A stretch of DNA of 38,570 nt. Source: Gelidibacter salicanalis (GTDB lineage Bacteria; Bacteroidota; Bacteroidia; Flavobacteriales; Flavobacteriaceae). Shown here piece by piece: positions 1 to 38,570 of this stretch. Made by a program: the position numbers and the translations under genes. The number at the start of each line of letters is the position of its first letter. Position 1 is the first letter of the stretch. The DNA is taken from NCBI RefSeq assembly GCF_016469035.1, contig NZ_JAEHJZ010000004.1, forward strand, positions 365,159 to 403,728, written 5' to 3'. The notes below the pieces were generated by a model that saw only the letters and a program-made list of their open reading frames with translations, had not been told where the DNA came from and ran no database searches.

Positions 1-90
1 GTCGAGGTTGTTCATTTTAAAAATATGGTGTTGTAAATACAACCTATTAAATCTGTATTCCTATTGAATAAAACCGGACGGTGCTAATCG

Positions 91-1668
91 TTATGCGTAA
101 GTTTCGTTTACCAAATCAATCACACTCTCAACCGTTGGAATTTTCGCAACGCGCACGTCTTCAAAATACTTTTTGGCTTCCGTAGCAGTCGTGTCGCCTA
201 TACAGTAAGCTACTTTATTATCCGGCTCATTGTTTTCAAGATACGCAGCTATCGTAGAAGGGCTATAAAACATAATGCCTTTTACTTTTGAGTCGATTTT
301 TTCCGAATCCAGAATGGTTTTATAAGCTTCTACCTCATTTACCTTAATGTGATTTTTCTCTAGGGTTTGTGATATTTCATCCAATCTGATATCACTACAA
401 AAATGAGTCACTTCAGTCCCGTCAAGATATTCCACTAGATATTCAGCGAGTAATTTTGCGTAGTTTTCAGAATGTTTGACTTTTCCGATTTTGGCTTCAA
501 TAAGTTTTTTAGTACGACGCCCTACACAGTAAATGTTCTTAAACTGTAATTCTTCTTTAGGAACAATAGCAGTAATCGCTTCTACAGCATTTTGGCTGGT
601 GATGATGACGTTTTCAATAGGTGATTTTAAAAGTGGCTTGGGAATTCTGTTCAAGCTTATTTTTAAAAAATCTGTACTCTCTACATTAACATTTTGAAAA
701 CGCTGACGTTGCACCTCAGACAAGTTCTTGGTAGAGAATATTTGTATATTTTTATCGGCATCTTCAAGATCATTCATGATTCTACTTCCGCCACGTTCTA
801 GCACATAGTCTGCAGCGTATTGTGCGATATTGTGATGATTGCCGAGTTTCTCTTTACGAGTCACTTCAATTTTCTTGCTGCCATCTAAACTCAACAAGAC
901 CCCTTGAAAGGATACTTCTTCGTTTTTGATAAATGCCAATGCACCAATTGGGGCAGAACAACCACCTTCCAATAGATTTAAAAATCGACGCTCAATGGTG
1001 GTGCAAATCTCTGTTTCCTCATGATTGATGTCGTTGCAGATGGCTAGTATTTCCTCATCGTCTTCACGAGCGGTAACCATAATAGCGCCTTGACCGGGTG
1101 CTGGTACCATCCACTCTAAGTTAATAGCTTCTTCTGGGCGCACACCAATTCTACCAATACCAGCTGCAGCAAATATAGCGGCATCCCAATGGTCATTGTC
1201 TTCCAGTTTTTGTAAACGGGTATTGACATTGCCTCTTAAGCCAACAATAGTATGTGTTGGGTAACGGTTAAGCCACTGGGCTTTACGTCTTAAACTTCCC
1301 GTAGCAATAATGGCCTCCCTTTGCGATAAAAACTCTTCATTATCCTTAAAAACCAAGGTGTCTCTAACATTCCCGCGCTTTATAACAGCGGCCTGAACAA
1401 TACCTACAGGTAAGAGCGTTGGGACATCTTTAAGAGAATGGACGGCTATATCAATTTTATTATTGAGCATGGCTGTGTCTAAAATTCTCGTAAAGACGCC
1501 TGTAATGCCTAACTCGTAAATGGGTTTGTCAAGCAGCATATCGCCAGTTGATTTTACGGGAACCAAGACGGTTTTATGACCCAAATGTTCGAGTTGTTGT
1601 TGTACAGTTTTGGCTTGCCATAGCGCAAGTTCGCTATCGCGGGTACCAATTCTTATAAGTTTAGACAT
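91..1668 (-). CDS. hemC: Fused hydroxymethylbilane synthase / uroporphyrinogen-III synthase
   Basis: 525 residues, while HemC alone is about 300. Residues 1-300 are porphobilinogen deaminase: it starts IRIGTRDSELALWQA, has VHSLKDVP near 77-83, GSLRRKAQ near 124, and the dipyrromethane cofactor cysteine Cys237 in LLEGGCSAPIGA. Residues about 300-525 are weakly conserved but read as a HemD fold (SQNAVEAI near 358; YSPSTIAAYL and CIGDTTATEAKK near the end). The protein would make hydroxymethylbilane from four porphobilinogens and close the ring to uroporphyrinogen III, in the cytosol. Its ATG lies 8 bases inside the end of hemA, so the two are translationally coupled. The HemC half is certain. 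The HemD half is inferred from position and pattern. Confidence 0.95.
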   Translation of the reverse strand: MSKLIRIGTRDSELALWQAKTVQQQLEHLGHKTVLVPVKSTGDMLLDKPIYELGITGVFTRILDTAMLNNKIDIAVHSLKDVPTLLPVGIVQAAVIKRGNVRDTLVFKDNEEFLSQREAIIATGSLRRKAQWLNRYPTHTIVGLRGNVNTRLQKLEDNDHWDAAIFAAAGIGRIGVRPEEAINLEWMVPAPGQGAIMVTAREDDEEILAICNDINHEETEICTTIERRFLNLLEGGCSAPIGALAFIKNEEVSFQGVLLSLDGSKKIEVTRKEKLGNHHNIAQYAADYVLERGGSRIMNDLEDADKNIQIFSTKNLSEVQRQRFQNVNVESTDFLKISLNRIPKPLLKSPIENVIITSQNAVEAITAIVPKEELQFKNIYCVGRRTKKLIEAKIGKVKHSENYAKLLAEYLVEYLDGTEVTHFCSDIRLDEISQTLEKNHIKVNEVEAYKTILDSEKIDSKVKGIMFYSPSTIAAYLENNEPDNKVAYCIGDTTATEAKKYFEDVRVAKIPTVESVIDLVNETYA

Positions 1669-2920
1669 GTGTTGGAGATTCTAACTGAAACACTTTTTTG
1701 ATAAGTTCAATGCTGTCGTCAGTAGACATATCATCGTTTTTAAGATGGTATGCAAAGTGGTTAGTAATTTTTTGGATGATATTATTGCTGATCAATTCGG
1801 CTTGTGCTTCATTAAAATCAGCATGTTTTTTACGCTGCGTCTCTAATTCCGCATTCTTGAAATCGAGCAACTTGTGTTTTAAAGCATTGATGGTAGGCGC
1901 GAATTTTCTGGTGGCCAACCAACTGTTAAAATCTAATTTCACTTCTTCAAGAATTTGTTCAGCAACCGGAATAAACGCTTTCCTTCGCTCTAAAGTGTCA
2001 TCAGTCATTTGGGATAAATCGTCCAAATGAATTAAGGTTACATTATCTAATTCTGTCACGTCTTGGTTTACGTTTCTAGGAATAGATAAATCTAAAATCA
2101 ATAATGGTTTATTGGATTGGATACAGTATTTATCCACTGTGGGGTTAAGCGCTCCGGTAGCAACAATCAAAATGTCAGACACGTTGATCTCTTCTTGAAG
2201 ATTGGCATAATCTTTTACCAACAAATTAAATTTACCAGCAACTTCTTCTGCTTTGGTTTTAGTTCGGTTGATAAGTGTAATATGTTCGTTTTTGGTGTGT
2301 TTTACAAGATTTTCACAGGTATTTCTACCAATTTTTCCTGTTCCAAAAAGGAGAATATTTTTGGTGGATACGTCTTTAACTGTATTTAAAATATAATGAA
2401 CGGAAGCAAAAGATACAGAAGTGGCGCCAGAAGAAATTTCTGTTTCTGTCTTAATACGTTTGCTGGCTTGAATGACCGCATTTATCAAACGTTCGGTAAA
2501 CGCATTGAGTAAACCTGATTTTTTAGAAACTCTTGCGCTTTTTTTAAGTTGACTTATAATTTCGAAATCTCCCAAAATTTGACTGTCAAGACCAGAACCT
2601 ACACGAAACATGTGGGAGATGGCCTCTTTATTTTTATAAATGTAGGCTACTTCTTGAAATTCTTCAACAGTGCCATTAGTATTGTCACAAAGTAGTTTGA
2701 TGAGTTGGTATGGGTGTTCTGCAAAGCCGTAAATTTCGGTACGGTTACAGGTTGAGGTTACAATTAAACTCTCAATGCCCTCTGCCTTTGCCTGGTTAAG
2801 AAGATTCTCTTTGGATGATTCATCCAAACTAAAATGCCCTCTAACATCGGCATCCGCTTTTTTATAGCTTAGACCAATAGCATAAAAATATGTGCCTCTT
2901 GTCATGTGGTAATGCTCCAT
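1661..2920 (-). CDS. hemA: Glutamyl-tRNA reductase
   Basis: First committed step of C5-pathway heme synthesis: NADPH reduction of glutamyl-tRNA to glutamate-1-semialdehyde. The N-terminal catalytic domain has VTSTCNRTEIYGF with the nucleophilic cysteine, then GSGLDSQILGDFEI. An NADPH-binding Rossmann segment (LLFGTGKIGRNTCENL) and a helical dimerisation tail follow. An ATG at 2941 gives seven more residues (MKISKSV). I prefer the ATG at 2920 (MEHYHMTRG...) because a good -7 box at 2944-2951 would start transcription near 2937, inside the longer frame; 2941 remains possible. It is the first gene of a minus-strand hemA-hemCD operon. Confidence 0.95.
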   Translation of the reverse strand: MEHYHMTRGTYFYAIGLSYKKADADVRGHFSLDESSKENLLNQAKAEGIESLIVTSTCNRTEIYGFAEHPYQLIKLLCDNTNGTVEEFQEVAYIYKNKEAISHMFRVGSGLDSQILGDFEIISQLKKSARVSKKSGLLNAFTERLINAVIQASKRIKTETEISSGATSVSFASVHYILNTVKDVSTKNILLFGTGKIGRNTCENLVKHTKNEHITLINRTKTKAEEVAGKFNLLVKDYANLQEEINVSDILIVATGALNPTVDKYCIQSNKPLLILDLSIPRNVNQDVTELDNVTLIHLDDLSQMTDDTLERRKAFIPVAEQILEEVKLDFNSWLATRKFAPTINALKHKLLDFKNAELETQRKKHADFNEAQAELISNNIIQKITNHFAYHLKNDDMSTDDSIELIKKVFQLESPTHV

Positions 2921-2943
2921 AACTGATTTGGAAATTTTCATAG

Positions 2944-2975
2944 CAAAAATAGAAATGAGAATCGAATAAAAACAA
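2944..2975 (-). promoter_or_regulatory. Promoter of hemA-hemCD
   Basis: On the minus strand, TTG at 2975-2973, 21 bases, then TATTTTTG at 2951-2944. This fits the Bacteroidota sigma-ABfr pattern (TTTG, about 19-21 bases, TAnnTTTG). The -7 box lies only 2 bases from the upstream ATG at 2941, which supports the internal ATG at 2920 as start. Pattern match only. Confidence 0.55.
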
Positions 2976-3030
2976 CGCTCAAGGAACTATTAGTGTCGCT
3001 TGTGGTTTTTTAGAGGTATAATTTATAAAA

Positions 3031-3048
3031 GTATGATAAATATCATAC
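3031..3048. promoter_or_regulatory. FNR/CRP-like palindrome between hemA and the AraC gene
   Basis: GTATGAT-AAAT-ATCATAC is a perfect 7+7 inverted repeat with a 4-base centre. The core TGAT-N4-ATCA is shared with the E. coli FNR consensus (TTGAT-N4-ATCAA). It overlaps the first three bases of the -7 box of the rightward promoter and lies about 55 bases upstream of the leftward -33 element. A bound Crp/Fnr-family protein would block the AraC promoter and could act on hemA from upstream. The regulator's identity is inference. Confidence 0.5.
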
Positions 3049-3053
3049 TTTTG
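3046..3053 (+). promoter_or_regulatory. -7 box of the AraC-hemH promoter
   Basis: TACTTTTG is a perfect TAnnTTTG box 63 bases upstream of the ATG at 3116. I see no good TTG at the expected -33 distance, so the promoter may need an activator. The box is partly inside the palindrome at 3031-3048. Confidence 0.5.
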
Positions 3054-3115
3054 CAGTCATAACAGTACTTTTTCAAGCTTTAGTTTAGAATCGATCTAAA
3101 TAAAGACTTATAATT

Positions 3116-4012
3116 ATGAAGATTATGGAATTAAAAAATGTCGCTAAAGGTTCTTTTGAAGAGACGCAAGTTGAAGAAGGATTTTTCGTATTGACCTGTC
3201 AAAATGAGAGTCCATTGGCAAAGGTTGCCCAACGTGAAATAGATAGTAATTTTATTCAATTCCACTTTTGTTTAAAAGGCTCCAGCAAGTTTATTTTTAA
3301 TGAAGGACGCTACGCTTTGGATATTTTAGAAGAGAATTCGCTTTTACTTTACAATCCGCAACGCGATTTGCCAATCCATTTAGAAATGCAGCCCAACACT
3401 TGGTTGGTATCTATATTGATCTCAATTAAGAAATTCCACGGCTTATTTTCGCAAGAAGCCGATTATATCACGTTTTTGAGCGATGACAATAAGGATAAGA
3501 AATACTATAAGGATGGTAAGATTTCGCCTTCTTCTGCCATTGTGTTGACCCAATTGATGCATTATAATTTGAATTCGTCAATTAAAAACTTGTATTTTAA
3601 AGGCAAAGCTTACGAATTGTTGAGCCTCTACTTCAATAGAAATGAAGATGCCAATATTGAACAATGTCCGTTTTTGGTAGATGAAACCAATGTCATAAAA
3701 ATCAGGAAGGCCAAAGATATTGTCATCTCCAGAATGGCAGAACCACCAACATTACAAGAGTTGTCAGATGAAATTGGATTGAATTTAAAAAAACTTAAAG
3801 AAGGTTTTAAGCAAATTTACGGGGATACCGTCTATAGTTTTTTGTTTGATTATAAGATGGAAGTCGCTAGAAAGCTTCTGGAATCAGGTGAGCATAATGT
3901 CAATGAAGTGGGCTTAAAAGTAGGGTATAGTGCATCAAGTCATTTTATAGCAGCATTCAAAAAGAAGTTTGGCACCACACCCAAAAAATATTTAATGTCC
4001 TTATCTTCGTAA
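3116..4012 (+). CDS. AraC-family regulator, PchR-like
   Basis: 298 residues. The C-terminal 100 residues are a standard AraC double helix-turn-helix: PTLQELSDEIGLNLKKLKEGFKQ, then NVNEVGLKVGYSASSHFIAAFKKKFGTTPKKYL. The N-terminal domain is a sensor with FHFCLKGSSKFIF and NLYFKGKAYELLSLYF, the latter resembling the helix preceding the DNA-binding domain in PchR-type regulators, which respond to siderophores or related iron ligands. It lies divergent to hemA and 114 bases upstream of hemH, so it may regulate heme or iron genes; the ligand cannot be read from sequence. The family call is firm and the heme role is inferred. Confidence 0.9.
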   Translation: MKIMELKNVAKGSFEETQVEEGFFVLTCQNESPLAKVAQREIDSNFIQFHFCLKGSSKFIFNEGRYALDILEENSLLLYNPQRDLPIHLEMQPNTWLVSILISIKKFHGLFSQEADYITFLSDDNKDKKYYKDGKISPSSAIVLTQLMHYNLNSSIKNLYFKGKAYELLSLYFNRNEDANIEQCPFLVDETNVIKIRKAKDIVISRMAEPPTLQELSDEIGLNLKKLKEGFKQIYGDTVYSFLFDYKMEVARKLLESGEHNVNEVGLKVGYSASSHFIAAFKKKFGTTPKKYLMSLSS

Positions 4013-4088
4013 ATCTAAATCCCCGCTGCATTATTTTAGAATAAATGAAAATGTGGGCTTTATAAATAATTGAAGTTTAATTAAATGA

Positions 4089-4105
4089 TCCCGAAGTTTT
4101 TGGGA
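4089..4105. repeat. Hairpin in the hemH leader
   Basis: TCCCGAA-gtt-TTTGGGA forms a 7-bp stem with one G-T pair, ending 21 bases before the hemH ATG. It resembles the TCCCGA...TCGGGA palindrome at 37738-37755, so it may be a diverged copy of the same small repeat. With no T-run after it, it is a poor terminator. Confidence 0.4.
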
Positions 4106-4126
4106 CTGCCTTCTCAGGAATAAAAT

Positions 4127-5161
4127 ATGAAAAAAGGAGTACTACTCGTCAATCTCGGTTCGCCAGAGAGCCCAACACCAGAAGCTGTTAAGCCTTATTT
4201 AGGTGAGTTTTTAATGGACGAACGTGTTATTGATGTGCCACTTTGGGCACGGACGCTCATTGTAAAAGGCATTATTTTGAATACCCGTCCTAAAGCCTCT
4301 GCGGCCGCCTATAAAAAAATATGGTGGGATGAAGGATCGCCGCTCATCGTAATTTCTGAGCGCCTTCAAAAGAAAATACAACAAAAAACGACTCTTCCAG
4401 TTGCTTTAGCCATGCGTTATGGCAGCATGACCATCAAAAAAGGACTCCAAGAGTTGGTAGACAAAGGGGTGGAAGAGGTGTTCTTGATGCCATTGTATCC
4501 GCAATTTGCCATGGCAACTACTGAAACCATCTTGGTTTTGGCCGAAGAGATTCGAAAAGAACATTTTCCAAACCTTAAAATAACCGATTTAAAAGCGTTT
4601 TACAATCGCGAAGATTATATTGACGTGCTCTCCAATTCTATTGCTGGACATTTAGAAAATAATCCTTACGAGCATTTACTGTTTTCGTATCATGGGGTTC
4701 CAGAACGTCATATCCGCAAACGTGATATTACAAAATCGCATTGTAAAATCGATAAGAGCTGCTGCATCACACCATCGCCAGCGCACGAATTTTGCTACCG
4801 TCACCAATGTTTGGAAGTCACCCGTCTGGTGGCTGAAAAATTGAATTTGGCACCGGGAACCTATTCCAGTTCCTTCCAATCGCGATTAGGATTTGATCCG
4901 TGGTTGCAACCACCTACAGATTTGACGATTGAACGTTTTGGAAAACAAGGCGTTAAAAAAATGGCGGTCGTCACACCAGCTTTTGTGAGTGATTGTCTTG
5001 AAACCTTGGAAGAAATTGCTATGGAAGGCGAAGAGATTTTTCACGAAATGGGCGGAAAAGAATTTACAACCGTACCGTGTTTAAATGACGATGACGAATT
5101 TGTAACCTTACTATCCAACTGGATTAACGACTGGGCCACTCCTGAAACCGTCACCGCATAA
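4127..5161 (+). CDS. hemH: Ferrochelatase
   Basis: 344 residues, normal family length. It inserts ferrous iron into a porphyrin, the last step of heme synthesis. GVLLVNLGSPESP opens the protein, LLFSYHGVPERH carries the metal-site histidine (His189), and METL-like SDCLETLEEIAMEGEE carries the second acidic site. Residues 206-228 hold five cysteines (206, 212, 213, 223, 228), more than in the E. coli enzyme; some bacterial ferrochelatases carry a [2Fe-2S] cluster, but I cannot assign one here. The stop overlaps the MATE ATG by one base (TAATG), so the genes are coupled. Confidence 0.96.
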   Translation: MKKGVLLVNLGSPESPTPEAVKPYLGEFLMDERVIDVPLWARTLIVKGIILNTRPKASAAAYKKIWWDEGSPLIVISERLQKKIQQKTTLPVALAMRYGSMTIKKGLQELVDKGVEEVFLMPLYPQFAMATTETILVLAEEIRKEHFPNLKITDLKAFYNREDYIDVLSNSIAGHLENNPYEHLLFSYHGVPERHIRKRDITKSHCKIDKSCCITPSPAHEFCYRHQCLEVTRLVAEKLNLAPGTYSSSFQSRLGFDPWLQPPTDLTIERFGKQGVKKMAVVTPAFVSDCLETLEEIAMEGEEIFHEMGGKEFTTVPCLNDDDEFVTLLSNWINDWATPETVTA

Positions 5162-6513
5162 TGGCAAATGATTCCTCACAGGATTTGGGTACAAAACCCA
5201 TTAGCAAGCTTTTGATAAGGCAGGCTCTTCCGGCGTCTATCGGAATTTTGGTGATGTCACTCAATATTCTGGTAGATACCATTTTTGTGGGGAATTGGAT
5301 TGGAGCAACCGCAATTGCCGCCATTAACGTGGTGTTGCCGGTATCGTTTTTTATTGCGGCTTTAGGGATGTCCATCGGTATTGGTGGGTCTTCTATTATT
5401 TCTAGAGCGCTTGGGGCTAATAATTATCAAAAAGCGCTCAAAACTTTTGGCAATCAAATTACCTTAACCTTGGTGCTGACCATGACCTTGGTGACTGTTG
5501 GTTTGCTTTTTGCCAGTAGCATTATCGATTCCTTTGGTGGGAAAGGGGCCATCTTTGAACCCGCAAAAATCTATTATGAAATTGTCCTTTACGGGGTGCC
5601 TGTGTTGGCGCTTTGTATGATGGCCAATACCGTGATTCGTGCAGAAGGGAAGCCAAAATTTGCCATGTATGCCATGATGATTCCATCGGTCAGTAACTTG
5701 ATTATGGATTATATCTTTATCTACATCCTAGATTACGGAATGGCGGGTGCAGCGTGGGCTACAACACTATCATACGTATTCTGTTTGCTGTTTATCATTT
5801 GGTTTTATGCTTCCAATAAATCGGAATTAAATCTCAATTTTTCACATTTAGGATTGAACTTTCCTATTGTTAAAGAAATCAGTTCGTTGGGCTTTGTCAC
5901 CTTGGCAAGGCAGGCCGTGGTAAGTATCACTTATTTATTTATGAACAATATCCTGTTTGATTTAGGAGGTGAAACTTCAGTGACCTCTTATGCTATTGCG
6001 GGTAGAATGTTATTGTTTGCCATGTTCCCAGTTTTGGGGGTTACTCAAGGCTTTTTGCCTATAGCAGGCTATAATTACGGTGCTGAAAACTTCCATCGGG
6101 TTAGGGCAACACTTAATATCGCTATTAAATATGCTGCTATTTTGGCCTCCATCGTATTTATTGTGTTGATGCTATTCCCTGAACAAATTACCCGAATGTT
6201 TACTACAGACGCTGATGTGTTACGTCAGGCACCTAATGATATGCGTTGGGTATTTGCCGCCACACCCATTATTGCTTGGCAATTAATTGGTGCTGCCTAT
6301 TTTCAGGCTATCGGTAAAGCCAGACCTGCTTTGTTGTTGACCTTGTCTAGGCAGGGTTTTTTCTTTATTCCGCTCATCTTAATTTTACCTCAGTTTTATG
6401 GCGAATTGGGTGTGTGGATCTCTTTTCCAATTTCCGATGTGCTCGCAACAATCGTGACGGCTTATTTTTTAAATCGCGAAATCAAAAAGAATTTAATACC
6501 TAAAGATGTTTGA
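5161..6513 (+). CDS. MATE-family efflux transporter
   Basis: 450 residues, mostly hydrophobic with about twelve membrane segments in two homologous halves. LIRQALPASIGILVMSLNILVDTIFVGNWIGATAIAAINV is the MatE start, SMSIGIGGSSIISRALGANNYQKA follows, and LGVTQGFLPIAGYNYGAENFHRVR marks the second half. Such proteins are Na+- or H+-driven exporters of organic cations or metabolites. It shares one base with hemH and lies 13 bases before hemJ, inside the heme operon, so its substrate may be a porphyrin or a toxic heme-pathway product. That is inference only. Confidence 0.93.
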   Translation: MANDSSQDLGTKPISKLLIRQALPASIGILVMSLNILVDTIFVGNWIGATAIAAINVVLPVSFFIAALGMSIGIGGSSIISRALGANNYQKALKTFGNQITLTLVLTMTLVTVGLLFASSIIDSFGGKGAIFEPAKIYYEIVLYGVPVLALCMMANTVIRAEGKPKFAMYAMMIPSVSNLIMDYIFIYILDYGMAGAAWATTLSYVFCLLFIIWFYASNKSELNLNFSHLGLNFPIVKEISSLGFVTLARQAVVSITYLFMNNILFDLGGETSVTSYAIAGRMLLFAMFPVLGVTQGFLPIAGYNYGAENFHRVRATLNIAIKYAAILASIVFIVLMLFPEQITRMFTTDADVLRQAPNDMRWVFAATPIIAWQLIGAAYFQAIGKARPALLLTLSRQGFFFIPLILILPQFYGELGVWISFPISDVLATIVTAYFLNREIKKNLIPKDV

Positions 6514-6526
6514 TTAATTTTACACC

Positions 6527-7075
6527 ATGGAATACTACAACTACATAAAATCCCTACATCTTATTTTTGTCATTACGTGGTTTGCTGGACTGTTCTACAT
6601 TCCGAGATTATTTGTATACCAAATTGAAGCCTCCCAAAAACCATCTCCGGACAGGGAAATTTTAGGAGATCAACTCAAATTGATGGCCAAACGTTTATGG
6701 AATATCATTACGTGGCCGTCCGCAATTCTAGCCACTATTTTTGCCGTTTGGTTAATTATTTTAATGCCAGCATGGTTGCACCAGGGTTGGATGCATGTAA
6801 AATTACTGTTTGTGGTACTATTGATTATTTATCATTTAAAAACCCATCAGTATTACAATCAACTTCAGCGTGGAGAGGTTAAAAAAACCTCCAATTTTAT
6901 GCGACTTTGGAACGAGGGAGCCACATTTATTCTATTTTCAGTAGTCTTTCTTGTCATCCTTAAAAATTCAATCAATTGGATATTTGGAGTGGTTGGCATC
7001 ATTGTATTAGGCGTGCTGATAATGTTGGGTTTTAAGATTTACAAAAACATACGCGCAAAAAATCCAAATGCCTAA
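6527..7075 (+). CDS. hemJ: Protoporphyrinogen IX oxidase, HemJ type
   Basis: 182 residues, four or five membrane segments, UPF0093 family. IKSLHLIFVITWFAGLFYIPRLFVY carries the conserved His11 of the family, and WMHVKLLFV carries the conserved lysine (Lys92), both important in characterised HemJ proteins. It oxidises protoporphyrinogen IX to protoporphyrin IX at the inner membrane, the step before HemH. Placement 13 bases behind the MATE gene in the hemH operon supports the call. No HemG or HemY homologue is seen in the window. The C-terminal fourth to fifth helix is longer than in the shortest homologues. Confidence 0.93.
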   Translation: MEYYNYIKSLHLIFVITWFAGLFYIPRLFVYQIEASQKPSPDREILGDQLKLMAKRLWNIITWPSAILATIFAVWLIILMPAWLHQGWMHVKLLFVVLLIIYHLKTHQYYNQLQRGEVKKTSNFMRLWNEGATFILFSVVFLVILKNSINWIFGVVGIIVLGVLIMLGFKIYKNIRAKNPNA

Positions 7076-7114
7076 TATTTAAAATGCCCTGTTTTGAGTG
7101 ATTCAACCTCCTAA

Positions 7115-7149
7115 TGGGAATTTGGTGTTTTAAATGGTGAACATTCCCA
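7115..7149. other. Inverted repeat upstream of the histidine kinase gene
   Basis: TGGGAAT (7115-7121) and ATTCCCA (7143-7149) form a 7-bp stem with a 21-base loop between hemJ and the kinase gene. No T-run follows, so it could be a weak terminator for the heme operon or an operator. Nothing distinguishes these. Confidence 0.25.
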
Positions 7150-7202
7150 AAGGAGTGATTTGGTGTGATTATTGCTATATTTATCCTGCTACAATTTTTT
7201 AA

Positions 7203-8654
7203 ATGAAACTCAGACGACTTTCCTTACGTGTACGTATCTTTTTTGCAATGATTTTGTTGGTGCTTATTGCCTCAGTCCTTATTGCCGCCGTAACAATTTA
7301 TCAGTACAATGAAGAGGCACAAGATTACCATCGGGATCGTTTGGAGCGGAAGGAAGATAATATTAAACGCCATATTGATTTTGTTATTAGGGAAACAACC
7401 TGGGAGGTGAAAACTGAAAATATCCGGTTGATTTTTATGAATGAGATTTATAAAATTGCGGATATCCATCACTTGCAAGTGAACCTGTTCGATCTTGAAG
7501 GTGGATTAATTAAATCTTCAAAGTCCAGTATTGAAGGTGATACCATTGCAAAATGTTTAAATGCAGATATTTTAAATGGTCTTTCCAACACGGCACAACA
7601 TCGCTATGTGGAAAAAACAGTGCTTAACAACCAAACATTTCAATCGTCTTATACCTATATCACGGATAAAAAATTTAAACCCATAGCAATTCTGAATTTG
7701 CCATATTTGGAAAATGATGAATTTCTAAATAAGGAATTACGAGAGTTTTTGGAGCGCTTAGGCTATGCCTATTTAGTGATGCTCGTTTTGGCAATTTTAT
7801 TGGCCTATTTTCTTTCTAAATACATTACTAAGTCGCTGAAGACCATTAGTGATAAAATAAAGGAGACAAGACTCGGAAAACAGAATAAACGCATTGAGAT
7901 TGCATCGTCAAGCGAAGAAATTGCTACGTTGGTAAATTCTTATAATAGCATGATTGATGAATTGCAAGAAAGTGCCGTAAAATTAGCAACTTCAGAACGG
8001 GAGCAGGCTTGGCGTGAGATGGCGAAACAAGTGGCCCATGAAATTAAAAATCCGCTGACACCAATGCGTTTAAGCGTACAAAGTTTTCAGCGCAAATTTG
8101 ATCATGGTGATCCTGAAATCTATCACAAAGTAGATGAATACAGCCAAACACTCATTCAACAAATAGATACCATGAGTTCTATTGCCTCGGCGTTTTCAAA
8201 TTTTGCCAAGATGCCCGCACAGCAAAATGAAACACTCAATGTGGTTCAAATTGTAAAGTTGGCTTTAGATATCTTTAGTGAAGATTACATTGTTTTTATT
8301 GCCGATGAAAAGGAGATTATTGTGCAATTGGACCGTACACAATTGATACGGGTGGTAACCAACTTGGTTAAAAATGCCACGCAGGCCATTTCAGGGGATA
8401 ATGACCCTAAAGTGGTGGTGAGCGTTATGTCTGAAGATCATTTGGTAAAAATTGCGGTATCAGATAATGGAAAAGGGATTTCCGAAGAAAACATTCCGAG
8501 AATTTTTGAGCCTAAGTTTACCACAAAATCCAGCGGGATGGGGCTTGGATTGGCGATGGTCAAAAATATAGTGGAAACCTACAAAGGAACAATTACCTTT
8601 ACTTCCCAACAAGGCAAAGGAACCACTTTTACCGTAACGTTTCCAAAGCAATAA
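7203..8654 (+). CDS. NtrY-like sensor histidine kinase
   Basis: 483 residues. TM1 at about 11-33, an extracytoplasmic domain of about 150 residues, TM2 at about 187-206, a HAMP linker to about 260, then the phospho-acceptor box QVAHEIKNPLTPMRLSVQSF (His279). The ATP-binding domain has an N box (LVKNATQAI), DNGKGI, FEPKFTTKSSGMGLGL, and ends GKGTTFTVTFP. The HEIKNPLTP variant is typical of NtrY-class kinases. No response regulator gene is adjacent, so it is an orphan kinase here and its signal is unknown. Confidence 0.92.
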   Translation: MKLRRLSLRVRIFFAMILLVLIASVLIAAVTIYQYNEEAQDYHRDRLERKEDNIKRHIDFVIRETTWEVKTENIRLIFMNEIYKIADIHHLQVNLFDLEGGLIKSSKSSIEGDTIAKCLNADILNGLSNTAQHRYVEKTVLNNQTFQSSYTYITDKKFKPIAILNLPYLENDEFLNKELREFLERLGYAYLVMLVLAILLAYFLSKYITKSLKTISDKIKETRLGKQNKRIEIASSSEEIATLVNSYNSMIDELQESAVKLATSEREQAWREMAKQVAHEIKNPLTPMRLSVQSFQRKFDHGDPEIYHKVDEYSQTLIQQIDTMSSIASAFSNFAKMPAQQNETLNVVQIVKLALDIFSEDYIVFIADEKEIIVQLDRTQLIRVVTNLVKNATQAISGDNDPKVVVSVMSEDHLVKIAVSDNGKGISEENIPRIFEPKFTTKSSGMGLGLAMVKNIVETYKGTITFTSQQGKGTTFTVTFPKQ

Positions 8655-8686
8655 ATAGTGCTGCTAAGCAGGAATCTTACCAAATA

Positions 8687-8715
8687 TTGCTTAATTTTCA
8701 ATTTCTGTAACTTCG
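8687..8715 (+). promoter_or_regulatory. Possible promoter of the enoyl-CoA hydratase gene
   Basis: TTG at 8687-8689, 18 bases, then TAACTTCG at 8708-8715, one mismatch from TAnnTTTG. The leader to the ATG at 8795 would be about 75 bases. Pattern match only. Confidence 0.35.
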
Positions 8716-8794
8716 GGTAATTCTCTACACACAAATTGATGTAGTTATAAGGGCCAACTTGTAGGAGTCAGATTCAAAAATTTAAAACTTAATT

Positions 8795-9577
8795 ATGTCT
8801 TACGAAAACATTCTATCCAAAACTAAGGGCGGTATTACAACCATTACAATTAACCGTCCGAATAAGTTAAATGCTTTAAACAAAGCTACTATTAATGAGC
8901 TTAATCAAGCTATTAAAGTGGCTAACAAGGACAAGAGCACCAAGGTGATTATCATCACCGGAAGTGGCGAAAAAGCCTTTGTTGCTGGTGCTGATATTAG
9001 TGAATTTGCCGATTTTGATGTGGAAAATGGTGGCAAACTTGCGGCCAAAGGTCAAGAGTTGCTATTTGATTATGTGGAGAATTTATCAACGCCTGTTATT
9101 GCAGCGGTTAACGGATTTGCCCTTGGTGGTGGACTCGAATTGGCAATGGCCTGTCATTTCAGAGTGGCGAGCGATAACGCTAAAATGGGCTTACCAGAAA
9201 CGTCATTAGGTGTCATTCCCGGCTATGGTGGGACCCAGCGCTTACCGCAATTGGTAGGTAAAGGCCGTGCCATGGAAATGGTGATGACAGCAGGGATGAT
9301 TGATGCGGAGACTGCAAACATTTACGGTTTGGTCAATCATGTAACCACTCAGGAAGAGCTGATGCCGTTATGTGAGAAGATTGCAGGCAAGATTATGCGT
9401 AATTCTACAGTAGCTATTAAAGGCGCTATCAAAGCGATTAACGCTAATTATAAGGATGGTGTTGATGGTTATAAAGTAGAAATCAAACAATTTGGGAAAT
9501 GCTTCGGTACTGAAGATTTCACGGAAGGCACCACGGCGTTTCTAGAAAAGCGTAAGGCTGATTTTCCGGGGAAGTAG
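8795..9577 (+). CDS. Enoyl-CoA hydratase/isomerase family protein
   Basis: 260 residues, the normal crotonase length. AFVAGADISEF is the first oxyanion-hole segment and NGFALGGGLELAMACHFRVAS the second, with the first catalytic glutamate in GGGLE. MGLPETSLGVIPGYGGTQRLPQLVGKGRAMEMVMTA holds the second catalytic glutamate (PETSLG). Both glutamates are kept, so true hydratase activity on trans-2-enoyl-CoA is likely. It stands alone, with its own possible promoter. Chain-length preference cannot be told. Its TAG stop is also the first bases of a TAGAAC repeat end (see 9577-9626). Confidence 0.93.
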   Translation: MSYENILSKTKGGITTITINRPNKLNALNKATINELNQAIKVANKDKSTKVIIITGSGEKAFVAGADISEFADFDVENGGKLAAKGQELLFDYVENLSTPVIAAVNGFALGGGLELAMACHFRVASDNAKMGLPETSLGVIPGYGGTQRLPQLVGKGRAMEMVMTAGMIDAETANIYGLVNHVTTQEELMPLCEKIAGKIMRNSTVAIKGAIKAINANYKDGVDGYKVEIKQFGKCFGTEDFTEGTTAFLEKRKADFPGK

Positions 9578-9626
9578 AACACGGATGACACTGATTGGGC
9601 TGATTTTCTCTGATTTATTTTAGATA
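9577..9626 (+). repeat. Leader-type interspersed repeat, copy 1
   Basis: Begins GAACACGGATGACACTGATT and continues with GGCTGATTTTC; it matches the leaders of the GxxExxY units at 14.0-14.84 kb. It starts on the last base of the preceding stop codon. It is the first of three copies filling the 313-base gap between genes here. Confidence 0.6.
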
Positions 9627-9680
9627 AGTATCCTTTCATTTGCTTTGCTGTCAGGCTGTATAGAATCATCTATTATCATG

Positions 9681-9728
9681 AAAAATCCGCGTCACCTGCC
9701 CTGCCGATTAAGGCGGGCCAGCGTTCTA
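9681..9728 (-). repeat. Leader-type interspersed repeat, copy 2, inverted, with an inserted module
   Basis: On the minus strand it reads GAACGCTG, a GC-rich module of about 24 bases (9695-9720, containing CCTGCCCTGCCGATTAAGG on the plus strand), then TGACGCGGATTTTT. The same module interrupts the same repeat at 14243-14267. Copies 1 and 2 face each other around about 54 unrecognised bases. Confidence 0.6.
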
Positions 9729-9745
9729 GAATGCTAAAAGTCTTG

Positions 9746-9787
9746 TAGAACGCAGAGTACACAGATTGAGCTGATTTTTACAGATCA
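9746..9787 (+). repeat. Leader-type interspersed repeat, copy 3
   Basis: TAGAACGCAGAGTACACAGA followed by TTGAGCTGATTTTTACAGAT, a diverged direct copy of the leader seen at 9577 and in the GxxExxY array. Confidence 0.55.
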
Positions 9788-9807
9788 TTTGAGGTTTATA
9801 AAAATAA

Positions 9808-9840
9808 AAAAATGCGAGCTAAATAATAGTTCGCATTTTT
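9808..9840. terminator. Bidirectional terminator hairpin
   Basis: AATGCGA (9811-9817) pairs with TCGCATT (9831-9837), extended by flanking A and T runs. Read on the minus strand, the stem is followed by a long T-rich run, so it suits the S46 peptidase gene ending at 9891. It can also stop plus-strand transcription. Confidence 0.6.
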
Positions 9841-9890
9841 CATTTTAAGTCTAAATTCTCACTTCTAAAGCGAAGCGGTCTTAATACTAT

Positions 9891-12047
9891 TTATAATTTT
9901 CCACCAACAATGGTCAATTCGTCAACAATATGTTTAGCGTTAGAATATTTGTCGATCAACCAAAGTACGTATCTGATGTCAACATTGATGGTGCGTTGCA
10001 AATCGCTGTCAAAAATAACATCGCCAGCCATAGCTTCAATGTTACCGTCAAAAGCTAAACCAATCAATTCACCTTTTCCATTGATTACAGGAGATCCTGA
10101 ATTACCACCAGTAATATCATTGTCTGATAAAAAATTTACTGAAAGTTCGCCTTTTTCATTGGCATAACGTCCGTAATCTTTTTTCTCATAAATGTCTAAC
10201 ATGTCTTGTGGCAAATCAAATTCGTCATCATTTGGAACGTATTTAGCAACCATTCCTTTTAATGTAGTGTAATTGTTTACGGCCGCATCATTTCTATCAT
10301 CAGCAGGTAGCGCTCTCACCTTTCCGTAGCTTAAACGCAAGGTAGAGTTGGCATCAGGATATTGAATGTTGCTCAATCCTGACGCGCGTAATCCAGCTAC
10401 CATCTTTCTGAAAGCTGCTTGATAGTCATTTTCTGGTTGTACCAAGTTTTCTGGTTGCTCTCTGTATTTAGTCAATAATTGACCTGATAATTTGTACAAC
10501 TCATCATTTTCCAATGTTGAAACGTCAGGATTCTCTAAGAAGGCTTGTACGCTTTCCTTAGAAGTGAAAATGCTGGCATCAAAAATAGAATCTACAAAAG
10601 TTGTAAAATCCTTTGTGTTTTTATCAGCGATCTCTTTTACCATTTCTGGAAGAGGATAGTTGCTTTTAGATGCATATAAATTCAATTGCTTTGCAAGGAT
10701 TTCTTTTTCTAAAGGCATATGAAAGTCTTTAAAGGAAGCATCGATAAAAGGCTGTAATTTAGGCAGCATGTTTTCACGTGCAGCTTCATTAGACTCAGCA
10801 TATTGTTTTAAGGCACTACCTAATCTTGAAGGTAATACCGCAAATTTACTCGCACGTAAAATTCCAGTTAAGTAATTATCGTGTTGTGCTTTTTCATTCG
10901 TCAATTTATAATAAGCGTTGATATCAGAAATGACGTTGCCATACTCCGCTTTGTTTTCTTTTTTATTCGCCCATTTATTAAAAGCGTCTTCAACTTTAGT
11001 TTTGGTTGCAACCGTTTTATGATCAGTTAAGGCATCAATCATACCACCACGATTTTTCCAATAGTTGGCGATACTAGCGTAAGATGACGCATACTTTAAG
11101 TTGATGGCTTCATCACTATCCATGTACTTTTTCATCACATCCATGCTCAATTTTGAACCTTCAACCCAAGCAGGATATGCAAATTTTACGTTTTGTTCTA
11201 CACCTTGTGCAGGCATCCAACGGTTCGTTCTTCCTGGGTATCCTAAAATCATTGCAAAATCATTTTCCTTCACGCCATCCAAACTTACAGGAAGGTGATA
11301 TTTAGATTTTAACGGTACATTTTCAGTGGAGTACTCTGCAGGATTTCCATCTTGGTCAGCGTAGACTCTGAATAATGAAAAGTCGCCCGTATGTCTTGGC
11401 CACTCCCAGTTATCAGTATCTCCACCGTATTTCCCAACACTTTCAGGAGGTGTTCCCACCAAACGGACATCTTTGTAATCTTCATATACGAAGTAGTAGA
11501 ATTCATTGCCTTGGTAGAATGAGCGTACAGAAACGGTATATTTTCCGCCTTCATTGTTTTCTTTTTCAATTTTGGAAATTTCTCTGTTAATAGCAGCTTC
11601 GCGGTCTTTTTCAGACATTGTAGCATCAACTTGTGATAAAATACGTTCTGAAACATCATCCATTCTTACAAAGAATCTGACAAATAAGCTTTCTGGCTTT
11701 AATTCAGCATCTAAAGATTTAGCCCAATAGCCATCCTTAAGATGATTTCTGTCTGCCGATGATAATTCCGCAATAGCGTTGTAACCACAATGATGGTTGG
11801 TTAATACCAAACCACTATCAGAAACTATACTTGCGGTACAGCCACCATTAAATTGAACAATAGCATCTTTTAAGCTTCGGTTATTGACGCTATAAATTTC
11901 TTCAGCAGTCAGTTGAAGTCCCATTTTCTGCATGTCTCTATGGTTAAGACGCTCAATATGCATCAAAAACCACATGCCTTCATCTGCTTTAATTGCTGAT
12001 GAAAACGTCATCATAAAAATGGTGAGGGAGAGCAATAATTTTTTCAT
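9891..12047 (-). CDS. S46-family dipeptidyl-peptidase, DPP7-like
   Basis: 718 residues with a signal peptide (cleavage after about residue 21, SSAIKA-DEG). It keeps the chymotrypsin-like triad: LTNHHCGY (His86), DTDNWEWPRHTGDFSLFR (Asp region), and GGNSGSPVING (Ser650). S46 enzymes release dipeptides from oligopeptides in the periplasm of amino-acid-using Bacteroidota. Eighteen residues after the serine, in GLAFDGN, there is Gly668. In Porphyromonas gingivalis DPP11 the equivalent position is arginine and selects acidic P1 residues; glycine is found in DPP7, which prefers hydrophobic P1. So DPP7-type specificity is inferred. It stands alone, with a terminator behind it. Confidence 0.95.
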   Translation of the reverse strand: MKKLLLSLTIFMMTFSSAIKADEGMWFLMHIERLNHRDMQKMGLQLTAEEIYSVNNRSLKDAIVQFNGGCTASIVSDSGLVLTNHHCGYNAIAELSSADRNHLKDGYWAKSLDAELKPESLFVRFFVRMDDVSERILSQVDATMSEKDREAAINREISKIEKENNEGGKYTVSVRSFYQGNEFYYFVYEDYKDVRLVGTPPESVGKYGGDTDNWEWPRHTGDFSLFRVYADQDGNPAEYSTENVPLKSKYHLPVSLDGVKENDFAMILGYPGRTNRWMPAQGVEQNVKFAYPAWVEGSKLSMDVMKKYMDSDEAINLKYASSYASIANYWKNRGGMIDALTDHKTVATKTKVEDAFNKWANKKENKAEYGNVISDINAYYKLTNEKAQHDNYLTGILRASKFAVLPSRLGSALKQYAESNEAARENMLPKLQPFIDASFKDFHMPLEKEILAKQLNLYASKSNYPLPEMVKEIADKNTKDFTTFVDSIFDASIFTSKESVQAFLENPDVSTLENDELYKLSGQLLTKYREQPENLVQPENDYQAAFRKMVAGLRASGLSNIQYPDANSTLRLSYGKVRALPADDRNDAAVNNYTTLKGMVAKYVPNDDEFDLPQDMLDIYEKKDYGRYANEKGELSVNFLSDNDITGGNSGSPVINGKGELIGLAFDGNIEAMAGDVIFDSDLQRTINVDIRYVLWLIDKYSNAKHIVDELTIVGGKL

Positions 12048-12108
12048 GTTATAAAATATTTGTGAGGGCTAAAATTATTGAATTTTTAGGGGTTTATGAC
12101 GACTTTCA

Positions 12109-12122
12109 ACTGTTAAAACAGT
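12109..12122. other. Short palindrome between the S46 and radical SAM genes
   Basis: ACTGTT-AA-AACAGT, a 6+6 inverted repeat in the divergent intergenic region. It could be an operator; followed by a T-rich stretch on the plus strand it is also a weak terminator shape. No function can be assigned. Confidence 0.25.
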
Positions 12123-12270
12123 GTTATTTTTTATATAGTCGTTTAGTTCTTATGTGTTTGATAATAAGTAGTTAACTCTAGTTTCTACATTTTGTAGCCA
12201 TCAAAACTACTGGATTGGCAGTATCTTTAGGGTCTCATCTAAACGATAGCAATCACTATAATTTATAAAA

Positions 12271-13344
12271 ATGGATTCAAACCCAACCATAAAAGGTCGC
12301 GGCGCACAAATTAATGTACCCAATAAATTTTTTCAATTGAGTCATGAAATGCGGGATGATTTTTTGGAATATTGCGCCAAAGAAGGAGAAAATGCTGATA
12401 AAAATAGAACGCTCTATTTAGAAGTTTTTCCGAAAACTATCGTGAATAAAGTGGACAGTCCAGATGTGGGGATGGGCTATTCCATGAATATGTATCAAGG
12501 TTGTGAGCACGGATGCATTTATTGTTACGCAAGAAATACCCATGAGTTTTGGGGATACAGTGCTGGGCTTGATTTTGAGCGACGCATTTTGGTCAAAAAA
12601 GATGCACCAAAGTTGTTGGAACAGTTTATTAATAGAAAAAGCTGGCAGACACATCCTATTGTGATGTCCGGGAATACCGATTGTTACCAACCAGCCGAAC
12701 AGGAATTTAAATTGACGCGCCAGTGTTTGGAAGTTTTTTTGAAATACAAACATCCCGTAGGGATTATTACAAAAAACGCAATGATTCTTAGAGATCTCGA
12801 TTTGCTAAAGGCATTGGCCAGAGACAATTTAATTACGGTTAACCTGTCCATTACGTCACTGTCAGAAGAAACAAGGCGTGTGTTGGAACCGCGAACGGCA
12901 ACCATCAAAAAACGATTGGAAACTGTGAAAATCCTCTCGGATAACGGTATTCCTGTTAATGTGATGATGGCACCCATTATCCCTTCTATCAATAGCCATG
13001 AAGTATTGCCATTGGCCAAAAGAGTGTCAGAAATGGGTGCGTTAAGTATGGGACATACCATTGTGCGACTCAACGGTGCTATTGGAGAAATTTTTACAGA
13101 TTGGATTAATAAAACCATGCCGGATCGTGCCGACAAAGTCTTGCATCAAATTGCAAGTTGCCATGGTGGCAATTTGAACGATTCACGATATGGTACGCGG
13201 ATGCGCGGCGAAGGTGAAATTGCCAATCAAATTAACGCCATGGTAAAATTGGCAAAGCTTAAATATTTTAAAGGAAAATCGATGCCTGAGCTAAATACCA
13301 CGCTTCACGAACAGTTTAAGGATGGTCAATTGAAATTGTTTTGA
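12271..13344 (+). CDS. PA0069-family radical SAM protein
   Basis: 357 residues. The 4Fe-4S/SAM motif is CEHGCIYCYARNTHEFWGY (CxxxCxxC), followed by SAGLDFERRILVK. The downstream barrel shows GNTDCYQPAEQ, ITKNAMILRDLDLL and SLSEETRRVLEPRTA, the pattern of the PA0069/SplB-like group annotated as Rv2578c-like radical SAM proteins. The N-terminal GRGAQINVPNKF is also typical. The reaction is unknown; these are not the DNA-repair SplB itself. The stop codon ends at 13344 and the convergent HD gene's stop begins at 13345, with no spacer. Confidence 0.92.
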   Translation: MDSNPTIKGRGAQINVPNKFFQLSHEMRDDFLEYCAKEGENADKNRTLYLEVFPKTIVNKVDSPDVGMGYSMNMYQGCEHGCIYCYARNTHEFWGYSAGLDFERRILVKKDAPKLLEQFINRKSWQTHPIVMSGNTDCYQPAEQEFKLTRQCLEVFLKYKHPVGIITKNAMILRDLDLLKALARDNLITVNLSITSLSEETRRVLEPRTATIKKRLETVKILSDNGIPVNVMMAPIIPSINSHEVLPLAKRVSEMGALSMGHTIVRLNGAIGEIFTDWINKTMPDRADKVLHQIASCHGGNLNDSRYGTRMRGEGEIANQINAMVKLAKLKYFKGKSMPELNTTLHEQFKDGQLKLF

Positions 13345-14001
13345 TTATTTTAAACCATCCCATTCCGCATAAAACTGCTCAAGAAACTGTTCCATGAATA
13401 GGTGTCTTTCAGCAGCGATTTGTCGTCCTGTTTTAGTATTCATTTTATCTTTTAAAAGCAATAATTTTTCGTAAAAATGATTGAGCGTTGGAGCGTCGGA
13501 GGCCTTGTATTCTTCTTTGGTCATTGATAGGTTCGGCTTAATCTCCGGATCAAATAGCGGTCGGTTTTTAAAGCCGCCATAATTAAAGGTTCTGGCAATG
13601 CCAATGGCACCCAATGCATCTAATCTATCCGCATCTTGGATGACGTCAAGTTCTGCTGATTTGAAGTGTTGATCTTCATTTCCGCCCTTAAAGGAGATAT
13701 TTTTTATGATGTTCACTACGTGTTCAATGATGGCGGAATCCACGTTAATTATCATTAAAAACTCCCGAGCCACATTTGGCCCAACCGTTTCATCGCCACT
13801 ATGGAATTTGCTGTCCGCAATATCATGGAGAAGTGCCCCGAGTTGAACTACAAAGAGATCAACTTGTTCCGTTTTGGCTATAAGCAACGCATTGTTCAGT
13901 ACCCTTTGGATGTGGAACCAATCGTGTCCACCTTCTGCTTTTTCAAGTTGGGATTTGACGAAGGAGATGGTCCTTTCAATTTGATTTTGTTTGATTTTCA
14001 T
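13345..14001 (-). CDS. HD-domain phosphohydrolase
   Basis: 218 residues, YedJ-like length. Metal ligands: GGHDWFHIQRVLNNA (first H), LGALLHDIADSKFH (the HD pair), and VIQDADRLDALGAIGIARTF (the late aspartate). Such proteins hydrolyse phosphate esters, often of nucleotides, but the substrate is not known for this group. It converges on the radical SAM gene with zero spacing, so the two mRNAs may overlap at their ends. A leader-type repeat begins about 10 bases upstream of its ATG. Confidence 0.9.
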   Translation of the reverse strand: MKIKQNQIERTISFVKSQLEKAEGGHDWFHIQRVLNNALLIAKTEQVDLFVVQLGALLHDIADSKFHSGDETVGPNVAREFLMIINVDSAIIEHVVNIIKNISFKGGNEDQHFKSAELDVIQDADRLDALGAIGIARTFNYGGFKNRPLFDPEIKPNLSMTKEEYKASDAPTLNHFYEKLLLLKDKMNTKTGRQIAAERHLFMEQFLEQFYAEWDGLK

Positions 14002-14011
14002 GTTGAATAGT

Positions 14012-14053
14012 AGAACGCTGATGACGCGGATTTTTATGATTGGCGCAGATTGT
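14012..14053 (+). repeat. Leader-type repeat closing the GxxExxY array
   Basis: TAGAACGCTGATGACGCGGA then TTTTTATGATTGGCGCAGAT. It faces the three minus-strand leaders of the array, so the whole array (14012-14839) has inverted ends. Confidence 0.6.
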
Positions 14054-14099
14054 TTTAAATTATTGAGATTAGATGATTTAGATTAAGCATTAGATAATT

Positions 14100-14187
14100 G
14101 ATGAGCTGAAACTCGTGTGCTTCTCAAAGTAACTCATCTGCTTTAATTTCTATAATCAGTAGTTTCTGAATGTTTATAACTGTTAAT
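14100..14187 (-). pseudogene. Internally deleted GxxExxY remnant
   Basis: On the minus strand the start codon is changed to ATT (14187-14185), then NSYKHSETT is readable, matching the N terminus of the intact copy. It then jumps, one frame over, to IIEIKADELL, a TGA stop, and EAHEFQLINYL, matching the active-site strand of the intact gene (IIEIKAAESLCEAHEFQLINYL). About 75 codons are missing between the two parts. Dead by start loss, deletion, frame change and stop. Confidence 0.75.
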
Positions 14188-14208
14188 CAATTAACATTAT
14201 AGAGAACT

Positions 14209-14274
14209 AAAAAATCAGTTAAAATCAGCTAAATCCGCGTTACCTGCCCTGCCGACTAAGGGGGGTCTGCGTTC
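14209..14274 (-). repeat. Leader repeat of the deleted unit, with the inserted GC-rich module
   Basis: Minus strand: GAACGCAG, module (14243-14267), TAACGCGGATTTAGCTGATT, then TTAACTGATTTTTT. Same layout as the copy at 9681-9728. Confidence 0.6.
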
Positions 14275-14284
14275 AACAATATAT

Positions 14285-14665
14285 CTAAAATTTATTCGAA
14301 AATATTTTCCGTTTTATTTGAGGCGTTTTCCCAAAATTTAGCAGCAGTCCAACCTCAATTTCTGTGGCTTTGAGATAGTTTATAAGCTGAAATTCGTGTG
14401 CTTCGCACAAAGATTCGGCAGCTTTAATTTCAATAATGACAGCTTCTGAAACAATAAGATCAGCATAGTATTCTCCAACTATTTGTTGTTTATAAAGCAC
14501 ATTGATTTGTTTTTGCCGTTCTACAGAAAGACCCAAACTTCTTAATTCAATGAACATTGCTTTTTCATAGACTTTCTCCAAAAACCCATAGCCTAATTGA
14601 TTATATACAGTGTAGAAACATTTCAAAATAAGATCCGTAGTTTCTGAATGTTTATAATTGTCCAT
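14285..14665 (-). CDS. GxxExxY protein (PD-(D/E)XK-like)
   Basis: 126 residues from the ATG at 14665 (the frame runs one codon further to a TTG). The family signature GFLEKVY is in QLGYGFLEKVYEKAM. EYYADLIVSEAVIIEIKAAESL gives the D...EIK pattern of PD-(D/E)XK nuclease folds. The family is common and multi-copy in Bacteroidota and its role is unknown. It is the middle, intact unit of three tandem units with the same leader. The leader at 14687-14730 lies just upstream. The gene looks functional: no stops, and the motifs are kept. Confidence 0.9.
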   Translation of the reverse strand: MDNYKHSETTDLILKCFYTVYNQLGYGFLEKVYEKAMFIELRSLGLSVERQKQINVLYKQQIVGEYYADLIVSEAVIIEIKAAESLCEAHEFQLINYLKATEIEVGLLLNFGKTPQIKRKIFSNKF

Positions 14666-14686
14666 CAATTAAATGTAATAGGAAAC

Positions 14687-14730
14687 AAAAAAATCAGTGC
14701 AAATCTGCTAAATCCGTGTTATCAGCGTTC
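14687..14730 (-). repeat. Leader repeat of the intact GxxExxY gene
   Basis: Minus strand: GAACGCTGATAACACGGATT then TAGCAGATTTGCACTGATTT. GAT recurs at offsets 8, 17, 26 and 36, close to one helical turn. It could be a protein-binding site, transposition end or leader. Confidence 0.6.
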
Positions 14731-14779
14731 AGCAATTTAAAATTAAATCCGTAGTTTCTGAATGTTTATAATTGTCCAT
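14729..14779 (-). pseudogene. 5' stub of a third GxxExxY unit
   Basis: ATG at 14779 then MDNYKHSETTDLILNC and a TGA at 14731-14729. Residues 1-14 equal the N terminus of the intact copy (MDNYKHSETTDLIL). The stub then runs straight into the leader of the intact unit, so the rest was lost by deletion or the 5' part was duplicated. Confidence 0.75.
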
Positions 14780-14796
14780 CAATAAGCCATACTAAG

Positions 14797-14839
14797 AAAA
14801 AATCAGTGCAAATCTGCTAAATCTGTTAAATCAGCGTTC
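14797..14839 (-). repeat. Leader repeat of the 5' stub
   Basis: Minus strand: GAACGCTGATTTAACAGATT then TAGCAGATTTGCACTGATT. It begins 4 bases after the stop of the desaturase gene, as the copy at 9577 begins on a stop codon. Confidence 0.6.
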
Positions 14840-14843
14840 CATC

Positions 14844-15833
14844 CTATTTAAGTCGCGCCGGTTCTACCCATTTAAACTGATAAGAATTTTCAGGAATTTT
14901 CATGCGGTCAGCCAAACGTTTCATACGATCTGGAAGTTTCATGAGATAGTCTCTAGCTTTCTCGGCATCATCAGATAGATTTTTGATATTACCAATTTCC
15001 CAACGCTTGATTAGTTTTTCCAAGATGTCCACATAATCTGCTGAGGTGTACACCCCAATACGCTGTGCAGTATTTGAAAATTCTTCAAAGGCAGTGCCTA
15101 TTTGGTCGCCAGACTCTCTTAAGAAATGTGCAGGCATGGTGATTTTTTGCTTCATCATGGTTTGAAAAGCAATCATCATTTGACTCGGGTCTACCGCAAA
15201 AATGCGTTCCACAAATTCTGCATAGGCGTGGTGGTGACGCATCTCATCACCAGCAATAATGTTACACATCTTAAAGAGCGATTTATTGCCTTTTTCCTTA
15301 GCAATTTTCGCTACTCGATTATGGGAAACATACGTCGCTAATTCTTGAAAACTGGTGTATATAAAGTTTTTATAAGGATCTCTGTCCGTGCCAATATCAA
15401 AACCATCGGCAATTAAATGCTGGGTAGTCTTTTCAATTTCTTTCATATTGACGCGGCCTGATAAGTAGAGGTATTTATTGAGGACATCACCATGTCTGTT
15501 CTCTTCGGCAGTCCAATGGCGCACCCATTTACCCCACGAATTTCGTCCTACCTGATCTACGCCTTCCACATCCATTAACCACGATTCGTAGGTTGGCAAG
15601 GCTTCTTCCGTAATCATATCGCCAACTAAAACCACCCAAAAATCATAAGGGAGTTCTTTAGACAATTCGCGTATTTCCCTTACCTCTTCATAAAATCGGT
15701 CACTTTCAGAATTTGGCAAAAAATCGGTGGGTTGCCAAATTTGTTCGGCAGGGATTAAATATTTTTGAATGAGTGATTCGACGTCTTTTTCCAGATGTTG
15801 CATCACTTCCAATCTTACATTCTTTTGAGACAT
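14844..15833 (-). CDS. Acyl-[acyl-carrier-protein] desaturase
   Basis: 329 residues, soluble ferritin-like di-iron enzyme. The two iron-binding helices are seen: AEENRHGD (Glu111, His114) and GDEMRHHHAYAEF (Glu197, His200). WGKWVRHW before the first and IYTSFQELATYVSHNR between them are family-typical. It would put a double bond into acyl-ACP, usually at delta-9, using O2 and ferredoxin. It lies 11 bases downstream of plsC in the same direction, so unsaturated acyl-ACP is made next to the enzyme that loads it into phosphatidic acid. It probably adjusts membrane fluidity. Confidence 0.94.
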   Translation of the reverse strand: MSQKNVRLEVMQHLEKDVESLIQKYLIPAEQIWQPTDFLPNSESDRFYEEVREIRELSKELPYDFWVVLVGDMITEEALPTYESWLMDVEGVDQVGRNSWGKWVRHWTAEENRHGDVLNKYLYLSGRVNMKEIEKTTQHLIADGFDIGTDRDPYKNFIYTSFQELATYVSHNRVAKIAKEKGNKSLFKMCNIIAGDEMRHHHAYAEFVERIFAVDPSQMMIAFQTMMKQKITMPAHFLRESGDQIGTAFEEFSNTAQRIGVYTSADYVDILEKLIKRWEIGNIKNLSDDAEKARDYLMKLPDRMKRLADRMKIPENSYQFKWVEPARLK

Positions 15834-15844
15834 AACGCTGTAAT

Positions 15845-16582
15845 TTAGGGATGAATATTTGAAGAAATCGTCTGTTCAACAGTCCTGATTAATTCTTCTT
15901 TATCTACAAAGGTAGCAATTTTGAGAGGTCGATGTACCGTGAATTTCAAATGATTTCCGATACCCATAGGAAATTTACCATAGCGCAACATCTTCCATGA
16001 ATTATTGATACTGATAGGCACAACGAGGGCTGACGGGGCTTTTTTTATCATAACCTCCAATCCTTTTGTTTGAAAAGGTTTTGGAACACCGGTTTTACTT
16101 CGTGTACCTTCAGGAAAAATAACTGCGGCACGTTTGGTGCTTTCAATGTACTCACCAAATTTCATAATGGCCGGCAAAGCTTGTCTCGGATTCTTACGAT
16201 CAATCAAAACGGAGCCACCATGACGCAAGTTATAGGAAACACTTGGGATGCCCTTGCCCAATTCTTTTTTTGCGATAAACTTAGGGTGGTGTTTGCGCAT
16301 GTACCACATTATGGGCGAAATATCGTACATGCTCTGATGGTTTGCTACAATAATGAGTGGTTGATCAGTGGGGATGTCATGCGGATTGGTAAATGTGAAG
16401 CGCGTGCCTAAAACATTAAGACAGCGGATTAAAAAAAACTGCAACCAATCTACGCTAATCTTATGTGCCTTATATCCAAACACATTGAAGCAGATCCATT
16501 GAATAGGGTGGAATACTATTAATGTGATTCCAAAACAGATGAGATACAAAACCGTTAGGGGGTAAGCCAATATTTTTCGCAT
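15845..16582 (-). CDS. plsC: 1-acyl-sn-glycerol-3-phosphate acyltransferase
   Basis: 245 residues. One or two N-terminal membrane segments (about 5-35), then the four acyltransferase blocks: VANHQSMYDISP (catalytic His82 and Asp87), GGSVLIDRKNP, IFPEGTRSKTG (Glu158), and VVPISINNSW. It transfers an acyl chain to lysophosphatidic acid at the inner membrane. First gene of a two-gene operon with the desaturase. A TAnnTTTG box (TAATTTTG, 16594-16587) is only 4 bases from the ATG, so the mRNA may have almost no leader unless the box at 16618-16611 is used. Confidence 0.93.
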   Translation of the reverse strand: MRKILAYPLTVLYLICFGITLIVFHPIQWICFNVFGYKAHKISVDWLQFFLIRCLNVLGTRFTFTNPHDIPTDQPLIIVANHQSMYDISPIMWYMRKHHPKFIAKKELGKGIPSVSYNLRHGGSVLIDRKNPRQALPAIMKFGEYIESTKRAAVIFPEGTRSKTGVPKPFQTKGLEVMIKKAPSALVVPISINNSWKMLRYGKFPMGIGNHLKFTVHRPLKIATFVDKEELIRTVEQTISSNIHP

Positions 16583-16586
16583 CCTA

Positions 16587-16618
16587 CAAAATTAATAAAA
16601 AGTCAGGCTACAAACCTA
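16587..16618 (-). promoter_or_regulatory. Two candidate -7 boxes for plsC
   Basis: Minus strand TAGGTTTG (16618-16611) and TAATTTTG (16594-16587) both fit TAnnTTTG. The first leaves a leader of about 20 bases and directly follows the preceding stop codon. The second would give a leaderless mRNA. Neither has a well-placed TTG at -33. Confidence 0.35.
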
Positions 16619-17014
16619 CTAATAAATGGCAATGCATGTATTGTTTTTACATTCTAACCTCTGCGGTGGAACTACAAAGGCACAATCTGAAATTCGACCA
16701 CATTCTGAATTAAGCATTTTTTCCAATTGATTGTAGGTATCAACTAAGTTGGTCAATTTTAAAGTATCAATAGAGGTGGAATAAACTAAATAGCTCCACG
16801 GTCCGCCACAAGGTTTGCTCCCAAAAGCTATATAAAGACATTCAAAATTTCCATTACATACTGAGGCACCTGCCAAATCTTGAATCGTAGTTTTCATCTC
16901 GCTCAGTTTAGAACTGTGGTCTTCACAGCTCAGGGTCTCTTGGTCATCACATTTGGAGGTCGTAAATAGTATAAAAATGCAACTTAAACTTAAAAGGAGT
17001 GTAGAAGTTTTCAT
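16619..17014 (-). CDS. Cys-rich exported protein of unknown function
   Basis: 131 residues. N-terminal signal sequence (LLLSLSCIFILFTTSKC); the cysteine after TTSK may be a lipidation site, though the lipobox is not canonical. The mature part has several cysteines, with FGSKPCGGPWSYLVYST, LVDTYNQLEKMLN and a C-terminal CAFVVPPQRLECKNNTC. The CGGPWxYLVYS core is a pattern I associate with small secreted proteins in many Bacteroidota; its function is unknown. The paired cysteines suggest disulfides. It lies between plsC and the bacilliredoxin with its own spacing. Confidence 0.8.
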   Translation of the reverse strand: MKTSTLLLSLSCIFILFTTSKCDDQETLSCEDHSSKLSEMKTTIQDLAGASVCNGNFECLYIAFGSKPCGGPWSYLVYSTSIDTLKLTNLVDTYNQLEKMLNSECGRISDCAFVVPPQRLECKNNTCIAIY

Positions 17015-17066
17015 AGTCTTTTAATAATATAGATGCGATTCTTTCAATAGGTTGCGTATCAAATGC

Positions 17067-17097
17067 AAAAACCACGGAACAGTTCCCGTGGTTTTTT
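17067..17097 (-). terminator. Terminator behind the bacilliredoxin gene
   Basis: ACCACGG (17071-17077) and CCGTGGT (17086-17092) form a 7-bp GC-rich stem. T-runs follow on both strands. The minus-strand reading serves the gene ending at 17132. Confidence 0.75.
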
Positions 17098-17131
17098 AAA
17101 AATTTAAGAATACACCTTTAAGGTTTTTCTA

Positions 17132-17542
17132 TTAGCAATTTGCGTTATAAGCATCCATAAGGTTTTCTGCAATTAACTCAGCAGGTCTGCCTTCAATATG
17201 ATGACGCTCTAACATGTGTACCAATTCGCCATCTTTAAACAAGGCCATACATGGTGAACTTGGAGGAAACGGCACCATATGTTCTCTTGCTTTGTCAACG
17301 GCTTCTTTGTCCACACCTGCGAAAACGGTAACAATATGATCAGGACGTTTGGCGTTTTGTAAACTCATTCGTGCTCCTGGGCGTGCATTTGCTGCAGCAC
17401 ATCCACACACTGAATTCACAACTATTAAGGTTGTGCCTTCTTTTGCCAAGGCTGAATCAACGTCTTGAGCGGTGTGTAATTCTTCAAATCCAACTTTGGT
17501 CAAGTCTTCTCGCATTGGTTTTACTAATTCTGCTGGATACAT
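17132..17542 (-). CDS. BrxA/BrxB-family bacilliredoxin
   Basis: 136 residues from the ATG at 17542 (MYPAELVKPMREDLTKVGF), which is the conserved family start; the open frame runs further upstream but that part is not conserved in kind. The redox motif is VVNSVCGCAAANARPG (Cys46 and Cys48, CGC). PFPPSSPCMALFKDGELVHMLERHHIEGR is the family's second half. These proteins remove bacillithiol or similar low-molecular-weight thiols from oxidised proteins, or act as thioredoxin-like disulfide isomerases. A perfect -7 box lies at 17599-17592 and a terminator follows the gene, so it is a single-gene unit. Confidence 0.93.
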   Translation of the reverse strand: MYPAELVKPMREDLTKVGFEELHTAQDVDSALAKEGTTLIVVNSVCGCAAANARPGARMSLQNAKRPDHIVTVFAGVDKEAVDKAREHMVPFPPSSPCMALFKDGELVHMLERHHIEGRPAELIAENLMDAYNANC

Positions 17543-17591
17543 ATATTTTAATTTTTCAAGATTAATAATAGACCTCGATACTTCGAGACTG

Positions 17592-17599
17592 CAAAGATA
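17592..17599 (-). promoter_or_regulatory. -7 box of the bacilliredoxin gene
   Basis: Minus strand TATCTTTG, a perfect TAnnTTTG, giving a leader of about 43 bases to the ATG at 17542. It lies inside the longer open frame, supporting the shorter start. No clear -33. Confidence 0.5.
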
Positions 17600-17710
17600 C
17601 GGAAAAAACTTCTTCTGGTTGCAGTTCTTGGTAGTGAGATTGAATGCCACCATTTGTCATTTCTATCTAAAATTCAATGGGAATTGTCAACTAAAAAGCT
17701 TGAACTATAG

Positions 17711-17718
17711 TATATTTG
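17711..17718 (+). promoter_or_regulatory. -7 box of the TerB/DnaJ gene
   Basis: TATATTTG fits TAnnTTTG. Transcription would start near 17725, leaving a leader of about 19 bases to the ATG at 17744. A TTG exists 24 bases upstream, further than usual. Confidence 0.5.
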
Positions 17719-17743
17719 AAGTTCAAAAAATTAAAAATTACAG

Positions 17744-18517
17744 ATGAATTTTTCAAAATGGATAGGTGCAGGTTTAGGATGGTCTTTTGGAGGCCCTATT
17801 GGTGCTATAATTGGAATGGTTTTAGGGAGTATTATCGATTCTATTTCAGGTAATGGCACCCCACTTTTAGGCGATTGGCAGACCGATCAAAAAAAACGAC
17901 CTTCTTACAAATCTCAACCTCAGGCACGACCGCAGACACAGCCAGGAGATTTTGAAGTGAGCTTACTAATATTGGCTTCTGTAGTCATCAAAGCTGATGG
18001 CCACCAAGATCAACGGGAATTAGATTATGTACGCCAACAATTTGTAGGTATGTACGGACAGGAACGCGCCAACCACGCCTTTAAATTGTTTAAGGGCATT
18101 AATCAACAGCACATTCCCGTGCGGCAAGTGTGCATGCAAATACAACGGATGATGGATCATGCGTCTCGCTTACAGTTACTGCACTTTCTATTTGGCATTG
18201 CCAAGGCCGATGGTATGGTGACGGATAGTGAAGTACGCCAAATTTATACCATTTCAGGATATTTAGGCATTAGCTCTCGCGATTTTGAAAGCATTAAAGC
18301 GATGTTCTACAACAGTAGTGACAACGCTTATAAAATTCTGGAAATCACGAAAGACGCCACTAACGATGACATCAAAGCTGCCTACAGAAAAATGGCTAAG
18401 AAGTACCATCCAGATCGTGTGATTCATTTGGGAGATGAGCATCAAAAAGGTGCTGTAGACAAATTCCGTCAGGTACAAGAGGCTTATGAAAAACTGCAAA
18501 AGGAACGTCGGTTTTAA
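17744..18517 (+). CDS. TerB and DnaJ domain protein (DjlA-like)
   Basis: 257 residues. A glycine-rich hydrophobic N terminus ([22 protein letters not shown], about 8-29) probably sits in the membrane. A linker rich in Q and P follows, then a TerB-like helical domain (about 70-185, with [18 protein letters not shown] and [17 protein letters not shown], two acidic metal-site-like segments). A C-terminal J domain has KYHPDRV (His-Pro-Asp at 222-224), so it can stimulate a DnaK ATPase. This order is that of DjlA. It is likely a membrane-tethered co-chaperone; the client is unknown. Confidence 0.92.
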
Positions 18518-18672
18518 GTAAGGAATAGCGCAATAAAAGATTTAGAAGACTTTACAGCTTAATTCATCTCGTGCCGTTAAATTAATCAAATATTTACTAA
18601 TTTAGAGGTATATAAAACTACATCATGCGTTTCGATTTAATAAATTGAAAGGATGTTATAAAACGCTACAAC

Positions 18673-19686
18673 ATGCAACTTATTCTTAAGTCTTATATTT
18701 TAAAATTAAAGCACACGTTTACCATTTCAAGGGAATCGCGTGACGAACAGCCCTCTCTGATTGTCCAATTAAGAGAGGACGGGTTTTCAGGGTATGGTGA
18801 AGCAACTTCAAATCCATATTATAACGTCAGCATTAAAGGTATGATGCAGGATTTAGAGCAATTAGAACCCCTTATTGCAGATTCGTCAGGAATGCCCCCT
18901 GAAGAATTTTGGGAGAAAATGGCCTCACAATTGCCAAATAATAAGTTTGCCTTATGTGCATTGGATTTAGCTTATAATGATTTGTACGCCAGAAAAGAAG
19001 GTAAAAAATTATATGAGCTCTGGAATTATGAGATTGACAATAATCCACTTTCTGATTATACGATCGGGATTGATACCATTGAGAAAATGGTGTCTAAAAT
19101 GGAAGAAATGCCATGGCCTATTTATAAAATTAAATTAGGTTCTGATCGGGATATAGAGATTGTAAAAGAATTGCGAAAGCACACCGATGCTGTATTTAGA
19201 GTGGATGCCAATTGCGGATGGACGGCAGATGAAACCATAGCCAATGCCATTGCGCTTAAGGAATTGGGCGTAGAATTTATTGAGCAGCCTTTGCCAGCAG
19301 ATGATTGGGAGGGTCATAAAAAAGTTTTCCAAAACTCCGTATTGCCAATAGTTGCCGACGAAAGTTGCCAGGTAGAAGCAGATGTTGATAAATGTTACCA
19401 ACACTTCCATGGGGTCAATGTTAAATTGACCAAATGTGGCGGATTGACGCCAGCACGACGCATGTTGGTAAAAGCCCGACAATTGGAAATGAAAACTATG
19501 GTTGGTTGTATGACGGAATCAACCGTAGGTATTTCAGCCATTGCCCATTTGCTGCCCTTGTTGGATTATGTAGATATGGATGGCGCGTTATTGTTAGGAG
19601 AAGATATTGCTACCGGGGTAAGCCTAGAAGATGGTAAGGTAATTTATAGCGATTTGAATGGTACCGGTGTTACTTTAACCGCTTAA
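18673..19686 (+). CDS. Dipeptide epimerase (L-Ala-D/L-Glu epimerase type)
   Basis: 337 residues, enolase superfamily, muconate-lactonizing subgroup. Lysine pair KIK (152, 154), metal ligands FRVDANCGW (Asp178), EFIEQPLP (Glu204) and VADESC (Asp229), and the opposite-face lysine in VKLTKCGG (251/254), as in AE epimerases. It interconverts L-Ala-D-Glu and L-Ala-L-Glu, letting murein dipeptide be used. It lies 4 bases before a PLP-enzyme gene and close to DacB, a carboxypeptidase and an amidase, all compatible with peptidoglycan-peptide use. Exact dipeptide specificity is inferred. Confidence 0.93.
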   Translation: MQLILKSYILKLKHTFTISRESRDEQPSLIVQLREDGFSGYGEATSNPYYNVSIKGMMQDLEQLEPLIADSSGMPPEEFWEKMASQLPNNKFALCALDLAYNDLYARKEGKKLYELWNYEIDNNPLSDYTIGIDTIEKMVSKMEEMPWPIYKIKLGSDRDIEIVKELRKHTDAVFRVDANCGWTADETIANAIALKELGVEFIEQPLPADDWEGHKKVFQNSVLPIVADESCQVEADVDKCYQHFHGVNVKLTKCGGLTPARRMLVKARQLEMKTMVGCMTESTVGISAIAHLLPLLDYVDMDGALLLGEDIATGVSLEDGKVIYSDLNGTGVTLTA

Positions 19687-19690
19687 GTTA

Positions 19691-20719
19691 ATGACTATTG
19701 AACACTTTCCGGATAGGACTATTTCTGTTGCAGGAGAAACCTATCTGTATTTTGGCGGTACTTCCTATTTGGGGATGGCCACCAATCCAGAATTTCAAAA
19801 TCTACTTTGTGATAGCATAAAAATATGGGGTACAGCCTACGGAAGTTCCAGAAATGCCAATATTAAATTGAGCATTTACAAAAAGGCAGAAGATGTATTA
19901 GCTAAGATTATTGGGGCTGACGCCGCACTTACGGTATCTTCAGGCACCTTGGCGGGAAAAATTGTGATTGATTACTTGTCAAAAGATCATCGGAAATTTT
20001 ACCACTACCCAAAAACGCATCCTGCCATTTTAAAATCTTCTAGTGTACCCTTATTTGTTGAGGGAGCGTTGCATCCTGATTTGACTGATACCGTTGAGGA
20101 AGCCATCGTGGTAACTGCTGATGCGTTATTGTCGTTAGCTGTAGAACCTACCAATTTTGATTTTCTGAACGCCATTTCGCCGAGCAAACGGGTCACTTTG
20201 TTGCTTGATGAATCCCATAGTTTAGGTGTTGTGGGATCGCGCGGCGATGGTGTTTTTAAAACCGTTAATTATCCACGGCTTGTTCAAAAAATAATGATCA
20301 GCTCCTTAACCAAGGCTTATAGTTGTTCTGGAGGCGTGATTGCGGGGAATCAACAACTTATCAATACCATTAAGAATGATGCTGTATTTATATCTGCTGC
20401 GGGGATGAATCCTATTTTTTTGCAAACCTTTGTAGAGGCTCAAGAATTACTGCAAGACCAACTTCAAAAGTTAAGGGCTAATCTTCAGTTTTTATTTGGG
20501 GATACAAACTTGCCCAGCAATTTTATTTATGATGCAGATTATCCCGTGATTTATTCTTCTAGCGAGGGTATTTTCGACTATTTAAAATCGAAAGGCATCA
20601 TCATTACTAATTTTAAGTATCCCAATTATGACATGCTGATGAATCGGATCGTGATTACGGCAAACCATACAAAGCAGGATATTAAGCAGCTCAAATCTGC
20701 TTTATTGGCGTTTCAATAA
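19691..20719 (+). CDS. PLP-dependent enzyme of the alpha-oxoamine synthase type
   Basis: 342 residues. The fold-type I pattern shows YLYFGGTSYLGMA at the start, a GSSRNANIKL loop, TVSSGTLAG, LLDESHSLGVVG (Asp173, His176) and SSLTKAYSCSGG with the Schiff-base lysine (Lys208). The LDESHSxG element is shared with KBL, BioF and other alpha-oxoamine synthases, which condense an amino acid with an acyl-CoA. The enzyme is about 40-50 residues shorter than typical BioF/KBL. It is 4 bases from the dipeptide epimerase gene, so it may act on the dipeptide's amino acids. Its reaction is unknown and annotation as 8-amino-7-oxononanoate synthase would be unsafe. Confidence 0.85.
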   Translation: MTIEHFPDRTISVAGETYLYFGGTSYLGMATNPEFQNLLCDSIKIWGTAYGSSRNANIKLSIYKKAEDVLAKIIGADAALTVSSGTLAGKIVIDYLSKDHRKFYHYPKTHPAILKSSSVPLFVEGALHPDLTDTVEEAIVVTADALLSLAVEPTNFDFLNAISPSKRVTLLLDESHSLGVVGSRGDGVFKTVNYPRLVQKIMISSLTKAYSCSGGVIAGNQQLINTIKNDAVFISAAGMNPIFLQTFVEAQELLQDQLQKLRANLQFLFGDTNLPSNFIYDADYPVIYSSSEGIFDYLKSKGIIITNFKYPNYDMLMNRIVITANHTKQDIKQLKSALLAFQ

Positions 20720-20869
20720 AAAACGCACTGAAGTTTAAGATGACAATCCAAAAGTTTCAGATTAAATCATCCTGAACGCTAAGAATTCTAACTTTTTTAA
20801 GAATTGGTTATGGGTTTGTAAATTTATAATCTAACTTTAAAATTCCTTAATCCTTTATTTCATTGTCAT

Positions 20870-22171
20870 ATGATCACCGCTTCTAAGTATTCAAAAAAAT
20901 TAACGTTTGTTGGCCGTTTGAGTCTTATGATGCTCATGTCATTAGTCCTTGTTAATTGCAAATCCTCAAAAATTTCAAAACATCTCAATAAAACCTTGGA
21001 CTCCAGTTTTTATGAGAACCAGTTTACGGGACTCATGGTCTATAATCCGAGAACTAAGGACACGGTTTATAATTATAATGCAAACCGATATTTTACACCT
21101 GCCAGCAATACGAAAATTTTCACCCTATATACTGCATTACAATATTTGCCTGCCGAAATTCCTGCCTTGAAGTACGCCCTTGCTCAGGATACCTTGATTG
21201 TGAAAGGCACGGGAGACCCTACTTTTCTACATCCGTATTTTAAAGATAGTACCGCCCTCAACTTCTTCAGGTCGTTTAAAGCCGTAAAACTTGTGATCGA
21301 TAATTATGACAATGAGAAATTTGGTCCTGGTTGGGCTTGGGAAGATTATGATATGTATTATAGTCCAGAACGGAGTGCGTTTCCTATGTATGGCAATGTC
21401 GCTACGATTTCTAATACTGGACAATTAAAGACCTACCCAGAATTTTTAAAAGGAAAAACTTCCTATTCAGATTTAAATGGCCGTCGGGATTTTAACACCA
21501 ATACATTCTTTTACAAAGTCACAAGAAAAGATACTATTGAAGTGCCATTTGTGGTCGATTCAACGCTGGTAAAACAACTTTGGGATGATCTGATTCCGGG
21601 GAAGGTTGAAAATATCCCGAATACCACTATAAAAACAGATCAAATCCTCTATAGTGTCGCTTCTGACAGTGTGTATAAACGCATGATGCAAGTAAGCGAT
21701 AACTTTATAGCCGAACAATTGTTGATTTTAGCCTCATCCACAGTTTCTGATACCTTGGATGCGGATAGTGTAAGAAAATCAATTCTGGATAATCAATTGA
21801 ACGATTTAAAACAAAAACCGTATTGGGTAGATGGCTCAGGCCTGAGTCGTTACAACCTCTTTACGCCCTTGTCTTTTGTGCAGGTTTTAGAGAAGCTTTA
21901 TACGGAGATTCCACATGAGCGATTGTTCAATTTCTTTCCCGTGGGAGGTAAAAGTGGCACTATTAAAGCGTGGTACGCTGGTGAAACAACACCGTATGTC
22001 TATGCAAAAACCGGCACCGTGGGCAACGTGCATTGTTTAAGTGGTTATTTGCTCACCAATTCTGGCGAGGTCTTGATTTTTAGTTTTATGAACAATAATT
22101 ACAGAACCTCAACTTCAAAAATTAAAGAGCAGATGCAAACCGTGCTTGAATATTTACGAGATACTTACTAA
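20870..22171 (+). CDS. dacB: D-alanyl-D-alanine carboxypeptidase/endopeptidase (PBP4, S13)
   Basis: 433 residues. Probable lipoprotein: hydrophobic leader and LVNC (Cys30). Penicillin-binding motifs in order: PASNTKIF (SxxK, Ser79 and Lys82), SDNFIAEQLL (SxN), and YAKTGTVGNVHC (KTG). It removes the terminal D-Ala from or cuts crosslinks in peptidoglycan. It is shorter than E. coli DacB (477), with a smaller inserted region. The 3' end is 5 bases from the convergent M14 gene. The start at 20870 is the first ATG; an internal methionine would cut the signal short. Confidence 0.93.
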   Translation: MITASKYSKKLTFVGRLSLMMLMSLVLVNCKSSKISKHLNKTLDSSFYENQFTGLMVYNPRTKDTVYNYNANRYFTPASNTKIFTLYTALQYLPAEIPALKYALAQDTLIVKGTGDPTFLHPYFKDSTALNFFRSFKAVKLVIDNYDNEKFGPGWAWEDYDMYYSPERSAFPMYGNVATISNTGQLKTYPEFLKGKTSYSDLNGRRDFNTNTFFYKVTRKDTIEVPFVVDSTLVKQLWDDLIPGKVENIPNTTIKTDQILYSVASDSVYKRMMQVSDNFIAEQLLILASSTVSDTLDADSVRKSILDNQLNDLKQKPYWVDGSGLSRYNLFTPLSFVQVLEKLYTEIPHERLFNFFPVGGKSGTIKAWYAGETTPYVYAKTGTVGNVHCLSGYLLTNSGEVLIFSFMNNNYRTSTSKIKEQMQTVLEYLRDTY

Positions 22172-22176
22172 AACAC

Positions 22177-23643
22177 TTATTTACCGTAGAAAATAGCATT
22201 TCTGAAATTGCTTTGTTGCGTCTGTAGATTGATTAAAAATCCGTTGACTACGGCATAATCCACACTGCCATTTTTTTGGAGTACAAAATTGGGGTTGTTG
22301 CCAATATTCACGTAAAATCCAGGAACTTTTTGATCCTTGTCCAAAATATTAATAGGTAAGGTCACAGCTTTTTCTTTTGTTGAAAAGTCAGCGACGCGCA
22401 CGTACGTATATCCCGATTTAAGCAGGCTGTAGATGTCCATCTTTTGAAGCTCCTTTAACGATGGAATGATGTCAGGATAGACTTTCCCTTCAATCAGCCT
22501 ATATCCTGTGGCATCTACAGTTTCATAGCCATAAAAGGTTGAGAGATCTCCTTTTTCTACAATGCTGCCCACATTATAAAAATCTTCATGGTCTTTATCT
22601 TGGACTTCCAAATGGTTGATTCCAATATCTAGAAGATAATCCTTTCCTAACAGTTTATGGGTGAAGCGTTCTATTTTAAGATCGAATAATTTACGGTCAT
22701 TCTGCGGAATCTTCTCGTAATCTTCAATCGGAATATTTTTGTAATCGCCATTGGCAATGGTATAGCAGGCGGATAAAATGGATACAAAATTGAGCTTTCT
22801 AATTTCCTGTTTTTCAACATCATTTTTATAACCACCGGACTCGATTAAAATGGCACTCGTTCCCCATTTTTGGATATTGTCTCCAAAAGCACGTGGCTCA
22901 AAATCGTCATTATAACGACCCACTTGACCCGGCGCATATTTTTGGATAATATTGTTCATAAACACGATCACTTTCATAGCGTTAGCACGTACCTCATTGA
23001 TGTCTTTCTCGTAATTGTAGGCAGGTGCCAAATACGAAATGGTTGCTGGTTTAGGTGTGCGCTCCGCATTGTAATAGGTGCTTTGGTCGTGAAGATTGAA
23101 GCCGAAATCAGCATCCAAACTGTCTCTGATGCGTTTTAAAATTTGGCCTTCCGGCGATTGTAACATGAGAGCATCTCTGTTGATGTCAATCCCTAAAGTA
23201 TTCCGTCTTGTAAACACTTCAGCACCGTCAGGATTCAACATCGGCAGAAAGTGAAGCGTCAATTTGCTCAACAAGGCTTCTTTTTCCGACTTGAAATCAG
23301 GGCTGTTCAAAAAATTAAAGATGTCGAAAATAGCTTGGGTGGCGGTAGGTTCATCGCCATGCATCTGCGACCATAAGAACACACTGGTGTCGCCCGTACC
23401 AATGCTTATTAAACTGATGCTTTTCCCTTTAATACTTTCACCCACCTTTTGAACGGTGTAGGCAGGCTTGTTTTTTAGGTTGTTGATGAGCGGCTGAATC
23501 TCATCATGCTTCATCCGACGTTTCTCTAAACTCGGTTCTTTGTATTTAGAATAACTATCGTAAAGACTAGTAGTCATATCTTTTTCTTGCGCCGTTATTG
23601 TGAACGACAACACAGCAATGACTATGGAGAGAATGTATTTCAT
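22177..23643 (-). CDS. M14-family zinc carboxypeptidase
   Basis: 488 residues with a signal peptide (MKYILSIVIAVLSFTITAQ). Zinc site: WSQMHGDEPTATQAIFD (His95, Glu98) and FNLHDQST (third ligand). The general base is probably the glutamate in ILIESGGYKND. It would remove C-terminal residues from peptides in the periplasm. It starts 2 bases after the stop of the amidase gene on the same strand, so the pair is co-transcribed. Acting with an N-acetylmuramoyl-L-alanine amidase, murein peptide is a likely substrate (inference). The C-terminal 120 residues are not assigned. Confidence 0.92.
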   Translation of the reverse strand: MKYILSIVIAVLSFTITAQEKDMTTSLYDSYSKYKEPSLEKRRMKHDEIQPLINNLKNKPAYTVQKVGESIKGKSISLISIGTGDTSVFLWSQMHGDEPTATQAIFDIFNFLNSPDFKSEKEALLSKLTLHFLPMLNPDGAEVFTRRNTLGIDINRDALMLQSPEGQILKRIRDSLDADFGFNLHDQSTYYNAERTPKPATISYLAPAYNYEKDINEVRANAMKVIVFMNNIIQKYAPGQVGRYNDDFEPRAFGDNIQKWGTSAILIESGGYKNDVEKQEIRKLNFVSILSACYTIANGDYKNIPIEDYEKIPQNDRKLFDLKIERFTHKLLGKDYLLDIGINHLEVQDKDHEDFYNVGSIVEKGDLSTFYGYETVDATGYRLIEGKVYPDIIPSLKELQKMDIYSLLKSGYTYVRVADFSTKEKAVTLPINILDKDQKVPGFYVNIGNNPNFVLQKNGSVDYAVVNGFLINLQTQQSNFRNAIFYGK

Positions 23644-23645
23644 AA

Positions 23646-24308
23646 TTACTGAATAGTTTTAACAGGTGCTGATTTTAAATTTAATTTTCGAGTGCCTTTT
23701 TTAACCGCCTTCATGAAGTCTTCTCCTGGATCCGTTTTTTGTGTTCTGTAACCTTCATCGACTTCCAACCATAAGTCATGGCCTTCAAAATTAGTATATT
23801 CATAATGTCCAATCAAGTACTCAATAGGGTATTTTTCAGCCAAATACTTCACCAACCAAATGTTGGCTTTAATTTGTGCCTTGGTTAATGGCACGCCTTC
23901 TGTGCCGCCAACATTTTCAACCCCAATAGCCGTGTGGTTTAACCCGATAACGTGGCGCGCCATGGTGGTTTCTGGCATTAAGCGGTAAATGGTGCCATCT
24001 AAATCCACTAAAAACTGTGAAGACACATTTAAATCGCTGGCATTGACCAGATCAGGTCTGCTTGGTAAAGTGATCGGATGGAAGGCATTAAAGGATTTTT
24101 CAAGCGTTGGAATGGCCGTCCAGTGCAACACAATCATTCTGGGAGTAATTGTTGGCGTGTCTTGTTTCAATCCATACCGCGAAGACATGTACTCCTTAGT
24201 GAGTTCAATACGTTCGTCATTAAAGGTGATGGGTTTATCAACAATTGTTTTTGAAGTGCCACAGGCGGTAAGAACCACTAAACTGATGCAAAAAAGGAAA
24301 TATTTCAT
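23646..24308 (-). CDS. N-acetylmuramoyl-L-alanine amidase (Amidase_2) lipoprotein
   Basis: 220 residues from the ATG at 24308. That start gives a lipoprotein signal: MKYFLFCISLVVLTACGTSK, with LTAC. An ATG further upstream adds 11 polar residues and would spoil the signal. AmpD-like zinc site: MIVLHWTA, ARHVIGLNHTAIGVENVGG and TDPGEDFM. QFLVDLDGTIYRLMP and EYLIGHYEYTNF are family-typical. It cuts the bond between muramic acid and L-Ala, freeing stem peptides, and is anchored in the outer or inner membrane. First gene of the amidase-M14 pair. Confidence 0.93.
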   Translation of the reverse strand: MKYFLFCISLVVLTACGTSKTIVDKPITFNDERIELTKEYMSSRYGLKQDTPTITPRMIVLHWTAIPTLEKSFNAFHPITLPSRPDLVNASDLNVSSQFLVDLDGTIYRLMPETTMARHVIGLNHTAIGVENVGGTEGVPLTKAQIKANIWLVKYLAEKYPIEYLIGHYEYTNFEGHDLWLEVDEGYRTQKTDPGEDFMKAVKKGTRKLNLKSAPVKTIQ

Positions 24309-24419
24309 GTGTTTATTTTTATTGTTTTTCAATGGACACATGCTGTTCGCTATTAATCATTTCCTCGGATGATAAAGCTTTTGGCATGCTCGTTTCATAA
24401 TATAATTTTAGCTAGAAAT

Positions 24420-24446
24420 CAAAGTTAGCGAAATTATTGCTTACAA
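24420..24446 (-). promoter_or_regulatory. Promoter of the amidase-M14 pair
   Basis: Minus strand: TTTTG near 24447-24444, 16 bases, then TAACTTTG at 24427-24420, a perfect -7 box. The spacing is a little short. The leader would be about 105 bases. Confidence 0.4.
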
Positions 24447-24460
24447 AAGCGCGGATTTAG

Positions 24461-25621
24461 TTAGCCTCTAAACAAAAAGAAATCATCTTTCATATCTTCT
24501 ATTTGGGCATCTTCATTGGTGATGATATAATCAATGGCTTGCGAGGTGAATTCATCGCCCTTTTCGGTAAGCGACACAATCTTTTTTTTAATCACAATCA
24601 TATTGTTTTTTAGAGCCAAATCTAAAACAGTCTCACTTTTGACTTTTTGCCAATTGATGTGTTCATTGAGGTGATTAACGTGGCGTTCCCGTTCTTCACT
24701 ATGATTTTTAAGATGTAGTAAAAAAGTCAGAAGCGATACCTCAATGCGTTGTTGCTTGTCACGATACATCACTGCAATAAGTCCTTTGCTAGGAGCAAAT
24801 AGGTAGATTAGTAAAAAGACAACGCCTAGCATGGTAGTAATAGATCCTGCAATAGAAGCATCGAGCCAATGCGCCACCCAATAGCCGGAAATGGCACTAA
24901 AGACCCCGAAAAATACCGCGAGTCCGAGCATTTTCTTTAAATCTGTGGTCAGCAAATATGCACAAGCGGCCGGAGCGATCATCAATGCGACGACCAAAAT
25001 GGCACCTACAGCATCAAACGCACCTACGGTGGTCACTGAAGAAACAGTCATAAGTCCGTAATGAATAATCAACGGCGAAAACCCGAGTGAGGCAGACAAT
25101 CCAGGATCAAACGTACTGACTTTTAACTCTTTGAAAAACGCAATCAACAGTCCAATCGTAATCGTCAAAATAGTGCCAATCACCCACAATGATTTCGGTC
25201 CAATATCAGTACCGCCAACGCTTAGTCGATCAAATGGCGCAAAAGCTAATTCTCCCAACAATACCGCGTCAACGTCTAAATGCACATCGTTCGCATTTTT
25301 TGCAATCATGATGACGCCAATACTGAATAAAGCGGGAAACACTAAACCAATGGCAGTGTCTTCTTTTACCAAACCGGTTTTTTGAATACGTTCTACTAAA
25401 GCCACCGTAATGACACCCGTAAACGCGGCCAATAATATGAGCCACGGCGAGTTGAGGTCTTGCGTGATAAAAAACCCAACCACAATGCCCGGTAATATGG
25501 AATGACTTATGGCGTCACTGATCATGGCCATTTTACGAAGCACCAAAAAGGTTCCCGGAATAGCACAGGCGATGGCTACCAAACTTGCAATGACCTGTAT
25601 TTCAAACTGGGCGCTATTCAT
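24461..25621 (-). CDS. Metal ABC transporter permease with C-terminal winged helix (second)
   Basis: 386 residues from the ATG at 25621 (MNSAQFEIQ); that ATG overlaps the upstream stop (ATGAATAG). The ABC-3 permease part (about 1-280) shows AMISDAISHSILPGIVVGFF, VGAFDAVGAILVVALMIAPAACAYLLT, and the ZnuB/MntB pattern. After the last membrane segment come about 105 soluble residues ending in a winged-helix-like unit (WQKVKSETVLDLALKNNMIVIKKKIVSLTEKGDEF). That tail resembles the DNA-binding part of DtxR-type repressors. Last gene of the metal import operon, with the previous permease overlapping by 8 bases. Confidence 0.9.
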   Translation of the reverse strand: MNSAQFEIQVIASLVAIACAIPGTFLVLRKMAMISDAISHSILPGIVVGFFITQDLNSPWLILLAAFTGVITVALVERIQKTGLVKEDTAIGLVFPALFSIGVIMIAKNANDVHLDVDAVLLGELAFAPFDRLSVGGTDIGPKSLWVIGTILTITIGLLIAFFKELKVSTFDPGLSASLGFSPLIIHYGLMTVSSVTTVGAFDAVGAILVVALMIAPAACAYLLTTDLKKMLGLAVFFGVFSAISGYWVAHWLDASIAGSITTMLGVVFLLIYLFAPSKGLIAVMYRDKQQRIEVSLLTFLLHLKNHSEERERHVNHLNEHINWQKVKSETVLDLALKNNMIVIKKKIVSLTEKGDEFTSQAIDYIITNEDAQIEDMKDDFFLFRG

Positions 25622-26741
25622 GTGTTTTGATATTTTGGTTATATAAGTTAGCCGCGGTTTCAAAACCTTCTTCTGTTAAACTCCACATGGTACCATCTAA
25701 GGTCACATAATTTTTATCCACCAATTTTTGTAGAGTTTTCCGAGTAAAGCCCTGAAAATTATTTAGAATTTTGATGGTATGTGGATGAGAAATATCGTCG
25801 TGTGTTTCAGCAATATGGTACATAAATGACAACGTTTTTTGAAGTTCTAAATCTCTTCGATTGCTAATAAATCTAATTTGACGAAATAACAGTCCACGAC
25901 TGGGTGAAAAAACAAACGAAAAGATCACAAACACTGATGCTACCAATACAATGACCGGACCAGTTGAGAGATTATCCTGACTGGCGCTGATTGCCGTTCC
26001 AAAAACACCTGAAAATGCACCAAAAATAGCGGCTAAAAATACCATGGTACTCAAACTGTTGGTCCACTGTCGTGCCGCTGCCGCAGGCGCCAATAACATA
26101 GCACTCATGAGAACAACGCCTACAGTCTGTAAGCCTAGAACAATGGCCAATACGATAAATGTGGTGATGAGAATATCAATAATTTTCGTATTGAAGCCAA
26201 GGGTTTTCGTGTAATCCGCGTCAAAAAGGAGGAGCTTGAATTCTTTCCAAAATAGTAACATGACCAAAACACAAATACCCGTAATGATGGCCATGAGCCA
26301 CACGTCACTCTCTACAAGGGTAGCGGCTTGCCCGAAAAGATATTTGTCCAATCCCGCCTGATTGGCGTTCGGCTGCTTTTGAATGAAGGTGAGTAGGAGC
26401 ATTCCAAATCCGAAAAACAAGGAAAGAATCAAGCCCAACGCCGTATCCGATTTTAAATGTGTTTTACTGATGATGCCCCTAATCCAGAATGTCCCTAGGA
26501 GTCCGCTCACTAAAGCACCAATCAATAACGTGTTACTGTCTTTAGCGCCAGTTATCAAAAATGCCAAGGCAATTCCGGGGAGAGCGGCATGCGAAATGGC
26601 ATCGCCGAGTAGGCTTTGTTTTCGCAATACCGCGAAACTACCGAGCATACCGGTAACTGCTCCCAAGATGGCAGTGCCTAGGGTGATGGTGCGTAGTGTG
26701 TAATCACTGAACACTAAAGAAAAGTACTCTTGTAAGTTCAT
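25614..26741 (-). CDS. Metal ABC transporter permease with C-terminal winged helix (first)
   Basis: 375 residues. ABC-3 permease: LRKQSLLGDAISHAALPGIALAFL, TVGVVLMSAMLLAPAAAARQWTNS and about eight membrane segments. From about residue 285 the tail (RRDLELQKTLSFMYHIAETHDD, NFQGFTRKTLQKLVDKNYVTL, WSLTEEGFETA) is hydrophilic and resembles a winged helix with the LTxxG wing. Heterodimer partner of the second permease and likely to move Mn, Zn or Fe across the inner membrane. A hairpin (26748-26765) lies 6 bases upstream of the ATG. The spacer to the ATPase gene is 206 bases and holds three hairpins. Confidence 0.9.
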   Translation of the reverse strand: MNLQEYFSLVFSDYTLRTITLGTAILGAVTGMLGSFAVLRKQSLLGDAISHAALPGIALAFLITGAKDSNTLLIGALVSGLLGTFWIRGIISKTHLKSDTALGLILSLFFGFGMLLLTFIQKQPNANQAGLDKYLFGQAATLVESDVWLMAIITGICVLVMLLFWKEFKLLLFDADYTKTLGFNTKIIDILITTFIVLAIVLGLQTVGVVLMSAMLLAPAAAARQWTNSLSTMVFLAAIFGAFSGVFGTAISASQDNLSTGPVIVLVASVFVIFSFVFSPSRGLLFRQIRFISNRRDLELQKTLSFMYHIAETHDDISHPHTIKILNNFQGFTRKTLQKLVDKNYVTLDGTMWSLTEEGFETAANLYNQNIKTHE

Positions 26742-26747
26742 AATCTG

Positions 26748-26765
26748 TTCCTGTGTTGGCAGGAA
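26748..26765. other. Hairpin directly upstream of the first permease
   Basis: TTCCTG-tgttgg-CAGGAA on the plus strand, 6+6, followed there by a T-run (rho-independent shape on the plus strand). On the minus strand it ends 6 bases before the ATG at 26741 and may hinder initiation. Confidence 0.45.
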
Positions 26766-26836
26766 ATTTTTTTAGTTTTACTTTTTAATGGTTTCTAGTA
26801 AATAGGCAGAAGTTCAGGTTGTATTAACCCTTCCGT

Positions 26837-26888
26837 CTTTAAGCTTTTTCCGAAGCTTAAAGCCACCTTCCCTTGGAAAAAGGGAAGG
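26837..26888. repeat. Two adjacent hairpins in the ATPase-permease spacer
   Basis: CTTTAAGC (26837-26844) with GCTTAAAG (26855-26862), and CCTTCCCTT (26866-26874) with AAGGGAAGG (26880-26888). Both stems are perfect. The first carries T/A extensions in the loop, the second is followed on the plus strand by AATTTTT. They look like interspersed palindromes, or mRNA processing or stability elements within the operon. Confidence 0.55.
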
Positions 26889-26947
26889 AATTTTTGCTTA
26901 TTACTAAGAAGGAATGCCAACTGTTTACTTCCCACTGCCAACTTATT

Positions 26948-27739
26948 TTATTTCTGTACACTTACCTTATAATTAATTCCATAAGTTTTGGTCAAGTTAT
27001 CATCATTAAAAATATCCATGACTGGACCCGTGGCAATTTTCTTGACATTCAGAAAAGTCACCCAATCAAAATATTCGGGAACCGTTTGTAAATCGTGATG
27101 GACCACAATGACGGTTTTTCCGGCTTTTCGCAATTCCTTTAAAATATTGATAATGGCAATTTCTGTAGTGGCGTCCACACCTTGAAAAGGCTCATCCATA
27201 AAATAGATGGAGGCGTCCTGCACCAAGGCTCTAGCCAAAAAGATACGCTGCTGCTGACCGCCAGAAAGCTGACTGATTTGCCTGCTCTTAAATGCGAGCA
27301 TCCCCACTTTTTCTAAAGCCTCCAAAGCTGCCTTCTTTTCTTTGACGCCTGGACGTTTAATCCAGCCCAAACTGCCATAGGTTCCCATCATGACAACATC
27401 TAGTGCGGTAGTCGGGAAATCCCAATCCACACTGCCTTTTTGTGGCACGTAGGCTACCAACGAACGTTGTTTATGATAAGGTTTCCCATAAATACTGACA
27501 CTTCCGGCAATTGGTTTGAGAATGCCCAAAATAGCTTTTATGAGCGTGGATTTTCCAGCGCCATTTGGACCAACTATGGCCATCAGAACGCCTTCAGGGA
27601 TTTCAAGATCAATATCCCAAAGCACTGGCTTATAGTTATAGGCCACGGTTAAATCGTCAACTTTTACGGCTAAAACTCCTGTGGAGGCTGGAGTCTCATC
27701 CTTGGAATGTGCATTTTTCATTGTATCCATTTGTTTCAT
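26948..27739 (-). CDS. Metal ABC transporter ATP-binding protein
   Basis: 263 residues. Walker [15 protein letters not shown] (57-65), signature [15 protein letters not shown], Walker [13 protein letters not shown], and switch histidine in IVVHHDLQT. ZnuC/MntB-like ATPase driving metal import. The N-terminal 20 residues before [15 protein letters not shown] are extra and poorly conserved; a later ATG (MDTMKNA or MKNA) is possible. It lies between the substrate-binding protein and the permeases, but with an unusual 250-base gap upstream (holding a structured element) and 206 bases downstream. Confidence 0.93.
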
Positions 27740-27831
27740 TTCTTACAAACCCCTTATTATTTAAAGAATGCCGAGTCTTATAATGTTTGCACTCCTAATT
27801 TTTCAAAATCTGTCAGCCCTTTATGTTGTAA

Positions 27832-27920
27832 CGGCTAGTTTAGCCCTGATAGCAGCGGCATCCTTTTTTGATTTTTCATCAAAAAAGATACAGCGGATAG
27901 CAGGAACAGCTTCAAATAAC
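27832..27920 (+). ncRNA. Flavo-1-like structured element
   Basis: Long symmetric hairpin: CTTTTTTGAT (27863-27872) pairs with ATCAAAAAAG (27878-27887). It is flanked by matching conserved blocks, CCCTGATAGCAGCGGCATCC on the left and GATACAGCGGATAGCAGG on the right. A small GGCTA-gtt-TAGCC hairpin precedes it. This layout recurs in flavobacterial genomes and I believe it is the Flavo-1 RNA motif, but I could not compare with the Rfam model. The strand is uncertain, since both strands look alike. It lies between the TroA-like gene and the ATPase gene. Confidence 0.45.
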
Positions 27921-27989
27921 TAAAAACGTTATGCTACTTGTTTCGATTACACTGGCTTAATAGCCTTTCTGGTTAATGCAACTCCCAAC

Positions 27990-28898
27990 TTATTTCAGCG
28001 CATTTACAATGGTATTGACATTGTGTTTAAACATTCCAATATAGGTACCTTGCGGAGTTCCTGCATTTCCTAAAGCATCAGAAAATAATGTGCCTCCAAT
28101 CTCTACGTTATAATTTTTGGAGTTCACGGCGGCTTGAAGCGCTTCAATAGTGCGCTTTGGGACAGAACTCTCTACAAAAATGGCTTTAATTTTTTTATCG
28201 ATAATAAAGTTAGCTAAATTTTGAACATCCATCACACCAGCCTCTGTAGCTGTGGAAAGCCCTTGTAAACCAACCACTTCAAATCCGTAGGCTTGGCCAA
28301 AATAATTAAAAGCGTCATGGGCGGTAACCAATATCCGCTTTTCTTTGGGAAGAGTGCTAATAGTGGCTCTAATTTCGGCATCCAAGGCTTTTAATTGGTC
28401 AAGGTAGGTGTTACCATTTTCTTCGAAAAAGGTGCTGTTTTCAGGATCTGCTTCTGATAGTTTTTTAACCACAAAAGCGGTAATAAGTTCCCAATTATTG
28501 ACATCAAACCAAATATGTGGATCGTAATTAGAGGCAAAATACGCTGAGCCAATCAATGTTTTTGGATCTAATGCGTCAGATACGGCAATGGTCTGTAAGT
28601 TTTGACTTTGCATCTTCTCAAAAACTTCTACGAGTTTCCCTTCCAAGTGTAAGCCTCCGTAGAAAATCAAATCAGCGTTTACCAATTTAGTGACATCCCC
28701 TTCACTAGCTTTATAGAGATGCGGATCTACGCCGGTGCCCATCAAACCTTGAATGTTGAGCCTGTCGCCACCAATGTGTGTGACTAAATCCGTTATTAAG
28801 GTTGTAGTGGTCACAATGTTGAGGTTACCATTATCATTTTTGTCATTTTTACAACTAAAAATCAGTGTAAATAAGAGTATTACTAGTATGTTTTTCAT
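27990..28898 (-). CDS. Metal ABC transporter substrate-binding lipoprotein (TroA-like)
   Basis: 302 residues. Lipoprotein leader with IFSC at 13-16. Metal ligands in order: GVDPHLYKAS (His60), YDPHIWFDV (His128), VTAHDAFNYF (His194) and LFSDALGNAG (Asp274). The His-His-His-Asp set is that of TroA; PsaA/MntA proteins usually have glutamate at the third position. The His/Asp-rich loop of many ZnuA proteins is missing. It probably binds Mn, Zn or Fe. The gene overlaps the upstream outer-membrane gene by 4 bases (ATGA). Confidence 0.94.
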   Translation of the reverse strand: MKNILVILLFTLIFSCKNDKNDNGNLNIVTTTTLITDLVTHIGGDRLNIQGLMGTGVDPHLYKASEGDVTKLVNADLIFYGGLHLEGKLVEVFEKMQSQNLQTIAVSDALDPKTLIGSAYFASNYDPHIWFDVNNWELITAFVVKKLSEADPENSTFFEENGNTYLDQLKALDAEIRATISTLPKEKRILVTAHDAFNYFGQAYGFEVVGLQGLSTATEAGVMDVQNLANFIIDKKIKAIFVESSVPKRTIEALQAAVNSKNYNVEIGGTLFSDALGNAGTPQGTYIGMFKHNVNTIVNALK

Positions 28899-29695
28899 TT
28901 GGTATGCTTTTTTGTTAGGATTCTAAAACTGGCGCCGGCACTTATTAATAACTCTTGTCCTTTGGTTATGCTGCTTCCAACCAACGCATCTAGCTGTAGA
29001 TTGTTAGAAATTAAATACGTTACTCCTGCATCCCAAAAATGGTTTGCTGCATTATGCTCAGGTATATCACCATACAGTTCAGCAAAAACCCCAAATTGAT
29101 TGGTAATTTCTAATCCATACGAAATAGCATAAATATAAGCGATTTCTGGGGAATCATTTTCCCATTCTGCTCCAATATTATATCCTAAGCTTGATTTTTC
29201 ACTTAAGGTATGGCTGAAGGCAAACACAAAATCAGCACCGGTTGTTTCCGGTTTGTAATCAGTGCTCGCCATAAACGGAAGATATAAATGGCCTAAAAAA
29301 CCTATTTCAGGAAACCATCCATTTTCTTGTGCTACTGTCGTTTTAAACCCTAATAGTAATGGACTGAAGCCACTGGATACGTCCTTTAGTTGGTTTCCAT
29401 TACTATGAACGCTCTCTTCTTCGAAATTCCAACCCACACGCAGTTCTAAATTATTGATTACACCGTAGCGGAGTAGTGTGGTGTTGTATGTAAAAGCTTC
29501 CTTCTTGATTCTATTCTCTTCAAAGGATTCATAACTAGCACCCGTTTCTATTTGAAGCATACCTTTGGGTATTGCTGTAGCGGATTCGGTGGCGTCTGGT
29601 CGGTCAGTAATCAACGGTTCTGAAAAATTGTTTTCCTGTGCAACTATAGAGTTAATGCCCATTCCTACCAAAAGAATAAAAAATAATTTTTTCAT
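28895..29695 (-). CDS. Outer-membrane beta-barrel protein (PF13557-like)
   Basis: 266 residues with a signal peptide (LVGMGINSIVAQ). The mature start has EPLITDRPDATESATAIPKGMLQIETGASYE, the hallmark of the PF13557 transporter-like barrel group. Alternating hydrophobic strands follow to the C terminus, ending GASFRILTKKHTK. It heads the metal operon and overlaps the TroA-like gene by 4 bases, so it probably moves metal across, or senses it at, the outer membrane (inference). The substrate is unknown. Confidence 0.88.
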   Translation of the reverse strand: MKKLFFILLVGMGINSIVAQENNFSEPLITDRPDATESATAIPKGMLQIETGASYESFEENRIKKEAFTYNTTLLRYGVINNLELRVGWNFEEESVHSNGNQLKDVSSGFSPLLLGFKTTVAQENGWFPEIGFLGHLYLPFMASTDYKPETTGADFVFAFSHTLSEKSSLGYNIGAEWENDSPEIAYIYAISYGLEITNQFGVFAELYGDIPEHNAANHFWDAGVTYLISNNLQLDALVGSSITKGQELLISAGASFRILTKKHTK

Positions 29696-29841
29696 AAGTC
29701 TAAATATAAGTTACGAAGGTACTAAAAAAAATAGAATGATTCGAGTGCCAGACTATCTTAATCAGATGATTGGTTATGATTTAATTTTTCGAAGCGTTCG
29801 GATATTAGTTCTTGAATTCATAGAATCAATTTAAATAATTG

Positions 29842-29857
29842 TTTAGAGCGGTCTAAA
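29842..29857. promoter_or_regulatory. Operator candidate upstream of the DtxR/MntR gene
   Basis: TTTAGA-GCGG-TCTAAA, a perfect 6+6 inverted repeat, 24 bases upstream of the -7 box at 29882. A half site (TCTAAA) also lies at 29699-29704, near the divergent metal operon. The neighbouring DtxR-family repressor is the likely ligand (inference). Confidence 0.5.
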
Positions 29858-29881
29858 AATAAGCGCGCCACATTATATTCT

Positions 29882-29889
29882 TATATTTG
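29882..29889 (+). promoter_or_regulatory. -7 box of the DtxR/MntR gene
   Basis: TATATTTG, perfect TAnnTTTG, giving a leader of about 10 bases to the ATG at 29907. No clear -33. Confidence 0.5.
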
Positions 29890-29906
29890 TATGACACACA
29901 AAAAAC

Positions 29907-30563
29907 ATGATCACACTCACTGAAGAGAATTATATAAAAGCGATTTTTCATTTGGGCAAACAAGGCTCAGTGACCGTAAGTACGAATGCTTTAGCGGAAG
30001 CTATGAATACGAAAGCTTCTTCGGCCACAGATATGATAAAGAAATTGGCAGAAAAAAATTATGCCAACTATAAAAAGTATCAAGGGGTTAGTCTAACGGC
30101 TGATGGAAAACGCGTGGCGGTAAATATCATCAGAAAGCACCGATTGTGGGAGGTTTTCTTAGTGGACAAACTCAATTTTACTTGGGATCAGGTTCATGAC
30201 GTGGCAGAGCAGTTGGAGCATATCAAATCTCAGAAACTCATTGATGAGTTGGATGCTTTTTTAGATTTTCCGACGCATGATCCTCACGGCGATCCTATTC
30301 CGGATAAGCAGGGCAAGTTTGAACACGTTGAAAAAACAAGTCTTTCTAACGCCAAAGAAGGTGTGAGCTATGTGTGTGTGGGTGTTAACGACAGTTCTGT
30401 CGATTTTCTTAAATATTTAGACAACAATGCCATTGCGCTTGGTACCGTGATAAAAGTTTTGCATAAAGAACCCTTTGACCATTCCATTAAAATTAAAATA
30501 GATGGCAAGGAACTTATGGTGTCCCAAACTGTTGGGAAAAATCTATTTTTAAAAGAAGCTTAA
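29907..30563 (+). CDS. DtxR/MntR-family metal-dependent repressor
   Basis: 218 residues. N-terminal winged helix: TEENYIKAIFHLGKQGSVTVSTNALAEAMNTKASSATDMIKKLAEKNYANYKKYQGVSLTADGKRVA. A dimerisation and metal domain follows: RKHRLWEVFLVDKLNFTWDQVHDVAEQLEH, with LDAFLDFPTHDPHGDPIP. A C-terminal FeoA/SH3-like domain covers about 150-218. The length and HDPHGDPIP point to the MntR/IdeR group. Divergent from the metal import operon and close to feoAB, so it probably represses these when the metal is plentiful. A palindrome and a -7 box lie upstream. Confidence 0.94.
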   Translation: MITLTEENYIKAIFHLGKQGSVTVSTNALAEAMNTKASSATDMIKKLAEKNYANYKKYQGVSLTADGKRVAVNIIRKHRLWEVFLVDKLNFTWDQVHDVAEQLEHIKSQKLIDELDAFLDFPTHDPHGDPIPDKQGKFEHVEKTSLSNAKEGVSYVCVGVNDSSVDFLKYLDNNAIALGTVIKVLHKEPFDHSIKIKIDGKELMVSQTVGKNLFLKEA

Positions 30564-30570
30564 GCCTCGA

Positions 30571-30794
30571 ATTGTCATTCCGACGAACGGAGGAATCACA
30601 TAACGAAAATATCCGGCCACAAAGTTTGGGAGTTGTCATTCCGACGCAAGGAGGAATCACATAGCGAAGACTTAATTTGCAGCTAAATTGCGAATAAGTT
30701 GTCATTCCGACCTAAGTAGGAATCACACTAAGATGTGTAACAATCCATAACAATTTCTATTAAGTTGTCATTCCGACGTAAGGAGGAATCACAT
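30571..30794. repeat. Four spaced palindromic repeats (CRISPR look-alike)
   Basis: Copies at 30571-30602, 30632-30663, 30698-30727 and 30764-30794, each about 31 bases and beginning GTTGTCATTCCGAC (copy 1 ATTGTC) and ending GGAATCACA. ATTCC and GGAAT pair to a hairpin. Copy spacing is 61, 66 and 66 bases. The copies differ in the middle (ACGAACGG, ACGCAAGG, ACCTAAGT, ACGTAAGG), there is no cas gene, and this family is known as an interspersed repeat in Bacteroidota. It lies between two convergent genes. Confidence 0.75.
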
Positions 30795-30845
30795 CAACAA
30801 GGTCTAACAACGGTGGTGATAATTTTGCTCAAATTCAACAAGAAA

Positions 30846-30986
30846 TTAATGGCACTTATCGCAATCGTGTGCATCGCTGAATGCCTTTTTTGATTTGGGT
30901 TTTTTCCAAAAGAATTTCTTGATCAAGAAACTTAATGCAAGTGCCAGAGCTGTAAGCGCTAATATGGTTTGAATCGTGTCGTTCAT
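30846..30986 (-). CDS. FeoB-associated Cys-rich membrane protein
   Basis: 46 residues: MNDTIQTILALTALALALSF forms one membrane helix, then LIKKFFWKKPKSKKAFSDA and a C-terminal HDCDKCH. The small size, single helix, basic stretch and CxxC tail fit the FeoB-associated Cys-rich proteins found behind feoB. It lies 58 bases downstream of the feoB stop on the same strand. It may hold iron or a cluster, or support FeoB assembly; the role is not established. Confidence 0.85.
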   Translation of the reverse strand: MNDTIQTILALTALALALSFLIKKFFWKKPKSKKAFSDAHDCDKCH

Positions 30987-31044
30987 GTTCTTTCTGTTTT
31001 CATCATTCCACTGTAGTCCTAAGCGAGAATTATTCGTTATAGGC

Positions 31045-33144
31045 TTACTTCAAAAGTTGGAAGGCAATCAATGCTATAATATACGCAAAACCACTCATAA
31101 TTACAAGTTGTAGAATAGGCCATTTCCACGAATTTGTTTCGCGCTGTACAATAGCCAGGGTACTCATGCACTGCATGGCAAAGGCGTAAAATAGAAGCAA
31201 GGAAATTCCTGAAGCAAAGGTAAACAGCGGTCCTCCCAAAATAGGATTCACTTCTCCGGCCATTCTGTTTTTAATGGTTTCTTCGTCATCACTTCCAACA
31301 CTGTAAATTGTGGCTAATGTGCCTACAAAAACTTCACGCGCTGCAAAGGAGCTCACCAATGCAATACCAATTTTCCAATCGTAACCCAAAGGTCTGATGG
31401 CAGGTTCAATGGCATGTCCTGTAATGCCTAAAAACGAGTGTTCCAATTTTTGGGACGCTACATGTTCGTGCAATTCTTCAGCGCTGAGGTTTTGATCAGC
31501 GTATTCCGTTTTGATGATTTCTTCTGCATTGTTAAATTCTTCACCAGGACCGTAAGATGCCAAAAACCAAAGCACAATTGAAATTGCCAGAATGATTTTA
31601 CCAGCGCCAAATACAAACGATTTGGTTTTTTCAATAACCGTCAATACCACATTCTTAAGTAAGGGCAACTTATAATTGGGCATTTCTACCACAAAAAAGG
31701 TCTTGCTTTTAATCTTAAGAATTTTATTTAAAATCATGGCAGATACTAAAGCAGCGCCAAAACCAATCAAGTACAACAGCATTAAGGTCATGGCTTGATA
31801 CCCCAAACCAAAAAAGCGTTCATCAGGAATGACCAAGGATATAATTATCAAATACACTGGTAATCGTGCAGAGCAAGTGGTAAAAGGGGTAACCAAAATA
31901 GTGATTAAACGCTCTTTCCAACTTTCAATATTTCTGGTAGCCATGATTGCAGGAATTGCGCAGGCCGTCCCAGAAATTAAAGGCACCACACTTTTTCCGC
32001 TCAATCCAAAACGGCGCATACCGCGGTCCATTAAAAACACGACACGACTCATATAACCACTTTCTTCAAGCACTGAAATAAAGAGGAATAAAAACGCAAT
32101 TTGAGGGATGAAAATCACAATACCACCCAATCCTGGAATTATACCTTCGGCCAACAAGCTGGTAAAGGCACCTTCAGGAAGCGCATTTTTTGCCCATTCG
32201 CTTAGAGATGCAAATGAAGAATCAATAAAATCCATGGGGTAGCTAGACCAATCATAGATGGCTTGGAAGATGGTTAATAAAATTAGAAAGAAGATCACGT
32301 AACCCCAAATTTTGTGGGTTAAGATGCGGTCCAATTTAATGCGCAGGTCTTTAGCCGTGCTCAAATCGATAGTTTGTCCTTCTTTAAGGGTGTTGTTTAT
32401 AAATTGATAGCGCTTAATGGTTTCCTTTTGTTGAAGACGTTTAAGATCAGCTTTAGATTTTGTCTTAAAATCTGCAACAGCATCAATTTCGTTTCTGTCC
32501 GTCTTTCCAAAATTGACATCTTGGGTAATGACCAACCAAAGTTTATAAAGTAATTGATTAGGGAAGGCTTTCTGTAAATTCTCAAAGTACTCAGGGTCAA
32601 TTTCAGAAGCATTCATACAAGGAGTTGTGGAAAGTTCCTTATAATTTGTTATGAGTTCCTTTAATTCAGTAATCCCATTTTTTTTACGCGTACTGACTAA
32701 GGCAATTTTAGTGTTGAGGTGTTCCTCTAAATAAGGAATATCTAAAGTAATCCCTTTGTAACTCATCCGGTCAGCCATATTGATGACCAAGATAGTTGGG
32801 ATTTCCAAGTCTTTAATTTGGGTAAAGAGAAGGAGATTACGTTTTAAATTTTCGACATCACTGACCACTACGGCAACGTCAGGAAAGTCTTTATCATTTT
32901 TATTCAGTAATAATTCAATCACCACATTCTCATCTAAAGACGACGCGTTTAAGCTGTAGGTTCCCGGTAAATCAATGATGTGCGCTTTTACGCCACGCGG
33001 AAGTTTACAGATGCCTTCCTTTTTTTCAACCGTAATACCAGGGTAGTTTCCTACCTTTTGGTTCAATCCGGTGAGTGCGTTAAAAACTGAGGTTTTACCT
33101 GTATTCGGATTTCCTATTAAGGCAACATTGATGTGTTTACTCAT
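31045..33144 (-). CDS. feoB: Ferrous iron transporter B
   Basis: 699 residues. N-terminal G domain: GNPNTGKTSVFNALTGLNQKVGNYPGITVEKKEG (P-loop at 11-18), DLPGTYSLNASSLDE (G3), and VINMADRM (G4). The membrane part has two homologous Gate regions, with GLSGKSVVPLISGTACAIPAIMATR and AAREVFVGTLATIYSVG, and about ten segments. It imports Fe2+ across the inner membrane using GTP or gradient energy. feoA ends at the base before its start, and the Cys-rich gene follows, so the three form one operon. Confidence 0.97.
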   Translation of the reverse strand: MSKHINVALIGNPNTGKTSVFNALTGLNQKVGNYPGITVEKKEGICKLPRGVKAHIIDLPGTYSLNASSLDENVVIELLLNKNDKDFPDVAVVVSDVENLKRNLLLFTQIKDLEIPTILVINMADRMSYKGITLDIPYLEEHLNTKIALVSTRKKNGITELKELITNYKELSTTPCMNASEIDPEYFENLQKAFPNQLLYKLWLVITQDVNFGKTDRNEIDAVADFKTKSKADLKRLQQKETIKRYQFINNTLKEGQTIDLSTAKDLRIKLDRILTHKIWGYVIFFLILLTIFQAIYDWSSYPMDFIDSSFASLSEWAKNALPEGAFTSLLAEGIIPGLGGIVIFIPQIAFLFLFISVLEESGYMSRVVFLMDRGMRRFGLSGKSVVPLISGTACAIPAIMATRNIESWKERLITILVTPFTTCSARLPVYLIIISLVIPDERFFGLGYQAMTLMLLYLIGFGAALVSAMILNKILKIKSKTFFVVEMPNYKLPLLKNVVLTVIEKTKSFVFGAGKIILAISIVLWFLASYGPGEEFNNAEEIIKTEYADQNLSAEELHEHVASQKLEHSFLGITGHAIEPAIRPLGYDWKIGIALVSSFAAREVFVGTLATIYSVGSDDEETIKNRMAGEVNPILGGPLFTFASGISLLLFYAFAMQCMSTLAIVQRETNSWKWPILQLVIMSGFAYIIALIAFQLLK

Positions 33145-33372
33145 TTATAAGATCTCTATTAATATATGAAGTGCAGTCTCTTTACGAATGGCCAAATGGG
33201 TGCCATTAATGTTAAGATACATGGGGTCAGAAAAGTAGGCTACTTGTACCAGTTCAACATAGTTGCCCGGTAAACAGCCCATTTCCAAAAGTTTTAATGG
33301 GATGTAAATAGACGATACGTCAGTAATGATACCGCGTTGCCCTCTTTTTAGATGTGCGACTGTTACTTGCAT
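33145..33372 (-). CDS. feoA: Ferrous iron transport protein A
   Basis: 75 residues. SH3-like fold: TVAHLKRGQRGIITDVSSIYIPLKLLEMGCLPGNYVELVQVA, with MYLNINGTHLAIRKETALHI, the FeoA pattern. It aids FeoB at the cytosolic face. The stop sits directly against the feoB ATG. First gene of the operon, with a clear promoter at 33399-33429. Confidence 0.94.
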   Translation of the reverse strand: MQVTVAHLKRGQRGIITDVSSIYIPLKLLEMGCLPGNYVELVQVAYFSDPMYLNINGTHLAIRKETALHILIEIL

Positions 33373-33398
33373 CCTTATTTAGATTGATTTTAAAGAAG

Positions 33399-33429
33399 CA
33401 AAAGTAAATATAAAAAGTTAGAGGGTCAA
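33399..33429 (-). promoter_or_regulatory. Promoter of the feo operon
   Basis: Minus strand: TTG (33429-33427), 20 bases, TACTTTTG (33406-33399). This is one of the two best matches in the window to the Bacteroidota consensus. The leader to the feoA ATG at 33372 is about 20 bases. No obvious repressor palindrome was seen near it. Confidence 0.65.
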
Positions 33430-33458
33430 CGTTAAAATATTAAAGTTTCAGGTTTCTA

Positions 33459-33528
33459 TTGTTTGAAGTTTCTTTTGTTTGAAGTTTCTGTTTTTAAGCA
33501 CTTCAATTTCAACTTCAACTTCAACTTC
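33459..33528. repeat. Low-complexity repeats between feoA and the SCO1 gene
   Basis: Two direct copies of GTTTGAAGTTTCT (33461-33473, 33477-33489), then AACTTC-type hexamers (33499-33528; three exact, two variant). GAAGTTT and the hexamers are complementary, so the minus-strand mRNA could fold here, downstream of the SCO1 stop. It is slippage-prone. Confidence 0.5.
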
Positions 33529-33537
33529 AGCCTTTCA

Positions 33538-34203
33538 CTAATCTCTTTCTAGAATTTTAATGTCTTCTAACAGTTGTTCAATATCTTCCGGTTTTGTACC
33601 GTCATAAAACCCTCTAATTTGACGCTTCTTATCAATCAGCATAAAATTTTCAGTGTGGATCATATCGTAGGCATCACCATTACCATCGGTTTTAACGGCT
33701 AGATAGCTTTTTCTGGCGAGTTCATAAATTTGTTTTTTATCGCCAGTAACCAGATTCCATTTGGAATCAATGACGCCTTTTTCAACCGCATAGCGTTTCA
33801 ATTGGGCAACACTATCAATTTCTGGTGTTACAGAGTGGGACAGGAGCATGATCTCATCATCGGTCATGATCTTCTCTTGGATTTGCACCATATGATCGGT
33901 CATAATCGGACAAATGGTTTGGCAGGTGGTAAAAAAGAAATCTGCCACATAGATTTTATCTTTATAATCTTCTTGAGTGATGGTGTCTCCATTTTGATTG
34001 ATCAGACTAAAATCAGCAATTTTATGATACTTACTTTGATACTGCACGGTGCTGTCTACCATTTCAAAATTCACCATAGAAGGTTGGTAAATGGGAAGCA
34101 CCTTTTTGGGCGTTAGAATATTAAAAATGATGGTAACAATTATGACAGACAGGATCAGTAGTACGATTCCAAAATACTTATAGTCCTTAAAAAATGAGAG
34201 CAT
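33538..34203 (-). CDS. SCO1/SenC-family protein
   Basis: 221 residues from the ATG at 34203 (MLSFFKDYKYFGIVLLILSV, a membrane anchor). An ATG further upstream (34266) adds 21 charged residues before the anchor. Thioredoxin-like fold: VADFFFTTCQTICPIMTDHMVQIQEK with the CxxxC copper-binding cysteines, and MIHTENFMLID carrying the distal histidine. It delivers copper to, or reduces, the CuA site of cytochrome c oxidase, from the outer face of the inner membrane. No oxidase gene is in the window. Confidence 0.93.
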   Translation of the reverse strand: MLSFFKDYKYFGIVLLILSVIIVTIIFNILTPKKVLPIYQPSMVNFEMVDSTVQYQSKYHKIADFSLINQNGDTITQEDYKDKIYVADFFFTTCQTICPIMTDHMVQIQEKIMTDDEIMLLSHSVTPEIDSVAQLKRYAVEKGVIDSKWNLVTGDKKQIYELARKSYLAVKTDGNGDAYDMIHTENFMLIDKKRQIRGFYDGTKPEDIEQLLEDIKILERD

Positions 34204-34298
34204 TTTTAATGATTTTGAGGGTGTTTTGTAAGATTTCTGTGCAAAAATACGATAGATAAGCGTCAAAAAAGGTATTTTTAGTGCTAAAATCGGCTTTC

Positions 34299-36230
34299 AT
34301 GAAAAACATTTTGTCCCTTCTTCTGTTATGTGTTTTTTCAGGTATGTCCGCCCAAGATCATCCGTTGAAGGCCTTAAACGAAGCGGAAATGAAATCGGCA
34401 TTAAAACGGATGGAATTTCGGGCCAGTCCCAACACAGGAGATTATGATGTAAAATATCACCGTCTGGAGTTTGAAGTAGATCCTTCAGTGAAGCACATAC
34501 AAGGCACAGTAACCACCTATTTTGAAGCAAAATCACCTTTAGGTCAGATCACTTTTGATTTGGCAACCAACATGACCGTTTCTCAGGTGTTGCAGCGTGG
34601 AGAGCCTTTGGCTTTTACTCATAACGGTACTGAGGAACTTGTGATTACCTTGGGCAAAGAGCAAGTGGTAGGAGTTTTGGATTCCCTGACTATTAGCTAT
34701 TCAGGGAATCCGGTAAGTTCTGGTTTCGACTCTTTTGAAGTCAGTACACACAGTACAAAACCCATTTTATGGACACTTTCTGAGCCTTATGGCGCCAAAG
34801 ATTGGTGGCCATGTAAGCAAGATTTGATTGATAAAATTGACAGTATTGATGTGTATATTACATCGCCTAAAACCAATTCTAGTGGTGACAACTATGTTGC
34901 CGTTGCCAATGGTTTAGAACAATCCCAAACCATTACTGGAGCTACGAAAACCACACATTTTCAACATCACTATCCCATTCCTGCCTACTTGGTTGCCATT
35001 GCGGTTACCAATTATGCGGTCTATACGGATACCGTTCCCAATAATGGCAATCCGTTTGAGATTGTCAATTATGTATATCCAGAACATTTAGCAACTATAA
35101 AAACGCAAACACCAGTTACGGTACCTATTATGAATCTGTTCAGCAAACTTTTTGGAGCATATCCTTATGCCGATGAAAAGTATGGCCATGCGCAATTCGG
35201 TTGGAATGGTGGGATGGAACATACCACAGTGTCTTTTATGGGGAGTTTTGGGAGAAGTTTAATCGCCCACGAGTTAGGACACCAATGGTTTGGCAATAAA
35301 GTGACCTGTGGTAGTTGGCAGGACATTTGGCTCAATGAAGGGTTTGCTACCTATATGACCGGATTGGTAGTAGAGCATTTAGATGGAGAAACACCTTTTA
35401 AAATCTGGAAACAACAAACCGTAAATTCCATAACCTCCAGAAATGCCGGTGCGGTGTATGTTAAGGATTCCGATACGCTGAACGTAAATCGGGTGTTTGA
35501 TGGCCGATTGTCCTATAACAAAGGCGCCATGGTGCTGCATATGTTGCGAAAAAAAATAGGTGATGCCGTGTTCTATCAAGGGTTACAAAATTATCTCAAT
35601 CATCCAGACCATGCCTATGGGTATGCAAAAACGGAAGATTTATTGGCTATTATGAATGTGGCGAGCAATCAGGATTTATCTGAATTTTTTGAAGATTGGA
35701 TCTATGGTGAAGGCTATCCCATTTTTGATTTAAAATGGTATCAATCCAATCCCAAAGAAATCAACTTGATATTAAATCAAACCCAAAGTCATCCTTCTGT
35801 CTCCTTTTTTGAAACGGCGTTGCCGGTGCGGTTGCTTGGTGCTTCCGGAGAAAGATTGGATCTCGTTTTAGAGCATACAAAAAATCAAGAAAATTTCACC
35901 AAATCGGTCAATTTTAAGGTTGTTGAAGTTCTGGTCAACCCCGAGTTTGATGTGGTGTCAAAACATAATGCTCCCGTTTTGAGTGTTGATAGGCACTCTG
36001 TAGCTATGGAACTCTCAGTCTATCCAAATCCAACTTCCAATCGTATTACCATTAAAAAACCAGATCATCTTATGGTGGAACGCATCCATATTTATAATGT
36101 TTTGGGCCAGCAGTTGTATACGTCAGGTTGGACCAATAGCATTGACATGTCTTCATTTTCTTCAGGATTGTTCGTGATTGAACTTCAAACAAACATCGGT
36201 AACATTAATAAATCGGTGTTAAAAAACTAG
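34299..36230 (+). CDS. Secreted M1-family metallopeptidase with T9SS sorting domain
   Basis: 643 residues from the ATG at 34299, which gives a signal peptide (MKNILSLLLLCVFSGMSAQ); a GTG at 34281 adds six residues. Zinc site: IAHELGHQWFGN with LNEGFATYM 18 residues on. The exopeptidase motif, usually GAMEN, reads NGGMEHTTV, so the asparagine is histidine. About the last 80 residues are a T9SS type A sorting domain (VYPNPTSNRITIKKPD, YNVLGQQLYT, LFVIELQT, and a short basic end), which exports it through the outer membrane. It probably releases N-terminal residues from peptides outside the cell. Confidence 0.95.
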   Translation: MKNILSLLLLCVFSGMSAQDHPLKALNEAEMKSALKRMEFRASPNTGDYDVKYHRLEFEVDPSVKHIQGTVTTYFEAKSPLGQITFDLATNMTVSQVLQRGEPLAFTHNGTEELVITLGKEQVVGVLDSLTISYSGNPVSSGFDSFEVSTHSTKPILWTLSEPYGAKDWWPCKQDLIDKIDSIDVYITSPKTNSSGDNYVAVANGLEQSQTITGATKTTHFQHHYPIPAYLVAIAVTNYAVYTDTVPNNGNPFEIVNYVYPEHLATIKTQTPVTVPIMNLFSKLFGAYPYADEKYGHAQFGWNGGMEHTTVSFMGSFGRSLIAHELGHQWFGNKVTCGSWQDIWLNEGFATYMTGLVVEHLDGETPFKIWKQQTVNSITSRNAGAVYVKDSDTLNVNRVFDGRLSYNKGAMVLHMLRKKIGDAVFYQGLQNYLNHPDHAYGYAKTEDLLAIMNVASNQDLSEFFEDWIYGEGYPIFDLKWYQSNPKEINLILNQTQSHPSVSFFETALPVRLLGASGERLDLVLEHTKNQENFTKSVNFKVVEVLVNPEFDVVSKHNAPVLSVDRHSVAMELSVYPNPTSNRITIKKPDHLMVERIHIYNVLGQQLYTSGWTNSIDMSSFSSGLFVIELQTNIGNINKSVLKN

Positions 36231-36271
36231 CGATTAGAATCGCATTAGTTTCCTAACTGCACTTAAAAGAG

Positions 36272-36279
36272 TACTTTTG
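36272..36279 (+). promoter_or_regulatory. -7 box of the RseP gene
   Basis: TACTTTTG, perfect TAnnTTTG, 30 bases upstream of the ATG at 36310. It lies inside the upstream-extended open frame, so it also supports the later ATG. Confidence 0.5.
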
Positions 36280-36309
36280 TGCCTTATAATTTTTTTTTCA
36301 GAAAGATCA

Positions 36310-37650
36310 ATGGAATTTATTATTAAAATTTCTCAATTTTTATTGAGTTTGTCCCTTCTCATCGTATTGCACGAACTCGGACATTTTATACCAGCAAGAC
36401 TATTCAAAACACGCGTAGAAAAGTTCTACTTGTTTTTTGATATCAAATACAGTTTATTCAAGAAAAAGATAGGCGATACTGTTTATGGCATCGGGTGGTT
36501 GCCACTTGGAGGTTATGTAAAAATAGCCGGAATGATTGATGAAAGCATGGACAAGGAACAGATGGCCTTGCCGCCACAACCTTGGGAGTTTCGCGCTAAG
36601 CCGGCCTGGCAACGTTTAATTATCATGTTGGGTGGTGTAACGGTCAACTTTGTATTGGCGCTACTTATTTATATCGTTATGGCGTTTGCCTATGGTGATA
36701 CTGATATTTCTGCAGCAAGTATTAAGGACGGTTATTTGATTGATAATCCGCTATTGATCGATTTAGGTTTTCAGACTGGTGATGATATCGTGAAAGTTGG
36801 AGACACCAAGGTTGTTAACTATTCAGATGTGAACACCAATATCATAGGTGCTGAAACAGTAACAATTGAGCGTAATGGTGCTGAGCAAACGATTACGTTG
36901 CCTGAAGATTTTTTAGGACAATTATCGACGAGCAAGCACGAGGGATTGTTCAGCATAAGAAAGCCCTTTTTAGTAAATGCTGTAAGTGATACGTCGTTAA
37001 ATAAATCGGCAGATTTGAAGAAAGGCGATTTGGTGAAGTCTATCAATGGTAAATCAGTTGAATATTTTGACCAAGCTGAAGACGTTTTAAAGTCGTTTAA
37101 AGGACAAACCGTTGCCACAGAGATTGTAAGAAATGGCGAATCTAAGCGTATTGATCTACAAGTTGATGATACGGGCAAATTGGGTGTAGAAGTTGGCGGA
37201 TCATATAATGATATTGCCGCGCTAGGTTATTTTGACATTGTCAGAAAAGAATATACATTTGGTGAAAGCTTCGGAATTGGTCTTAACAGATTTACAAGCC
37301 AAATAACAGGTTATTTTACGCAATTGAAACTCATATTCAGTCCGAGTACGGGAGCTTACAAAGGGGTAGGTGGGTTTAAGGCCATCTTTGATGTCTTTCC
37401 AAGCACTTGGAGCTGGGAATATTTTTGGGGCATTACAGCGTTCCTTTCAATCATGCTCGGAGTGTTGAATTTATTGCCAATTCCTGCTTTAGATGGAGGA
37501 CATGTGATGTTTTTACTTTACGAAATGATATCAGGACGCACACCCTCAGAAAAGTTTTTGGAGCGTGCACAATTGGTTGGATTCGTGATTCTCATCATGT
37601 TAGTATTGTTCGCCAATGGGAATGATATTTTTAAAGCGATAACGGATTAA
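36310..37650 (+). CDS. rseP: RIP metalloprotease RseP (site-2 protease)
   Basis: 446 residues from the ATG at 36310 (MEFIIKISQFLLSL). The open frame extends 11 codons upstream, but a promoter box at 36272 lies there. HELGHFIPARLF at about 21-32 is the zinc motif in the first membrane segment, and NLLPIPALDGGHVMFLLYEM the LDG motif near the end. Two PDZ domains cover about residues 120-310 (GDDIVKVGDTKVVNYSDV and KKGDLVKSINGKSVEYFDQ). It cuts anti-sigma factors or signal-peptide remnants inside the membrane. Confidence 0.96.
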   Translation: MEFIIKISQFLLSLSLLIVLHELGHFIPARLFKTRVEKFYLFFDIKYSLFKKKIGDTVYGIGWLPLGGYVKIAGMIDESMDKEQMALPPQPWEFRAKPAWQRLIIMLGGVTVNFVLALLIYIVMAFAYGDTDISAASIKDGYLIDNPLLIDLGFQTGDDIVKVGDTKVVNYSDVNTNIIGAETVTIERNGAEQTITLPEDFLGQLSTSKHEGLFSIRKPFLVNAVSDTSLNKSADLKKGDLVKSINGKSVEYFDQAEDVLKSFKGQTVATEIVRNGESKRIDLQVDDTGKLGVEVGGSYNDIAALGYFDIVRKEYTFGESFGIGLNRFTSQITGYFTQLKLIFSPSTGAYKGVGGFKAIFDVFPSTWSWEYFWGITAFLSIMLGVLNLLPIPALDGGHVMFLLYEMISGRTPSEKFLERAQLVGFVILIMLVLFANGNDIFKAITD

Positions 37651-37667
37651 AAATATTTCAAAATTGT

Positions 37668-37698
37668 TTTGTTCAATTCAAAAATAGCAATATATTTG
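37668..37698 (+). promoter_or_regulatory. Promoter of the tRNA-Asn/GIY-YIG unit
   Basis: TTTG at 37668-37671, 19 bases, TATATTTG at 37691-37698. An almost ideal Bacteroidota promoter. Transcription would start near 37705, reading the broken tRNA piece, the GIY-YIG gene and then the intact tRNA-Asn. Confidence 0.65.
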
Positions 37699-37720
37699 CA
37701 ACCTCAAAATAGGTAATATA

Positions 37721-37767
37721 CCTTCCTCCTTAGCTCATCCCGATAGCTATCGGGAGGTTAGAGCATC
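37721..37767 (+). pseudogene. 5' fragment of tRNA-Asn, broken in the D arm
   Basis: CCTTCCTCCTTAGCTCA is identical at 37721-37737 and 38080-38096 (5' half of the intact tRNA plus 3 flanking bases). After an 18-base palindrome in place of GTT, GGTTAGAGCATC (37756-37767) matches 38100-38111. The match stops before the anticodon arm. It cannot make a tRNA. Confidence 0.85.
37738..37755. repeat. Perfect 18-base palindrome inside the tRNA fragment
   Basis: TCCCGATAGCTATCGGGA replaces the GTT of the D loop. Perfect self-complement. A related hairpin lies at 4089-4105. Such TCCCGA palindromes are common dispersed repeats in flavobacteria. Confidence 0.75.
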
Positions 37768-37794
37768 GGAGAGAAAACGTTCTTTAATAAAAAA

Positions 37795-38079
37795 ATGAAT
37801 TGTGTTTACATCTTGTATTCTGAGAGCCTTGACAAATATTATGTTGGAGAGGCATCAAATATAGATGAACGGGTTGAACAACATAATTCTGGTTTTTATA
37901 ATACTGCTTTTACTAAACAAGTTTCTGATTGGAAATTATTCCATGTCATGGGTTGCGAGGATAGAGTTCAGGCGAGAAAAATAGAAACACACATCAAAAA
38001 AATGAAAAGCAAAACTTATATTCAGAATTTGAAAAAATATCCTGAAATATTAGAAAAGCTTAAAAGTAAATATAATTAA
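37795..38079 (+). CDS. GIY-YIG nuclease family protein
   Basis: 94 residues, all one GIY-YIG domain: CVYILYSESLDKYYVGEASNIDERVEQHNSG (the YIL...YYVG core with the conserved arginine), then DWKLFHVMGCEDRVQARKIETHIKKMKSKTYI, where the glutamate in RKIETHIK is the metal ligand. It is the YhbQ/UPF0213-like stand-alone type. It lies between a broken tRNA-Asn 5' piece and the intact tRNA-Asn, 3 bases before the latter, and is expected to be in the same transcript. A nuclease acting on DNA or RNA; the target is not known. Confidence 0.92.
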   Translation: MNCVYILYSESLDKYYVGEASNIDERVEQHNSGFYNTAFTKQVSDWKLFHVMGCEDRVQARKIETHIKKMKSKTYIQNLKKYPEILEKLKSKYN

Positions 38080-38082
38080 CCT

Positions 38083-38156
38083 TCCTCCTTAGCTCAGTTG
38101 GTTAGAGCATCTGACTGTTAATCAGAGGGTCCTTGGTTCGAGCCCAAGAGGAGGAG
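38083..38156 (+). tRNA. tRNA-Asn (GTT)
   Basis: Acceptor stem TCCTCCT with AGGAGGA, D arm GCTC-AGTTGGTTA-GAGC, anticodon stem TCTGA-CTGTTAA-TCAGA with anticodon GTT, T arm CTTGG-TTCGAGC-CCAAG, discriminator G. CCA is not encoded (GCA follows). All four stems pair without mismatch. A strong terminator follows. Confidence 0.97.
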
Positions 38157-38163
38157 CAAACAA

Positions 38164-38192
38164 AGAGTTACATGAAAATGTAGCTCTTTTTT
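38164..38192 (+). terminator. Terminator behind tRNA-Asn
   Basis: AGAGTTACAT (38164-38173), loop GAAA, ATGTAGCTCT (38178-38187), a 10-bp stem with one G-T pair, then TTTTT. Rho-independent on the plus strand. Confidence 0.85.
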
Positions 38193-38275
38193 GTTTTTTG
38201 GTGGTTCCACATTCTTCTATCTTTCTAAATTATAGAACACTTTTCCAATTCCATAAGCAACTGACGGCTTTATTT

Positions 38276-38533
38276 TTAATTAGTAGAGTGCTTATTTGGT
38301 GTAAATATTTTTTTATCTGTGTCTTCTAACCAATATAGCAAATATGGAATATTGTTTGCATGTGTCCAGCCAAAAACTCGAAGCCCCATATTAAGCTCCC
38401 AAATAGCCTTTTTGTCTTCATCTTCTGGTAGTCTTGAAACTGCCATTAATGCTTCACTAAACTCTTTTTGAGTCGTTAAACTATCTACGGTTATAGGCAA
38501 TTCAGAGACTTTTAATATTTCCGCCCTATTCAT
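38276..38533 (-). CDS. Hypothetical protein
   Basis: 85 residues, MNRAEILKVSELPITVDSLT... to KKIFTPNKHSTN. I do not recognise it. It is mostly hydrophilic with helix-like stretches (QKEFSEALMAVSRLP, KKAIWELNMGLRVFGW) and has no signal or membrane segment. The reading frame stays open for seven codons upstream of the ATG before a TAG, and no other start is seen, so the protein is likely complete. It is close to the window end, so its neighbours are unknown. Confidence 0.5.
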   Translation of the reverse strand: MNRAEILKVSELPITVDSLTTQKEFSEALMAVSRLPEDEDKKAIWELNMGLRVFGWTHANNIPYLLYWLEDTDKKIFTPNKHSTN

Positions 38534-38570
38534 GGCTTCGTTAAAATAGGGTAACTATTCAGGCTTCAAT

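What the first reader, a model, noticed from the sequence alone, without database searches (positions are those of the whole stretch)
37668..38192. GIY-YIG nuclease gene lodged in a duplicated tRNA-Asn, under the tRNA promoter
Seen: a near-ideal promoter, then 5' tRNA-Asn sequence (17 exact bases plus 12 more after a palindrome), then a GIY-YIG gene, then the intact tRNA-Asn, then one terminator. The two tRNA copies are 359 bases apart at the 5' end. Inference: the unit inserted into, or duplicated, the 5' half of the tRNA and rebuilt the intact tRNA behind it, so the nuclease rides on pre-tRNA transcription. A homing-type element or a tRNA-linked regulatory or defence device are both possible. 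I know of GIY-YIG genes next to tRNA genes in flavobacteria, but not of a defined system.
Basis: partly seen in the sequence, partly recalled or inferred. Interest (0 to 1): 0.7.

Follow-up and report, generated by a model that had tools for sequence, protein, structure and literature searches.

The report
Nuclease gene lodged in tRNA genes
A tiny DNA-cutting-enzyme gene sits wedged between a broken, hairpin-tagged piece of a tRNA gene and the intact tRNA gene, and the same layout recurs at many different tRNA genes in many relatives, which looks like an undescribed kind of minimal selfish genetic element.

Summary
Window 37668-38189 holds a promoter-like site, 5' tRNA-Asn sequence (18-base exact repeat, then nt 18-29 beyond an 18-base palindrome), a 94-aa GIY-YIG ORF, the intact tRNA-Asn and a terminator. 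The same site in the 10 genomes of the genus (own included) is occupied in 1, empty in 4, ORF-less but scarred in 5. It belongs to a large family: of the 80 best relatives kept, 65 have a tRNA within 800 bp, the nearest always on the ORF's strand; 57 of 64 testable loci carry a partial tRNA on the ORF's far side. Two mirror layouts exist: 5' fragment-ORF-tRNA, and tRNA-ORF-3' fragment. The fragment often carries a palindromic hairpin in a loop or in place of an arm. Nuclease phylogeny tracks palindrome class and tRNA isotype beyond shuffles. ORFs are under purifying selection; tandem arrays reach 7 copies. Best reading: a minimal selfish, homing-type nuclease element that captures tRNA genes while leaving one intact. 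Cleavage, copying and the hairpin's role are inferred. Nine searches of an open-access library listed no description of it. Closest precedents: phage SegB (tRNA-linked GIY-YIG) and REP/RAYT (enzyme paired with palindrome).

The parts
37668..37698 (+). Promoter-like site TTTG-19-TATATTTG of the tRNA-Asn locus; the same leader precedes the tRNA directly in empty congener G005
   Evidence: only one in 37601-38200, + strand
37720..37737 (+). 18-base exact repeat: 4 bases of leader plus tRNA-Asn nt 1-14 (5' fragment, left part)
37738..37755 (+). Palindrome TCCCGATAGCTATCGGGA in place of D-loop nt 15-17 of the fragment
   Evidence: 41 copies of its 16-base core in the genome
37756..37767 (+). GGTTAGAGCATC = tRNA-Asn nt 18-29 (5' fragment, right part)
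37779..37787 (+). GTTCTTTAA, resembling a boxA antitermination site (label recalled); GTTCTT(T) retained in the 5 scarred alleles
37795..38079 (+). GIY-YIG nuclease ORF, 94 aa; residues Y5, Y16, G18, R26, H30, E64 invariant in 12 aligned relatives
   Evidence: dN/dS 0.13 against L062; AF2 mean pLDDT 88
38083..38157 (+). Intact tRNA-Asn (GTT); one match at E<=1e-20 in each of the 10 genomes of the genus, own included
38162..38189 (+). Terminator-like hairpin with T run

Best explanation
A minimal selfish, homing-type element of the bacterial chromosome. The unit is a small (about 80-100 aa) GIY-YIG nuclease plus its class of palindrome plus one duplicated part of the host tRNA gene, so that one intact tRNA is kept. 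SHOWN by sequence: presence, absence and decay of the unit at one orthologous tRNA; ORF bracketed by tRNA sequence, with 5' and 3' versions; palindromes in tRNA loops or in place of arms of the dead copy; nuclease clade linked to palindrome class and tRNA isotype; purifying selection; tandem arrays. INFERRED: the nuclease is translated from the tRNA transcript; it cuts DNA of its tRNA isotype at or near an arm or loop; break repair from an occupied copy (DNA arriving from another cell) installs the unit; the palindrome marks or inactivates the dead copy; repeats between dead and intact copies allow clean excision (empty alleles) or tandem growth.
For: Occupied (1), empty (4) and scarred (5) alleles at the same tRNA-Asn site in the 10 genomes of the genus, not clustered on the flank tree: 4 changes, shuffled mean 4.2, as low in 309 of 500; empty G004 is sister to scarred G006 at 99/99. 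65 of 80 relatives have a tRNA within 800 bp, the nearest on the ORF's strand in 65 of 65. Far-side tRNA fragment beats the best of 200 shuffles in 57 of 64. Over all fetched loci 153 of 201 ORFs have a nearest tRNA within 800 bp, all 153 on the ORF's strand. Isotype changes on the nuclease tree 24 against 76-91 shuffled. Catalytic residues kept. 36 non-overlapping pairs, pooled pN 0.088, pS 0.392. Arrays of 7 (one partial) and 5 copies in G188 and G154. Only 1 relative in viral contigs, so it is not mainly a phage gene.
Against: No cleavage was or could be tested. In the 3'-fragment layout the intact tRNA keeps both its leader and terminator, so simple homing gives no reason why the resident tRNA is not cut. 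Clade-isotype tracking would also follow from long vertical inheritance at one tRNA. The far-side fragment beats the best tRNA of another isotype in only 38 of 64 loci, because short fragments resemble several tRNAs. 15 of 80 loci showed no tRNA to ARAGORN, 48 of 201 ORFs none within 800 bp. Empty alleles could be never-invaded or cleanly excised; the data do not separate these. The best-80 selection favours close relatives.
Confidence: 0.5

Rival explanations
1. RAYT-like system: the nuclease acts on its own palindrome, not on the tRNA as such. It mobilises or maintains a dispersed palindrome family, and tRNA arms, being hairpins, are merely good landing places.
For: Hairpin class changes 11 times on the nuclease tree against 50-57 shuffled, and 9 against 17-27 when shuffled within isotype. 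G000 alone holds three nuclease clades, each with its own palindrome. Genomes with the K1-type nuclease carry CCCGAWAGCTWTCGGG more often: 17 of 22 against 37 of 177, p 2.5e-7; counting by hand only carriers that have copies beyond those at the element, 11 of 22, p 0.006. GIY ORFs without a tRNA in L006 and L001 lie inside arrays of local repeats.
Against: Many genomes carry the palindrome without a K1-type nuclease (37 of 177; G119 has 54 copies), and 5 of 22 carriers lack it. 15 of the 16 dispersed loci examined, of 41 copies, hold no tRNA. At one dispersed site the palindrome, with variants, is present in 8 of 10 genomes of the genus and absent in 2, which could be loss. Related genomes are not independent.
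Confidence: 0.27
2. tRNA dosage device like phage SegB: nuclease-made breaks drive tandem amplification of the linked tRNA, which helps the cell survive tRNA-cutting toxins or defences.
For: SegB of T6, a GIY-YIG enzyme, amplifies a tRNA-Tyr segment in tandem (PMC13096335, abstract, passages and section 10 seen). Arrays and intact tRNAs on both sides of the ORF (L085, L098, L117, L130) occur here.
Against: In the arrays printed there is one intact tRNA and the other copies are partial or hairpin-bearing, so tRNA dose does not rise; the tRNAs of the G188 and G154 arrays were not examined. The ORF is absent from the Asn site in 9 of 10 genomes of the genus.
Confidence: 0.11
3. Host regulatory or tRNA-processing gene whose co-transcription with the tRNA is the point; fragment and hairpin are a leader structure.
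For: One promoter-like site before ORF and the only tRNA-Asn found; boxA-like motif kept in scarred alleles; purifying selection.
Against: Gene absent in 9 of 10 genomes of the genus at this site; layout mirrored in the 3' version; same unit at many unrelated tRNAs; ORF-less remnants persist.
Confidence: 0.07
4. Satellite of a tyrosine-recombinase integrative element with att sites in the tRNA.
For: The 3' layout (intact tRNA, insert, 3' tRNA piece) resembles attL/attR (recalled).
Against: No second gene in the 300-400-bp units printed; the start of the 3' piece varies (about nt 24 to 64 in Asn); 5' version common; hairpins inside the repeats.
Confidence: 0.03

Closest known systems
SegB, GIY-YIG free-standing homing endonuclease of phages T4/T6 (PMC13096335)
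   Same: GIY-YIG nuclease linked to tRNA genes; tandem segments of tRNA plus nuclease
   Different: Here on bacterial chromosomes, mainly Bacteroidota by record titles; tRNA gene partly duplicated around the ORF, dead copy with hairpin, fixed strand, clade-specific palindrome and isotype; only 1 relative in viral contigs
REP palindromes with RAYT transposases (PMC2817692, PMC3733652, PMC3116915; seen as search listing only)
   Same: Enzyme paired with a short palindrome that is dispersed in the genome and found beside the gene (partly recalled)
   Different: Enzyme is GIY-YIG, not an HUH/Y1 transposase; palindromes beside the gene sit in tRNA-derived sequence
UPF0213-like small GIY-YIG proteins (PDB 1zg2, 1ywl)
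   Same: Nearest solved relatives by sequence, E 4.5e-8 and 3.2e-5; similar size
   Different: Those are, by recollection, stand-alone genes without tRNA pieces or palindromes
Hairpin elements of mitochondrial genomes (sponge RHE, PMC2800124; listing only) and Rickettsia palindromic elements (recalled)
   Same: Short, apparently mobile hairpins; Rickettsia ones are also found in RNA genes (recalled)
   Different: No nuclease gene paired with them, as far as I recall

Membership tests
GIY-YIG nucleases | GIY-YIG domain with catalytic Tyr, Arg, His, Glu | tested here: met
   PF01541 E 8.7e-14; residues invariant in 12 aligned (that these are the catalytic ones is recalled); model mean pLDDT 88
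Free-standing homing elements | Orthologous sites exist with and without the gene | tested here: met
   1 occupied, 4 empty, 5 scarred of 10
Free-standing homing elements | Nuclease cuts the empty allele and is copied in by break repair | not testable with these tools
   needs biochemistry and transfer assays
Free-standing homing elements | Insertion destroys the target in the occupied allele | tested here: inconclusive
   5' layout: leader-to-D-loop stretch is changed in both copies; 3' layout: intact tRNA keeps leader and terminator
REP/RAYT | HUH/Y1 transposase domain | tested here: not met
   Pfam scan at E<=0.001 gives only GIY-YIG and weak T5orf172
REP/RAYT | Enzyme clade paired with a dispersed palindrome class | tested here: met
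   pairing; dispersal tested for one class only:
tRNA-integrated elements (tyrosine integrase) | Integrase gene in the element | tested here: not met
   the window unit and the printed units hold one ORF, GIY-YIG
SegB family | Phage-borne | tested here: not met
   1 relative among 575 pattern stretches in viral contigs, against 351 in genome contigs
SegB family | Tandem amplification of tRNA with nuclease | tested here: inconclusive
   arrays exist, but in those printed the extra tRNA copies are partial or hairpin-bearing

The most novel reading that the evidence does not exclude
Bacteroidota carry a categorically new class of mobile unit: GIY-YIG nucleases that, like RAYTs for REPs, are each dedicated to a palindromic hairpin, and that place this hairpin in the loops or in place of arms of tRNA genes while duplicating enough tRNA to stay harmless. 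The dispersed palindromes of these genomes would then be the footprint of GIY-YIG enzymes, a transposase-free way of spreading DNA hairpins.
Probability: 0.3. Interest if true: 0.93.

Novelty: new variant of a known kind. Interest (0 to 1): 0.8.

Why it matters
If the unit moves by homing, it is among the smallest self-sufficient selfish elements known to me, and it targets an essential tRNA gene without destroying it. It would explain some of the unexplained short palindromes and small GIY-YIG genes in Bacteroidota, and offers nuclease-target pairs (tRNA isotype, palindrome) that can be tested one by one. It also warns annotators: ARAGORN called some of what I read as hairpin-bearing dead tRNA copies selenocysteine tRNAs.

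Tried and rejected
Chance or misreading: rejected by recurrence and by allele comparison. Phage gene: 1 viral relative only. Palindrome as random dispersed insert unrelated to the gene: not favoured, because hairpin class follows the nuclease tree even within one isotype. Palindrome copies confined to tRNAs: rejected, 15 of 16 dispersed loci examined (of 41 copies) hold no tRNA. The L016 dispersed site gave no full-length orthologue in the other genomes of the genus, only partial matches. Fold search for structural relatives: not available. The 12-row alignment was too diverse for a collection scan, so 5 closer rows were used; hence the 80-locus survey covers mainly the K1-type clade. One search printed the wrong place for G004 (contig edge); one search corrected it, and there G004 had its own label in the change count; one search repeated the count with G004 as empty. 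The nuclease tree has 96 columns for 169 rows, and many forks are open; only label clustering is used from it. The Fisher tests treat genomes as independent, which they are not; the cut-off for a K1-type carrier (A2 profile E below 1e-22) was chosen by me on seeing the list; the 11 of 22 count was made by hand from a truncated place list, inferring copies away from the element where the copy number exceeds the nuclease hits. Hairpin classes were set by my own regular expressions after seeing the data: 164 of 201 ORFs received a class, 37 none. In one search, 95 of 162 hairpins were anchored on both sides in a tRNA; the other 67 were not, and some of the 95 rest on 5-base anchors and may be spurious. 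ARAGORN calls with anticodon tca were left out.

Full report
WHAT IS THERE. From the left: promoter-like TTTG-19-TATATTTG; 18 exact bases shared with the start of the tRNA (4 leader bases and nt 1-14); an 18-base palindrome TCCCGATAGCTATCGGGA in place of nt 15-17 of the D loop; nt 18-29; a boxA-like GTTCTTTAA (label recalled); a 94-aa GIY-YIG ORF; the intact tRNA-Asn; a terminator-like hairpin. No other TAnnTTTG lies between 37601 and 38200 on the + strand, and the genome shows one tRNA-Asn match at E<=1e-20, so this tRNA is probably transcribed through the nuclease gene.

ALLELES. All 10 genomes of the genus (own included) have one such tRNA-Asn with an alignable upstream flank, the end of an rseP-like gene (gene name by eye). 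In G002, G004, G005 and G007 the leader joins the tRNA directly: empty. G005's leader from the -7 box on equals the window's leader before the fragment, and its 3' flank through the terminator equals the window's. G001, G003, G006, G008 and G009 have no ORF but 115-155 bases from the -7 box to the tRNA, with a GTTCTT(T) motif and the AATTAACCT junction; G003 keeps, by eye, a stretch like the ORF's last codons, and G008 keeps the 5' fragment with a slightly altered palindrome. On a tree of the 940-base upstream flank the three states need 4 changes; the shuffled mean is 4.2 and 309 of 500 shuffles are as low, so the states are not clustered by descent; empty G004 is sister to scarred G006 at 99/99. 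This fits repeated gain, decay and loss, or gain and clean excision.

FAMILY. In the window's own genome the tRNA-Ala locus carries two tandem units of the same design, with a different palindrome in the D loop. A Pro-type ORF with a stop inside lies after tRNA-Ser at a contig end. An ORF-less 5' fragment with the window's palindrome stands before tRNA-Trp. Of 60 genomes searched with the window protein (own included), 15 match at E<=1e-6, with many tandem pairs. Two mirror layouts exist: A, 5' piece-hairpin-ORF-intact tRNA (Asn, Ala, Pro, Arg); B, intact tRNA-terminator-ORF-hairpin and 3' piece (Asn, Met, Phe, Val, Arg). 65 of 80 have a tRNA within 800 bp, the nearest on the ORF's strand in all 65; one of them, L130, also has a tRNA on the other strand 221 bp away. 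In the other 15 ARAGORN found none; many of those show tRNA pieces to the eye. 64 were testable for a fragment on the far side: 57 beat the best of 200 shuffles; 38 beat the best tRNA of another isotype. Layouts: 19 A, 45 B. Over all fetched loci, 153 of 201 ORFs have a nearest tRNA within 800 bp, all on the ORF's strand, and 48 have none. As a rough control, 18 of 19 other 1.6-3.2-kb loci of the same genome, brought in by the palindrome or by longer GIY-YIG proteins, hold no tRNA.

HAIRPIN. 162 palindromes near ORFs were examined; 95 have tRNA-matching flanks on both sides. Examples: the D loop (14|18 in Asn; 22|23 with no base lost in Ala, Arg and Met), the anticodon loop (35|41, Met), the variable loop (45|51, Asn), the T loop (56|62 Phe; 68|72 Leu), or an arm replaced (28|46 in Pro and Val; 50|67 in Pro). 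On a tree of 169 nucleases, palindrome class changes 11 times (142 rows; 200 shuffles 50-57) and isotype 24 times (130 rows; 76-91). On the 107 rows with both labels, palindrome changes 9 against 17-27 when shuffled within isotype, and isotype 17 against 42-51 when shuffled within palindrome class. Thus each enzyme clade tends to go with a palindrome class, and at a finer level with a tRNA. Outside the units the window's palindrome is dispersed: 41 copies in G000 against 0 of the reversed control. In 199 family genomes 54 carry CCCGAWAGCTWTCGGG; K1-type carriers (22, A2 profile E below 1e-22, cut-off mine) have it in 17, the other 177 in 37. At one dispersed site it is present, with variants, in 8 of 10 genomes of the genus.

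SELECTION AND AMPLIFICATION. The residues of the GIY-YIG active site are invariant in 12 aligned proteins. 36 non-overlapping pairs, closest first, give pooled pN 0.088 and pS 0.392; window against L062 dN/dS 0.13. Arrays: G188 seven copies (one partial) at about 381 bp, G154 five at 391 bp, G034 three at 304 bp. Some loci have ARAGORN-intact tRNAs on both sides of the ORF (L085, L098, L117, L130).

MECHANISM. The allele states, multiple tRNA targets, a kept catalytic site and the retention of one intact tRNA fit a selfish homing-type element. What cuts what is not shown. For layout A a target spanning leader and D loop would exist only in the empty allele: the fragment is broken by the hairpin and the intact copy has another leader. 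For layout B this argument fails, a real weakness. The palindrome pairing suggests the alternative that the palindrome is the enzyme's own substrate, as REPs are for RAYTs. GIY-YIG restriction enzymes are known (PMC1952068, listing only); that some read palindromic sites is recalled.

KNOWN OR NOT. Nine full-text searches of an open-access library: none of the listed papers describes GIY-YIG/tRNA-fragment/palindrome units in bacteria by title or abstract start. The lists were capped (8-20 shown of up to 1,624 hits), one search found no paper, and subscription papers and preprints were not covered. SegB (PMC13096335; abstract, passages and section 10 seen) is the nearest functional precedent: a phage GIY-YIG enzyme linked to tRNAs that drives tandem amplification of tRNA-Tyr, with co-localisation across phages.

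VERDICT. Anatomy and family: near certain. Homing-type selfish element: about even. RAYT-like palindrome system: a serious rival, and the most novel reading.

Noticed in passing
L032:1340-1640 (G000 contig C232): tRNA-Trp is preceded by an ORF-less 5' tRNA-Trp fragment with TCCCGATAGCTATCGGGA in its D loop: a further unit of this genome without a nuclease gene (decayed or non-autonomous).
   Followed up: partly
L002/L003 (G000:C325 about 82,900-83,600): tRNA-Ala with two tandem units, each with palindromes in the fragment; the downstream ORF's stop codon lies inside the tRNA 5' end.
   Followed up: yes
L006:900-2400 and L001:900-2500: GIY-YIG ORFs in loci without a tRNA lie inside arrays of local repeats, in L006 with inverted copies on the two sides; RAYT-like surroundings.
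   Followed up: partly
L038, L041, L049, L055: ARAGORN calls tRNA-SeC (tca) in what appear to be hairpin-bearing dead copies of tRNA-Val: probably an annotation artefact.
   Followed up: partly
L012-L026 (G000): Dispersed CCCGATAGCTATCGGG copies partly lie in larger shared repeats (L019, L022, L023, L025 share flanks; L018 and L021 share flanks).
   Followed up: no
L152 (viral contig, match at 10-234): The only viral-contig relative lies at the end of its contig, perhaps a prophage border at a tRNA.
   Followed up: no
G119: 54 copies of CCCGAWAGCTWTCGGG in a 2.6-Mb genome with no A2-profile nuclease at E<=1e-12.
   Followed up: no
L143:1799-3010: A tyrosine-recombinase-like ORF (by eye; family not scanned) follows the scarred tRNA-Asn in G001, as if an integrative element uses the same tRNA 3' end.
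   Followed up: no
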